From Branchiostoma floridae (taxonomy: Eukaryota > Chordata > Leptocardii > Amphioxiformes > Branchiostomatidae): DNA of 64,000 nucleotides. Of this stretch, positions 1-64,000 are shown one piece after another (the stretch's first letter is position 1; each line of letters opens with the position of its first letter). Both the position numbers and the translations under genes were made by a program. The notes below the pieces were generated by a model. That model saw only the letters and a program-made list of their open reading frames with translations. It did not search any database and had not been told where the DNA came from. The stretch is taken from assembly GCF_000003815.2 (NCBI RefSeq), contig NC_049996.1, positions 6,435,731 to 6,499,730 on the forward strand. Reading direction: 5' to 3'.

Positions 1-302
1 GTAAATGAAAAATAAAGTCCATGGCTACGGACCATGGGAAGATCTTTAAAAAAAACTTGCAATACCCCAAAGTCAGAGATGTATGAATGGAAATCCCAAA
101 TTTTGTATTTTTCGATCAAAGTGAGTTTTGAGGTGTATTGACTTGTTTCCTTTCTGACAAGGAATCATGAGCTTCTATTGGATGAACTCGTGTTGATAAC
201 TCTAGGAAAGGGAATGGTTCTCCTGAGTTGGAGGTATTTGGTCACAAACTTAGCAAGAAAGGGATGGTTAGCAAAGGTGACATTCTTTTTTTCGCTCTCT
301 AC
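1..302. other. Unassigned noncoding DNA
   Basis: I see no coding region, RNA gene or convincing repeat here. The short open frames have no domain or motif. Confidence 0.5.
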
Positions 303-424
303 TTTCCACCCGGGAGACATGAGTCCTCCCCATGGTTGTTACCAAGAGACGGAAGCACCATGTACGTGCAGATAGATGCGAGCTTTGCTTTTATCGGACC
401 TTACAGGCATTAATGGTTTCAGGT
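303..424 (+). repeat. 122-bp direct repeat, copy 1
   Basis: This stretch is repeated almost exactly at 742-863, with a 317-bp spacer between the copies. Both begin at the cytosine-rich 'tttccacccggg' and end at 'tttcaggt'. It could be a local tandem duplication into which the spacer was inserted. It is too long to be a transposon target-site duplication. Confidence 0.9.
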
Positions 425-520
425 AGGGGTGGGTACCGGTACAGAAAATGCAGGTCCAGGTCCGGTTCAGGTCCAAAGGAATAGGTCCAGGTCCGGACCT
501 GAACCTGGACCTGATGCAGT
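423..520. repeat. Palindrome-rich block of AGGTCC/GGACCT half-sites, hAT-like end
   Basis: The block begins with 'aggggtgggtaccggtac', which resembles the start of hAT-type transposons (established pattern CAGGGGTG...). It then alternates AGGTCC and GGACCT hexamers that can fold into a long imperfect hairpin. A fragment 'caccggtacg' near 617 may be a decayed opposite end. There is no transposase. The hAT assignment is a weak inference. Confidence 0.4.
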
Positions 521-741
521 ATGACTCATACCAATGCTCCATTTTACTACAAAGAAATCTGTTTGGTGAAGTATTAGACTCACACTGGCGCTTTAAAATT
601 ATACAACGCTAACTGCACCGGTACGATTGTCTGTAAAACTTGGTAGAAATTATTATAAACTCTACTCTACTTCACTTTTGTTATTTTCTTCCATCTACAA
701 GCGCTAAAACGTGTGAATGCCTGATAAAATAATCTGTTAAT

Positions 742-863
742 TTTCCACCCGGGAGACATGAGTCCTCCCCATGGTTGTTACCAAGAGACGGAAGCACCAT
801 GTACGTGCAGATAGATGCGAGCTTTGCTTTTATCGGACCTTACAGGCATTAATGGTTTCAGGT
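742..863 (+). repeat. 122-bp direct repeat, copy 2
   Basis: Second copy of the sequence at 303-424. The flanks on both sides are unrelated to those of copy 1. Confidence 0.9.
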
Positions 864-1212
864 GTTTGCCTCCCGCTGGTGTGACCTTTCAAGTGCTCTT
901 GTCAGCTTCAGCACGCCTGCCGCCTACACATGCGGGTTCTGCGTAATGAAATCACAGTGCTTTACTGACATGTAATTATTCACCTGTAACGGAGGAATCA
1001 TCTTAGAGATATGACAATTTTAGAATTGACCCTACTTGGCGTTCTTGTGCGATTCTGGGGGGGGGGGGTTGAAATTCGAACAGCGCTCTTCCAGTAAAAA
1101 AATAAAGCGAAGTAATAACCCCAGGCGATGTGGATGGGCGTTCTGCCGCAGATATCATAGAAACGATGTAAACATCAATCACTTCTCTCTATCTGCGTAA
1201 AGAATTCGGCGG
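864..1212. other. Unassigned noncoding DNA with a poly-G run
   Basis: No gene is seen. A run of ten G bases lies near 1058-1067. The stretch ends at the left target-site duplication of the LINE. Confidence 0.5.
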
Positions 1213-1231
1213 TAGGGCTACATACATACAT
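1213..1231. repeat. Left target-site duplication of the L1/Tx1-like LINE
   Basis: The 19-bp sequence tagggctacatacatacat is found here and again, identical, at 17426-17444. The LINE 3' end (minus-strand orientation) starts directly after it. Two identical copies more than 16 kb apart, flanking pieces of one LINE in the right order and orientation, mark a single target-primed insertion that was later expanded by nested insertions. Confidence 0.85.
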
Positions 1232-1525
1232 TTTTTTATTTTTATTTTTTTATTAAAAACAACAACAACAACAACAGTACATTTGTCAAAAACTAGGACT
1301 AGAGTTTGTACAGTCGAGTACCATTGCACATGGAGGGATAACATATACTGGTGTGTCTGGGCGAATTACATGCAGTACATGAGTAGTGGAACAGTTAGAA
1401 GTAGTGTAGTACATCTGGGGAACCTTAAGGAATATGTACAGTCTGTTACTACACTATGATCAAAAAAGGAGAAGTCTAACAGAAGGTGCAGTTCATGGCA
1501 AACTATCAATAGAAAATTTGTACAA
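1232..1525 (-). mobile_element. 3' region of the L1/Tx1-like LINE
   Basis: This is noncoding sequence after the ORF2 stop (minus strand). It ends in a TTG-rich microsatellite (seen as repeated aac on the plus strand near 1258-1276) followed by an A/T-rich tail next to the target-site duplication. The same 3' region, including the terminal (TTG)n and AATAAA-like tail, occurs on the plus strand at 29500-29834, which defines it as the 3' end of one family. Confidence 0.85.
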
Positions 1526-2177
1526 TCAATCTACATTGGCTGTCAGTCTATCATAGAATATCCGTTCTTCGAAGTCCTTTTCAAAGACATTAAAGAGGCT
1601 AGTAATGCACAGGTGTGGGTCTTTTCTATGCCAGATCCAAGTTTTAAAGATTGTCCATTTAGCAACAGTAACAGTAAAGGTTCTATTTTTCTGGTCTTTA
1701 GCAGTTATTAAATGATCAATTTTTCCAAATAAAATCTCCTGCAAAGTAATTTTTTATGTTGGGCAAGGGTACAAATGTGTTAACTAATTCCCAGAAATTA
1801 CACAGTCTTTCACATTTAAAGAACATATGCTCATAATCTTCTATGCTTCCACTGCTACATACTATACATGTTGCATCATATATGTGTCCCGTTTCATCTT
1901 TGATACCCCATTTGTGCAGATTGTGTGCACATGGTAATATTCGGTGTAATAGTTTGTAGTTTAACTCTGCTAACTTAGTGTCTATACAGGTCTGTGTGCT
2001 TAACCATCTCCAGATATTTTCCCAAGCCAGGGTTTCAGTAGGAAATATGGATTGCCATCTTTTACAGCATTTTGGTTCCTTGGCCTGTGCCTGCACTAAT
2101 GCATTATAAAACAATTTGCAGGTGTTCTTGCTTTTGATTTGTTTTGTTGTTTTGCCATCAAATATACATGGGGAAAT
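1526..2177 (-). pseudogene. C-terminal part of LINE ORF2 (L1/Tx1-like)
   Basis: This stretch encodes the end of a non-LTR retrotransposon ORF2. A Trp-rich segment (WENIWRWL) comes first. A cysteine/histidine block (C-x2-C ... H-x4-C pattern: CIVC, EHMFFKC) of the kind found after the RT in L1/Tx1 elements follows. The terminal segment is rich in Trp and Phe and ends at a stop at 1526. The frame shifts once near 1740. The N-terminal side continues across the Ngaro element at 10210: if the two flanks are joined with one shared AAAT, the reading frame stays open. This piece is therefore the displaced end of the RT polypeptide at 10210-11685. Confidence 0.85.
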
Positions 2178-2485
2178 AAAAATTTAGGCCGGACGTGACG
2201 GTCATTTTGTTTTGTTACGGCCTGGTAGGATTTGGTATGGCTTTATATAATTTGTAAGGGCCCAAGGGGTTTCCTGATTTGGGATACAGGGGTCAATCAC
2301 TAAACTGAATGTTTATTTAGAACAGCCAATCAGCATTCGCAGAAGTTTCCGTTCTAGCCAATCAACGCACTGAAAAACCATGTGGTTGGCATACGAAAAT
2401 TCAGCCAGTTCACAGCGCCCCTAAGATCGAGAAGTTTGGACACCAGTTTGGTCAGGAAGATTACTGGTATTTGTGTCTTTTGTGC
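2178..2485 (+). repeat. Ngaro repeat A, copy 1 (left terminus)
   Basis: This 308-bp sequence starts at 'aaaaatttaggccggacg' and ends at 'tcttttgtgc'. It is repeated at 3805-4112 with no difference that I can see by eye. It forms the left end of the element, next to the LINE. Confidence 0.92.
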
Positions 2486-2654
2486 ACTGTCTTTTTAGTG
2501 TGGTGACTCTCAGAACAGCCCTAGTATTGCGGTGAGTTTTCTTCTATTTGTACTTTCTATCTGTGGTGTGCTGCCCTGTAGATTGGATTTTTCTGCTGTG
2601 CTATCTTTTGCTGTTGTGAAAATCTTTGGAGTCGGTGTTTTTTCTAATTCTATC

Positions 2655-3272
2655 ATGGCTGAAGGTACAAGCGCAACAACGAAAGTCCTTATTCTAGGAC
2701 ACTCCTTCATCCGAAGACTAGAGCGGTTTGTACACGAGAGAAGGTATACCGCAGCAGGACGAGCTTTCAGTCAAGATTTATGGTTAAAAGATTGCGAGGT
2801 GTCTTGGAAGTGGGTGTCGGGTGGTAATGTGGATAGAATCGGCGGTTTAGCGCAGAGCGGTTGCCTGCCAGACTCAGATTTGGTTTACTTGGAGCTGGGC
2901 TGTAATGACATACTGAGTTGTTATTCTTCTTCTTATTCGTCCGAGGTAACTGCCTTGAGAGTCTTAAACGTGGCTTCACTGGTCAAGGTACGTACGGGAG
3001 CACGTATTATCATTTTGGGGGAACCGTTGGCTAGGGTCTTCGATCCTCCATATATACATTACATTGAAGGACTGGTCAAGTATCTGACTGATCTAAGGAA
3101 AGAGGCATGCGAGGTTAAAGATCTCTACTTGTGGAGGCATGCAAAACTGGCAGACAGACACTGTCCCCAGTATTTTGCTCCCGACGGACTTCACCTTTCA
3201 GATCACGGCCATTGTTTATATTACAGGAGCGTTCGGGGTGCAATCACTGCCCATCTCCCTAAAATATCTTAG
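2655..3272 (+). CDS. SGNH/GDSL-type hydrolase-like protein of the Ngaro element
   Basis: This ORF probably encodes a GDSL/SGNH-fold esterase-like protein; its substrate and role in the retrotransposon are unknown. The open frame begins at 2532. I prefer the ATG at 2655 (206 aa) because the upstream part encodes an unrelated hydrophobic stretch and contains one of the element's recurring noncoding hairpin motifs (2559-2580). Numbered from 2532, the block I motif GHSF gives the candidate nucleophile Ser58. GCND gives block III with Asn125. PDGLH near the C-terminus gives Asp218 and His221, so the full Ser-Asp-His set is present. SGNH ORFs are known from some Ngaro elements. Here the ORF sits alone between repeats A1 and B1, with its own long upstream region. 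Confidence 0.85.
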   Translation: MAEGTSATTKVLILGHSFIRRLERFVHERRYTAAGRAFSQDLWLKDCEVSWKWVSGGNVDRIGGLAQSGCLPDSDLVYLELGCNDILSCYSSSYSSEVTALRVLNVASLVKVRTGARIIILGEPLARVFDPPYIHYIEGLVKYLTDLRKEACEVKDLYLWRHAKLADRHCPQYFAPDGLHLSDHGHCLYYRSVRGAITAHLPKIS

Positions 3273-3509
3273 ATTAACGTTTGATCCCTACTGTGGTAAG
3301 TTACCCTGTAGGGATTGATGTATCTTTGTTGATATATTGTTATGTCTGTTTGGTATTACACCCAAACCCCTTTTAGGTGATGTTTGAACTGGATTGCATC
3401 CCTTGTAGATAATTTGTTTATGCCTACCTTGTGTTATGCCTACCTTACTGGCCTTTTTTATTCGCCTATTGGCTCGATTTGGGGGGGGGGTTTGTCGCTA
3501 ACGCTCCCT
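3273..3509 (+). other. Noncoding region between SGNH ORF and repeat B1
   Basis: It contains one copy of the recurring hairpin motif (3289-3310, tactgtgg..taccctgta) just after the SGNH stop. A ten-G run lies at 3481-3490, immediately before repeat B. Confidence 0.7.
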
Positions 3510-3804
3510 TGGCGGGTAGAAAAAATTGTGACAAATTGTAGATTAGGATATTTCTAGTATGTTAAAAATATTTTAAGAAACAAAATGAGTGAAAAGATGG
3601 TATATGCCAGGTGTAACAATTTGAGCAATGATTTTTTCATTTCGAATCTGAACATAGTATGTATTTGTCATGTTTTATTTTTCATGCCAGTCAATTAAAG
3701 TTCTAGTACTCGCACCAAAAGATAGCGTGGAGTGATTATGGGTCTTATGTTGATGTTTAATGGCCGATAAGGTAGGCATAAATACATTTTCGTGAAACGA
3801 AAAT
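3510..3804 (+). repeat. Ngaro repeat B, copy 1 (internal)
   Basis: This 295-bp sequence runs from 'tggcgggtagaaaaaa' to 'gtgaaacgaaaat' and is repeated at 9915-10209. It abuts repeat A copy 2, so the B-A junction occurs inside the element. A circular intermediate would contain such a junction. Confidence 0.92.
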
Positions 3805-4112
3805 AAAAATTTAGGCCGGACGTGACGGTCATTTTGTTTTGTTACGGCCTGGTAGGATTTGGTATGGCTTTATATAATTTGTAAGGGCCCAAGGGGTTTC
3901 CTGATTTGGGATACAGGGGTCAATCACTAAACTGAATGTTTATTTAGAACAGCCAATCAGCATTCGCAGAAGTTTCCGTTCTAGCCAATCAACGCACTGA
4001 AAAACCATGTGGTTGGCATACGAAAATTCAGCCAGTTCACAGCGCCCCTAAGATCGAGAAGTTTGGACACCAGTTTGGTCAGGAAGATTACTGGTATTTG
4101 TGTCTTTTGTGC
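3805..4112 (+). repeat. Ngaro repeat A, copy 2 (internal)
   Basis: Second 308-bp copy of repeat A. Sequence after it (from 4113) is unrelated to that after copy 1, so the two A copies lead different ORF blocks. Confidence 0.92.
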
Positions 4113-4153
4113 CCTCCCACCCTTCCCTGGCTGGCATCTGGTGTCGCTTGGAC

Positions 4154-4275
4154 TACAGTGGTAAGTTGCCCTGTATTTTAGATACGCCCTGTGGAAAGGG
4201 GGAAGCGGTGGATTGAATTTATTAATTTTTCTTGTGCACGTGATAATTTAGAATACAGTGGTAAGCTGCCCTGTA
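4154..4275 (+). repeat. Two copies of the Ngaro hairpin motif
   Basis: The 22-base motif tacagtggtaagttgccctgta at 4154-4175 is repeated as tacagtgg..gccctgta at 4254-4275. The ends pair (tacagtgg with gccctgta, one mismatch) around a 6-base loop. Related copies lie at 2559-2580, 3289-3310, 9021-9041 and 9242-9263, plus a core-only copy near 4966-4980. A role in RNA packaging, or recognition by gag or RT, is possible but is inference. Confidence 0.75.
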
Positions 4276-4498
4276 TTTATCAGGTTCATTAGATCCAGTT
4301 TGTGCAATGGTGTGACTTGTTAGCTGTATTTCGGTGCGATTCACAGACTATTATCTGATATATTGGGCATGGATGATTTGATAGGAGGGTGGCTGTGATT
4401 ATTTGACACAGTTATAATATTATTATTTTGCTTGAGAGATATTTGACATTCTTGGCTGTGAGACAGTATGATCTACAGACCATTATCTTACATATTTA

Positions 4499-4760
4499 CC
4501 TGTTAGACCTGCTAGGAGGGTTAACACAGGTTATTTTTTATGATGTGATTATGTCTACATAGTTTGCCTGTTGGACCCGCTAGTAGGGTTAACGCAGGTT
4601 AATTTTGGTGATGAGATTATGTCTACATATTTTCCCTGTTAGACCCGCTAGGAGGGTTAACACAGGTTAATGCTGGTGATGTGACTATGGGTCTATGTAT
4701 ACATTTTTACCTGTTAGACCTGCTAGGAGGGTTAATACAGGTTAATTTTGGTGTTGTGAC
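4499..4760 (+). repeat. Tandem array of ~70-bp hairpin-forming units in the Ngaro 5' noncoding region
   Basis: Four units start near 4499, 4568, 4637 and 4710. Each carries 'cctgttagacc(c/t)gctag.agggttaa.acaggtta'. The ends of each unit (cctgtta and aacacagg) are complementary, so each unit can form a hairpin. The array lies upstream of gag and within no ORF of note. Confidence 0.8.
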
Positions 4761-5242
4761 TTTGTCGCACAGTCTTTCTCATTATTTTAATTCCCTAAGA
4801 GGAAGCATGACCCAAAGGTGGGTGGACTTGTTGAGTGTTAGGGATCTAGGGTGTTGCAGTGCATGGAGGAAGGTTGACATACTTCCTTTTTGGTAGTTCT
4901 GTGCTTACCTTGATTTGTCATAATTGAGTTGTGAGAGTCCGCCACTAAGGCAGAAAGGATCCTTGATGGTAAGCTGCCTAAGGATTCCAGTGAGTAAAGT
5001 TATGTTTGTATTATTAACATCTAAGCTGGATCATTGTTTCAACAATTTATACCTTAAGCTGAAATATTTATACTATTATTAATGTGATTATAGTATTTAT
5101 ATTGAATTTATTGATATATAGTATCGTGAGCGCATATTTTTGTAGAGATACACTGGTTATATGGCCTCTTGGTCCAAGGAAATTTCTATATATTTTGCAT
5201 TTCTTTTAATGATCAATTATTATTCTGCTCGGAGTATTAGCG

Positions 5243-6502
5243 ATGCCACCATCTGAAAGATCTAAAAAGAAGAAAGGGAACCAGGGAGTGACAGACAACC
5301 CTCACCCAGGAAACAACAATGGGAGGAGACCTAATACAAGAGCAACGACCGACAGTGGGACTGCCCCCCCTGCACCACCTAGACTCCCTCCACAAAAACT
5401 GTCATTGAAGTCGCTTCAGCAACAGTTGAATGACCTACAGAAGATAACAACTAGATTAGCAGATAAGCTGGACGCGGACAATGTCCCTCACACATCAGCA
5501 GTCAGCACAACTGTAACAACAACAGTGAGCAGCACTGGCCTGCTAGGTGTGCTACCAGCAGGCTCACCCAGCGTTACAAGTGCGGCGAATCAAGGACTAC
5601 TACAACAAGTCACGTCAACAATAACAGCCACTACGTCGAGCACGATTCCCATATACTCAACAAACTCTGTATTCGGATTGCAGCCACCAGCCCTCCTGCC
5701 TACACGGACTGATGGACTTGGTGCTACTCTAGCATCTAGCATTATGAGTACAGGTATCAGCTCTTATGCAGGTAACAATTCCGCTCAGGTTCGGTCAGCG
5801 TCAGTACTGGGTGATCTCTTGGCCAATCAGGATATGGGTACCCGCTTACTAGAAGCAGGTGTTCACCTCCCGTTAGACACGGGTATATCTGATGGAATTA
5901 AGGATAAGATCTGGCAGGATAAATTCGTTGAGCTCAAACAGCTGTTGCCTAACGCACGACCTCGTCAACAATTCATAGTTAACCTTGATACTCTAGCGGG
6001 TTCTCCCACATTGACGCTGGCTAACAGTGCGGAAGATAGGGCAAAGCAATCGCTCACCTTATCACAGTGGTCCATGGCCTTCTCTATTTACCATTACATA
6101 TATATTCAAAAGCACTTAGCGCGAAGTCCTCAGCTGATCGCATATGCGCACTTGATTCGCTCCTTGGCAGAGCGGGGTGCACAATGGAGTAGGTATGATG
6201 CTCTCTTTAGGCAGCTTAGGCACGCATCCCCAAGTACCCCATGGGATGTCCCGAACATGCAGCTGTATGTGGACGCATTCAGTCATGTCAAACCAACTTC
6301 TTTCACAACAAAACCCAATCAACAGCAAAGCAATAACAGTCTACCGTTGGGCTATTGCTTTCGATACCATTCAGCTGCATCAAACTGCTTCGCGGCAAGT
6401 TGCCCATACAAGCACGCATGCCCAACATGCTCAGGAGCACACAAAAACTTCAACTGCCCGCGTAATAGCCAGAACAGGAATACCAACCCCCGTAAACGTT
6501 AA
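5243..6502 (+). CDS. Ngaro gag-like protein
   Basis: This is the probable structural (nucleocapsid-like) protein of the element, 419 aa. It starts with a Lys/Arg-rich N-terminus (SKKKKG) and a Pro/Thr-rich stretch. A short Leu/Gln heptad segment at about residues 52-76 could be a coiled coil, followed by a Ser/Thr-rich low-complexity linker. The conserved-looking helical core spans about residues 190-340. Near the C-terminus is a Cys/His cluster, with CPYKHACPTC followed by H and C, which is a CCHC-like zinc finger. An Arg/Asn-rich tail ends the protein. The RT frame overlaps its end in another phase (+1), so the RT is probably made by frameshifting or re-initiation. The gag call is by position and the zinc finger, not by clear homology. 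Confidence 0.8.
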   Translation: MPPSERSKKKKGNQGVTDNPHPGNNNGRRPNTRATTDSGTAPPAPPRLPPQKLSLKSLQQQLNDLQKITTRLADKLDADNVPHTSAVSTTVTTTVSSTGLLGVLPAGSPSVTSAANQGLLQQVTSTITATTSSTIPIYSTNSVFGLQPPALLPTRTDGLGATLASSIMSTGISSYAGNNSAQVRSASVLGDLLANQDMGTRLLEAGVHLPLDTGISDGIKDKIWQDKFVELKQLLPNARPRQQFIVNLDTLAGSPTLTLANSAEDRAKQSLTLSQWSMAFSIYHYIYIQKHLARSPQLIAYAHLIRSLAERGAQWSRYDALFRQLRHASPSTPWDVPNMQLYVDAFSHVKPTSFTTKPNQQQSNNSLPLGYCFRYHSAASNCFAASCPYKHACPTCSGAHKNFNCPRNSQNRNTNPRKR

Positions 6503-8061
6503 CAAACTAGCCTTTTTTCTAGATGGATATACAGAACAGGAGAAAGACTATTTAATTCACGGTTTTTCTGTTGGTTTTCCCTTAGATTATTTTGGTCCAA
6601 GATTCCGTTCGAAACAAAAGGTAAACTTGCCCAGTTCGTCACAATTCCCAATCATTCAGGAAAGAATTCAATCTGAACTGGAGACAGGAAAAATTGCAGG
6701 ACCGTTCAAGACAGCACCTTTTCATAACCTTTTCTTATCCCCCATTTATGCGGTGCCAAAAAAGACTCCTGGTAAGTACCGGATTATACATGATTTATCT
6801 CACCCGATTGGCAGCGCAGTAAATGGGGGAATACCAAGGGAATTTTCTTCGGTTTCTTATGCTAACATTGATTCGGCTATCAAACATATCAAAACGCTAG
6901 GCCCGGGTTGTTTTCTAGCAAAAACTGATATTCAATCCGCCTTTCGTATAATTCCTGTGCACCCAAATGATCATCACCTATTGGGGTTTTTACCTTAACG
7001 ATGGTTATTACTACGATAGGTGTTTGCCAATGGGATGTTCTACATCTTGTGCCATTTTTGAAGCAGTTAGCACTGCACTCGAATGGATAGCAGTAAGGAA
7101 GCTGAATATACGTTATCCCACTCATATCATAGATGATTTCCTCTTTGCTAATAGCACTTACTCATCCTGCGAACGGGATCTTGAGTTATTCAGTAATATG
7201 TGTCAGCAGGTTGGGGTCCCTTTAGCAGAGGAAAAAACTTTTCACCCTGATACAACAATGACCTTTCTGGGTATTGAATTAGACACAATTAAAATGGAGG
7301 CACGTCTGCCCCTTGACAAACTGCAGAAATGTAAGGTTACCATTCAAGAATTCCTACTTTTTTCATCAGCTTCCCTGAAACAAATTCAATCATTGATAGG
7401 ATTACTAAACCATGTTTGCCAGGTAGTTTCTCCGGGCCGGGCCTTTTTGAGGCGTCTCATAGATTTAACTAAAGCAAAGCAGCCTGGAGACACTCTGATA
7501 AATATTGACATAGGGGTACGGCAGGATTTACGTATGTGGAAGCAATTCCTAGAACATTTCAACGGCAAGTCTTTTTTCATTGATGAGCATTTTTTACATG
7601 ACACAAACTTGAATTTATATACTGATGCGGCTGGATCGTTGGGTTATGGTGCGACGTATGGAACTGCATGGTTTTATGGAGCATGGCCACAGGAGATGAG
7701 ATCCACGAATATTACTATTTTGGAGTTTTATCCCATCGTCCTGGCTCTCCATATTTGGGGACAAGAATGGTCAAATCGTAGTATCATGCTCCACACAGAC
7801 AATCAAGCCTTAGTGTATATCATTAACAGACAGACTTCCAGGAACCCTTTAATCATGCCATTGGTACGCAATTTTGTCTTGATCAGCTTGCAAAGGAACA
7901 TATTATGTAAGGCAGTGCATATCCCTGGGAAAAGGAACGAAATGGCTGACTGTTTATCTCGTTTTCAGATCGACACGTTTCGACGGAGGTTCCCTCATAT
8001 GAATCAGTTTCCAACGCACATTCCACCATCTCTACAGCCGAGCAACTTAATCATGATGTAA
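6483..8061 (+). pseudogene. Ngaro reverse transcriptase / RNase H, one frameshift
   Basis: This encodes the polymerase of the element. The upstream part (open to 6998) has the RT fingers and motif A (KTDIQSAF). The downstream part (from 6967) has CLPMG, then the catalytic pair in HIIDDF (7132-7137), and the RNase H domain (YTDAAGSLGYG; the Glu in ILEFYP; HTDNQALV; NEMADCLSR). A run of five T at 6987-6991 puts the first half out of frame with the second. Four T would make one continuous frame. This is either a recent inactivating mutation or a homopolymer sequencing error. The start is not an obvious ATG: the open frame overlaps the end of gag. Confidence 0.88.
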
Positions 8062-8951
8062 ACAAATTGTTGTTTTGTTCTTTGGCCCCAGCTACGGTAA
8101 CTGCTTATCGTTTGGCATGGCAACATTTTCGTCGTTTCACCTTATCAGTTCATGGTCAGCTTTTGGTACACTTGCCTATTCCTGAAATGCTTATAGGCCA
8201 GTTTGCTACTTTTTTGCACCAAGAAGGGTTCGCTCCATCCTCAATAACGTCTAAGCTCTCGGCCATAAGCTTCATGCACAAGCTTCACAATCTCCCAGAT
8301 CCTACTTCGACGTTCCTCATTCGAAAACTGGTGCATTCAATTCAGAAACACCATGTCCCGGATAGTAGGCTGCCCATAACACCCACAATCCTCCAGAAAT
8401 TGAGTGACATTGTACCGCACATTGTGAATAGGGATTATGATCAGTGCCTTTTCGAAGCAATGTTTTTGTTCATGTATTATTCTTTTGCGCGATTAGGAGA
8501 AGTCACAATAACTAACACCTCTCAACACACTTTGAACCTGGATGATATTACTGCAGTACCAGATCAAAGTGGAGCAACTTCATATATCAAAGTTCAATTC
8601 AAGACATATAAGCATAGCAAGACGTCTACTCCAGCGACCCTTTCCATGATAGCACAGCCGGGCTGTAAGTACTGCCCAGTGAGCAGCCTTGAGCGTTTTC
8701 TCCTGAGGCGTGGGGGTAAATCGGGATGCCTTTTCACCAGCTCATATGGTTCTCCAGTCAGTAGTGATCACTTTACCAAAGTCCTCAAGGCTTGCGTAGT
8801 ACAAGTCAATCTAGACCCGCACAAATATACGTCACATTCTTTCCGTATTGGGGCAGCAACTCAAGCTGCACTACAAGGTGTTCCCGATGACACCATACAA
8901 CGCCTGGGAAGATGGTCATCTGATGCGTTTAAGAAATATATACGCATTTAA
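7950..8951 (+). CDS. Ngaro tyrosine recombinase
   Basis: This is a phage-integrase-type tyrosine recombinase that would insert the circular DNA by strand exchange, in line with the lack of a target-site duplication. The frame is open from about 7950 and overlaps the end of the RT in another phase. There is no ATG in the overlap, so it is likely made by frameshifting or re-initiation. Numbered from the codon at 8067, the catalytic set is Arg142 (FARLGEV), His257 and Arg260 (SHSFRIG), Trp283 (GRWS) and nucleophile Tyr291 (KKYIRI). The protein ends only three residues after the Tyr. The N-terminal SAM-like domain is residues 1-100. All key residues are present. Confidence 0.9.
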   Translation: MFISFSDRHVSTEVPSYESVSNAHSTISTAEQLNHDVNKLLFCSLAPATVTAYRLAWQHFRRFTLSVHGQLLVHLPIPEMLIGQFATFLHQEGFAPSSITSKLSAISFMHKLHNLPDPTSTFLIRKLVHSIQKHHVPDSRLPITPTILQKLSDIVPHIVNRDYDQCLFEAMFLFMYYSFARLGEVTITNTSQHTLNLDDITAVPDQSGATSYIKVQFKTYKHSKTSTPATLSMIAQPGCKYCPVSSLERFLLRRGGKSGCLFTSSYGSPVSSDHFTKVLKACVVQVNLDPHKYTSHSFRIGAATQAALQGVPDDTIQRLGRWSSDAFKKYIRI

Positions 8952-9914
8952 AAGAATGAGGGCGGAGTCGATTGGGTATGAGTTCGTTGATTGATGTTAG
9001 GGTATACGCGAGACTAATATTACAGTGGTGAGTTGCCCTGTTTTTTCTACATGCCCGACATGTACAAAAATGTGTTGCTATGTTAGGTGCTTGCTTTAAG
9101 GATAGTGGCACTAGTCTATAAGTTTGCTTAGGAATACGACTTGTGTATTAATTTCTCGAGTTGCTTGCTATGTTAAGAGATAACGAAGTAAGTTCTTAGT
9201 TCCTTGTATGGCAATTCCCAAGTTATGTTAATTTGTAATAGTACTGTGGTGTGCTGCCCTGTAGGTTCTACATAATTAATGGTTATTGCAATATGTGTTG
9301 CAACATGGGAACCAGCCATAAGGATATTTACTTTAATATTCTGTTAGTAAATAGTCGTTGCTAGATACACCTCAACTAAAGAAGATTATTAGGCATGTAT
9401 GCCCATAGTTTTGTTGTTTTCAAACTAGGATAATCCGTTATATCGCAAGGTATTACCAAGCTCATGGTTCGATAGTACAACTAGAACTACATATGGTTAC
9501 AGTGTTGAATTTGTTCAAGATACAATACTCAATTATATTGTAAGATCTTACCACGTTTGTTGTTAAGGCAGTACAACTAGAACGTCTGTACTTCCTATGG
9601 TTATAGCGTTATAATTTGTTCAAGATACGATACTCTGCTATATCACAAGATCTTACCAAGTCCATTGTTACGGCAGTATAACTAGAACGTTTATACTTCC
9701 TATGGGGATTAAGCGCTGATGTTTTGTTCAGGCTATTATACTCTGTTATATCGCAAGATCTTACCAAGTTCATTGTTATTGTAGTATAACTAGAACGTTT
9801 GTACTTCCTATTGTTATAGCTTTGATGTTTCAAGCTACCTTTACTCGGTTATTTCGCAAAATGTTACCAAGTTATCTTACTATTACTATCCTAGCATAAC
9901 TAGAACGTTTGTAC
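8952..9914 (+). other. Ngaro 3' noncoding region
   Basis: A 960-bp stretch after the recombinase stop. It holds two copies of the hairpin motif (9021-9041 and 9242-9263) and a tandem array (9429-9910). No ORF of note. Confidence 0.7.
9429..9910 (+). repeat. Tandem array of ~100-110-bp units in the Ngaro 3' noncoding region
   Basis: About five diverged units share 'ttatatcgcaagatcttacc' and '(g)tataactagaacgtttgtac'. The second block recurs near 9478, 9576, 9681, 9789 and 9899. The array ends at repeat B copy 2. It is not related in sequence to the 5' array at 4499-4760. Confidence 0.8.
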
Positions 9915-10209
9915 TGGCGGGTAGAAAAAATTGTGACAAATTGTAGATTAGGATATTTCTAGTATGTTAAAAATATTTTAAGAAACAAAATGAGTGAAAA
10001 GATGGTATATGCCAGGTGTAACAATTTGAGCAATGATTTTTTCATTTCGAATCTGAACATAGTATGTATTTGTCATGTTTTATTTTTCATGCCAGTCAAT
10101 TAAAGTTCTAGTACTCGCACCAAAAGATAGCGTGGAGTGATTATGGGTCTTATGTTGATGTTTAATGGCCGATAAGGTAGGCATAAATACATTTTCGTGA
10201 AACGAAAAT
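9915..10209 (+). repeat. Ngaro repeat B, copy 2 (right terminus)
   Basis: Second 295-bp copy of repeat B. It forms the right end of the element, ending in gaaaat; LINE coding sequence resumes at once on the minus strand. Confidence 0.92.
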
Positions 10210-12452
10210 GGTGTTAAGCTCTAATCTTTGATAAGGAATTGGGCCTCTATGGTTTCTTATTGCATTCTTCCATGTAAGAGGTATAGCTTGAAACAGAGTT
10301 ATATATTCAATAATACCATTAGGTCTTGTGTTTAGGTTAAGCTGAGGGTAGTGATCTAGAGATATGAACCTGTCTAAGGGGAAAATGTCTTTTACGAATA
10401 TTCTGTCATTTTTTATCCAGGTTGGGAAGAAAATTGTTTTACCTTGTGACCTTATATATTTGTTGCACCATATTGTTTCTCCCATTATTTCACTTACACT
10501 AGAGGGTTTGTTCTTACCAGCAGAGTGGAAGGATGATATTACCTGTTTATAAAATGTGGGGAATTTACTTATGTCAGGACCATCTTTATCAGAAGTAAAG
10601 TTCATATGCAATAGCAAATTGTCTTGACCAAGGGAGTTTATAAATGTTAACGCAATAACTTTCCATCTTGCGTTGTCATTTGTCACTAATCTTGGTATCC
10701 AGGATGCAAGTAGGGCTTGTCTTTGGAGATCTAAGTTTGTCAGGCCTAATCCTCCCTGCTCAATAGGTTGGCTAACAACATCTCTTTTAATCTTATCTTT
10801 TTTACCATTCCACAGGAAAGTAAACATTTCTTTCTTTACAATGTTTATCACCCAAGGTGGGGTAAGAATCATAGACATGTTATAGATTAATTGTGAAAGG
10901 GCAAGCGATTTTAAGACAGTAACTTTTCCATATAGAGTTAGGTTTCTACCTTTCCAGATTTGAAGTGTGGTTTTCAGTCTTTCTATCTTTTTCTCCCAGT
11001 TTAGCAGTTCACATTCATGGTGTAGGGATGAGTTACAGAAGTATATACCTAGGGATTTTATAGGTGTCTTTGGCCAAGATATACCCAAGGGGGTGTCTTG
11101 TCTGTCAACATAGGATCCAATCCATAAACCTTCACATTTTTTAACATTTAAATTTAGGCTTGAAACACTACAGAAATCTTGAATAAGTTTGAAGGCATTT
11201 TCCATTGATGTAAGGTCAGATACAAACAAGGTAGTATCATCAGCTACCTGTGAGATTTTAATGTCAACAGTTTCATTAGAATGGGTTTTAACTTTAATTC
11301 CTTCCACGTCTTGTGCCTGTCTGATCTTTACAGCCATAATCTCTACTGTGAGGATGAATAAAAGAGCAGATATGGGACAGCCTTGGCGTATGCCTTTCTT
11401 TAAGGGAAAGAAGTCAGATAACCATCCTCTATTACTGATGGTGCTACTAATGTCATTATACATGCATTTTATTGCACTGATAAACGAGGAGCCAAAGTTG
11501 AATTTTTCTAGAACCTTCCACATAAATTTTCTATTCAAAGTGTCAAAAGCTTTAGTAAAATCCAGAAAGATTACTGCTCCAGGGATACTTTGGGTTTTAG
11601 CATATTCAATAACATCATTAATCAGTCTTACATTTTGTCCAATGAATCTACCCTTGATATAAGCTGTTTGGCCATTATTAATCAACTTGTGTAAAACTTT
11701 CTTAAGTCTGTTGGCAAGAACAAAGGCAAATATTTTATATTCAGTGTTGAGAAGGCTAATTGGTCTCCAATTGTCTAGGTTGTGGCGTTCATTTTTTTGT
11801 GTATTAACCTTAGCATTGCACGTCTTTGCAAAACAGACATTTTACCTTCTATCAATGTTTCCTGGATAGAATTATAAACTAGGTCTCCTATATAGGGCCA
11901 AAACATCTTAAAAAATTCTGAGGGAATGCCATTAAGGCCAGGGCTTTTGTTTTCTTTCATAGAGAAAAGGGCATCCTTACATTCATCTTTAGTAATTGGT
12001 TTATCTAAGAATTCTCTGTCAGTTTGGCTCAAGATATTTTCTAACTGTACACTTTCTAAGTACTGATCTATGTCTATATCACTTATATTGTCTTCCTGGT
12101 ATAGTTGTTCATAGTATTCCTTACATTCACTAAGAATATCTGAGTCTCTACTAATCTCTCTCCCATCAATGGATAACAAGTTAATATCCTTGTCACTTCC
12201 TCTTTTCTTTTCCAAGTTTAAGAAGAACTTAGTAGGTTTTCCCCCCTCTTCTCTCCATTTGGTTCTAGCTCTTACATATGCTCCATGTGATTTTTTCATA
12301 TAAAGGTCTTCTAATCTAGATTGTGCTTGCTTGTAGCTAAGTACTAGTATATGGTCATTAGTGGGATTATTATCTATTTCACTTTGAAGGGAAGATAGTT
12401 TTTTTCTCTAACCTCTCTATCTGTTCTCTGCTTTCTCTGGCTTTCTTGGCTC
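10210..12452 (-). pseudogene. LINE ORF2: endonuclease-RT linker and reverse transcriptase
   Basis: Minus-strand ORF2 of the L1/Tx1-like LINE. From 12452 it encodes a Lys/Arg/Glu-rich helical linker (YGAKKARESREQ). RT block 1 follows (SPGLNGIPSEFF, RLIHKK), then NWRPISLLN, then the catalytic core. In the core, motif A is FLDFTKAFDTLN, GIRQGCPISALLF follows, and the catalytic pair sits in VADDTTLFV. The RT thumb region runs up to 10210, where the Ngaro is inserted. Two homopolymer frameshifts are visible: seven T at 12399-12405 (one too many) and seven T at 11792-11798 (one too few). Apart from these, long frames remain open, so the copy is fairly young. Confidence 0.9.
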
Positions 12453-12605
12453 CATATTTACAGGTTTGCGATATTGCGATAGCAAAACCTGTATTGTTTT
12501 TGCTTCCAAAATTTTGTTTCCAAACATGGGCGCCGCCATTTTGTTTTGCGGTGTATGACGGGAAGTGTGACGCAAGTCTGGATTTGACGTAATAGTTAAT
12601 GAGCA

Positions 12606-12815
12606 GAGAATGATGAGATGACGTGGAAATGTCGGAAACAGTGGGAAACTGTGGGACGGCAAGAGCCACAAGCATGAATGATTAGTTTGTTATTAAATTG
12701 TAAGAAGTGATGGGATGGGATGGTGTGGAAATGTGATCTTGTGGTCTTGTCGGTAACAGTCGGAAACTGTGAGGACGGGCAAGAGCCACAAGCATGAAGG
12801 ATTAGTTTATTGTGT
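12606..12815. repeat. Two-copy tandem duplication inside the TIR insertion
   Basis: The segment with 'gtggaaatgt', 'cggaaac' and 'caagagccacaagcatgaa' occurs at 12606-12690 and again at 12715-12815 with moderate divergence. Confidence 0.7.
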
Positions 12816-13019
12816 GAGTTTATTGGAATCATACCATGTATGTAGTTGGGGATGAGATTGCTGCTATATGTATGGTAGCAAGGTATCGATATATAGCTAA
12901 AGGTAAATACATGTACAAATGAAACAGCGACAATTGCAGTGCTTTTTATTGACAGATAACAGTCATATATGTTGAGAAACAGAGATTTGTGAAATAGTAG
13001 TAATAACATTGTTATAGAA

Positions 13020-13330
13020 TACTGTTATATATTGTATGTAAATAAAGGTATATATGTAGATATAAATAAAGGTATATATGTGAACAAAATAGTTAGAATA
13101 GTTAATATCATGATAGATAACTGATATATTGTACTGTTACAATATTGTATATAAATAAAGGTATACATGTTAACAAAACAAACAGGGCTAATATTGATAA
13201 ATGATATAGTGCATATCGTCAGTTATATATGGTGAGGTTGAGAAATAGATTTGTGAAATAGTAGTAATAACATTGTTTATAAATAAAGGTATACATGTCG
13301 ATATAAAAAAAGGTATCACATATGTTAACA
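13020..13330. repeat. A/T-rich degenerate tandem repeats around 'aataaaggtatatatgt'
   Basis: The sequence 'aataaaggtata(t/c)atgt' recurs at least five times between 13040 and 13320 with 'gatatt' and 'gtagtaataacattgtt' blocks between. No gene is seen. Confidence 0.6.
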
Positions 13331-16206
13331 AAAGAAAGAGGGGTAATATAAAAGAATAGTTATAATATTATGATAGTTTCAAGTTGAATTAATCAAGTCA
13401 GAGTTACCTCCCATCAAGGAGGCGGAAAAACTTGGGACCTCTTTGCTCTCATGGATAAGTAGATAGTGTGAAAGAGAATTCACTGGTCAATGGAATCTGT
13501 TCATGGCGTTTTATGGCATCTGTGGCACCAAGAAGTGCTTATATTAGAGGGTGGTCGTCTCAAAAACAAAAGACTGTAGATGTACCGTGTTAAAAACTGC
13601 ACATCTGCAGTATAGAATATGAAAAACAGATGTAATGGTTACATATACAATCTTCTGTGGAAAACAGAAGGGTGTACATGTACAAACCTGTGAGGAAAAA
13701 GGAATGCTGTACATGTATAGTCTTGAACATACCAAACAGATGGATGCTCATATCCATTGACTCGGACTTCTGTGTTACCAGAAGTATGTTCAGTGTTCTG
13801 CCTTATGTGTGTAAAACATGCCTATGTTCAATCTTTTACGTGAAACAGAAAGGTTCAGTCTTCATGTGCAAACATCTGTGAATAACATGGTCAGTGGGCT
13901 GGGAAGAGGGTAATTCACACATTCCCTTCCAAGTACAGGAAATTGAGTCTTACATCTTACAAAGAGTCACCAGTGCCCACGAAAGAAAATCAATCTAAAG
14001 ATACAAGACCCAAACAAAAGATCCAGCTTTGCAGCTTGTTTTATGGGGGTAATAAAAGTTTTTATGGGGGAAGATGACAAAAACACATACATATGTTTCT
14101 AAATTCTTTGAAATAAAGAGACATTTGTACCGTTACTTTCCCAATGTTTCCAACATGTATAAAAATAGGTTCAAACACGTTCAAATTTTCATTTTCAATT
14201 GTTTGAACAATTCAGACTTTAGTCACTGAAAAGTGATGATTCAAACCACATTCCAGCACGCGCCAAATACATTCGAGGGGAGACGATCCCTGTCGCACGC
14301 AAAATTACATATACAAATTTGAACAGCGCATGCTCATGGCATTTCTACCATATCATATTCTGGGACCGTTGAAGTAGGACAGGCTTTCTACTGCCTGTGC
14401 CCTCAATGTGTACTCCTGACATTGCAGAAGAATCGCTTGTCAGCATGCAGCTTTGCTCTCGGCCTGGTATTCTTCTTCGGGCGACACTGTTCCGGGTGTT
14501 GTATCGCTCCCCTCGGCACCGTTGTTGCACACACACAGAAAAGACGTCAGACCTGTTTTCGCCAAAAAGACAGCATTTTTCAAAAATAGAATTATGACGA
14601 TTGTTCACCACGTGGGGCAAACAACATTTGGTATCATAAGCAGGCCTGAAAGTCATACTTTACGCCAGAGGAACGCAAAATCGACTTAATTTGTGGAAAA
14701 AATAATCACAGATGAACAAATAAATTAACCATTTAGAATCCAGTAACTGAGTGTTGCGCCCCTTCATGTAGACCCATGGGGTGTGATGCTTGATGGGCTC
14801 CTGTGGAATAATTGCTGAAGTTCCAGGTCAATTTGGGGGTCAAATAAAAAAGAATTCAGTTAATTAGGATGTAAAATGATGAACAACTTTCACACACATA
14901 CACGCTACAAACATTGTTTTTAGAATTGGACCTAGATATCCTAAAAGCGCCCCAATTTTAAAGGCATATTTTCAAGTCTAAAGTATGGCTTTCAATGGGA
15001 TGATTGACGAATTTCAAAGCCCATTTGTAACCAAAAGCAAGTGGAAAATAAAGTCATTAAGGATATAAGTTGTCCAACAAGGCTCCAGAAATACATTCCA
15101 AACGTAATTTTAGATCAACAAAATATTTCTTAAGATCGCCTCAGTTGAAGTTTGTCCAATGGTTTTTCGCAATATAATAGGAACACCTGGCTGTACTCTA
15201 ATTATAACTTGGAGTGTACTCGGAATGTTTCCTTGTTACCTTGTCCAAGTTCATGTCAGTTGGCTAATACAACTATGGGAATCAGAAATATTATTAGCAG
15301 AACCAGAACATGCTCCTTTGGAGTAAATTATGGCTTTAAAAATTCATTTGCACGGATACAATTTCAAAATTTGCTAGAGCGTCCGCCTGTATATGAGAGT
15401 TATGCAAGTTGGTAGACCACCCAGGCTTTTCCATAAACCTGAGCTCCAATGAAATAACACTATTCTAAAATCGGGCGAATTGATTATAGGTAGATCTGTG
15501 TATTAACGAACAGTAAGAAAATTACAGGCTAAGCTATCATGACAGAGTAGAGTAGAGTAGAGCTTTTCGGTTGGGTAGCAGCTGTGTGTTCAGAAGACGA
15601 TCATGTATGTCGTCACCTTTGTCGTTCTTCTCCTTTGTTGGAAGCACTCAGGTCCTTCCAGCAGCGTCCCTGGAACTGGCTGCTGCGAAACTTCCCCTGC
15701 AGTTTTATAGGTTTTTCAGGGTGAGACCATTTCTCCATAGGAGGCAGTTTACAAGAGAAATGTAGAAATACTTTAAGCAGGAATTAATCAAAAATGCAAA
15801 TAACTGTTCTCTTAAGAAAATAACATACATGCAGTTTTACAGACAGTAACAGGGTCAGGGGCCATTCTGGCAAACGAAACAAAACAGTTGATTCTTTCTC
15901 CTGAAAAACAGTGTCACCACTCCATAAAATAACATGGGTGGTGCCGTCAAATTGAAGAAAACAGTTTGATTCTGAGCTACATTTTGTATATGGAAAACAG
16001 TGGCACCTCTTCAGAAAATAATGAAACAGAACAGCCTGGCTCTCTCTTCTACAAACAGTAGAGAGAACAACAAGCTGAAACAACAAACAAAAAAGATCAA
16101 CTCACAGTTCATGATCAGAAATCCCAGTAAAAATCCATCTGTATTGCTAAAGTTTAGTCTTTCGGGCAGTTTCGATGTCCGTTCCGAACGTGTCACATAG
16201 AGGCCG

Positions 16207-16277
16207 GCAGCCGTTGCTTCTTTACTCGTTGTCTCTGTGAACGATGTTGTCTCGCTATCTGACGATTCTGCTGTCAT
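16207..16277 (-). other. Short open frame with ATG near the right end of the TIR insertion, unknown
   Basis: A minus-strand ATG at 16277 starts a Ser/Thr/Glu-rich peptide (MTAESSDSETTSF...), followed by a basic segment. It could be the first exon of a lost transposon protein. I do not recognise it and cannot show that it is expressed. Confidence 0.2.
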
Positions 16278-16499
16278 TGTTTCTGCCGTCGATGGTGCTG
16301 GATTATTGCCGTGTTTATGACATCCGGTTCAACTTTCATCACATTTCCCTCTGCATTTCTGAACGTTACTTCCCGGCAGGGTTACTGATACTTCGTGGAC
16401 GGCTTGCCTCTTCTCCAGTCTGATGAGGACTTAAAGTCCCCTAGTTCTGGTGAAATTTACACCCACATAACTTACACTCACAGCAAACCTGTTCATATT

Positions 16500-17425
16500 G
16501 GTAATACCAATATATTAACTCTAGTGTTTTGAAAACTCAGTTACTTTAATCATACATAAATCTAGTTTATCTCTATTTGATGTAGTGGTCTTAATACTCT
16601 CTTGTTGAATTAAGTTACAGATTTTCTCAAAGTATTCTTTGTCTCTTAATAAATCTACATTTAATTTAAAAGTTCCAGGGCCTCTGGCACAGTTATGGAA
16701 TTTGAGTTTTAGAAATATAGCTTGGTGGTCAGTAAGTATTGCAGGTCTTATATCACATTTGCCAATTTTTCCTACAAGGGTCTTGTGAATTAGCCAAAAG
16801 TCTAGTCTACAGGCTACATTTTTTGTAAGATTACGCCAAGTAAACTGTCGGGTGGTGGGGTTAACTAACCTATAGGCATCACATTTCTAATCTAGAACAT
16901 AGCTTTTTCACAACTTTAGCAGACCTTTCTGCAGTATCTAGTCTACCTCCCTTTTTATCAAATTCAGGATTCAATACACAATTTATATCTCCACCACAAA
17001 TTAGGTTAGTGGGGTCTAAGCTACTTAACCAATCTGACAGTTTCATAATAAAGGTATTTCTTTCTTTAACTCTATTTGGGGCATAAATGTTAACTAAGCA
17101 AAACTCTGTATCATCAATGGTGCATTTCAGTAGAAGGGTTCTTCCATTATTGTCTAGGTACTTACAGTCTACTAACATAAAATTGGCTGAAGGCTTAATC
17201 AATATTGCTACCCCCCTGCTACAATTAGATCCGAAGGCTTGAAAACAAGGGCCTTGCCATTCTCTAGATAAAACATCTCTTGTCTCTGCAGTGAAATGCG
17301 TTTCTTGAAGGAAAACTATGTCAGCCTTTTGGTTTTTTACATATGATAACAATGACCTTCTTTTGTTTTTTTCAAGCAGTCCACGGACATTTAGTGATAG
17401 TAAAGATATATCGTTGGAACTAATA
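16500..17425 (-). pseudogene. LINE ORF2: AP-like endonuclease domain
   Basis: The minus strand encodes the N-terminal exonuclease-endonuclease-phosphatase fold that nicks the target in L1/Tx1-like LINEs. Visible motifs are SLNVRGL near the start (Asn), FLQETHF (catalytic Glu), LVNIYAPN, GGDINCVLN (Asp-x-Asn), RLDFWLI and LTDHQAIF (catalytic Asp-His). There is a small frameshift near 16876 and another near 16530. The domain continues into the linker at 12452 once the TIR insertion is taken out. Sequence upstream of 17425 is the right target-site duplication, so ORF1 is absent. Confidence 0.88.
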
Positions 17426-17444
17426 TAGGGCTACATACATACAT
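17426..17444. repeat. Right target-site duplication of the L1/Tx1-like LINE
   Basis: Identical to 1213-1231. The LINE 5' end (minus orientation) stops directly at it. Confidence 0.85.
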
Positions 17445-17884
17445 ATTCATAGGTAGGGCTAAACCTGCAGACATTACAACACAGCCCAGATCAGTGGGAT
17501 CAGGCCAGGGGGAAGCGATACACTGCCGTCACAATCAGAAATTCCAAAATAGAAAAGGAAATGCAACTATGCATTTTACTTAAAAATTGCAAAAAATCCC
17601 AAAATTGTAAGGTACGAGAAAATCAAGGCTGGGGACTTTTGGGGTGTTCAGTCTGGGGATTCATTTTTCTGAAATTGGGCGTGGCCCCATAATAATTGAT
17701 GACGTCTTCATGACGTCATAAAAATCTGCATAAATTACCGGGTTGCATTAAGACACTTTATGACAAAAACTTAGAGTCCAGACTTAAAACTGCAACATGT
17801 ACTTTCTGAACACCCCTAAAGTCCTCAGCCTCTGAAGTGAGATAATTACTGGCTCGGAGAAGTTAACCGACTTTCATAGCTGCA
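17445..17884. other. Unassigned noncoding DNA
   Basis: No gene is seen. It contains 'gacgtcttcatgacgtcat', a short palindromic CRE-like stretch near 17701, probably by chance or repeat-derived. Confidence 0.4.
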
Positions 17885-18545
17885 GATTTGGCAATGGATT
17901 CTATGTAACTTCTTCATGAGAAGTCTTTGGAGAGGGTCAGACTGAGCAGGCGAAAGAAGTCACCCTCTTGTAGCACATCTCCATTCATAAATATGGGTGA
18001 GAGAAAAGGTTCCCGATATCTATTAACGGAAAGGAGCTTGGTCTTTGAAGAGTTGAATGCAACTAGCCATTTGTCCCCCAATCCACAACCAAGCGAAGTT
18101 CCAATTTCTAAATTAGCTGCCATTTCTGTCTTGACTAATCTGGATTATGGACCGTTGGAACAAGAATAAAGGGTGGAGTCATCGGCGTAGATAGCAAGTT
18201 CACAGAGAATATGGTCAGGCAAGTCGTTCATGGATATGAGAATGAGCGTTGGTGCAAGAACTGCGCCCTGAGGTATCCAGGCGTTAAGTGAATAGGATGA
18301 GGATGACTGACCATCAAGGACGACGTTTATCTCTCTGTCAGAGAGAACAGATGAGAGTATGTTGGCCATAGGGCCCCTTATACTGTAGGAAACTAGTTTT
18401 CTGAGGAGCCCAGCGTGCTATACTATATCCAAGGCCTTGGATATGTCAAGAGTAACGAACCGGGCATTTAGAGCTCTATCAACTTTTTCTGAAATGACAG
18501 TGAGAAGGTTATCCGTTGATCTACCTGGTCAAAAGCCATACTGAG
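17885..18545 (-). pseudogene. Decayed LINE reverse transcriptase fragment
   Basis: Minus-strand pieces of a non-LTR RT: a degenerate VTLDISKALD (motif A), IPQGAVLAPTLILISMNDLPD, then IYADDSTLY with the catalytic Asp pair, then a thumb region. Stops and shifts interrupt it. The motif spacing fits the Jockey/CR1/RTE side of LINE RTs rather than the L1/Tx1 copy next door. Confidence 0.75.
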
Positions 18546-18589
18546 ACTCAAAGAGGAGCTCTAAAGACTCCAGATGTGTCAAAAAAGCT

Positions 18590-19125
18590 AACGTCACGTT
18601 TCCACAAAGGTGCCCGGACGGGTATGTTAGGGGCTGATTTTTGCACTTTCGGGCGGGACCCGGTAAGACCCCCGGCGGCTGCCGGGATATTTTGGGGTTC
18701 GGGCGGGGCCCCGCTTATTTTCAAGTCTGACTTAAAATCAACCAAAGGCCCTGGTAGGAAAATACGCAGAATGTAAGCCGTCAACTAATCGTGAACACAT
18801 CGACAGGGCCCTCGGCGGTACCCGCCCGGACAGAGGCCCAACCCTCTTACATTACAAACATTTGCACCCATTGAGTCACCCAGGGACACCGCTAGGGCAA
18901 CGGCCGGATCCCTCGGTCACTAAACAAGACAATTTTGGCCATGGTCACGTTTCCGCATTGGGACCCAGGCGGGTAATTTACGGGCTTTTTTTGGCACTTC
19001 TGATCGGGGTCCTGTGGGTCTCCCAGCGGCTGCCGGGTTATTTTTGGTCTCGGGCGGGGCCCTGGTTGGAGTCGGACTTAAAATGAACCAGGGGCCCGGC
19101 GGGAAAAACATCAGGGAAATATCAG
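18590..19125. repeat. GC-rich dispersed repeat, two diverged direct copies
   Basis: Segments at about 18590-18775 and 18945-19120 share 'acgtttcc', 'cggctgccggg', 'tcgggcggggcc' and 'gacttaaaat' in order. The Gly/Pro-rich open frames here come from GC-rich composition. Related GC-rich sequence is also near 20640-20945, 28785-28850, 34300-34445 and 36840-36980. Confidence 0.65.
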
Positions 19126-19319
19126 TAGTAAAAAAACTCACTGTCTACTCTTCTCAATGGAAGGTCGCACATAAGCAGGTGCTCCATGCGCATAAAGGAC
19201 TTAAAGTCGCAATGATGTCCTAGCATTAGCTCGTTCATCAGCGTATCGTAGAACCCAAACATAGGTCAGCGCCTTAACCAGAGCCGAACCCACCACCATC
19301 TTCTCTGGCGCTGCCGTTT

Positions 19320-20062
19320 GTTTGTTTGTTTGTTTATTTTCAAACGCCTGGGTTGCCTATTCAGTTTAGAGAGTTTTCAGTGCTGATTTAAATAACTTCA
19401 ATGTTGGAACTTGTTTAATGTCAGCTGGTAGTGAGTTAAAGTGTTTAGCACCTCTGTAGGCAAATGTACGTTGTCCTGTTGTAGTCTTGAAAAAGGGTTT
19501 GTATAGGAGTGATGTCTGTCTGGTTTGGTAATTGTGAAAGTTGTGGTATGTTGGTGCTAGCCCAGCTATACACTTATAAACCATAATGCACACATGATCC
19601 CGCATTCTCCCTGCGAGGTACTGCCAGCTGAGCTTCTCATGAAGGCCGAGGACACTGCTGGACTGTAGGTTGAGTTGCAGAACTACCCTGGCAGCCCGGT
19701 TCTGTAGCACTTGGAGTTGTTGTTGTTTCCCCACTCCGCAGCTATCCCACACGGTGTCACAGTAATCCAGAAGGGGGAGTACCATTGCTTTGTACAACAT
19801 GTCAGCTATATTTACTGTGGAGCAAGGTCTAAGACGTCTGAGTAAACCTACTCGTTGGGTTACCATTGAGAAGAGTTTGTCAATATGTTCATTCCATGTT
19901 AATTTGTCATCAAGAATAAGGCCTGGGTATTTAAATGAAACCACTCTTGCAATTGACTCTAGGCCAATTTTGATTAACACTGGATGTGCTTTCTTTAGCT
20001 TTCCACTGCTCCCAAAAAGCATCCACTTTGTCTTTGAAGCATTTAGGGTCAAATGATTTAAC
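19320..20062 (-). pseudogene. 5'-truncated CR1/Jockey-like LINE, C-terminal RT part and 3' tail
   Basis: The minus-strand open frame 20052-19366 encodes the end of a non-LTR RT. It begins at the palm end (LNASKTKWMLFG), then GLILDDKLTWNEHI, then the thumb and C-terminal region (PLLDYCDTVWDSC, LQNRAARVV, RGAKHFNSLP). The 3' tail is a (CAAA)n repeat (gtttgtttg on the plus strand at about 19316-19338). It lacks most of the RT and the endonuclease, the usual result of incomplete reverse transcription. The frame is intact over 228 codons, so the insertion is not very old. Confidence 0.85.
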
Positions 20063-20360
20063 TGGAATCATGTGGCTATGCGTTCCGCTTGTCTCTCTTC
20101 TTCCGCTATCCATGTAGCAAGAACAAGAATGAAACGCCACCCTCGGCCTGAGCTGAGCAAGCGGCACGAGCCCAGCCTGTTGAAGTGCAGTGACATTTTC
20201 CACTTCTATTAGTGTTAGGTCCACGTGGCACGAGGACGGGCCAACCAATGCTTATTTACTCCCCCCCCCCCCCCAAAAAAAAACACCTGACGATCTCCCG
20301 AAAAAAGCTCACAGGATGCCTGATCGTGGTTCGCGGGTCGTACGACAGGGACCATACAGG

Positions 20361-20576
20361 ATATAGGACAATTCTTTTTTACACAACCAGCGAGTACTTA
20401 TTGCTTACGTTTCGATGTCTCTCAAACACCTTCGTCAGAGCTTCTAACTGGAATTCTGCTTTTCATCGCTATATGTAGCCGATGTAGGTGGCGCTTTTGC
20501 GGTGAGAAAACCCCCAACGTGGCGAAGCTTGTATCCCCCCTCGCCCCGGTTGTGTAAAAAAAGAATTCTCCTATAT
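20361..20576 (-). mobile_element. Small inverted-repeat unit with a hammerhead-ribozyme-like core (Penelope-like origin possible)
   Basis: Inverted repeats of about 27 bp (20361-20388 and 20548-20576) bound this 216-bp unit. On the minus strand it contains CTGACGA (20438-20432), a stretch that can form a 5-bp stem (ggtgt with acatc), then GAAAC (20413-20409). This is the order of the hammerhead core (CUGANGA, stem II, GAAA). Hammerhead ribozymes of this kind are known in Penelope-like retroelements. Stems I and III are not clearly formed by eye, so activity is uncertain. Confidence 0.45.
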
Positions 20577-20639
20577 TCTACCAACCTGATTTAACTATTT
20601 TCGGAAGGACCATACAGTTATCTAAACGGGGTGCATCGG

Positions 20640-20945
20640 CCGACCCCCTGTCAGACGCCTATGACGTACCAGGGGGCATCCCCAGGGCAGCTCACGGGTG
20701 CCTGCCGGACATCGAACGATAAAGGATTCAAGCATACGACTATTTGACGAAAGCCGCCAGAATGCCCACCGGAGCCCCCCGGGACCTCTAACGGGACGCG
20801 TGAAGTTATTTGTGACTGTGTGAGCCGATGTCTACCCGAATTCAGAGCCCGGTCGGGGCCTATATCGGTGAGACACCGCGCGGACCCCTGGGTAATGTGA
20901 CGTAGGCCTAAGCAGGGTTTTAAAGACTTTACTGACTTTTCCCCA
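20640..20945. repeat. GC-rich dispersed repeat
   Basis: It shares 'ttcagagcccgg(t/c)cggggc', 'cgggac' blocks and 'gtgacgtaggcct' with 34300-34445 in the same order and orientation. No coding evidence. Confidence 0.65.
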
Positions 20946-20959
20946 GCAGGTATCACTCA

Positions 20960-23837
20960 ACAGCCATGTTTAGTTTTAGAGAAATATTACCATATCTTTC
21001 CTGAATGTTGATTCTGAAAATACGAAATGCTGCAATTATCTTTCCTGCAGTGAAGACAAATCTTACAATACTTCATTTTTTTGTTTATTGAAAGAAAGTA
21101 GTAATAACTAATCATTAAAGAAGTGAAAACAGTCAGAATAAATATAGAACTACGTTCTAGACAAACGCTGGTGAATAATTAAGGGTTAATGACCCGCCCC
21201 GAGGTGTATATGGTGTCATTACGCCTGGTCCTTTGATATAAACACCGAATGAAACCACCGAGTGAGCGAAGCCAACGGATCTGTAATTTGGTATTGGGAA
21301 AGCTTTAGCACTAGGAATGGAAAATGGGTAACATAGACTAGTCCATTTTGCATACATAGGGGTATTCCGGAAGAGTCAATTTTTGTGTGTGTATGGGGGG
21401 GGGGGATCTTGCAGTGGGATGGTGATAGTGGGTCAATTTCTGCAAAGGGAACATTACATGGAACATTACATTTTTGCATTGGGATGAGGATGGATTGAAA
21501 TATGCTCCATTTGCTCCAGAGCAAATATCGGTCTCAATATAAAATCCTTTTTGCAGTGGGATGATGTTTTGCTATAGGTCAATTTTTGCGGAAGGTTGGT
21601 ATGGAACAATACATTTTCGCATGGGGATGGAGATGGATTGAAATATGCTGTATTTGTTGTCTGCCTTTCTAGTTCTACTTGATTTATACAAATGAAATCT
21701 TTTTCTTTTATCATATTTGCACATATTAAAGTAAAGTTACAGAACTTATAGAACAAAAAAAAAAACGTTTCGGTCTAATTGTTCCCCATCTACATTAACA
21801 ATATACATTAACAATATTTGATATAAATTTACAAAACCAGAGAATGCTAATTACAGTAAATGATAATGAATAATATCAGTGTAATGATAATCAGGTAATA
21901 ATAATGATAGTAAATGGTACAAATAATAGAAATATGATAATTGATAACATGTGACAATTATACATTAAATGATAACATAACTCAGTAACGTTGCAAAACT
22001 TAGTTTCAGTTAACAAATATAATTAAATGAGTATAAATATAAAATTTACTTTTAAAAGTACCTTGTACATAATGAATTGCAAATAAGTAGATTGGAAATG
22101 GTTTGGACTCAAATTCTAGTACAGAAAGCAATAAACAAGAAAATCTTAGAGGATGTAACTTCGAGCCATAAAATAAACGATTTACCCCATCCTCACGATT
22201 AAAAATTTGAAACGTCCATGGAAGGTAAATCAGATTTCACAGGCTAATGTAAAATATCACGAAAGGAACGAAGCTACGGATCCGTACCCGTACAGACGAT
22301 TGATCATTATCGGTCTGTTTTTTGTTTGTTTGTGTACGCAGTTTCCATGTGCTTTGTGTAGACACATGTCAACACAGAATGAAAAGAAGTGACATGTGGG
22401 AGCGACAGGAAGCGAAGTTCACATGTGCAGTTGTCAGTTATGAACTGTATCCGACAGGCATTCCAGGTCAATCATCATCATCATCAGTCACTGGGTTCTG
22501 CATCTATAGTTTGGAAAGTCCTATAGCTGCATTCAGTCTTTCTTCATCCTTTTCCATTGTGCTCTGGGGCAATTCAATGGGGCATTGGAAGAGGGGTGTA
22601 TTGACCAGGATGTATTGTTTTCGGCCTGTCTTCGCAGTAACGTATTTTCAATCCTAGGCAACTTCACAGTGGAGTGATCATGACAGGAAGTGATCAATTG
22701 CAATTGAAGGAAAACCTGATTTACATATTCAATTGGTTACAATTAAACAAGACATGAGAAAATCCAACTATTTCTCGTAGGTTTTATATATTCAAAGTCA
22801 TTGAGTAGACGAATTTAAACAAAATATTGAGTACTTTTCATGTGAATATGTCATTAATGGGAGGAAAAGATAATACATCTTGTTGCAAAGATATCGCCAT
22901 TTCTGTTTTCATAGACATGTCGGGGGCAAATCGTTAAGGTACTCCTGCTCTAAGTTTGAAATATCAGTGTCTTCGTCATTCATACGGTAACCTTGGGTCT
23001 AGTCTATCTGTTTGAATCTAGCCAAACATTTCCCAGCATAGTAATAGTAAGTAAACATGTACACTATTTCCCTGTAGTCATGTTTTTGTGCCTTCCTTCA
23101 CGCATCTGTACGCACTGTATCATATTCACAAAATGCAGAACGTTGCCATGTACGTCGTGACTGTTTGCTTAATTAAATGGCAGAATATCAGTTCCTGGAC
23201 TCCATTACTTTGGTGGAGTTTATTTACACCTGTTATGAACGTCGGTAGGATGTTGGCACCGGAAACAGGAAGCAAAGGCAATTTGGCAAAATGGTGTCTC
23301 ATTAAGTAGGCAACGATTAGCGTTTGCTTTTGATCGCATCCTTTGCTCGGCGCAAATACAATACCCTTCTGTACAGTATCACACAATATGTTCCTTATTA
23401 AGCTCACCTACCCTTGCCTGAAACCAACATCATCTTTTATTTCTTTTCAAAGGGTGTTATTTCCGTTTTCAAGAATGGAATTCAATTTTGTCTTGGCAGA
23501 TGTAACGGCGTTGCCATGGCTGCCCCACCGTCATCACTGCCAGGCGGTTTGATTGGCTCCTTCTTGCTTCAATACTCGCCCACGATAGGGTATTTGCCCG
23601 GACGCTCTGTACTGCAAGAGCAGAGCGCTGAAAAAATACAGGGCGGCGAACATTTGTGTAAGTGAAAATCGTCTCCATTCCACCTGGCCTGCTGAAGTGT
23701 GCTCGCCTGGGACGGTCCGAGTAGTCACTGCCGCAGCGCTGTGGTCAGATCAGCAGCCAGATCTCTCAGCTGTTTGTTTCCTGAGAGGAGAGTCGACGCA
23801 TCTGCCACCTTGCGTCTAAAAACAGGGAGACATCACG
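20960..23837. other. 5' flank of the QRFP-receptor-like gene, noncoding
   Basis: No coding exon is recognised. 21411-21513 is duplicated at 21554-21650 (the 'gcagtgggatg ... gattgaaatatgct' block). 21270-21360 is related, inverted, to 32020-32100. The 400 bases before the start codon are probably promoter and 5' UTR, but I see no clear core promoter element or splice site. Confidence 0.4.
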
Positions 23838-24212
23838 ATGATGTTGGGAAACATAACGCAGACAATTTTGCACGAACTGTTACGACAGCATAACATTACT
23901 AAAAAGGAATTCATAGAACGCTTCGGGCTGCCTCCTCTTGTCTATGTTCCAGAACTGTCGCCCGGTGCAAAAACCGTCACCTTAGTTTTCTACGTCATCA
24001 TCTTTCTTGCAGCGTTGCTCGGAAATTCTTTTGTCGTGGTCGTTGTCTGGAAGAACAAGGTGATGCGCACAATAATGAACATCTTCATATGTTCGCTTGC
24101 TGCAAGTGATTTGTTCATCACCATAGTCTGCATTCCTGTCACCTTGATGCAAAATATGCTACATAGCTGGATACTCGGGGACTTCATGTGCAAGTTGGTT
24201 CCGTTTATACAG
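23838..24212 (+). CDS. qrfpr-like: QRFP/GPR103-like neuropeptide receptor, coding exon 1
   Basis: First coding exon of a class A (rhodopsin-type) GPCR. The spliced product is 378 aa: exons 23838-24212, 31335-31415, 36266-36759 and 44101-44287, with phases 0, 0 and 2 that fit. The receptor would sit in the plasma membrane and signal through G proteins to an RFamide-type peptide such as 26RFa/QRFP. This exon gives the extracellular N-terminus with two NxT sites (N5, N19) and the stretch HNITKKEFIERF and LVYVPEL, which resembles vertebrate GPR103. TM1 (about 46-71, with the GN motif at N63), TM2 (79-105, LAASD with D91) and Cys118 follow. The donor is cag|gtatgg. NPFF-type receptors are the main alternative, but the N-terminal match favours QRFPR. 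Confidence 0.92.
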
Positions 24213-24474
24213 GTATGGTGTCATATTTTGTTTGTGAGATGGTCAGATTAGAAATTATTAGTTACTCTGAGGAAATAAGTCAAGTGTGTCCATATGGAGT
24301 TGTCATTACACATGTCACACAGACAGTGCACCATTGCTAAGATGCCGATTTTATAGATACTAAACCAAGGCTCGTTTTACAAGAAAAGTCAAAGTCCAGA
24401 CAGAGTCAGGACCATACTTTGCCACCTATTTTGAGAATGCAGCCGTAGGCAGACAAACCAAAAATCAAACCTGG

Positions 24475-24600
24475 CCGTCAGGCCACGACCCCCAGCCCAT
24501 GTGCCAAATGTTAACTCAATAGTACGCTGCGTTCTGGAGACATATCACACAGACACACGAAACAGAAAACTAAACCAGTTCTGCATTTCATGCAGGTAAT
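24475..24600 (+). repeat. Dispersed repeat shared with 39961-40110
   Basis: Both contain 'caggccac(g)acccccagcccatgt.cc', a diverged middle, 'aaaactaaa' and 'tgcatt.catgcagg' in the same order. Confidence 0.65.
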
Positions 24601-24817
24601 GACGAAGCATTCTTTGTTCCACAATGTAATCCACTACATTGTGTAAACCCTTTGTGTAATGTGCAATCCCTATAAACAATCTCATCAATGACTACAACAT
24701 AATCTATCAAACATACCCTGCTGCACTTTGTACGGTAACGTTGTTCAACAATGCCGTGTAGTACATGTATACCCTTCCCAAACGTAAGATACACGTCCCT
24801 ATAAACCACATTATCAT

Positions 24818-25010
24818 TGAACCTTTTGGCGACGCCTCAGAGGCTAGTATAGTCTGCGTCCGTTTTTACATAATCATGAGGAAATTGTATAATTCCATTG
24901 TTTTCAATAATTGGACTTCAATAAATGAAACACATTCATACAAACAAATATACTAATAAGGAACTGATTTGCACAACATCAGCAAATGTACAATTTGGGC
25001 AAAAATTCGC
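24818..25010 (+). repeat. Dispersed repeat ('tttggcgacgcctca' family)
   Basis: The start 'ttttggcgacgcctcag.ggctag' and 'gtgcgtccgttt' recur at 37307-37360. The later part ('attccattgtt', 'cttcaataaatg.aacac', 'aataaggaact') recurs at 46150-46260. No coding potential. Confidence 0.7.
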
Positions 25011-26669
25011 CCCTTCTGGGAGATTTTGAGCAATTAGCAACAACTAAAAGACTTAGTTCGGACCCTTGGGTCATGCGATCGGACACCACGTGATTTTCTG
25101 TCTTCGTTCATTTTGTCTCTATTACGCGTTTACAGATACCGCGTCCTAATAATTTAGAAAACATTTTCAAAGTTGCGCAATCAATTATTCCCATTCTTCT
25201 ACTTGCGATACTTTCAAATCACATTACTGCTTAGACTAAAAGTTTCACCTTTCTCTTCCTTTCTCGATCCTTTGCTGTCCTGGTCTCCAATGATTGTCGT
25301 GTTCTCCTTTTGAATACTTCAGACACGTACGAACCACATCACAAACACGCTGCAGGCTTGCATCGGCATGACGCAACTACCATCATATAACACTACTAGA
25401 AAGGCCGACATTTGCTTGAGAGAAAATACAGCATATTTCAGCCATACCCCTTCCCACGCAACATTGGACTGTTCCAAATCACCCCTGCGCAAAAATGGAA
25501 CATCTTAACAGTACATTATCCCCCAAAGTGGACTAGTATTGTGAATTGATTCCAGGTCAAAACAGAGCTTGCTTCTATTTTTCAGAAAATGACAATAATC
25601 ACACCTTCCATTCAGAAAATTTTCATCATGACTGAAAATTGTTGAATGACTTCATGTAATGTCATTAACAATTTTCAGTACGATAACTAGGTGTAAGTAT
25701 AAAAAAAGTATAAGCTCCTTGTGAGGTGGGTACATTTATTATTGCAGTGAACTTTTTTTATTCAAGTAGGGCATACGATTTAATAATTATCAATCAGGTG
25801 CAGGTACTGTGTAGTAGGAGCGTTTGTTTTCTTCAAGCTGTAAAACTGTTAAACTGTTTTACTTTGTATGCAATCAGCCATCGAGCCTAATCTTATTTTA
25901 GTTTAACAACTTCCTGCCAGACCCGGAAGATACGATTGAACCTTGTTCGAGGATTTCTTTTCGGAGGTCAGTCTGTTCATACCCTGGCGCTGAGAGTGTT
26001 TTATTGGGCTGAAACTCTGGCAGTTCAAAGTTACTTACAATTTCAATGTTCAAAGTTTATGTCAAACAACAACAGCACAGGAAACACCTACATTTGCTCT
26101 GGAGAAAATACAGCCGTTTTCTTTCCAGTCCAGTGATAGAAATGTGGCCACTATAGAGAAAATGCTGATCTATTTCAAGACTATTAGCAATACGTTATAC
26201 ATCATTTCAGTACACTGATCTTGACTCATATAAACATTGCACAGGTAAGCCAATTGTTTAGATGTACAATTAAGTTCAAATGATTCTGAAGAGAAATATT
26301 GATGAGAAAATACTCATTCTCGCCACTGTCTAACTTATAATTACGTATCAAAACTAAACGCAAACTGTCTAACTAACGCACCTTTCGCCGACTTGATCAA
26401 AGGGCCGCCGGCTATCAATCAAACACGGCTGTTAATTAGACTTAGAGTTTCAAACAGTCGTGTGCCAGTTGACAGCGAACTTCATACTACGTGATGTATT
26501 ACATTGCTTGGACCTTCTTTCCCACAGCGGTGCCTCTACAAAATATTTAGACTGTAACACTGAGTCCCACATGTTTTATAGAATAGAATTTGACGCAGAA
26601 CAGCGTTTTTTGCCAGGCATTTTTCTTGAAACATGTCCGTGGGAATATCAGCGAGGCGGCGACGCAGGG

Positions 26670-29100
26670 ATATCAGACCGTCAACAAAAGTCGCACGGCG
26701 GCTAACGGCGCATCGAAGATACTAGCGCTATGAATAAGCGCTTCAACTAAGGATGGCAACCCGGACAATATTTACAAGTACCGTTGAGCTAAGTAAAGTT
26801 TGTTGTTTATGAGGTTTTAGTTGTCTTTGAAGCTTTGACCCGAAATATTCTTAAGTCAAACTGCTGAAGAGAAGTAAGTGACTGCTACGATCATCGTAGA
26901 TATGGCCCTAAAAAAACGGATAAAAGAAGCCTTCTCAATAGTCTAAAATGCAAAAGCTTCCGGGGGGCTTCGCACACCTGGGTCCCCCCACCGTGGCCCT
27001 GCCCCTGGACCGTGTACAGCGTGTCAGGTGGGGTTCGTGTATCTCCTCGCCACGCCCAGTACTCGCCGGAACACCTCAGGGTGGGATCATCTCGCCATCT
27101 CTGTTTGTCCTGGCCATGAACAGTCTTGACAAAGGCATCCCGATCAGTGTAGCCCCAGTTAAGTACGCTGATGACCTGACAAACACAGAACTTCTCATGG
27201 GATCGCTACCAGGCCAAATGCAACTTGCCATCAATGAAGTTGACTCTTGGGCGAAGTCCTACAGTATGGCAGCTAATGTGAAAAAGACCAAAGACATGGT
27301 GGTCAGCTGTCGTAAGGAGGCAGTGAACCCCCCTCCACTTACTTTGAACGGGGAGAACGTAGAGCGTGTGCGGAGGTTCAAACTCCTTGGAGTGATAGTC
27401 AGCGACGACTTGTCCTGGGGCCCACACATTGAGTACATGTTGTCGAAAGTCAGCCCCAGGATTCACTACCTGCGACTGTCCAAACGAGCCGGGCTACCAG
27501 CAGACGTACTTCTCCAGATCTACAAGACATTCATCCGCCCAGTACTGGAGTACGGCTCACCGGTGTGGGGAGGTCTACCCCGCGGTCTGGCTGAAGAGCT
27601 GGAGAAAGTCCAGAGGTCCTGTTGCAGGATCATCGGTATACCCTACGAACAGCTACCTACCTTGGAGTCCCGGAGACGGGATGCGACTGTACGTGAACTG
27701 AGAAGGGTGGTGGCTGACGCCACTCACCCTTGCCAGGAGTTCCTGCAGCCGGCTACAGAGTGTCAGTACCAGCTACGACGGGCTCCCCGTTTTAAGCTGC
27801 CACTGAGCCGGTCCAACAGACATTCGCAATCGTTTATCCCCAGGGCCCTTGCTCTGTTGAATGACAATTAACGCACTATCACATCCGTATGACGTGTACC
27901 GAACTCATTGTTACACATATTGTATAGTAAACGTCTGTAATTTGTGTTTTTAAGCAAAATTATAAGTCAATGTAAAGTATGCCTTTAAAATTGTAATAAC
28001 TTTTTAAACAATGTTTAATAACGAAGCTTGTAAACACCAACACAATTCAGGCTAAATTGCCTGCAAAGTGGTGATTTTAATAAAGTTCAAAGTTCAAAGA
28101 CCCCGCCAGGGACATTCGGCGGCCCCCGGACCCCTGTCCGACGCTTTGAAAAAATCCTGGCGAGAAGTCTGTACAGCCTGAGTCTTCAAGTTACCGTATT
28201 GTGTGGTCCCGCTTATGAATATTAATTAGCCTTCGCTTTCCTCTTCGCTGATTGGCTGAACCATTAATTGAATTAACTCTTCCTGCCGGCTAGACGCAGG
28301 TGCAGATATCGGCTCTGTGGGGTGAACGTCCGAAAGGTCACGGCATGGAGAACGAAAGAAAACCAATTTCCCCTCAAAAAAGTGCTGTAATTAAGCCTTT
28401 TACAGTACTTTATGCCAAAAATTTTACTTGGAACATTTTACCAACTATCTTATGCCTATCTATACCAAATGTTAGGTCATTCACTTGTAATACCAGGGTA
28501 CAGGGGGGCAAAATATATTGTTATAAGACCGTCAACAACAGTCGCACGGAGCTAACAGCGCAGCGAAAATACCATCGCTAGCGTTTCAACTTCGGATGGC
28601 AAGTTATAAGTACTGTTGAACTCAGTAACGTTAAAGTTTGTTTTTAGTTGCCTTTGACGGTTTGACCTGAAATACTGTTACGCTAAACTCCTGAAGAGAA
28701 GTTAAGTGACTGCTGCGATTATCGTAGATATGCCCCTAAGAACTGATACAATATAAAGCCTTCTGAATAGTCTAAAATGCAAGGGCTTCAGGCGGGCTTC
28801 GCTCCCCTGGGGCCCCCAACGCTGTAAAAAAATTCTGGCGGGAACACTGCTATATACGGGATCATGAGGAATATTAATTAGCCTTCGGCCTCCTCTTCGC
28901 TGATTGGCTAGGTCTTTGATTCATTTATCTCTCCGGCCAAAAGAAAACAAATTTCCCCTCAGAAAAGTGCCAAAATTAATCATTTGAAAGTACTTTATGT
29001 GAAAACTTTTACTTGAAACTTTTTACCTAATATCCACTGTCTATCTATACCAAATTTCAGGTCATTTAATTGTAATACAAGGGTACAGGGGGGGGGGGGA
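26670..29100 (+). repeat. Tandem pair of ~600-750-bp units, first copy interrupted by a LINE
   Basis: Unit 1 is 26670-26990 plus about 28099-28525; unit 2 is 28526-29100. Shared landmarks, in order, are 'gaccgtcaacaa.agtcgcacgg', 'tgaagagaagt.aagtgactgct', 'atagtctaaaatgcaa', 'aatattaattagcct', 'ctcttcgctgattggct' and 'caatttcccctca'. The LINE at about 26992-28098 sits inside unit 1, so the duplication came first or the LINE entered one copy only. Confidence 0.8.
26992..28098 (+). pseudogene. 5'-truncated CR1-like LINE, RT and C-terminal part
   Basis: From about 27010 the plus strand encodes QRVRWGS, AGTPQGGIISPSLF, the catalytic KYADDLTNTEL, NVKKTKDMV, LGVIVSDDLSWGPHI, RPVLEYGSPVWGG and a C-terminal basic tail, with a stop at 27869-27871. 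The frame is open throughout. The first codons (from the ATG at 26948) belong to the host repeat, not to the LINE. The 3' end is a short tandem of caaagtt near 28081-28098. It belongs to the same family as 39012-39960 and the minus-strand piece at 32940-33760. Confidence 0.85.
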
Positions 29101-29369
29101 TTATACCGTTTTGGTCAAAACATGACCAAAAAACCTCAATAAAATCATTTTAAAGGCAGATATGAACAAAATGAGAAAAAAAGCATCAAGGTATTGGCCC
29201 ACTCTACCCCTGTGCCGAATTTCAGGTCATTCGGTCCAGGAACGGCGGAGATGAATCACTTTGAAGATTTGACAGGAGAAAGAAAGAAACATTACGAATA
29301 CAATATATTTCACCATACTATGTATGGCTGAAATATAATTACGCAATAGCCACACTACACCCTACTTTC

Positions 29370-29848
29370 AAAGTACAAACATCTTTAAACAATCTTTAAA
29401 ACTTGGATCTGGCATAGAAAAGACCCACACTTGTGCATAACTAACCTCTTTAATGTCTTTGAAAAGGACTTCGAAGAACGGATATACAATAGTAGACTGA
29501 CAGCCAATGTAGATTGATTGACAAATTTATTATTGATTTTTTTGCATCAACCCCACCTATTGTTAGACTACTCCATGTTTGATCATAGTGTAGTAACAGA
29601 CTGTACATATTCCTTAAGGTTTCCCAGTATTTTGACAAATGTCCTACATGTATTTGTCTTTCCTGACTGTTCCACTGCCCATGTACTGCATGTTAAGTTA
29701 CACATGTAATTCGTCCAGACACACCAGTATATGTTATCCCTCCATGTGCAATAGTGCTCGACTGTACAAACACTAGTCTTAGTGGTTGACAAATGTACCT
29801 TTGTTGTTGTTGTTCTTAATAAAAATAAATAAAAAAAGTACAAACATC
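29370..29848 (+). mobile_element. Short 5'-truncated copy of the L1/Tx1-like LINE with target-site duplications
   Basis: The last ~45 codons of ORF2 (KTWIWHRKDPHLC..., stop tga near 29514) and the 3' region with its (ttg)n and A-rich tail are on the plus strand. The 14-bp duplication aaagtacaaacatc flanks it (29370-29383 and 29835-29848). The C-terminal codons match those at 1526-1640 (minus) closely, so this and the nested LINE belong to one family. Confidence 0.88.
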
Positions 29849-31334
29849 CGTAAGAAACGTAAAACCGTAAGAAGCCATTAGAGAAAAAAAGCTTCATAGC
29901 ATTTCTTTATCTTCCAAAGACCTACCCACCTACACTTACCTATTACATTATGCAAATAACTACCTGATTAACAAACCTACACGTGTGTAAATCACTACAT
30001 AAGCCATCTACATACCAACAGTCATCGCGATCCCTTGACCCCTTAATTTTCTTGAGTCTTTCCTTGTCAAATCTGACACAAAATTAATCTCTATCGCCCA
30101 AGGGAAATCAATAGGGGTCCGAAACTTATTATCCTTTCTAAGAGTACTGAACCACTGAAAAATATGACCAGAGTAGGTCCAAAACACAGAATATCAAAAC
30201 CGGAAGTTCCGCTGCAGTACCATAACACGCAGACATAGTACCCGACTGAAGTGTAATTTATACCATTTCTTTGTCTTATAGCAACATACTCACATACCAA
30301 ATATCAAAACATTCCATCTATGCGTTCTAGTTATCTTGCTGACAAACATCGCTCTGACATACAAACGGCAGTCAATGCAAACCCTCCGTTTTACGGAGGT
30401 AAACATTTTACTTACTAAGCAATGAAGGCAGTAACATATTCGTGAAATCTCATTATCTTGATACAATCAGATGGGGCTAAACATTTCAGTATCTTTTCTG
30501 ATAAGAAAGCAATCTTCTATTATGTCTATGTTTCTACAGTGTTAGAGATGTCAAATCTAAAAGTCTGTAGTCTGATTTGATTCTGGTGTCGAGTGTCTTG
30601 AAATCTGATGTACATGTACTCAAACAAGTAAGGACATGTGTGTGAAAGTATGGGACAGATTCACCAGCTATGAACCAGTACAAAACATTTCCACTCAAAA
30701 ATTAAATTATTTGCATAATCACGTACAAAAGTAAATTCAGAAAGGTGTATCACTCATATGTATATTCTTGAAGGATGGACGTTTCAAGAATATAAATTTT
30801 TGTGAAAAAGTTGTTAACAAATTATTTCAAAGGACTGTATGCCCAATATACAAATATATGGGTGAGGACCCAAGTATTGCCACACGCCAAATCGTACATA
30901 ATCTTGGTCTAATACAGTAACAGAGGAGTAACAGAGATTTGGTTCAAATACTAGGCTTCCAAAGCCTGCATTGGTAGTAAAATTGGTACATGGAGGCCCG
31001 ACTGGAATAGTTTTTCGCAAGCAAGATTCCGACCCGCCTTGTTCATTGTGACGTAATGACAGGCATGGTCAATGTTAAATCCGATCAGATCGTAACAATC
31101 AAGAGTTGGAAGTTTGTTTCTTGATGGGTTGATGTTCAATAGCATCAGAATGGTGTCTATTTATTGTAAACGTTTATGTTCACTGAATAACATTCTTCTT
31201 CTTAAAGATTCCCTAAGAAAAGTTAGTATTTTTGTGTCATAAAAATTGCCTATGACACCAAAATACAACCCAATTCTTAAAATCACCAACCAGCACAATG
31301 CAACAAGTTTGTTTCTGTGTTCCTGTTCCTACAG

Positions 31335-31415
31335 ACCATCGCAGTGGCCTCCAGTATCTTGACTCTGACCGGGATAGCCATCGAACGTTATTACGCCATC
31401 ATCCATCCGCTCAAG
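31335..31415 (+). CDS. qrfpr-like: QRFP/GPR103-like receptor, coding exon 2
   Basis: An 81-bp exon of 27 codons, phase 0 on both sides (acag| before, |gtaaca after). It encodes most of TM3 and the start of the second intracellular loop: residues 126-152, with the ERY form of the DRY motif at 142-144 and the usual HPLK after it. It joins in frame to exon 1 (PFIQ) and exon 3 (VKYLL). DRY/ERY is the G-protein-coupling switch in class A GPCRs. Confidence 0.93.
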
Positions 31416-31689
31416 GTAACAGCGATACATTGCCTCGGGGTTTATTCAGATGGGACGGAGGTAAAAATTACCACAGTCATGGCAACAGCTCAAACAGTAT
31501 GGCAGGCTCCATTTGTTGGGCTTCTAGGCCAGGGGAGGCGTATGCTCTTCTTTCTGGAGACTTTTTTTAAATCTTGATACCATGTCATAGGAACATTATA
31601 CACCCCAAAATACCAGAACCCTGATTCCTGGTGTCGGCTAAACGTGCTACCTTAGCTTAGACCTCTCGCAACACTGTTGCATCGGTCAA

Positions 31690-31900
31690 CTCGGTGAGCG
31701 TACTTTCTCCATAGGATGTGGTTCTGAGCATCTACCGCCATGCTTTCCATGTTGTTCAGACCCATTTCCCTTCCCTCTTTCAAGATGTCTTAGTGTAATT
31801 TTAGGCCTACCTCTAGGATGGGTACCCTTACAAGCCCATTTTTGCTGGTCTTTCGTCGGATAGGCGACAAACATGTCCGACAAATCTCAATCTTCTTTTT
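31690..31900 (-). pseudogene. Decayed LINE C-terminal fragment
   Basis: The minus strand encodes GRPKITLRHLE and, after a one-base shift, a segment like EMGLNNMESMAVD and WRKYAHRVD. This resembles the GRPK(L/I)..R tail found after the RT in several LINE families. Short and shifted, so low confidence in the clade. Confidence 0.5.
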
Positions 31901-32939
31901 CTGACTGTCTCACTGGCCAGAGCTCTTCGCATGAGCTCTTCATTTGTGACGTGGTCACGCCAGGAGATGCCTTAGGACAATCCTATAGTTCCATATCAGC
32001 ATCATTTCACTCAAATGGATTCTTCCAGAACACCCAATCTATGCAAAATGGACTGGGCTACGTGGCCCATGTCCCATTCCTAGTGCTAGATCATTTGGCT
32101 TTATCATAGCACAGATAGCCAAAATATACATTTTTTTTTAAAATGTTATAAAATCCGTAATTCAACAATTTTTAAGAGATGCACATCATAAATGTGTGGG
32201 CACATACTGTATGCACCCTTAAACCAAAGTTCAGGTCATTTTTGGTTTTCATACAAAGGCAAAGTAGCCGAAACCGTGTACTATACATTTTAGCCTAAAA
32301 TTGGCACAAAAATCCCCAAATTCAACAATTTTCAATTCATGTATGCCCAAAATGGAAAGAAAATACCGTGGGCACATGTCCTGTACCTTCATACCAAATT
32401 GCAGGTCTCATCTCCGCCTGCTCCCAGGAGGATCGCGGTGCCCCGGCATACACATCTCCAGTCAGTTCTGTTCCTGCTTGCCTCCCAGACTGCGGTGATG
32501 ATGAGATCTGAGTAAAGACAGTCTTAGTTATCTTGTGGTCCTGCCCTACAGGGGCCCAGCCCAGTCAGCTAGAGTGGTGGTCGCACCCTAGTATTACCCT
32601 GCCTGCCCCGTATTGCACATTTTGGAGTTTGGCAATGCCTTCTTCCCTCCCTGGTCCCCCAGTGTTAATGTGGGGGAGAAGAACAGTGTAGTATAAATTG
32701 TCAATAGCGCTTGCCTGTTCAGGTATGGTCTTAGGCATTTTATAATTTCATTTCATTTCCTTCATCTATTCAACATAACAGACATACACATAACGGTAGC
32801 CTGAATGGTGTTGGAATTTACAATAGACGCGTAACCCACTCCGTCCGCATATGTACATAAAAACAATATGAAAACAGTATATATGAAAATAGTATACAGC
32901 ATCCCTGACATTAAGTACTCGTCATTGCGAACTAAGTGT

Positions 32940-33760
32940 CTATAGTCTTGTTGTACAGATTGATATATGCAAGAAAGAGTTTTGAAGTCGTTTAGTTCTT
33001 ACTGGGGAATGGAGATGGTGTTTTTGTTTCACAGTGAGCGTCCTGTAGCAGTAGTTCTGGAGGGGGGGGGTCAAATCATGTAGTTGATGGTCAACTTCCA
33101 ACATCTGCCTGAAGAGTCTGACGGCAGCATCCTCACGTCGCGCCTTGAGAGTGGGTAGGTCGGACACATCACGCCAGCCCGCTCGGCTGATTATCCGTAG
33201 AGTCTGCTGTTGGACTCTCTACATTGCGAGTTTCTGTTCTTTGCTACAACCTACAAGGAGGACATGGCCATATTCAAAGACTGGGCGCACGAGGGACACG
33301 TAGACTAAGTCGACGACGCTGGTCTTAGGACACCAGATGTTGGCTCCTTCCAGGTGTTGGCCGCGCCGTTTACTACTACTCTCTGACGCCGACCGCTGAG
33401 GTAGCTGTGGATCCAAGTCACCATGTGTGGACTAGCCTGGATATCGATCACACGCTGTAGCAGTATGGCATGATCGACTCGATCGAAGGCTTTAGACGTG
33501 TCAGCAAACAAAGTTCTGACCAGGGTTGGCTTCTTAGAATCAGTTAGCCAGTTTGTACCATACGCACAAAAGCGATGTTTGTTGAAGAGCCCCTCGTGTA
33601 CGCGTTCTGGTCTTTAATGACGGCGCGTAAGGAAGAAAGAAGTCTCTTCAGGATGCATCGCTCCATCAGCTTAGCCAGCACAGACAATAGAGAAGTGGGC
33701 CTCATGTCGCAGACATCAGTTGACCCAGCGAATTTCGCACGAATCCTGGATATCCAGAAA
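32940..33760 (-). pseudogene. Decayed CR1-like LINE RT fragment
   Basis: Minus-strand pieces: TSKAFDRVDHAILL (motif A), YLSGRRQRVVVNG, then a jump past the catalytic region to SLVRPVFEYGHVL and the C-terminal LPTLKARREDAAVRLF. The segment between motif A and the thumb is missing (internal deletion near 33340), so the catalytic Asp pair is lost. It shares its C-terminal motif (LPTL..RR.DA.VR) with the copy at 26992-28098. Confidence 0.75.
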
Positions 33761-34299
33761 ACGGCCTCAGCAGGAAGACGCGTCCTAGATATCCAGAAAA
33801 CGGAGCTTCCTGTTTTCGAGGGAGGAGACTATATATCTTGCATGTTGTTTTCGTGGTTAGAAGGCCGACATCTTTTTATCTCCCCGCAAGAGTTTTGTAA
33901 GAATTTATTCAGCTCCTGATGTTGCAGTTACCTAAACGAATGATTGATAATGATACTTCGATGTTCACACGGTTACTTGCATATCAGGCTCAAAATGCAT
34001 TTTGCGTAATGATGTAAAGAATGGTAGTAAATGTGGGATTAATTCTCAGTTGTTTTCGTGTAGCGTCACATTCTAGTTACGTGTTAATAGCATCCATATG
34101 GCGTCCTTATCATGGGGAGTGCAGCGGTCACTTCTGGGTTTCAAACTCTCGCAATTAGAGTCTCTCGAGGTCTCACGAGGTCGACCCCAATATGGAAACA
34201 TGGGCGTGCATAATAACTGTTTTCTGTCCTATCAATCACCATGATTGACGTACGTTTTTGGACGAATCCTGGAGCCGACGAAATCTAGATGTTACAGGC

Positions 34300-34445
34300 C
34301 CCCACCGGGGCAGCGTGAAGGCAACGTTTGATTGTGACCACGACAGCCGGTAAACAGCTGATATCCGCCCGACTTCAGAGCCCGGCCGGGGCTACATCCC
34401 TGACGGGCACCGGGCCAATTGTGACCTAGGCCTTCACTAACGTCA
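34300..34445. repeat. GC-rich dispersed repeat
   Basis: Homologous to 20745-20940 in the same orientation: 'acttcagagcccggccggggc', 'atc..tga', 'gtgacctaggcct'. Confidence 0.65.
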
Positions 34446-34599
34446 GTACTACCTCATGCTATGTGATTTCCATGTGTACATATTATATATATATATATGT
34501 ATACATAATGTAATATTTGTAGCCATTTTGCTTCAAATGCTAGTGATATTATACTAATAATGTTTATTACAGTGATTGTATATGTAACATGTATTTAAC

Positions 34600-34730
34600 A
34601 TTATATGTAACATTCTTCTCTCCCAGGGTTAGCCATTGGCAATAGCCTATGGCTAGTTGGGCAGCCCTGGTTGTTTGTAAACAGCTAAACAAATAAACAA
34701 ATAAATAGATAAATAGATAAATAAAAGTGC
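34600..34730 (+). mobile_element. LINE 3' end with (AAATA)-type tail
   Basis: The sequence 'ggctagttgggcagccctgg', then 'gtttgtaaacagctaaacaaataaac', then repeated aaatagat, is a 3' UTR followed by a variable A-rich tail, as is usual for non-LTR elements. No coding part is left. Confidence 0.5.
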
Positions 34731-34869
34731 TTGTTGGTGCTTTCTGCCACTTCCACAGTAGATGGTCCACCTGTTGTGACAGGCCCAGACCTCTCGCACG
34801 CTCTTCCAAGATCCATATTGATGCATATGTTTACATTTACATACATTTTACTAGGATGTTCGTGTCTCA

Positions 34870-35130
34870 GGTGTTGAATGTACAGTAGTTGCGATAGTTC
34901 AAGTTCTTAGCTTGTCGTATAACATTCTTCATCTTGTTTCTAAGGCGTCTCGAAATGGCCGATTTACCATGTCGCTGGAATTCTATTTACCGTTTGATGA
35001 TCGCCCTTTTGACTCTGTCAGTCATCCAGATCTTGGTGGTCTTTGTCACGGTTTTAATACCCATAGGAAAGTGTCTTTCGACAAGTGCAGTGATGGTGGT
35101 GTAAAAGGTTGAAACCTTTTCCTCGATAGA
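34870..35130 (-). pseudogene. Decayed LINE fragment, linker between endonuclease and RT
   Basis: The minus strand reads as a segment with KIWMTDRVKRAIIKR, then a stop, then ISRRLRNKMKNVIRQAK. This Trp/Lys/Arg pattern (W.T..VK..I..R ... LRN.V...IR.AK) is typical of the region between endonuclease and RT in CR1/L2-type LINEs. Confidence 0.55.
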
Positions 35131-35599
35131 CACAGCATTGCTCTACCGTCCGATCTGTCCGGCTAAGGCTAGTGCGAAGTCAACTTTCCTTGTATTGGTC
35201 ACCACCCTGCAACAGCGTTTGCCTATTTTCTTCTTTGTGCTGTTTTCTGACTGAAGCACAACACACGAATGGCGCGATTACCCGTGGTTTGCAGTTACTG
35301 TAGTAGTTATCAGTCCCAGAACATTTCTTACACGGCCAGCCGTCAGTCAGGTTATTGCCATCAAGTGTTTCTATACAGGCTGTATGAAAACAAATGTCAC
35401 ATGACTCACAACAAATTTAAGTTTAAAAGTGGGACTTCTGGTGGCAAGTTGCGGTACTGCAGCGGAGTTTTAAAGTTAGCGGTCAAATTTTCTGCAAGCT
35501 CTAGGATCATGATATTTTAGTGGTTGATAGGTCTCAGGGAGTAAGTGGGGTAGGTTTGGCCCCCTAGCGGTTTGTTTTAAATTGCGGTGGCCGACATTG

Positions 35600-35770
35600 A
35601 AAGAGAATAACTCAGTAGTGCTATGGTGTTGTGACTATGGTGTGGGTTTGGATGTGAGTCAACAGCATAAGGTGTTTAGCCCAGATCCTAGGTTCGAATC
35701 TCCTGACATGTCCTGTTCACCATATGTGCCCTTGGAATGGCAGTTTATACGACTTCACAGACTTGAAAAG
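35600..35770 (+). repeat. tRNA-derived SINE fragment (5' part)
   Basis: It contains the box-B-like 'ggttcgaatctcctgacatg', then 'gtgcccttgga' and 'cacttt/tatacgact' blocks that are also in the SINE copies at 51320 and 63285. Box A is not clear. Confidence 0.5.
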
Positions 35771-36265
35771 TAGCTAGAAAATTGTTTAGCTGACGTATTC
35801 CTACGGTACTGCAGCGGGATGTGTATGTATGTGTGTTTCGTTGTGGACACCATAACTAGAGTAAGCTGGGATGGATAAAATGGAATTTCCAACTGCTACA
35901 AATACACGTTAATGCAGCCGTTCAGGTATTCCTTATCAGTACATGAATGAAATATTAAAGTCTTGAATGGGAGGGTATGTGTTTGTGGAACTCTATTTTA
36001 GAATACTACTGTGCCGTTTCTGGAGTTTGATAATGATGATCTTTATTTACATGCTCTTGCCCTCATGGGCTAAATGCAGTGATTCGATAGTATTACATGA
36101 GATACTAAAGACTAGATACTATTACAAGTGGTGCTACAAGTGAACAACTGAATAGACAAAACATCTGGAGCTATGCTATCACTATAATAATGCATTTAGG
36201 TCGATTACTTTTGCTTGTACATGTATATAGATAATATCATGACAACTTTCATGTTCATCCTCCAG

Positions 36266-36759
36266 GTCAAGTACCTCCTGAGTAAGACCCGAGCCGGCAT
36301 CATCCTGGCTCTGGTGTGGGTGGTTTCTGTCGGCGTGGCCACGCCCATGCTCTTCGTCCACAAGGCGGAGGAGATTCACGACTTCCTGTACGAGCAGCGC
36401 TTCGTGACCTGTCAGGAAAAGTGGTGGGGGCAAACTCAGCAGACATCCTACACCATCTTCAACCTTGTCGTTCTGTTCATCATCCCTCTGCTCACCATGA
36501 CCAGCCTGTACATCCGCATCGCTCACCGCCTGTGGGTGCAGCAGCCAGTCGGTGTGACCGGAAACTTCGCGCACGGCAACTCCGTTCGCCGCAAGCGTCA
36601 GGCCGTCAAGATGCTGGTGGTTGTCGTGTTGCTGTTCGCCGTTTGCTGGCTACCCTTCCACACTGTCACTGTCATGAACGAATTGAATGGACTTCGACTG
36701 GACGAAAAATCTGCCAAGCTACTGATCGCCATTGTGCAGCTGATTGCTTTCAGCAACAG
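36266..36759 (+). CDS. qrfpr-like: QRFP/GPR103-like receptor, coding exon 3
   Basis: This 494-bp exon starts after tccag| and ends aacag|gtgatt, phase 0 in, phase 2 out. It encodes residues 153-316 and two bases of codon 317. TM4 is about 162-182. The second extracellular loop carries Cys201, the partner of Cys118. TM5 is about 214-236. The third intracellular loop is basic (SVRRKRQAVK). TM6 has the CWLP motif at 279-282. TM7 starts at about 303. The DFLYEQ sequence in the loop and LLIAIVQ..FSN in TM7 again resemble GPR103. Reading on into the intron gives an immediate in-frame stop (tga at 36761), so splicing is required. Confidence 0.94.
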
Positions 36760-37193
36760 GTGATTGTTGTTGTCCGCCTTTCTGTCGTAAGACTCAAAGT
36801 TATGCTTCGGTTCCATTTGCACCTGTGCCCGCAAGAGTTTTGCGCCTGCCGGGCTCCAAGGCTACAAATTTGTCCCGGTTGACTACCGGGTTACGGGATG
36901 CATTTGTCCGTGTGTTCATGGGTAGGTCATGGCGTCTATTTGTCGCCGGGTCTCGGGTTTATTTTAACTGCGAGGTAACGCTAAAACACCTTAACTTTTT
37001 TGCGATAAAATGACCAAACGGGGTCTAAACGGACCTTTTATGTTTTGTTCTGTAAAACCCCCTTTTCAGTTTTTTTCGGTGACCATTGTATGTATATTGT
37101 TTCTTTAATGTAATAGAATAGAATATGTTGGCATGTTTAAGTGTAAATCATTCCAGCTAGTTATGAAAAAATATCAGGAGGACCACTTCTTTC

Positions 37194-38270
37194 ATTAACC
37201 CTATTCAGACTGGGAGGGGGGTGGCCTGCGCCAAATTTCTTAATGGCTTACGCTAGGCCACCGAACTTGGTGACTTTTCCTATTCATGATTGTGTATGTT
37301 CATGATTTTTGGCGACGCCTCAGGGGCTAGCATAATAGTATAGTGTGCGTCCGTTTGACAAGAATTCCTGCAATTTCGTATGCATGTCAGGAATTTTTCA
37401 CCAGGCATGTTAGGAACTCGAAGTTGCATCATCCCTTTAGAGGAGAATAACTCGGGAATGGGTTGACGGATCTTTGGTATGATATTTGGAATGTAGATAG
37501 CTTCAGAGATGCCTGACATAATCAAATGCTAATCATGCAAATTATGGGCTAATTTGCATGATAAATGAGGACAGTTTATGAATACACTGCATTTCATATT
37601 AGAATATCCAAAAATATGCCATATGCAACTCTTAAAGAGAGAATATTAGGCTTACTTTTAAGTATACATCTGATTGGCAAAAATTCACGAAATTCCACAG
37701 CAATTCGTCCGCGCGTGCGCAATTGCAGCATCCTTTTGGAAGGGAATAGCTTTGGAAGGGGTTGGTGGATCATCGTGATGTTTTAATATGTAGATAACTT
37801 TGGATATGCCTTCCATAAACAAGGGCTATTAGAGGTTAATTTGCATAATTAATGGGCACAGCATTTCATAATACTAGGACACATAAACATGACATATGTA
37901 ACTAGAATGAAGAGACATATCGATAACAACAATCATTAATACTTAATCATTAATATCAATACAATAAAATCGTCGCCATGGCAATAGCTTTATTGACACA
38001 CTTATTTGTGTTCATATGATATATTTTGGAGACATATTTTCAAAAATTCGCTGGTTTCGATTTAAACAATGCGAGTTTAGGTTTTCTTACTAAATTATAC
38101 ATATTTCATTTATTATATCTTACACTTAATGGTTTAATATTTATTTGTTAATTTCATGACGTCATTGGTCAAAATCCAAGATGGTGTGCCATATTAGTTA
38201 AACAACTACTAGGCTATTGTCGCTCGAAATTTCCTTATAAACATTTATACCAACCAACATCCAAAAAAAC
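37194..38270 (+). repeat. Dispersed element with terminal 'accctattcagac', copy A
   Basis: It starts with 'taaccctattcagactggg', the inverse of the end seen at 50976-50993, 58871-58888 and 61052-61069. Its later part (38040-38260: 'tgacgtcat.ggtcaaaatccaagatgg') matches 50455-50500. It holds an inner copy of the 'ggcgacgcctca' repeat (37307). Boundaries are approximate. Confidence 0.55.
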
Positions 38271-38337
38271 TTTTATACTAACTTTTATACTAAAATTTTT
38301 GTTTGCTTCAGGCCAAAACTTTTATACGAAAAACTTT

Positions 38338-38640
38338 TTAGCTCATTTTTAGGCCCTTTGAGCAATCAGTTAGGACGACACTGATTATTGTACCTAGTTG
38401 GTCAGAAGTCTTATTGAGTTGGTGTAGGATACTCATTAACCAATGGATCGTTGATCTCCCTGGTAGGCCGCCGAACTGGTTAGAGTCCATGTTAGTGATG
38501 ATATCCGACAAAGTCCACGTGGAAATGAAGCAGACGTCAGGCGTCAGACAGACAGGCCTTAACTCCCCCACCGATGGAAGTTTTGATTTAAGTACTGGTA
38601 TAACGTCTCGCCATTCACGCGGTACACGGCCCTCGTTCAA
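38338..38640 (-). pseudogene. Decayed CR1-like LINE RT fragment (minus)
   Basis: The minus strand encodes GRVPREWRDVIPVLK, LRPVCLTPDVC (RT block 1), NQFGGLPGRSTIHWL (block 2) and a degenerate motif A (LTDCSKGL). It stops near 38338. It lies head to head with the plus-strand fragment at 38653. Confidence 0.75.
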
Positions 38641-38652
38641 CGATGACTTGGC

Positions 38653-39960
38653 TTGACGATGTGTTTAGGTGGGCGGTCGCCTAAGCTCGAACGCAAATTT
38701 CTCCTGAAAGAGTTCCATGAGGAACTGGCCCCAATTCCATGCGACTTGTTCAACGCATGTATTAGACACGGTACCTTCCCTCGGCCTTGGAAAGTCGCAC
38801 TCGTTAGAGCTTTCCCGCGGAGTACCGGCAGATCTCCTTGTTGAACTGCGTCAGCAAGGTATTCGAGGGGCTTCTGTGAGAAGCCTTACTACAGGACACT
38901 GTAAGGAATCTGGCTCCGTCTCAGCATGGGTTCATGGCGAAACGTTCTGCTGTTACGGCCCTTATTCACATTCTACAGCCTTGACATGAGGCACTTAATG
39001 ACAAACCCAAGATGGACATGCACGCAGTTTTCGTCGACTTCAGTCGAGCGTTTGATACCATCGACCACAGCCGACTATTGTCATCTTTGGCGGACATAGG
39101 TATCAGACAATCACTATGGTCAATAATCAGTAGCTACTTAGAAGGTAGATCTCAAAGGGTTAAATGGGGTCCCTGTTTATCAAAGCCGCATGATGTACTG
39201 GCAGGTGTGCCACAGGGTGGATTGTTGTCACCGCTTTTGTTTGTCATCTGTATCAACTCGTTGGATGTATGTTTGCCTCAGGCTGTACTGCCTGTCAAAT
39301 ATGCTGATGATCTCACCAACTCAGAACTGTTCATGGGGTCTTTACCCAGTCAGTCACAAAAGGCTGTGGACGCTGTTGCTGAATGGGATGAAGGTTGTTC
39401 TTTTTTGTGAATGCTAAGAAAACCAAAGATATGGTAATCAGTGCTAGGAAAAAGGAAAATGTTCCCCATTCGGCAGTAGCTGGCCTACAGATACAACGTG
39501 TCAGTTCATTCAAACTTTTCGGTCTTATTATCTCCTCCGATCTGACTTGGGACGCACACGTCCAGTATATGCTGTCGAATGCTCGTCCAATAATGTACTA
39601 CTTGACTGTCGCTAAGAAGGCTGGGCTGTCAACTGATGTGCTTACACGCATTTACTTGGTTTCTATTCGTCCCCTGTTAGAGTATGCCAGTCCAGTGTGG
39701 GGAGGGCTGCCTAATCACCTTTCCCATTCATTCGAGGGCGTAAAAAAGCGTTGCTGTAAGATCATTGGGATACCTGTAGAGTCTTTGCCTTCTCTGTCCG
39801 TGAGGCGAGATCAGGCAACATTACGAACCATTCAAAACATACTGAAAGATGATGGCAGTCCTCTACATAATTTATATCTTCCGTACAGAGCAACTACAGC
39901 CTGCAACGTCCTAAATAACCTACTTCCTATTTTAGTAGAACGAATAGGCAGTCCGATATG
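38653..39960 (+). pseudogene. CR1-like LINE RT, frameshifted (plus)
   Basis: Plus-strand RT in three frames: an N-terminal piece (FPRPWKVALV near 38780), then from 39012 VFVDFSRAFDTIDH (motif A), AGVPQGGLLSPLLF and the catalytic KYADDLTNSEL. After a frameshift near 39400 come NAKKTKDMV, LIISSDLTWDAHV, RPLLEYASPVWGG and the C-terminal LPSLSVRRDQATLR. It ends where a dispersed repeat starts (39961). Same family as 26992-28098, as shown by the identical order of motifs and KYADDLTN.EL. Confidence 0.85.
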
Positions 39961-40110
39961 TTAGGCCACCACCCCCAACCCATGTACCAAAAATTCTCGT
40001 GCTCGCACGATCCGTTCTCGAGATACAGCACCAAAAAAGCCCCTTCCACACATTCCCACGCTACTGAAAACTAAATCTGCATTACATGCAGGCAAACAGA
40101 CCGCTACGTA
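39961..40110 (+). repeat. Dispersed repeat shared with 24475-24600
   Basis: See 24475-24600: 'aggccaccacccccaacccatgtacc' and 'ctgcattacatgcagg' are the shared blocks. Confidence 0.65.
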
Positions 40111-40129
40111 TACTAAATGTTAACTTTAG

Positions 40130-41465
40130 TGGCTGAACTTGACCATCTTATCCAGAGCCTTAGGCAGATATAATACTTGGCACAGAAACGTGGCTGGAAA
40201 TCCGGAAATCAGCTCCAGTGAGATCTTCCCTCCTGGCTTCTCCAAGGTTTACAGAAAAGACAGGAACAATTACTTGTAGCCGTGTCAGACCTCTTGGAAG
40301 CTACAAAGGAAACCAGCCTTGACAGAGACTGTGAGATTGTGTTGGCCAAGGTGAAGCTTAGAGGCAAAAGGGACTGCTGATTGGCAGTTACTACCTTCCA
40401 CATGAAGGTCTTGAAAGAGGTGGCGAAGTCAGCCAGGTTGGCTTGCCTGTCCAGTTATGCCATTGTTGTCCTTGGTGGCGACTTCAACCTTCCTGACTTT
40501 GACTGGGGGGGTGGGGGGGGGTGGAGAGAGAAAGTTATGAAGCCAGCTTCGTCTTACCCAAATATCCATCGGATATAATCAGTGACCTTGGAATGGAACA
40601 AATAGTTGAGAAACCCACTAGAGGAGAAAACACTCTGGATAGTATAGTGACAACCCATCCTTCTTTGTTCCCTCGTATTGAAATTGTACCTGGTCTGTCA
40701 GACCATGACATTCCTTATGCAGAACTCCAAATATCAAATGCTCGTGTCCACCAGAAAGAACGCCAGGTTCTGTGTTTCAACAAAGCTGACTGGGCCGGTT
40801 TACGGCAGGCAACACATGAAGTAACTGACTCAATCCTGTCCACTCATGCTGACAAACCGGATGTCGAGGCCGTGTGGTCAGACCTGAAGACTGGTCTACA
40901 GGAAAGAGTTCGGGAGTTCATCCCATGCAAGAAGATTCGTGCTAGGAGGAGTCCAGCATGGATAACCCACAAAATCCTGAAACTTATAAGAAGAAGGGAT
41001 AGAATTCATGAGAATTATAAAAAAACGGAAGACAAGACTTACTTCAAACATTCAAGTCTCTTAAGCGTCAGGTCCAACAGCAGTTGAGACAGCAGTACTG
41101 GAGACATGTACAGGACCTTATCACGACCGATATCTTTAACCAGCATTCCATGCAAGCTTATAGAACATATCCTTGTAAGCAACATCATGACCTACTGCGA
41201 ACAGCATCAGATCCTATGTACCCAACAACATGGATTCCGGAAAGGCCGCTCATGCGAGACCCAGCTCTTGGGTCTAGTTGATGAGGTCTCAGCAACACTT
41301 GAAAAGGGCCACCGAGAAGATCTACTTGTCTGGGACTTTTCTAAGGCATTTGATAAAGTAAGCCACAGTCTTCTTGGGCACAAACTGAGGCATTACGGCA
41401 TTGATGGTAAGGTCAACACTTGGATTAGAGAGTTCTTGCTGAATAATGAAATTGAAATGAATTGA
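40130..41465 (+). pseudogene. LINE endonuclease and partial RT with internal deletion
   Basis: The plus strand encodes an endonuclease (VLGGDFNLPDFDW near 40470; GLSDHDIPYAEL, the Asp-His motif, near 40695), then a linker (RRSPAWITHKILKLIRRRD). Near 41090 it jumps straight to RT blocks PISLTSIPCKLIEHI, QHGFRKGRSCETQL and VWDFSKAFDKVSH (motif A), ending around 41460. A run of G at 40506-40520 disrupts the endonuclease. RT block 0/1 and the catalytic Asp-Asp region are missing. The QHGFRKGRSCETQL signature fits a CR1/Jockey-group element different from the 26992 family. Confidence 0.82.
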
Positions 41466-41496
41466 AAATGAATTTCACTTCGTCATAAAATGCCCT

Positions 41497-41860
41497 ATGT
41501 ATGATATGTTACGCTATAAGTTATTCACATTCCTGCGTCTAAATACTACAGATTTCAAGATAATAGATACCAGAAGTAGATTTGACAATATCTTCAGATC
41601 CGACAGCTATCATAATGCAAAGATAAGTAAATACATAAAAGGTTGCTTTGTAATTAGAAAAGATAGTGACACTCTATTTTAGCCACACCTGATTGTATAG
41701 AGTTTTTTTCTTATTATCCTATATTGTTTAATTAGTAGAATCTTATTATCCTATATTGTTTAATCAATAGAATTCTAATGTATTTTGTATTCTTTTTTTT
41801 GTAGCTTATAGTTGACCATAAAAAGGTAGCTACTTTTTGTCGTGTCAATAAAGCTTGATT
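41497..41860 (+). other. Small ORF of unknown origin followed by a LINE-like 3' tail
   Basis: A 61-codon frame (41497-41682; core FKIIDTRSRFDNIFRSD) follows the LINE piece. It is basic and Phe/Ile-rich and has no motif that I recognise. A duplicated 'ttattatcctatattgtttaat' and 'gtcaataaagcttgattgacc' follow. It may be the far C-terminus or 3' UTR of a LINE. No function proposed. Confidence 0.25.
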
Positions 41861-41909
41861 GACCGTATTTTGACGGTGTCACTGAATATAGGGAAACCAT
41901 GCGATCTTT

Positions 41910-43440
41910 CCCTAAAAAGATATCTGCTTTGAGATTACAAAACACTTTCTGTTCAAGGATTCGTAGTGGTAAGGAGATAAGTACGTTGGCCCTGGTGAAC
42001 AGTGATCGACAGTTATGGGGATCAAACTTAATAATCAGTTAGGATATTTATTGAGCTTTGAGTGCTTTTTCCTAGCTAAGAACGCAAGCGTCAGTTTCTC
42101 AAGATCATTTCCGTAAATCGTAGCCGGTCAGCTACAATTGAATGTTCAGCGTTATCGACATATTATCATATAGCCAGGCGCCGCAGACCAATCAGCAGGC
42201 CCCGTTCCATGTTGATTATGACGCCATAACACATAGATTCCGGTCAGCCCGGTGTGTATCACTCCTTTTCATTGGTCAGAATGAATTGACATCGACACCA
42301 GTATTGATTTGCATCGACACCGACACCGGTGTGTTCTTTCGATCAGCGCTCGGTTTTTAGGGATCGCCGGCGATTTTCATGAGTCGGCCGATGAGCGCGG
42401 TGCAGCGAAACGTGTTCTTAACATAAGTGACAAGTTGCCAGTGATCTTGAGTTCTTAGAGCTCGTTACTGAGTCGCCTGCAGATCGTCCGTACCTCGCCT
42501 AGGTATCGGTCGATAATCGATTGATAGTCGGGCGTCAATCCAACGATTGAAAACCGACTTTACCTCCAAAAATTAGACGATGCTAGCAAAAACTTAGACG
42601 GCCCCGCAGGAGTATCGATCAAACCTCTGGCGACCTTCCTCCACATCTCGCTCGACTTGTGCAAAGTCAGTGATGTCGGGCGTGCTTCATACGAGCATCC
42701 TGCAAGTGCAACTATGCTCAATCGTTGTCCAAGTTATAGGCGATCATACCCCTACTTATTGATCATCGACCGTAAATCGGATGGCGAATACCCGTCAGTC
42801 GGGCGACGTTCGCCCGACTTCCGTTTGTTTGTAAATATTGACTTTCTTGAAACTTGCTGGTAATTCTGATATTGTGGCCCCTGTTGTAGTATGTAGGCTT
42901 GCTTTGTGACACAATTTCCTTTCTTTCATGATTTCTATTATGCCCGCGCATTCTATTAATCAGTTAAAAAGATTCCGACAACCAAAAAATCAACATTTAC
43001 GGATCTCTTGCCTTTTTGTGGAACGTTTGGTCTGACCGCGTGCAAGAGGTCATGGGAGGTTCATTATCATAGATTTATTCACAAGCGATCGCCCAAGCCT
43101 CGCTTTATGTGACATTTGGCGAAATCGATCGGACGACGATTTTGCGGCAATCGCCCGAGCCTCGCTTATGATAATAACTTTATTGCACAACAATTGTACA
43201 AGGTACAAAGTATGGCTTATATGTGACAGGAACGGTTTTCATGTGAAAAATACGCGAAACCATCTGTCGACCTTAAATATGGCTAATCTTCCATCGATAC
43301 GCCCGAAGATCGTAGATAATGTGACAGAGGTATTAGGGCGAAGAATACGCGCAATCCGCTGTCGATAGAGAATTACGCCTACGAATCCTAGTAACAGAAA
43401 GTGTTTTGTAATCTCAAAGCAGATATCCTTTTCGTTAGGG
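41910..43440. mobile_element. 1.53-kb CpG-rich element with ~56-60-bp terminal inverted repeats
   Basis: The left arm, 41910-41965 (ccctaaaaagatatctgctt...), is inverted at 43380-43440 (...aagcagatatccttttcgttaggg), with a 4-bp indel near the tip. The interior is rich in CG-containing palindromes (gatcgccggcgat, cgatcg, tcgg/ccga), unlike its flanks. It has no ORF above 73 codons, and near 43165-43210 it holds a LINE-3'-like 'aataactttattgcacaac'. This is a non-autonomous DNA transposon by structure. I see no clear target-site duplication. At its right end a SINE 3' part starts at once. Confidence 0.75.
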
Positions 43441-43700
43441 ACGTCCTCGGATAGGAGTGTAAAAGGGAGGACTCTTGTTTGAGGAGAGCCACAAATCGAA
43501 AATGTTTATGTGGCCTTCCCGGTGTGGGTGGTTCAAAACATACATTGTCATGGCCACAAATGGGTCAATATCTGTCATATTGAAGTCACAGACCCTTGCA
43601 ATTAAGCCCCGCAAATTGTACGCTCTTCGCAGTTGCCTCGGCTGTGAGAATTGAAATAGTCGATATACTGTCCGAGCCAGGGGTTTCACTCAAGTATAAT
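43441..43700 (+). repeat. tRNA-derived SINE, 3' part
   Basis: It begins 'acgtcctcggataggagtgtaaaagggagg' and runs through 'gagagccaca', 'ggttcaaaac.tacattg' and 'aattaagccccgc', matching the order in the copy at 63430-63720. The tRNA-like 5' part is missing: the copy starts exactly at the end of the TIR element. Confidence 0.7.
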
Positions 43701-44100
43701 CGCCAAGCAGATCCGACGTTGGATCTGCTTGAAGATTAACTCCAGCACACTACCAAGGCATCTAACGCGTACCTGTCGGACGCCCACCGATAGATAGAGA
43801 ATGAAGCAAATTTTGGGACATCAGATGGTTGTACAAATGTTAAATACAATTTTTAAAAAGATTTTAGACAATCTAGGGAGCAAAGATACAGGGCGGTAAT
43901 TTACTAATTAGATACATCATCGGGATCTCCCTTTATGAAAATAGGAACCACACTTGCCCATTTGACTCTTTGTTGCTTGGGAGACTTTTATGTTACATTA
44001 AATTGGTAACATTGATGTATTGTACACGATAAACATGATGACGGAGCATAGTCGGGCTGAATAACTGATGATTATGATACTGTCTTGTTCATTTTCATAG

Positions 44101-44287
44101 CTTCAACAACCCCGTAGTGTACGCCATCCTCAACGAGAACTTCAAGAAGAACTTCATGACGATGCTGCGATGTGGAGTGAACAGAGTTTCTCCACAGCAA
44201 ATCACTCCCAACACCCTGCAGACTTCCCTGGAGCCGTCCACACGCAGCTGTAGACTGCCCGCGGGACCTCCGAACCAGCAGATCTGA
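44101..44287 (+). CDS. qrfpr-like: QRFP/GPR103-like receptor, coding exon 4 (last)
   Basis: It starts after tttcatag|. The first base completes the Ser317 codon. It encodes the end of TM7 with NPVVY (residues 320-324), then helix 8 (NENFKKNFM), Cys341 as a possible palmitoylation site, and a short Ser/Thr-containing tail. The stop is tga at 44285-44287. NENFKKN directly after TM7 is the same form as in GPR103. The predicted protein is 378 aa, slightly shorter than the usual vertebrate length of about 430, mainly in the C-terminal tail. Confidence 0.94.
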
Positions 44288-44341
44288 TCTACAGGATACA
44301 GAATGCTAATAATCCTTCATTAATAATTCATGATATAACGT

Positions 44342-44413
44342 TATAGGAATTATGGCATTAATACTGATATATAGGAATTATGGCATTAATCCTGATATAT
44401 AGGAATTATGGCA
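44342..44413 (+). repeat. 28-bp tandem repeat in the 3' UTR
   Basis: Two full units and a partial third of 'tataggaattatggcattaa' plus 'tactgata' follow the receptor stop codon by about 55 bases. Confidence 0.85.
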
Positions 44414-44594
44414 GAAAAAATCTATCAAAAGTCATCTACCTGATGTTCTGTCAATGAAAACTAAGCTGACAGGGTAGTCCGACTTCCAGAGTGTCTATCC
44501 ATATAGAGCATATCAAAAGATTCGGTACAGCACAATATGCCGGAAGTAGCGTCTTCACAAATATTGGGAACCTTTACTTTTACATGTCAAATTA

Positions 44595-44600
44595 AATAAA
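44595..44600 (+). terminator. Probable polyadenylation signal AATAAA of the receptor gene
   Basis: AATAAA lies 308 bases after the stop codon, followed by a T-rich stretch. It is the first AATAAA downstream of the gene. Use is not shown. Confidence 0.5.
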
Positions 44601-45362
44601 ATCTGGTTCATTTTTAGATGCTGCACCTTGAAGTTTTTACTATGACAGCGTACTGATTGATAACTAATATAAAGTCGTGATAGCACAAATACTTGATGCC
44701 CTGATGGGCACCCTTAGTCTAACATTTATTGGCAGAATATTCGAAGTCAGAAGACATGTGCATCGTCATGGATATCAGAATCCCCAAAACAATGTGGACT
44801 ACTCTAAACTCACAAGTGCAAAGTATTATTTGGATGGATTGAAAGGCTTATATCATGACACACACCAGTGTGCGAAAAGAACTGAAAGGCTTGCTCCTTT
44901 CACATAGACACAAGAAAGCTAAATTATGATATGAAAGTGGTGTGGAGGGGGGGGCACAAGGGGTAAGCACAGGAAGCTACAGGTTGATACTTGCACAACT
45001 ATTCTACGAAGTTCCGTGCTAAAATAGACCGTCACCATATCTTAGAATGCGGTATGTTAAAAAAAAAATTGGTGCTAAAACCCACCATGATACAAGCCAT
45101 CAGCACCAATGACCAACAACGGGCGTCCTCGAATATAGGTCTACCACACGTGTATACTACCGCGCATAGTATTGATTCTCATTAAGCGTGTAAATCATGC
45201 GTTCCGTTATCATCTTCTGCGGTACATATATGAAGAAGTGATGAATATCTATCAACCCCTGACTGAACTGTTCTCCTCCAACGTACCAACAAGCCTACTG
45301 AAAAACGGCAAGTGGAACCACTAACCAGTACTATACCAGCAAGTATCAAGTTATTGAATGAT

Positions 45363-45371
45363 CTGTGTGTC

Positions 45372-45448
<77 letters not shown>
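45363..45448 (+). repeat. (TG)n microsatellite
   Basis: About 40 TG dinucleotides with a few interruptions. It gives spurious His/Thr-repeat open frames on the minus strand. Confidence 0.95.
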
Positions 45449-45449
<1 letters not shown>

Positions 45450-46400
45450 TAAATAAGATAACTCAAGAACGGCTGGGTGAATTGGTTTCATACTTAGTGT
45501 GTTGGCAGTGTGTGATGAAAGCTGGAAATGATTAGATTTTGGGCCCCCTAGCGGCTTCTCTTGGTACTGGAGTGCAACTTCCGGATTTGCTCTCTCGTGT
45601 TCTGAACAAGCTATGGTCACGATTTTTGGGTGTTAGATAGCTCTTGTACTCAGGAAGAAGTGACATAAGCTTGGGCCCCCTAGCCGCTAGTTTTGGGATA
45701 GCAGGGGCATTTTTGTCAAAAACTTCTGAAGATGATCACTCAAGAAGAACGGATTTTCATGATTTTTGGTATGTAGATATCTTAGACAATGTTGTACAAA
45801 ATTTAATACTAATTATGCAAAATAGGAGTACATTTGCATAATGAATGAGGATATTCTATCATAGCAGTTTTTCTATGTATCTCTTGCCCCGGACGTCCCT
45901 TAATATTTAGCTGGTAGATAGCTTGCAGTGTCATGACAAATTGGGACAGGTTTCAGCGCCCTAATATCTAATTTCGGAACTGCAGGGGCGTTTTTGTCAA
46001 TACATTCCAAAGAGGATAACTGAAGAAAGGATTGACGGATTGGCATCATTTTAGGCATGCAGGTAGCTTGGGCAAAGATGTTGTTAATGATATGCATGTA
46101 ATGCAGCAAATGAGGACTTAATCTGCATAATTAATGAGGAAAGTGCATAATTCCATTATTTGCAACACCTAGACTTCAATAAATGTAACACTTATTAATC
46201 ATGATAGGTGGAATATAAACAGATACCAAATATGGTAATAAGGAACTTAATTGCATAATTTATGTACAAATTGCAAGACCGCTTTATGATTAATGATGGG
46301 AATTTTATCATTGTGACATGTGTACGTTGTCAATGATGAACAACACCATGCATAAATTATGTGAATGTGTTAGTTAATTGCATGAAATTTGCATTGAAGT
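45449..46400 (+). repeat. Dispersed repeat family ('gggccccctagc' type)
   Basis: 'tggtttcata', 'gggccccctagcggct' (45540) and 'gggccccctagccgct' (45672) are local near-copies. The family recurs at 35555, 37300-37880 and 46940-47140. The part at 46130-46380 ('taattccatta', 'aataaggaact', 'tgatgaacaacaccatgcataaa') recurs at 24880-24990 and 62090-62160. No coding evidence. Confidence 0.65.
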
Positions 46401-48784
46401 CAGTTCAATGCTGCATTACTTTCCTCCCAGGATGAATTGGCATTTTGACCTTCCATTGTTTCCTCATTAATAAATTAGAATGGATGGAGTTATCAAAAAA
46501 CAATGATAGCTAGTCACAAATAACATAGATGACGTAAAATATACAGAGGCAGAGAATAGGGCTTAGTTCTATGGGGGTAGTAATCTTATTCTTACATTTG
46601 GAAAAGTTTAGGAATATTTGTGAATATTTATAAAATCAGCAGAATCACACAGATGTTAGAAATTTTTGAAATAAGAGATTACCACGCTGTCCCTTTTAAA
46701 ATGTATGAAAAATATTGAAAGACATTCATTTAGTTTCTTGAAAAGATATCTATTGTAGCTTAGATATTCCTTTATTCCAAACAATTAAAACCTATTACAA
46801 GGATATCTACACCCTCTCTAGACCACCAAAATGAATTCGTCTGAGCACGAGCTTTTAGCTGCAGTCTTGCTTTTGTAGTGAAGTATTTATATTTTTTCCA
46901 TTTGACTTTGCAAATAAGGTCTTGATTTGCATAATTTGTGTCGGTTGAGACCAAGCCGCTAGGGGGGGGGGGCATTATCAAACCTGACCTTCGTTTTTTT
47001 TTACCCCTACCCACCTACCAACACCGTGCTACCAAATATCATCGGGATACATCCAAGGCTTATCGAGTTATGCTGTTAACAGACACAGACAAACACGCGC
47101 AAAACATAACCTTCCGTCATTCTGGTGAAGGTAACAATTCACACACTTACAAACAAATCCTACCACGGTCCCAAACGAGAACGGTATATTTTCCTCCTTA
47201 ATAGCATATCGGAGGTGTTAAAGTTTCATCATGGCATTGTCCCAACCCAAACCAACTGAGTAAGATTGAAAAATCGATTGACGTTGTTTGTATGGTTCAT
47301 ATAAACAATTGTGTTGCAATTAGTTGTATCAAAATGAACAAAGCACTTTTCACAATGTCAAATTTACGGATAAAGCATGTATTTTCATATGGTGGTAGTA
47401 GGATAAGTGTCATAAAATTGGAGTAAATGAAAATGTGACGACTACATGAAAGTATTATATGTTTAAAAAGAATTTTTATATTGTCATATTTGACTAGAAA
47501 GTGTCGAATTACAATCTAGAGCATTTATTTAAGCAGAGTGGTATAATAGTATAATACCCGTTGGCTTTGATTGGAGAAATTTTGCAGACGTCTGCAATGT
47601 GGCTAATCATAAAACGAAAGCAGTGCCTTCAATTTTATGAAGGTAATAACAAGATTAAGATATCAGTTCTCGAAGACCGTTGAATTATTTCCATTGATGT
47701 GTTTTCGTCTTAAATTGAGTCATAAAATTAGTCTGCCACTCCCCACACATCGGTTTATTTACAATACACAATACACCATTTTGAAACAATATCTTTCACT
47801 CGCTTCCAAACTTATAAAGCAATTTGATTTTCTCCAACACTTCTGAATTTTATCGCATTCATTATGAGAGCAGACATACAGTAAATAGATAGTTGTATAT
47901 GTCACAATATTTACATGCTAAACATTAACGATACAGTAAAATATTGTAGATTGCAAAGTATTTGTCAGCAAATCCCGGCGGACTGCAAAGTTTGGCTTAA
48001 CCTCACTATCGCGGCCCAAGGACCTGCACGGTCATGTATTACAACTAAGAGTTCAGTCTCTTAACAGATAACCTAGGTTTAAATTAGATTAGATTAAAGT
48101 TCCCAAACGTTGTTGTAAGTTTAGAATAAATATGTGACCTAAGTATTCTGATATTATATCGAATTCGTTAATGTTTGGTCTATTATCACAATGAAAAATA
48201 TTTTTAAAAGAAAAAGGAATACTTTCATACAAGGGGAAAAAGATTCGTCAAAATCGATATATCCTCAGACAAGAAAAAGTCGTCTAAAGTCAAATACTAT
48301 TACGAACAATCACACTGCTTTGAACCTTTGGCGTAAACAAATGTTAAACAAATGTATTTCTATTTCTCTCATGGATATTCAACTCTCTCAAATTATTAAG
48401 ACAACAGAAGGAACATACACCTCGTCTCATATACCTCACATTTTCAACATTTGACAAACATTTAACGCTCTTTAAACTCGTGTGTTAGCTATCAGACATC
48501 ACGTAATTGTTATTGGTGCCAGGCAGACTACTTCTTTGTAATTCAATATCAAAGTAGTGGTGCACAAGTCATCAACATCTGATTATTACCGCAGTTATAT
48601 AGGTGATTTGTTTTTATATTAATTTTCTTTACATGACATTTTCACCAGACATATTACGATGTGTGGGCGAGACGCTCTTGTGTTCTCGGCAGGGTTCACC
48701 ATTCTGGTACCTGTTACTTGACTGAGCACACGGGGAAAGAGCCACTTCGTAATTCAGGTTGCTCGCAGTTGAGAAACTGGAGAT
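46401..48784. other. Intergenic noncoding DNA upstream of the lectin gene
   Basis: A G run at 46961-46971 and a repeat end ('taccaaatatcatcgggata' to about 47140) are visible. The rest is A/T-rich with nothing that I can assign. The last ~100 bases before 48785 are the probable 5' UTR of the lectin-like gene. Confidence 0.4.
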
Positions 48785-48827
48785 ATGGATGATGCAGTAT
48801 CATCTTCACCACAAGATACACATACGG
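48785..48827 (+). CDS. Type II C-type lectin-like receptor, coding exon 1 (start)
   Basis: The ATG at 48785 opens 14 codons (MDDAVSSSPQDTHT) plus one base, then a donor |gtatga: phase 1 out. The next exon (53037) begins in phase 1 with AG, making GAG (Glu), so the join is in frame. A short acidic N-terminus without a signal peptide fits the cytoplasmic start of a type II membrane protein. The exon is short and has no homology that I can name. Its support is phase, position and the lack of another candidate start. Further exons in the 4.2-kb intron are possible. Confidence 0.6.
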
Positions 48828-49857
48828 GTATGATTTTTTCGCCTTTCTTGCTTCAAAATGTTTAATAATTCTTAAAAATGGACTTAACAGGTGCATAAGC
48901 ACATTTTCAAGCTGCTTTATTTAAACAGTTACGTAACCAATAAAGTACAAATATAACAACAAATATACTAGACGTGTCATTGTGACCATTTTCACAATTG
49001 ATTAGTTTCTTCATCTAAAAAATAGGATGTTCAAAGGATGTAAATCGTATCTTGGTAAAAAAAAGGGGTTGTTTAGTTTTTCATCATCAGGCCATGTTGA
49101 TTTGTTTAATTGGATGACATCCGCGCCCCCACAAATTTTGGCCGTTTCCAAAAGTAGGGAGGCCCACACCAAAATTTTATCACAATTACCAGTTTTGAAA
49201 GGCTGGAATTTTTATTTTTGACATACATTTGGCATATTGTATAATTTCCTGGTAGTACAAGGTAAGGTTAGTATGTCCTGAAAATTTCACCCTTCTACGA
49301 TATCGGAAAAGTAAAAAAATTGGTCCTCGAACATGCTTCCAAGAGCAATTGCGCCCCATAGTTAAGCATTGAATCACATGTGACCCCAACCCTTAAAATT
49401 TTTTTTAAGTCGTAGAAAGGTGCGATTTGCACCATTTAATAAGGCTTTGGACCAAACACCATAATCAATATAAAAATTGGCAAATTTAGGCTAATTTATG
49501 CAAATTCTATGCACATTAGGTTCCCAATATAGTTCATGGTTTAGCATATCTAAGTCTTATTATTAAAGTTATTAAGGCTTCCAGCGCTATTGATCAGTTA
49601 TGAATCCTATGTACCCACCACATGCAATAATCTTATACATTCTGAAGCTTCTGTGATAACCCTAAAGTGCAGTATGTGCAGTTAAAAAGGCTTATTTGTA
49701 TTATGGCGCTCTACTCCTCCCTACATGCTTAACACAGACCACTTAAGATATGGGAATATTTTCAGTCGCCATCATACTACAAAGACGAAACTCCATACCA
49801 TTACAAAAAAAGAACAAGTTGTACTAGCTGCCAACTCCATTTATTCCTATCTTCAAC

Positions 49858-50285
49858 TGTATGCATTTCATGACCTTCATAAATCATTACATATGCATTT
49901 TGTACATGGTGCCCCCCTCCCCCTTGACGTAGGAAAACAACATTTCAGCCCTTACATTCACAGTTTGAAGGGTGGCTGGGATCAGAAAAGTGCAGAACAG
50001 TTCAAAACTCCACATTAAACAAGTACAGCATAATTAACTGCTTTTCATGACCTTAATAGGTCATTACAGATGCATATTGTACATGGTGCCCCCCTCCCCC
50101 CTTGACATAGGAAAACAACATCTCAGTGTAAGACTCACAATCTGAAGGGTGACAGCGATCAGAATAGTGGGGAACAGTACAAAACCACAAGTTTAACAAG
50201 TAAAGCATACATAGTTAACTATGTATTTCACAACCTTCTTAATCATTAAGGTTACATGTTTCATATTTCATATGGTGCCGTAACT
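49858..50285 (+). repeat. ~180-bp tandem repeat, 2.4 copies
   Basis: Units begin at about 49858, 50036 and 50216. Shared blocks are 'tttcatgacctt.ata..tcattaca', 'tacatggtgcccccctcccc', 'taggaaaacaacat.tcag' and 'tttaacaagta.agcata'. The third unit breaks off at 'catatggtgcc'. Confidence 0.85.
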
Positions 50286-50324
50286 TGTGCAAAGCAGCTG
50301 TGAAATGACCTTAGCTTTCTTTTT

Positions 50325-50994
50325 TTACTAAAATTGCTAATTTCGGTTTTCACAGTATAATTTCATTTGCCATATTTCTGCTATTTTCTTACATAAATAA
50401 AATCTTACATCATGTAGAAAACATTTCATAATTAAATACGCATAAGATATGCTAATTCAATGACGTCATCGGAAAAATCCAAGATTGCCTACCATATAAC
50501 CAGATCAAGAATAGCTAGCTTATTATCAAGTGGAATTTAGAACTGCCAGGTATTTTTTCATCAAAAACGTTTAAATGAATGTTTGAGTCTATTTCCATCG
50601 TCTTTTGCGATTATCTACTGAAAACTATAATTGGAAAATTCAAGGTGGTTGAAATATGATGGTGGAGGTAAAAGGGTATCTTAGATATGCTTTACGTCAT
50701 TTTATAAAGGGTCATTTGACATCAATATGTTATCTGAACTTGCTGCTAAAAGTTTACTTGCATACCTTGGACTTTAATGGGAATACCATTTTTTCATGGT
50801 TCCAGCAGATACAACCAAAATCGTAAATACGTCATATTACGTCACATTAGAATGGAATTTTTTCAAATGTTCGTATATTATGTCCCATGATAAGTCGTTT
50901 AAGAGTTACAAGATTTAAAAGGGCGAGCCTCAAAAGACCCCCCCCCCCCCGTCCAGGATTGGACCAAAAAAAGCCCGGTCTGAATAGGGTTGAC
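50325..50994 (+). repeat. Dispersed element ending 'cccggtctgaatagggtt', copy B
   Basis: It is similar to 60525-61069 along its length ('cttacataaataaaatctta', 'ttcataattaaata', 'atgctaatt', 'tgacgtcat', 'gcctcaaaag.cccc', 'aaaaaagcccggtctgaat'). Poly-C at about 50938-50950. Non-autonomous. Confidence 0.65.
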
Positions 50995-51319
50995 TGAATT
51001 TCATGTTTCAACTGCTCTATAAACAAAGTACGTTGAACTGCTATTGAAATGTAGTTATGTTTATGTAGTAGGTGAAATTGCCTGGTATTATTATTTCTGG
51101 ATTTTGTTGTTAAAACAAAATATACTAAGAAAGTAGCTGGGTGCTTGGTATGCAGGCACTTGAAAACCTTTTTTTTACAGATATGGCGAGTTCTTCGTTC
51201 TTATAGTTGACTCCAACCCAATTCCTGGTGAAATGCAACAACATTTGAGCTCGGCTCACGTCTGAGGTAATACCTGCAGCCCGGTTCTGCAGGACTTTTT
51301 TGACTGAATTTTATTTGTC

Positions 51320-51640
51320 CCACATGAGATCGCGTGCGCAGAGGTAGTGTGTTTGGCTGGGGACCGAGAGGTCTCGAGTTAGAATCCTGCCGTGTCACCG
51401 GTCTTGTGCCCTTGGGAAAGGCACTTTACACGGCTTTCCTCACTTTACTCAGGTTAAAATGAGTACCTAGCTTCGACTAAGGCCATCCCTTGGATAGGAG
51501 GTTAAATGGAGGTCCTGTGTATGGGAAGAGCCACACCCCACGCACGTTTAAGAACCACCACGTGCACTTGTGCGACGGTGCGGTGTACGATGGTGCAAAT
51601 CCTTCCGTCTAGATTTGGTGATTCTCTACAAATCACCCGG
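51320..51640 (+). repeat. tRNA-derived SINE
   Basis: The tRNA-like head is degenerate (box-A-like 'agaggtagtgtgtttggc', box-B-like 'ggtctcgagttagaatcc'). The family body follows: 'ccggtcttgtgcccttggga', 'aaggcactttacac', 'ttggataggaggttaaatgg', 'gggaagagccacacccc' and 'gcgacggtgcggtg'. It matches 63285-63530 in order. Confidence 0.82.
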
Positions 51641-51859
51641 ACTCCAGGAAGAATAGTGACATATCAGTCACTAATGAAGATCTGTTGCAAACCAAACCAA
51701 ACCAAGCCACATAAGAATATTCAAGAAGTGGTAAAGCAAGTGTGTTATAGAACAAGTTTGCTGCATCAGTGCAGAATAAGGCTGTGGGCTTTAGCCCTAG
51801 GCGCTGCGACATCTAACTGCCCACTAACGTTACATCCAAGTGATATAAGTGAAATTTAA

Positions 51860-52760
51860 ACTACAATCATGTATGACACCCAGGTATTTCTAAGAGCTAA
51901 CCCTTTTAGAGTATCATCATTAATCCTAAGTAAGGAGAGGAATACGTTTTATAGTGAAGCCCATAAGCATCCACTCTGTCTTTTTAATATTGAGTGTTAG
52001 TCGGCTCGACTTAAACCGAGAAGCAATTTGTTTCATTTTTAATGTAAGTGTACTTTCTCTACATCTGGGGTCATTGGTTGCGTAGAATATAGCTTCCGCA
52101 TATAAGGTTACTTTCTTGCTGGTGAAAGCTAGCTGTAAGTTGATAGTTAATGAACAAGCTTAAAAGAAAGGGCTCTAAGATTGAACCTTGAGGTACCCCG
52201 ATTGTGATAGATATGGAATTTAGATGTGCCTTTAGTAAAACTCTCTGGTGTCGATTTGCGAGTCTAGCTAAGTACTTCAAAAACCAATCCAATTTAGTTT
52301 AGTCCAAAGAAGGATGTGATCAACGGTATCAAGTGCATTTTCAAAACAAGAAAAAGTGTACCGATTGGTTAACAATTATTCATATTACGCAGAACGTAGT
52401 CAACGACGTCAAGAAAGGTACTGGTTGTCGAATGACTTTGCCTGAAACATTACTTGTTTCTATGTTAGGAGAATGTAAGTAACTGTTTGTTGACCTCTTT
52501 CTCAAATATTATCATAACAATAGGCAGCACATAGAAATAGGTCTTGAGTTATTTGGATCAGACTGGTCTCCACCTTTATGTATGCGTGTCACTCCTGCTG
52601 AGTTCCATTCAGCTGGAATAACACCTGTCCGGTGATAAGGTATATGTAAGCTAGTGGTTGAGCTACAATCGGGGTAGGAATTGGGATTAGAATCAAATCT
52701 TTCAAATCTTCATCCGTCAAATTAACATTGCAGAGTTAAGCCTTAGCAGTAGTACCTCAG
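51860..52760 (-). pseudogene. Decayed LINE RT fragment (minus)
   Basis: The minus strand has a recognisable piece WFLKYLARLANRHQRV, then GVPQGSILEPFLLSLFIN (the RT block before the catalytic motif), with stops and shifts on both sides. It lacks a clear catalytic Asp-Asp and C-terminus. Confidence 0.65.
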
Positions 52761-53036
52761 AATACCGTTGATCTTACAGACTTAAGGAAAATCACATTGC
52801 ATAATAACTAGACACAGCAGGTAAGACATGAACAGTACACAAACAAAAAAACAACACTTTTAAAAGCATCAGTTAATGATTTGTCACATAGTCTGATGGT
52901 ATGGTGTAAAAAGCAGTTGCGCAGTCTAGAGGTCCTTGCTTTTGGGACAGAGTATCATTTATTACTAGTATCCTTTATTACATTTTTTCAAAAACAATAA
53001 TATCGAATAATGTCTTTTCAATTCTTGCCTACACAG

Positions 53037-53249
53037 AGCTACCGTCAGTTCTAAAATCGAGCACAATAGAGGCTGATGACTCCGATGGCGACCACGTGTA
53101 CAATTATGTCGATGAAGATGTTGATAAAGACAAAGGACAACGAGATGACAATGAAGAAAACGTTACGACATCAAACAATCTTCAGACAGACGACTTGCTG
53201 AAAGACGAAATTCGCCTGTCCGGTGCCCTACAACACAATGGCAACGAAG
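53037..53249 (+). CDS. Type II C-type lectin-like receptor, acidic cytoplasmic exon (first of a related pair)
   Basis: A 213-bp exon between tacacag| and |gtagat, phase 1 on both sides. It encodes about 71 residues that are mostly Asp/Glu/Ser/Asn, starting ELPSVLKSSTIEADDSDG. Then comes DHVYNYVDED, which holds two tyrosines in an acidic setting, a form that often serves kinase substrates. No membrane segment or cysteine. It is related to the exon at 59559: both start EL(P/S), share (K/R)SST(I/L) and a Tyr in an acidic stretch. A phase 1-1 exon can be duplicated or skipped without shifting the frame. This is the probable cytoplasmic tail; signalling by phosphorylation is inference. Confidence 0.75.
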
Positions 53250-56200
53250 GTAGATAATTCGGGAGATGTTTTCTAGAGGAACAGCGGTATTTTGCAACCA
53301 TGCCCTTACATGTATACAATGATCGTCCTTGCAATAATGAGCAGATCCTATTGAATTTACCAATAGTGCTGAAAGCTAGGTCACAGTCTTAACACGTTTC
53401 GGCCTGAGGGGTGTAGTCCGCTCCAACTTTCATATCTACTAACGCCTGAGCAGCTTATGCTAGGGCACCAAATGTGCCGACCTTTCCAATTAGGTGGGGG
53501 AAAATAAATGTAAAATATATGTGAATAAAATAAATACCGATGAGAGAAACGATCCTGTCATCAATGCCAAGTACCATATTAAAAAAAAGGATGACACCAA
53601 CATCTTTGGGCAACTGGCATAGAAGAGCGTAGCACATTTCCTAAAACCAATGGCACTAATATCGGATTGGTTGACAACACGACGTACACGATTATGATTT
53701 TTAACGTTCTATCCGTACACAAAATAAAGCGCTTACCAACACTGCTGTTTATGGCTCATATACTTAGCCAGCGTGATCAGAATTATGTAACTGCTGCATG
53801 TTTATCCAAGCAAAACAATGCCAACCAGACAAGGACGCTCTAGGGACGTTGACCTTAGGGTCAGGGATTTAACCTGCTACGTAATACACTACATCTCTAA
53901 CTTTATTTTGACACCCTTTTCTGTATCCGTATCTTAAAAAGGACGAGATTTTCGTCATTTTCTGTAAAGGAAGCTCAAAGACAAAAGTAACGAAAATATG
54001 TTGGTAAGAAAAATAAAGGATACCTTTTCTACATCCTTTGCACCCATACATAACCCTCCTATTATGTAAAGTCAGCTCAAAGGTAACGAAAAGGCATCGG
54101 AAATATTGTATCTGTTGTATTAAGGTTTAACCTAGGAGGAGATTTAATTTTCTTGATGAATCAAACAAGCAGAAGGAGCTATCAAAGAAAAGCCAAAGCT
54201 TTAGATAGTGGCACATGCGGTATATATGGTAGCAAACAGTCCGCCAGAGGGGCAGACAGACAAGGGAGCAGACAATAAGGGAGGCAGAAAGGGAAGTTAA
54301 CAGCCAAGGGAGCATACAGACGGACAGGGGAGCAGACAGGCGGACAGGGGAGGCAGAGAGACAGAGAGGCAGACAGACAAAGAGGCAGGCAGACAAGGAA
54401 GCAGACAGAAAGGGAGGCAGATAGACAGGGGAGCGAACAGACCGGGAAGTAGACAGACATGGATGCAAACTGACATGGACAGACTGTCAGACAGGGGAGC
54501 AGACAGACAAGGAAGCAGACACACAGGGAGGCAGACAGAGAAAGGAGAAGACAGACAGGGAAGCAGACAGACAGGGAGCAGACAGACAGAGAGACAGGCA
54601 GACAAGGAAGCAGACAGAAAGGAAAGCAGATAGACAGGGGAGCGAACAGACCGGAAAGTAGACAGACATGGATGCAAACGGACATGGACAGACAGGGGAG
54701 CTGACAGACAGTAAAAGGAGCAGACAGACAGGCGAGCAAACAGACAAGGAACAAGACAGACATGTATATGGAAGCAGATAGACAGAGAAGCGGACAGACC
54801 GGGAAGCAAAAAGACAAGGGAGCAGACAGACAGGGGAGCTGACAGACAGGGTGGCAGACAGACAGGGAGGCAGGCAGACCAGAGAGGCAGACAGACAGGG
54901 GAGCAGACAGACAGAGAGGCAGGCAGACAAGGAAGCATATAGATAAGGAAGTAGACAGACAGGAAAGCAGTAAGTTAGGGAAGCAGACAGACAAGGAAGC
55001 AGACAGACAGCGAAATAGACAGACATTGTGGCAGATGGACAAGGAAGAAGACAGAAAGGAAAGCAGACAGACACGCAGGCAGACAAACAGGGAAGCAGAC
55101 AGACAGGGACGCAGACAGACAGGGATGTCGACAGACAAAGAAGTAGACAGGCAGGGGAGCAGACAGAAAGGAAGGCAGACAGACAAAGAAGAAGACAGGC
55201 AGGTTAGCAGACAGAAAGGTAGACAGACAAGGAAGCATACATGTAGGGAGGTAGACAGACAGGGATGCAGACAAGAAGGGAAGCAGAAAGACGAGAAGGA
55301 AGCAGACGGACTGAGAGACAAACAGACAAGGAGGCAGACAGACATGAAAGCAGACAGACAGGGATGCAGACAGACAGAGATGCAGACAGACAAGGATGCA
55401 GAGAGAAAGGGAAGCAGACAGACAGGGAGGAGGACAGACAAGGAGGCAGACAGACAGAGAAGCAGACAGACAGGAAAGCAGACAGACAAGAAAGCAGACA
55501 CACAGGAAGGCAGACAGACAAGGACGCAGACAGACAGAAAAAACAGGCAGACAGGAAAGCAGACAGACAAGGATTTAGACAGACAGAGAAGCAGATAGAC
55601 AGGGAAGCAGACAGACAGGGAAGCTGGTACACAGGTAGACAGACACGCAAGGAAGCAGACAGACAGGGAGGCAGACAGACAAGGAGGCACACAGATAGGG
55701 AGGCAGACAGATAGGGAAGGAGACATATAGGGAGGCAGACAGACAGGAAGCAGACAGATATGAAAGCAGGCAGACAGGGAGGCAGACAAAGGAGCAGAAT
55801 GACAAGGAAGCAGAGAGACAGGGAGGCAGACAGACAGGAAAGCAGATAGACAGGAAAGCAGACAGAGACGGAGGCTGGCAGACAGGGAGGCAGACAGACA
55901 TTGAGGGTGGCAGACAAGAAAGCAGACAAACAGGAAAGCAGTAAGTTAGGGAAGCAGACAGACAAGGAAGCAGACAGACAAGAAAGCAAAAAGGCAGTGA
56001 AGCAGACAGACAAGGAAGCAGACAGGCAAAGAAACCTACAGACAAGGAAGCAGATAGACAGGGAGGCAGACAGACAAAGAAGCAGACAGTTAGGGAAGCA
56101 GGCAGACAATGACGCAGACAGACAGAAAAGCAGACAGACCGGGAAGCATACAGGCTAGAAAGAAGACAGACAGGGAAGCTAACAGATAGAGAAGAAGACG

Positions 56201-59200
56201 GACAGGGAAGCAGACAGACAAGAAAGAAGACAGACACGGAGGCAGACAGATAGGGAAGCCGACAGACAGGAAGGCACACAAACAACAAAGCATACAGACA
56301 GGGAAGCACACAGACGGGGAGGCAGACAGACAGGGATATCGATGTCGACAGACAAGGAAGTAGAGGACAGGGAGACAGACATAGAGGTAGACAGACAGGG
56401 AGGCATATAGGCAGGGAGGCAGACAGGCATGGACGCAGACAGACAAGAAAGCATAAAGGCAGGGAAGCAGACAGACAAGGAAGCAGACAGTTAGGGAAGC
56501 AGACAGACAGGGAAGCAGGCGGACAATGACGCAGACAGACAGAAAAGCAGACAGACCGGGAAGCAGACAGACAGGAAAGCAGACTGACAGAGAGGCAGGC
56601 AGATATGGAGGGAGGCAGACAAGAAAGCAGACAGACAAGGAAGCAGACAGGCAGGGAAGCAGACAGATAAGGAAGCAGACAGGCAGGGAAATAGACAGAC
56701 ATTGAGGCAGATGGAAAAGGAAGGAGACAGATAAGGAATAAGATAGACGGGGAAGCATACAGACAAGAAAGCAGACAGACAGGGAAGCAGACAGACAGGA
56801 AGGCAGACAAACAGACAGGAAAGCAGACAGACACGGAGTCAGACAGACAGGGATGCACACAGACGGGGAGGCAGACAGACAGGAATGTCGACAGACAGGG
56901 AAGTAGAGAACAGGGAGACATAAAGATAGACAGACAGGGAGGCATAGAGACAGGGAGGCAGACAGGCATGGAAGCAGACAGACAAGAAAGCATAGAGGCA
57001 GGGAAGCAGACAGACAAGGAATCAGGCAGGCGAAGAAACCTACAGACAAAGAAGCAGATAGACAGGGAGGCAGACAGGAAAGGAGGCAGACAAACAGAGA
57101 AGCAGACAGACAGGGAAACAGACCGACAGACAAGGAAGCAGACAGACAGGGAGGCATAGGGGAAGGGAGGCAGACAGGAATTGAAGCAGACAGACAAGAA
57201 AGTATAGAGGCAGGCAAGCAGAAAGACAGACATGAAAGCAAACAGGCAAGGAAGCCAACAGAAAGGGAAGCAGACAGACAGGGAGGCAGACAGACAGACA
57301 AGGAGGCAGACAGACAGGGAAGCAGACAGACCGAAAAGAACACAGACGAGAAAGAAGACAGACAGGGAAGCTAATAGACAGAGAAGCAGACAGGGAGGGA
57401 TTTAGCCGGACAGGAAGACGGACAGTGAGGGAGGCAGAACGACAAGGAGGCAGACAGGCAAACAAGAAAGCAAATAGACAAGGACAGAGACAGACAGAGA
57501 AGCAGACAAACGGGGGAGCGGACAAACAGAGAGGCAGACAGACTGACAGGGAAGTAGACAGACTTGGAGGCAGGCAGATAGACCGGAAAGCAGACAGACA
57601 AACAGGGGCGCAGACAGACAAGGGCGCAGACAGACAGGGAAGCAGAGAGACAGGGAAGGAGATAGACAAAGAAGTAGACAGACAGAGAAGCAGACAGGGA
57701 GGGAGGCAGAACAACAAGGAGGCATACAGATAGACAAAAAAGCAAATAGACAAGGAAGGAGACAGGCAGGGAAGCAGATAGACAAAGAAGTAGACAGATA
57801 GAGAGGCAGACGGACAGGGAGACAGACAGACAGGGAAGCAGACAGGGAGGGAGGAAAAACAACAAGGAGGCAGACAGACAGACAGACAGACAAGAAAGCA
57901 AATAGACAAGGAATGAGACAGACAGAGAAGCAGACAGACGGGGAAGCGGACAGACGTTGAAGTATACAGACAGGCAGACTGACCGGGAAGCAGACGGACG
58001 GGGAGGCAGGCAGATAGACAGGGAAGCATACAGACAGACGGGGAAATAGACAAGGAGGCAGACAGACAAAGACGCAGACAGACAGGGAAGAAGACAAACA
58101 GGGAGGCAGACAGACAAGGACGCAGACAGACAGGGAAGAAGACAGACAGGGAAGAAGACAGACAGAAAGGCAGACAGAGAAGGAAGCAGACGGACAGGGA
58201 GGCAAATAGACAAGAAGGGAGACAGACAGAAAGGCAAACAGACAAGGAGGCAGACAGACAGGGCAACAAACAGGAAGGCAGCCAGAAAGGGAGGCACACA
58301 GACAAGGAAGCAGACAGTCTGGGAAGCGGACAGACAGGGAGGAAAACAGACAAGGAAGCAGGCAGACAGGAATGCAGAGAGGTAGACAGACAGAGAAGCA
58401 GACAGACAAGGAGGCAGACAGGCAGGGAAGCAGACAGACAGGGACACAGACAGACAAAGGGAGCTGACAGGCAGAGAGAAAGACAGAAAAGGAAGCAGAC
58501 AGACAGGAAAGGAAAACAGACAAGGAAGCAGGCAGACAGGGAAGCAGACAGACATGGAGGCAGACAGACAAGGAGGCAGACAGACAATGATGCAGACAGA
58601 CAGGGAAGTAGACAGACAGAGAGGCAGACAGACAAGGAAGCAGACAGACAGTCTCATCATTCGGAGTACAGTATAAGCTTCTTTACAAGGTTTCTTGCAG
58701 TTTTGAAGGGAACATTACCTTCTAATTGTTGATACTCTACAAAAGAGAAAGTTTATAATTACATGCTATTTTAGAGTGATTAGATACCAAATTTGCTGGC
58801 CCTTGCGTAATAAGATGTTCAGGAGATATGCGACATTTAAGTTGAAACGGGCATTAAAACCCATTTTCCCCGGTCTGAATAGGGTTAGTTCCAAATGTGG
58901 TCCTAATGATATTTTGCATACATTATGATAATTACCCGGAGGTATTCACATCAAATTACGTCAAACTGTCATACAAAGATTATTGAAACTATTTATGTAT
59001 CACAAAAATAGTCACGCTAAAAGTGTATTTGTATAAAACGGTAAGATTAGTAAAAAAAATACGTTGTTTGAGGGTTAAAGAAGACAATCTTCATTGTGCT
59101 CTTGTCTATCTCCAGTCTGCCTAACCGAGTACCCCATCTAAGGGGACCTACTGGTGGCCAGCATGTTGTTGTTTGAAAACAGGAGGCTCTACCTCCAGAG

Positions 59201-59558
59201 AGAGATTATAAGTCAGCGGACCTTGTACAGCTTGTATTTGCACTGCTCACAACACCAAGAATAGGAAATAATGATGCAGAAATGCTAAAAAGTTGTTGTT
59301 TAGGCCATTGACATTAAGGTTTTGTTCTGGAGAATATTTACAGCTTAGGGGCCTAAATCTTAGTGCAGCTTTAAACAAAAGTTTGCTTAATATTGGCTTT
59401 TAATCATTAAAACGTGCAATATGAACTAACCACGAGTTAGTTGATTCTTATTCCAACAAAAGAATAACATATAAGTGCTTTTAACACTTAAAGTAATCCG
59501 TTATCCCTTTTTTATGTTGGTTTCTGACTTCTATGTCTTTTCCTGCTTGTTTACACAG
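53250..59558 (+). other. Lectin-like gene intron with minisatellite
   Basis: A 6.3-kb GT..AG intron in phase 1. 53250-54230 shows no feature that I can name. 54240-58652 is the minisatellite. 58653-58890 carries the repeat end 'cccggtctgaatagggtt' (58871-58888). The rest is A/T-rich and unassigned. Confidence 0.75.
54240..58652. repeat. 4.4-kb minisatellite of ~16-bp (GGAAGCAGACAGACAG) units
   Basis: About 270 imperfect units of ggaagcagacagacag or ggaggcagacagacaa, with 12- and 20-bp variants. One strand is almost pure purine plus C (G/A/C-rich), the other C/T-rich. The unit is not a multiple of three, yet neither strand's unit contains a stop codon, so all frames stay open for hundreds of codons (Ser/Leu/Cys-rich on minus, Arg/Gln/Asp-rich on plus). 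Higher-order repeats are visible: about 208 bp (54337-54480 against 54545-54700) and about 545 bp (56320-56470 against 56865-57020). Noncoding, in an intron. Confidence 0.95.
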
Positions 59559-59807
59559 AACTTTCAACAATTCCAAGATCGAGCACCTTAGACAATGATG
59601 ACTGTGATGACGATACAGACAGCCAAATGTATGATCATATGGAAATAGACGGCACCAAACGCTCACGACAGTCTGCTAAAGACAAAGGACTACAAGCGGA
59701 TGAAGCGGAAAAAAAAACATTATCAGACGATCTACAGAAGGTCGACCCGGGCTTGCTAAACAACCCTACATACGTGCCTGCTTCACTTCGACAAAATAAC
59801 ATCAAAG
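59559..59807 (+). CDS. Type II C-type lectin-like receptor, acidic cytoplasmic exon (second of a related pair)
   Basis: A 249-bp exon between tacacag| and |gtacac, phase 1 on both sides. It encodes about 83 residues. An acidic start (ELSTIPRSSTLDNDDC, then DDDTDS) parallels the exon at 53037. SQMYDHMEIDG follows; YDHM has the YxxM form known to bind PI3K SH2 domains when phosphorylated. A basic stretch (KRSRQS) comes next, and NNPTYVPASL, another tyrosine in a juxtamembrane setting, is near the end. It joins in frame to the transmembrane exon (G|AT, Asp). The tyrosine motifs are read from the sequence; their use is inference. Confidence 0.78.
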
Positions 59808-60148
59808 GTACACAGAAAAAGCAAATATTAAATTTTTTTCTAACAAAGCGAAAGAGCGGAACTGTGTATGGTTCGTTACGTGTGTTTGTTTGTCTAACTG
59901 TGTACGTACCTTGTGTGTTTAATTAGTTTGTGTTTTCAAACTTAAAGGTTACATCTTCAAGTCCACCATGTCGATAAAACCAAAACAAAATAAAATTTGA
60001 AAAACAAACAATAGACAAACTATGACAAAAAGTGAATCAACATAAAAATCAGCTTAGAAACAGAGAAAGAAGATTGCATCAAAACAACAAAATAACAATA
60101 TAAGATATAGTTTAAAATCGTTAAAGTATCAACGTGTACTTTACACAG

Positions 60149-60282
60149 ATTCAACCAAAATCTGCTCTACCTGTCTCCGTTCCTATCTACTACGTGGTAT
60201 CATCATCTCTGTAGCAGTGGCAGGTACTGTTGCTGCGGGAATTTTTGTCTGCGTTTATCTGTCTACCGTACCGAAGAACAAG
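60149..60282 (+). CDS. Type II C-type lectin-like receptor, transmembrane exon
   Basis: A 134-bp exon between tacacag| and |gtagaa, phase 1 in, phase 0 out. It encodes a juxtamembrane segment with two cysteines (ICSTC), a basic LRSYLLRG, then about 21 hydrophobic residues (IIISVAVAGTVAAGIFVCVYL) that form one membrane helix, then STVPKNK outside. Positive charge on the N-terminal side of the helix fits N-in/C-out (type II) topology, as in many CTLD receptors. Confidence 0.85.
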
Positions 60283-60399
60283 GTAGAACACAATTCAGTT
60301 AGTTTCCTTTACTATGAACTTAGTGTATAGCTAGTCCTTAAACCTCCACACCACCGTAGCCTTTTTACGACTAATCTTACCGTATTGGGTCAAAACTGA

Positions 60400-61069
60400 C
60401 CCCATAACGTTTTATTCAAATACACTTTTATTGATGATTCTTTTTGCTACTTGTACATAAGTATAGTTTCATTAAATTGATCTATGTAAAACATTTTGAC
60501 ATGATTTGGTTTGAATAATTCCAAGTAAAAAAATTGGTAATTTCGGTTCTAACAATGTATTTTTCACGTTTATTTGGTCACGTCTATTTTCTTACATAAA
60601 TAAAATCTTATGTTATTAACAATATCTTTCATAATTAGATATTGATAAATTATGCTAATTTGCTGTAAAAATGTATTTGGTGGTGGATGTAATATGGCGG
60701 AGCCCGACTGGTATCTTAGATGTGCATGACGCACGTCATTGATGTTGATATACACAAGTCATAACAAACATTCTTATTCTGTTATCTGCACATGCTGATA
60801 CATATTTGTAGCATAACTTGAAATCTTCTGAGAATACCCTTTTTTAATTGGTCCGGCCAATATAATCAAATTGATGACGTCATAATTACGTCATATTACG
60901 TTATCGTAGCGTCAAACGTCAAAAACGTCTTAGATATTATGTCTACATCATGTCCTAAAATAATTGGCGGTCCAACCACACGTCTCGTTATAGTTATAGG
61001 ACTTAGACGTCGCGGGCCTCAAAAGCCCCGGTCCAGGGATGACCAAAAAAGCCCGGTCCGAATAGGGTT
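60400..61069 (+). repeat. Dispersed element ending 'cccggtccgaatagggtt', copy D
   Basis: Homologous to 50325-50994 (see there) from about 60525. Its right end is followed at once by a LINE endonuclease fragment on the minus strand. Confidence 0.65.
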
Positions 61070-61352
61070 AAGAAAGATGTATTTCTACCCAAATCGCTTC
61101 AATTTCAGGTACATGTATCTGTAAATCTAATTTACATTTGTATGGAATGTTGTCTTTGATATACAGAGCAACGCCTCCGCTCTTGTTGTTACGGTCCCTT
61201 CTTACCAGGGTATAATCTGCGACACTCAGCAGTCCGTCACCTATTCCATGGTCAAGGTGCGTTTCAGAAATAGTGGAAATTTGCATATTGTTAGAGCACA
61301 ATAAGTCTATTATTTCGTGCACTTTATTCCCAAGGCTGCTAATGTTGATATT
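61068..61352 (-). pseudogene. LINE endonuclease N-terminal fragment (minus)
   Basis: The minus strand encodes NINISSLGNKVHEI, QISTISETHLD (catalytic Glu), then RRDRNNKSGGVALYIKD and EAIWVEI, the first third of a CR1/Jockey-type endonuclease. It is cut off on one side by the repeat end at 61069. Confidence 0.8.
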
Positions 61353-61477
61353 ACCGACGTAGAGTCATTTACTTGCCAGACCAAGGTCTTGAGGGCCAGG
61401 GTTGGTGTGGATGTCGCCGGACAGTAACAACACGAACATCGCTTGCAGTGTAGACACATCAGTTGAGGCTCCATATG

Positions 61478-61709
61478 TCTTCTCACACTAGTTACCACGC
61501 ATGCGCGGGTGAAAGGAACTCTGGGTGATATACTAGTATTTAACGTCAACAGTCTACTCTCTACCATTGTTTCCATTTGTGTAACAATGTCCAGAATGTA
61601 ATGGCGCCTGCAAAATGTCGGAATGTTGATTTTCTGGAGGCCTTCAACTTTGACATATTACCCAGCGTTCCTTACACCCGCGCATGCGTAGTAACTAGTG
61701 TGAGAAGGC
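61478..61709. repeat. Imperfect palindrome, 55-bp arms with ~120-bp spacer
   Basis: The left arm, 61478-61533 (tcttctcacactagttacca..cgcatgcgcgggtg), is inverted at 61655-61709 (..cacccgcgcatgcgtagtaactagtgtgagaag). Each arm has the palindrome cgcatgcg near its middle. It could be a small fold-back transposon. Confidence 0.75.
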
Positions 61710-61859
61710 TTATTCTGTGTTTTGTGTGTCGATCGTCCTCCACTCTGCTTGATGTTCCTGATCACAAACATTCCTGACAGTCCGAGCGCTGTGCGTGAGC
61801 TGCTCAGGTGTAGACTGCCAGCTGTGTGTAATCAGGAATAGTTTGTCTTCCTCATACAG

Positions 61860-61932
61860 CAATCGTTGAAAATACATATGACTGATATGCATCACGGGGC
61901 TTCTAACTCGGACACATCAACGACCAATAAAG
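61860..61932 (+). CDS. Type II C-type lectin-like receptor, stalk exon
   Basis: A 73-bp exon between catacag| and |gtagga, phase 0 in, phase 1 out. It encodes 24 residues rich in Ser, Thr, His and Asn (HHGASNSDTSTTNK), suited to a short extracellular stalk between membrane and lectin domain. The exon is short, so support comes from phases that fit both neighbours (phase 0 from 60282, phase 1 into 62322) and the good splice sites. Confidence 0.65.
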
Positions 61933-62089
61933 GTAGGAAGACAGCCTACTCTGTAGTGCTAGTTTTGAAATATCTAACACACCACATTGAACTGGATTGA
62001 TTTTACATGATCATTCCTAGTTGACCCATGCAACGTTAGTCTAGCAACACTAGAAACCATTTTTACATCCATAAAATGTCATGTTAGTC

Positions 62090-62165
62090 AATGATGAACA
62101 CCACTATGCATAAATCATGTAAATGTGCAAGTCATTTGCGTAAAATTTACAAAAACTCTAAATAT
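62090..62165 (+). repeat. Dispersed repeat fragment
   Basis: 'gtcaatgatgaaca.cac.atgcataaat.atgt.aatgtg' matches 46328-46375. Confidence 0.6.
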
Positions 62166-62321
62166 TTCATAGAGGTATGAGGTCGCCGAACTCTAGTTGG
62201 TTCATTATCTTGTCGTCAGGGATCCTCAACAGCAATCTACTCTCTACTCTCTTGTGATGTCAATAATAGATCTGTCTAAATTATACAGAGCATTTTCTTA
62301 AAACAAATATTGCATTTGCAG

Positions 62322-62602
62322 TGAATGACAGCTGCCAAGTCGGATACAAACTCCTTGCCGGAACATGCATCAGACTCAGCTCTCGACAAATGCCCTACTG
62401 GAGCGCTAAGAAGGCCTGCCGGAGGGAGGGTGCCAAACTAGCCATGCCTAAAACAGAAGAGTTGGATCACGCATTGAGAAATCTTGTCCACGCAGAAGGC
62501 GGAAGCCTTGAACATTGGATCGGCCTTAAGAACAAGTTCTTTCTTCTTCCGAGAAAGAGGCGTTGGCGATGGGAAGACGGGTCTATCTTAAAAAATTATA
62601 AA
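62322..62602 (+). CDS. Type II C-type lectin-like receptor, C-type lectin domain, first exon
   Basis: A 281-bp exon between tttgcag| and |gtaagt, phase 1 in, phase 0 out. It encodes the N-terminal two thirds of a C-type lectin-like domain: CQVGYKLLAGTC (first Cys pair of the long form), the helix YWSAKKACRREGAKLA (Cys in helix 1), AMPKTEELDHAL (helix 2), then HWIGLKNK, the WIGL core motif, and RRWRWEDGS, the W.W.DGS strand. These are the usual CTLD landmarks in order. The last exon (63963) carries the QPD sugar-binding tripeptide. The domain would be extracellular. Sequence between WIGLK and RRWRW is unusually basic (PRKRR). Confidence 0.92.
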
Positions 62603-63060
62603 GTAAGTTGACATGATCATGCCTCAACCATCATTTGTAAAATAATGCTGAAGATTTTGATTTTAAAATTTCCCTTAAAAATGGCATATTTGAAATGCTT
62701 ATGGTTATCGAATTGCATCTTTTCTGAAGACATGCTACAAAGCTAGACCAGATGCCGATGAAATTTTAAATTGATTTTGGTTTGATAAGAAATTAAGAAC
62801 TGATTAAACTATTAATGGTGCAGCCGACAGTGTTCGCACAATTGTAATATTTAGTTTTTTTCTTAATTATTATTTCTTTGTTTGAATTTACTGTTGCAGT
62901 TGTTTGTGTACCACTTTTAACGCTTTTGTCAGTTATTAATTGCCATACATTGTACCCTGTGCGATTGTTGAGCAATAAAATTCATTCATTCATTCATTTC
63001 AAGATTTGTTTTCCGTAGATGGGTTGTTATCCGGGCACTATGCATAGCGATAAGATCCAA

Positions 63061-63848
63061 CATTATTGAACTTGTTTAACTGTAATATCCAAAACAAAAA
63101 TTAGCCTCATCCAAATTTTCGACTGAACAGCACCAGTCTTTGTCAAGGAATGAACAATCCACTGCTGCCGTGACGTCACGTTATACAGATACAACATGTG
63201 ACTCAGTAAGCAGTGGATCATAGGTTGCAGGAAGTCTATGGCGCCTATCGTCTCTGTTGGGGGATGGTTAATTGTTTCTTCCTTGAAGCCGCGTAGCACA
63301 GTGGTATTGTGTTCGCCTCGTGAGTGAGAGGTCGCGGGATCGAATCCGCCTGCCGTGCTGCCGGTCTTGTGCCCTTGGGAAAGGCACTTTACACGACTTT
63401 CCTCACTTAACTCAAGTGAAAATGAGTCGTCCCTCGGATAGGACGTTAAATGGAGGTCCCGTGTCTGGGGAGAGCCACACCCCAGGCACGTTAAAGAACC
63501 CGCCACATGTGCGATGGTGCGGTGAGTGGTCCAAAACCTACAGTGACTTGGCCGCACCTGGGGCAATTACTGTCGTATTGAGGTCACCTGAGTGGCGCCG
63601 AATGGCAGCTCTCTCCAGACACTTGCGACAGTCGTATTGAGGTCACCTGAGTGGCGCCGAATGGCAGCTCGCTCCAGACCCTTGGGATTTAGCCCCGCCT
63701 ATTGTAAGCTCCTCGCAATTCAGCCCCTGGCTGCAAAGAGTGAGTAGTCGGCCCACCCAATAACGACAAAGACTGTTGCTGTTCAGTCGAAAATTTGGGT
63801 AAGTCCAATTATTCTGTCGGATGTTACAGTTAAACTAGTTCAATAATG
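63061..63848. mobile_element. ~790-bp element with ~88-bp terminal inverted repeats enclosing a SINE
   Basis: The left arm, 63061-63150 (cattattgaact.gtttaactgtaa...ccaaattttcgactgaacagca), is inverted at about 63762-63848. Between them lies an almost complete SINE (63285-63750). It is either a MITE that received a SINE or a fold-back unit that carries one. It sits in the lectin-domain intron. Confidence 0.75.
63285..63750 (+). repeat. tRNA-derived SINE with A and B boxes
   Basis: The head has box-A-like 'gcgtagcacagtgg' (63291-63304) and box-B-like 'ggtcgcgggatcgaatcc' (about 63330-63347), the RNA polymerase III promoter. The family body ('gtgcccttgggaaaggcact', 'cggataggacgttaaatgg', 'ggggagagccacacccc', 'agccccgcctattgtaagc') follows. 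Within it the block 'gtcgtattgaggtcacctga' to 'ggcagctc' is duplicated (near 63572 and 63629). It is the fullest of four copies in the window. Confidence 0.88.
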
Positions 63849-63962
63849 ACTCCCACAAACACAGATGAACGTTCAAGTTAAGATCCAGCATTGACTGAAT
63901 AGGAATGTTGAGAAAACAATACACTAAATTTGATAATGAATTGTTTCCTTTTCTTTCAACAG

Positions 63963-64000
63963 GGATGGAACCCAGGACAGCCAGATAACAAAGGCTTGTA
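63963..64000 (+). CDS. Type II C-type lectin-like receptor, CTLD exon with QPD (cut by window end)
   Basis: It starts after tttcaacag| in phase 0 and reads GWNPGQPDNKGL before the window ends. W-x-PGQPDN is the canonical strand of the CTLD with a QPD motif, known to favour galactose-type Ca2+-dependent sugar binding (EPN would favour mannose). The rest of the domain (the WND motif and the last two cysteines) lies outside the window. Confidence 0.9.

Follow-up and report, generated by a model that had tools for sequence, protein, structure and literature searches.

Organization and insertion of the element

The locus raises the question of how a retrotransposon that is made of two modules with identical ends is copied and integrated, and whether its two modules and its repeat junctions play equivalent roles in this process. 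In the window, the 64,000-nt stretch of amphioxus DNA analyzed here, direct sequence comparison shows that positions 2178 to 10209 have the organization A-SGNH-B-A-gag-RT-YR-B and form a single clean insertion within the ORF of a LINE. This host ORF runs on the reverse strand, with its 3' part (zf-RVT; 1716 to 2177; PF13966, E = 3.2e-6) and its reverse transcriptase (RT) part (10210 to 11685; PF00078, E = 5e-22) on the two sides of the element. Since it reads through with no base gained or lost when the flanks are joined, the whole segment must have entered as one unit and without target duplication, and the flanks of eight copies of the same family (family 1; see below) agree with this result. 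The AAAT at 2174 to 2177 represents target bases shared on the left side of the element, and no second copy was found within the window.

The repeats are all on the forward strand. A1 (2178 to 2485; 308 bp) at the left end is an exact repeat of A2 (3805 to 4112), and B1 (3510 to 3804; 295 bp) is an exact repeat of B2 (9915 to 10209) at the right end, with A2 directly abutting B1 to give an internal B-A junction. With no mismatch in either pair, the layout and repeat lengths given in the initial annotation are confirmed, as is its description of two modules with identical ends. A would measure 312 bp if the four shared AAAT bases on the left were counted; however, the base that follows the right-end ...ACGAAAA varies among the eight copies, which places the true edge one base further left (an element starting T+A..., with a B of 294 bp). 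These eight copies have different flanks, with AAAT on the left in seven. By pattern match only, A1 contains CCAAT at 2326 and 2358 and TATATAA at 2244, and B1 contains ATTAAA at 3694; the final 19 bp of B1 form an inverted repeat, ATTTTCGT-GAA-ACGAAAAT.

The first cassette encodes, within the first A-B pair, a putative SGNH/GDSL hydrolase (2655 to 3272, forward strand; 205 aa from the ATG; PF13472, E = 1.7e-7), which at 32.3 bits is just below the gathering score (32.9) and displays GHS, GCND, and DGLH blocks in a search for the Ser, Gly, Asn, and His blocks. A PDB sequence search gave no match at E 0.1, and a structure model with a mean pLDDT of 33 was not used. The ORF is intact in all five two-module copies of the family and, to judge from a dN/dS of 0.12 measured against a single relative at 81% (locus L023), is under purifying selection. 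No relatives of the SGNH protein, the tyrosine recombinase (YR), or the RT were recovered from IMG/VR, and none of the RT from prokaryote genomes.

The second cassette, likewise on the forward strand, opens with a tandem repeat (4482 to 4766; period 68 bp, 4.1 copies) upstream of a 419-aa ORF (5243 to 6502) that is gag-like by its place only, with no Pfam match at E 0.01 and with a CX2CX3HX4C motif, read by eye, near its C terminus. The RT/RNase H region (6156 to 8061; PF00078, E = 1.4e-6; PF13456, E = 7e-4; both slightly below the gathering score) is split in the window copy over two reading frames, with the frame change between 6952 and 6995; in two other copies (C11 and C8), this region is spanned by an open frame of 634 codons. 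The YR ORF (7950 to 8951; 333 open codons; PF00589, E = 2.4e-9, above the gathering score) shows RLGE, HSFR, and a late KY, and its frame is open in seven of the eight copies, that is, in all where it is readable. A further tandem repeat (9492 to 9873; period 108 bp, 3.6 copies) precedes B2. Five ORFs were scanned for a methyltransferase domain with no Pfam match at E 0.01, which is a weak test of absence.

Relationship to known Ngaro-like elements

The element is best read as a Ngaro-type retrotransposon with a tyrosine recombinase, whose internal B-A junction separates an SGNH cassette from a gag-RT-YR cassette: RT/RNase H and YR are both present, as are split direct repeats (A1, B1A2, and B2). 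Published Ngaro elements are laid out as A1-[ORFs]-B1A2B2 (accessible part of PMC8547959), in line with the initial annotation, according to which the reported layout puts the polymerase ORFs first. With the superfamily as portrayed there, the window element shares the RT/RNase H and YR genes, a gag-like ORF before them, split direct repeats, the lack of a methyltransferase match, and the lack of target duplication. In contrast to that layout, in which the internal B-A lies downstream of YR, the junction here is upstream of gag, with an ORF block inside each A-B pair; copies read from three further families (families 2 to 4) likewise have B1A2 between module 1 and the gag-RT side. Relative to the layout in that part of the source, the window element is a new variant of Ngaro.

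An SGNH hydrolase ORF and split direct repeats are also found in the Ngaro-like DIRS-53_XT of Xenopus tropicalis (A, 236 bp; B, 152 bp), but there, according to the accessible part of PMC9210276, the SGNH follows YR in overlapping frames, whereas in the window element it comes first and in its own cassette. If the Xenopus SGNH were located between A2 and B2, the two elements could be circular permutations of each other. In amphioxus itself, the element of the VCBP2/5 cluster is Ngaro-like, with three ORFs and split direct repeats in an arrangement that its authors term distinct; the word "hydrolase" is absent from the text of that source as accessible (PMC2632668). Internal A2B1 repeats that may occupy other positions are reported for PAT elements, which differ in belonging to the DIRS group and in encoding a methyltransferase domain (excerpt of PMC4157794).

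Order of the cassettes and loss of the SGNH cassette

A survey of the 513-Mb host genome, whose counts are lower bounds (40 of 87 candidates scored), recovered at least eight family-1 copies, five of them two-module and three consisting of A-gag-RT-YR-B alone. None of these eight is gag-first or SGNH-only, and no full-length SGNH module was found outside the five two-module copies (two diverged SGNH relatives, at C11:1323182 and C3:9024510, being left out). Across four families, module 1 comes first in all 18 readable two-module copies: five of five in family 1; five of five read in family 2 (three whole and two left halves, of 14 loci); six of six readable in family 3 (seven tried, eight loci); and both loci of family 4 (one whole, one left half). 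Family 2 retains both modules and the internal junction, and the three copies searched whole gave no match to SGNH or YR. Three loci were kept out of the order count: L023, which has A and SGNH with no B in the 0.56 kb downstream; L022, in which an SGNH piece is followed directly by the terminal B and which may be an old solo SGNH module or equally an internal deletion; and L044 (family 5), which has SGNH upstream but also a 1.4-kb run of N and a duplicated fragment of SGNH.

The initial annotation had envisaged a circular form that could be opened at either of two equal B-A junctions, generating both permuted orders and freely mobile single modules, the SGNH module among them as a passenger. 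Any full circle would indeed hold two identical junctions, and the solo gag-pol copies, which bear out part of its proposed classification, do exist. However, none of the 18 readable copies from these four families is gag-first, a result with a chance of about 4 in a million given equal junctions and independent insertions, and no solo full-length SGNH module was found in family 1. Of the outcomes that the annotation named as speaking against it, a single order was seen, but a lack of solo modules was not. Hence, random opening at either junction is not supported, and we regard this account as very unlikely.

Another account is that a nonautonomous A-SGNH-B element and an A-gag-pol-B element came to stand in tandem by inserting at each other's ends. 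The direct B-A joint resembles such an insertion, and insertion into elements of its own type has been reported for DIRS-1, which also belongs to the YR elements (accessible part of PMC5633606). Against this composite origin, the same arrangement recurs at many sites and in families whose SGNH proteins are 35 to 46% identical to that of the window, the repeats of one copy evolve together, and the expected solo full-length SGNH module was again not found; we consider it very unlikely.

A tree of seven family-1 copies groups C6b with C4 (100/98), C8 with C11 (98/95), and C6a with the window copy (90/91), the last pair falling under the tool's star limit in this seven-tip tree. When C17 is included in a tree based on the 5' leader, the placement of C6a is not resolved. 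The gag-pol-only copies differ from their two-module neighbors in the tree by 1.2, 2.6, and 3.2 differences per kb. The three pair with different two-module copies, which suggests that the SGNH cassette was lost at least three times, on separate branches.

A model for copying and integration

We think it probable that the element is a two-cassette Ngaro of fixed order, in which the internal junction serves copying, the B2-A1 junction serves integration, and the gag-pol-only copies derive from recombination between A1 and A2. To judge from their motifs, A may act as a promoter and B as a poly(A) region, so that each cassette could have its own mRNA. A read-through RNA from A1 to B2 would contain one complete B-A junction, from which reverse transcription would rebuild the ends that the RNA lacks, as in the published split-repeat model; the ends would then be joined and the product inserted by YR at AAA. 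No switch of the order was observed, so integration should proceed only through the newly made B2-A1 junction, or through a form having only that junction, and not through the internal one. The internal B-A junction thus seems to be required for copying but left unused in integration. Within single copies, the repeats differ in only 0 to 2 columns (A) and 0 to 3 columns (B) in the five copies compared; over all copies, A has 30 variable columns, many of them in deletions common to A1 and A2 of the same copy. Such likeness could also come from gene conversion.

Recombination between A1 and A2 might take place through RT template switching, when a circle is resolved, or at a later stage within the chromosome. 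The products, having no internal junction, are expected to be dead ends, which fits their single-tip positions in the tree. A narrower reading places all such recombination in the chromosome after insertion, as with solo LTRs, making the gag-pol-only copies uninformative on the replication cycle. The starts of the near-identical A1 and A2 are separated by only about 1.6 kb, against 6.4 kb for B1 and B2, and loss of the SGNH side (three copies) but never of the gag-pol side matches the shorter distance; the same explanation was given for solo A-B repeats in Cafeteria (accessible part of PMC8547959). It does require fast loss, given that three of eight copies are affected, each near a two-module neighbor. 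We rate this narrower reading at a little short of an even chance. In the literature found, as far as its accessible text goes, both the rebuilding of Ngaro ends and the choice of junction by the recombinase have been modeled from sequence; naturally occurring copies that combine two cassettes in one constant order with recurrent loss of one of them make these models testable.

A dispersed RNA hairpin

The element also contains eight copies of a sense-strand hairpin with the core GGTRNGYTRCC, which occurs nowhere else in the window and shows compensatory changes in the stem. All are on the forward strand. Copy 1 (2549 to 2591; core at 2565) has a weak lower stem, and copy 2 (3279 to 3321; core at 3295; z = -5.6) lies just 3' of the SGNH stop. 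Upstream of the gag-like ORF are copies 3 (4144 to 4186; core at 4160; z = -1.35), 4 (4244 to 4286; core at 4260; z = -2.7), and 5 (4952 to 4994; core at 4968; z = -1.8), and within it is copy 6 (5530 to 5572; core at 5546; z = -0.5). Copy 7 (9011 to 9053; core at 9027) has a short lower stem, and the minimum-energy fold of copy 8 (9232 to 9274; core at 9248) is a different structure. Taken singly, the copies with cores at 2565, 5546, 9027, and 9248 show no folding advantage over shuffled sequences (z = -0.5 to -0.1).

The core pattern, drawn after the copies had been seen, was used because a stricter descriptor with exactly one bulged base caught only three of the eight; in 60 shuffles, the stricter descriptor was found 0.05 times on average and once at most. 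If one mismatch is allowed, the number of matches in the window equals that expected by chance (16 versus 15.7); a one-mismatch copy at 6394 folds unlike the other hairpins and was not counted. A covariance model recovers its own eight training copies, as is inevitable, plus one additional match at E 0.84. Rfam gave no match, either for the window at the gathering threshold or, at E 1, for the element, and the core is absent from the family-4 locus L043. The case for the hairpin rests on its core, strand, place, and covariation.

We guess that the hairpin is a putative Gag-binding or packaging signal, and the set offers a concrete candidate for the RNA-recognition signal of these elements. Tentatively, and with a good deal of doubt, we propose that both cassettes are marked by an operator-like hairpin bound by Gag, with the copies acting as multiple packaging sites on the genomic RNA; this would explain why they are kept in a nonautonomous family, and each cassette might then undergo packaging and reverse transcription. 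That the hairpins are instead masked 5' splice donors, with a core resembling GTRAGY, strikes us as unlikely: cores such as GGTAAGT and GGTGAGT do fit the donor consensus, but others read GTGTGC or GTAGGT, the lower stems covary in a manner unneeded for splicing, and two of the copies lie 3' of the YR stop.

Structure and insertion of a two-module Ngaro-like element

The element is 8.03 kb in length (window positions 2178 to 10209), with its parts in the order A1-SGNH-B1-A2-gag-RT/RH-YR-B2, where A and B are split direct repeats, RT/RH denotes reverse transcriptase/RNase H, and YR denotes a tyrosine recombinase. The initial annotation had described two modules with identical ends, and this holds: the A pair (308 bp) and the B pair (295 bp) both show 0 mismatches. 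The YR ORF (PF00589, 2.4e-9) is the sole element ORF to score above the Pfam gathering score; matches below it were recovered for the SGNH/GDSL hydrolase ORF (PF13472, 1.7e-7), an RT piece (PF00078, 1.4e-6), and an RNase H piece (PF13456, 7e-4), and the Pfam scan gave no match for the gag-like ORF. The RT frame is disrupted in the window copy, and an open frame of 634 codons runs across the RT region in the copies on contigs C11 and C8. Tandem repeats precede gag (68-bp unit, 4482 to 4766) and B2 (unit of about 108 bp, 9492 to 9873).

The element is flanked by the RVT and zf-RVT parts of a LINE ORF on the minus strand. Joining position 2177 to 10210 restores this as a single continuous ORF, indicating that the element entered as a whole unit, with no target bases duplicated or lost. 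Published descriptions of Ngaro give the layout A1-[ORFs]-B1A2B2 (PMC8547959) and place the internal repeats downstream of YR (PMC4157794), and an account of amphibian elements locates SGNH after YR (PMC9210276). Since the window element shares all tested Ngaro features except the position of its internal repeats, it is a Ngaro-like variant; an unusual arrangement of Ngaro repeats in amphioxus is already mentioned in one report (PMC2632668).

Distribution of family 1 and its relatives

Searches of the host genome (G000; 513 Mb, 431 contigs) with the B-A junction and YR DNA recovered at least eight copies of the family that includes the window element (family 1); 40 of 87 candidates from the junction search were scored, and copy counts are thus lower bounds. 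Five copies have the architecture A-SGNH-B-A-gag-RT-YR-B (C18, the window copy; C17, in which 2.9 kb of N covers most of gag, RT, and YR; C11; C4; and C2), and three consist of A-gag-RT-YR-B only (C6a at 21.75 Mb; C6b at 26.1 Mb; and C8 at 0.39 to 0.40 Mb, with an insertion within gag). None of these eight places the gag-pol module before SGNH. Their flanks all differ, the left flank ending in AAAT in seven and in TTAT in the C2 copy. The base following the right-end ACGAAAA varies (T, T, G, T, G, A, A, and A), which places the left edge at T+A and shortens B at the right end to 294 bp.

As a query, the SGNH module had 28 matches in the genome, and among these the full-length module is confined to the five two-module copies. 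Four loci hold diverged or partial relatives (C6, 81%; C11, 74%, in two pieces; C8, 73%; C3, 66%), and the last ~80 bp of the module stands alone at 18 loci, 13 of which are junction loci of family 2.

Family 2 comprises at least 14 junction loci (72 to 75%), of which five were read (L039 to L041 whole; L027 and L030 as left halves). Its layout is A (~230 bp), 1.45 to 1.6 kb, B (~290 bp), A, 3.5 to 4.7 kb, and B, and the compared stretches are mostly 95 to 98% alike. The three whole copies gave no SGNH or YR matches (L040 and L041 each contain ~1 kb of N), and only the final 80 bp of the SGNH module is recognizable. The family is probably nonautonomous, yet it retains two modules and the internal B-A junction. 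Family 3 (YR 60 to 61% identical) has eight loci, of which seven were examined, the C217 locus being left out. Its exemplar L042, whose right end lies in L057, reads A-SGNH-B-A-gag-RT-YR-B with long open frames (SGNH, 46% aa). Upstream, five of the six other copies show A-SGNH-B-A-gag leader and one shows N; on the downstream side, B gives way to non-A sequence in every one of the six, B being cut at 266 of 319 bp in the copy on C2 at 20.9 Mb. SGNH is present in each of the six readable family 3 copies. Two copies of this family at different sites (C7 and C5 at 11 Mb; L045 and L051) have ~35 bp of left flank in common (approximately positions 91 to 125); the flanks beyond this and the right flanks differ. 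Family 4 (YR 53%, two loci) has the same full architecture and long open frames in L043 (SGNH, 35% aa); the C192 locus matches its order in the left half, with no B in the stretch examined at its right end.

Module order and loss of the SGNH cassette

Module 1 (the SGNH cassette, or its counterpart in family 2) comes first in all 18 readable two-module copies of families 1 to 4. The initial annotation had proposed a circular form whose two B-A junctions are equal, and random opening at either would yield half gag-first copies; that expectation failed (0 of 18), and integration seems to proceed through a single junction. Most simply, this would be the newly made B2-A1 joint, or the intermediate might have just B2-A1. 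As for the free single modules also predicted, gag-pol-only copies do exist, and no SGNH-only copy was found in family 1. At locus L022 (1046 to 1773), an old piece of SGNH runs straight into a terminal B with non-A flank beyond it, an ambiguous arrangement that may be left over from a solo SGNH module or may reflect an internal deletion. L023 (1515 to 2724) has a diverged A and SGNH (80 to 81%) whose SGNH frame contains a stop, and B is absent from the 0.56 kb examined 3' of SGNH.

The RT-YR-3' region gave a tree of seven family 1 copies (C17, which lacks most of it, was left out) in which each gag-pol-only copy pairs with a different two-module copy and none with another gag-pol-only copy: C6b with C4 (100/98), C8 with C11 (98/95), and C6a with the window copy (90/91, below the star limit of the tool). 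The 5' leader tree of all eight copies again joins C6b with C4 (98/96) and C8 with C11 (89/87), the branching among C6a, C17, and the window copy being unsettled. These pairings imply at least three losses of the SGNH cassette, if it was never regained, and fit the idea that a copy without the internal B-A junction is unable to rebuild its ends. The cassette might drop out when RT switches template between A1 and A2; alternatively, the loss could arise by circle resolution or later, in the chromosome.

In the C18, C17, C11, C4, and C2 copies, A1 and A2 differ at 0, 1, 0, 1, and 2 columns and B1 and B2 at 0, 0, 3, 0, and 1 columns, respectively (some being end effects); over all family 1 copies, 30 A and 11 B columns vary. 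Deletions in C4 and C6b, or in C2, account for many of the 30, and copies with both A repeats carry those deletions in both. Such likeness and shared deletions indicate a single source for the repeats of one copy, a requirement of the split-repeat model of Ngaro replication outlined in PMC6681497; gene conversion is another possible explanation.

Selection on the SGNH hydrolase

The 205-aa SGNH ORF is intact in all five two-module family 1 copies. By a simple Nei-Gojobori count, skipping the one stop in each relative, its dN/dS is 0.12 against the 81% relative L023 (dS 0.57) and 0.21 against the part present in L022. Given these low values, the hydrolase has been under purifying selection over most of the divergence time; ratios among the young copies (0.21 to 1.33) reflect too few changes for judgment. 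A review suggests that the GDSL proteins of other retroelements take part in crossing membranes (PMC6431247).

Dispersed hairpins

The motif GGTRNGYTRCC occurs at eight places between 2549 and 9274, all within the element, on the sense strand, and in both cassettes. Shuffles of the whole window contain a mean of 0.44 (maximum, 2); because the pattern was drawn after the copies were seen, a more suitable control is the remaining 56 kb together with the opposite strand, both of which lack it. Aligned with their flanks, the hairpins form an 11-pair stem with 84% pairing, falling to 36 to 48% in slid controls, and 7 of the 11 pairs show compensatory two-sided changes. None of 500 shuffles attained the observed paired fraction, the count of cells altered on both sides, or the covariation score; 3 did so for the number of pairs with two-sided change and 55 for the number of further pair types. 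Folded singly, four of the eight are no better than shuffles, and no Rfam match was found.

All family 1 copies keep the cores that their modules predict (eight per two-module copy, six per gag-pol-only copy), which is no sign of selection, as the copies are too alike. Family 2 has six cores each in L039 and L040, five of the six forming a tandem array in the gag region, and one, folding differently, in L041; L042 of family 3 has five, four with a closed core, by a test that is lenient because the core is self-complementary; and L044, a fifth family, has one on a duplicated piece. All are on the sense strand, and the core was not found in family 4. Bulged hairpins repeated along a sense RNA resemble coat-protein operators, and by this analogy we would guess that they act as Gag-binding or packaging signals.

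Elsewhere in the window, a 4.3-kb array of CAGACAGACAGGGAAG-like units (54317 to 58651) is strongly purine rich on the plus strand (AT skew, 0.7 to 0.8), and a piece of a rhodopsin-type GPCR gene lies at 36215 to 36763 (PF00001, 1.9e-25), the sole nontransposon domain match among the 10 ORFs scanned.
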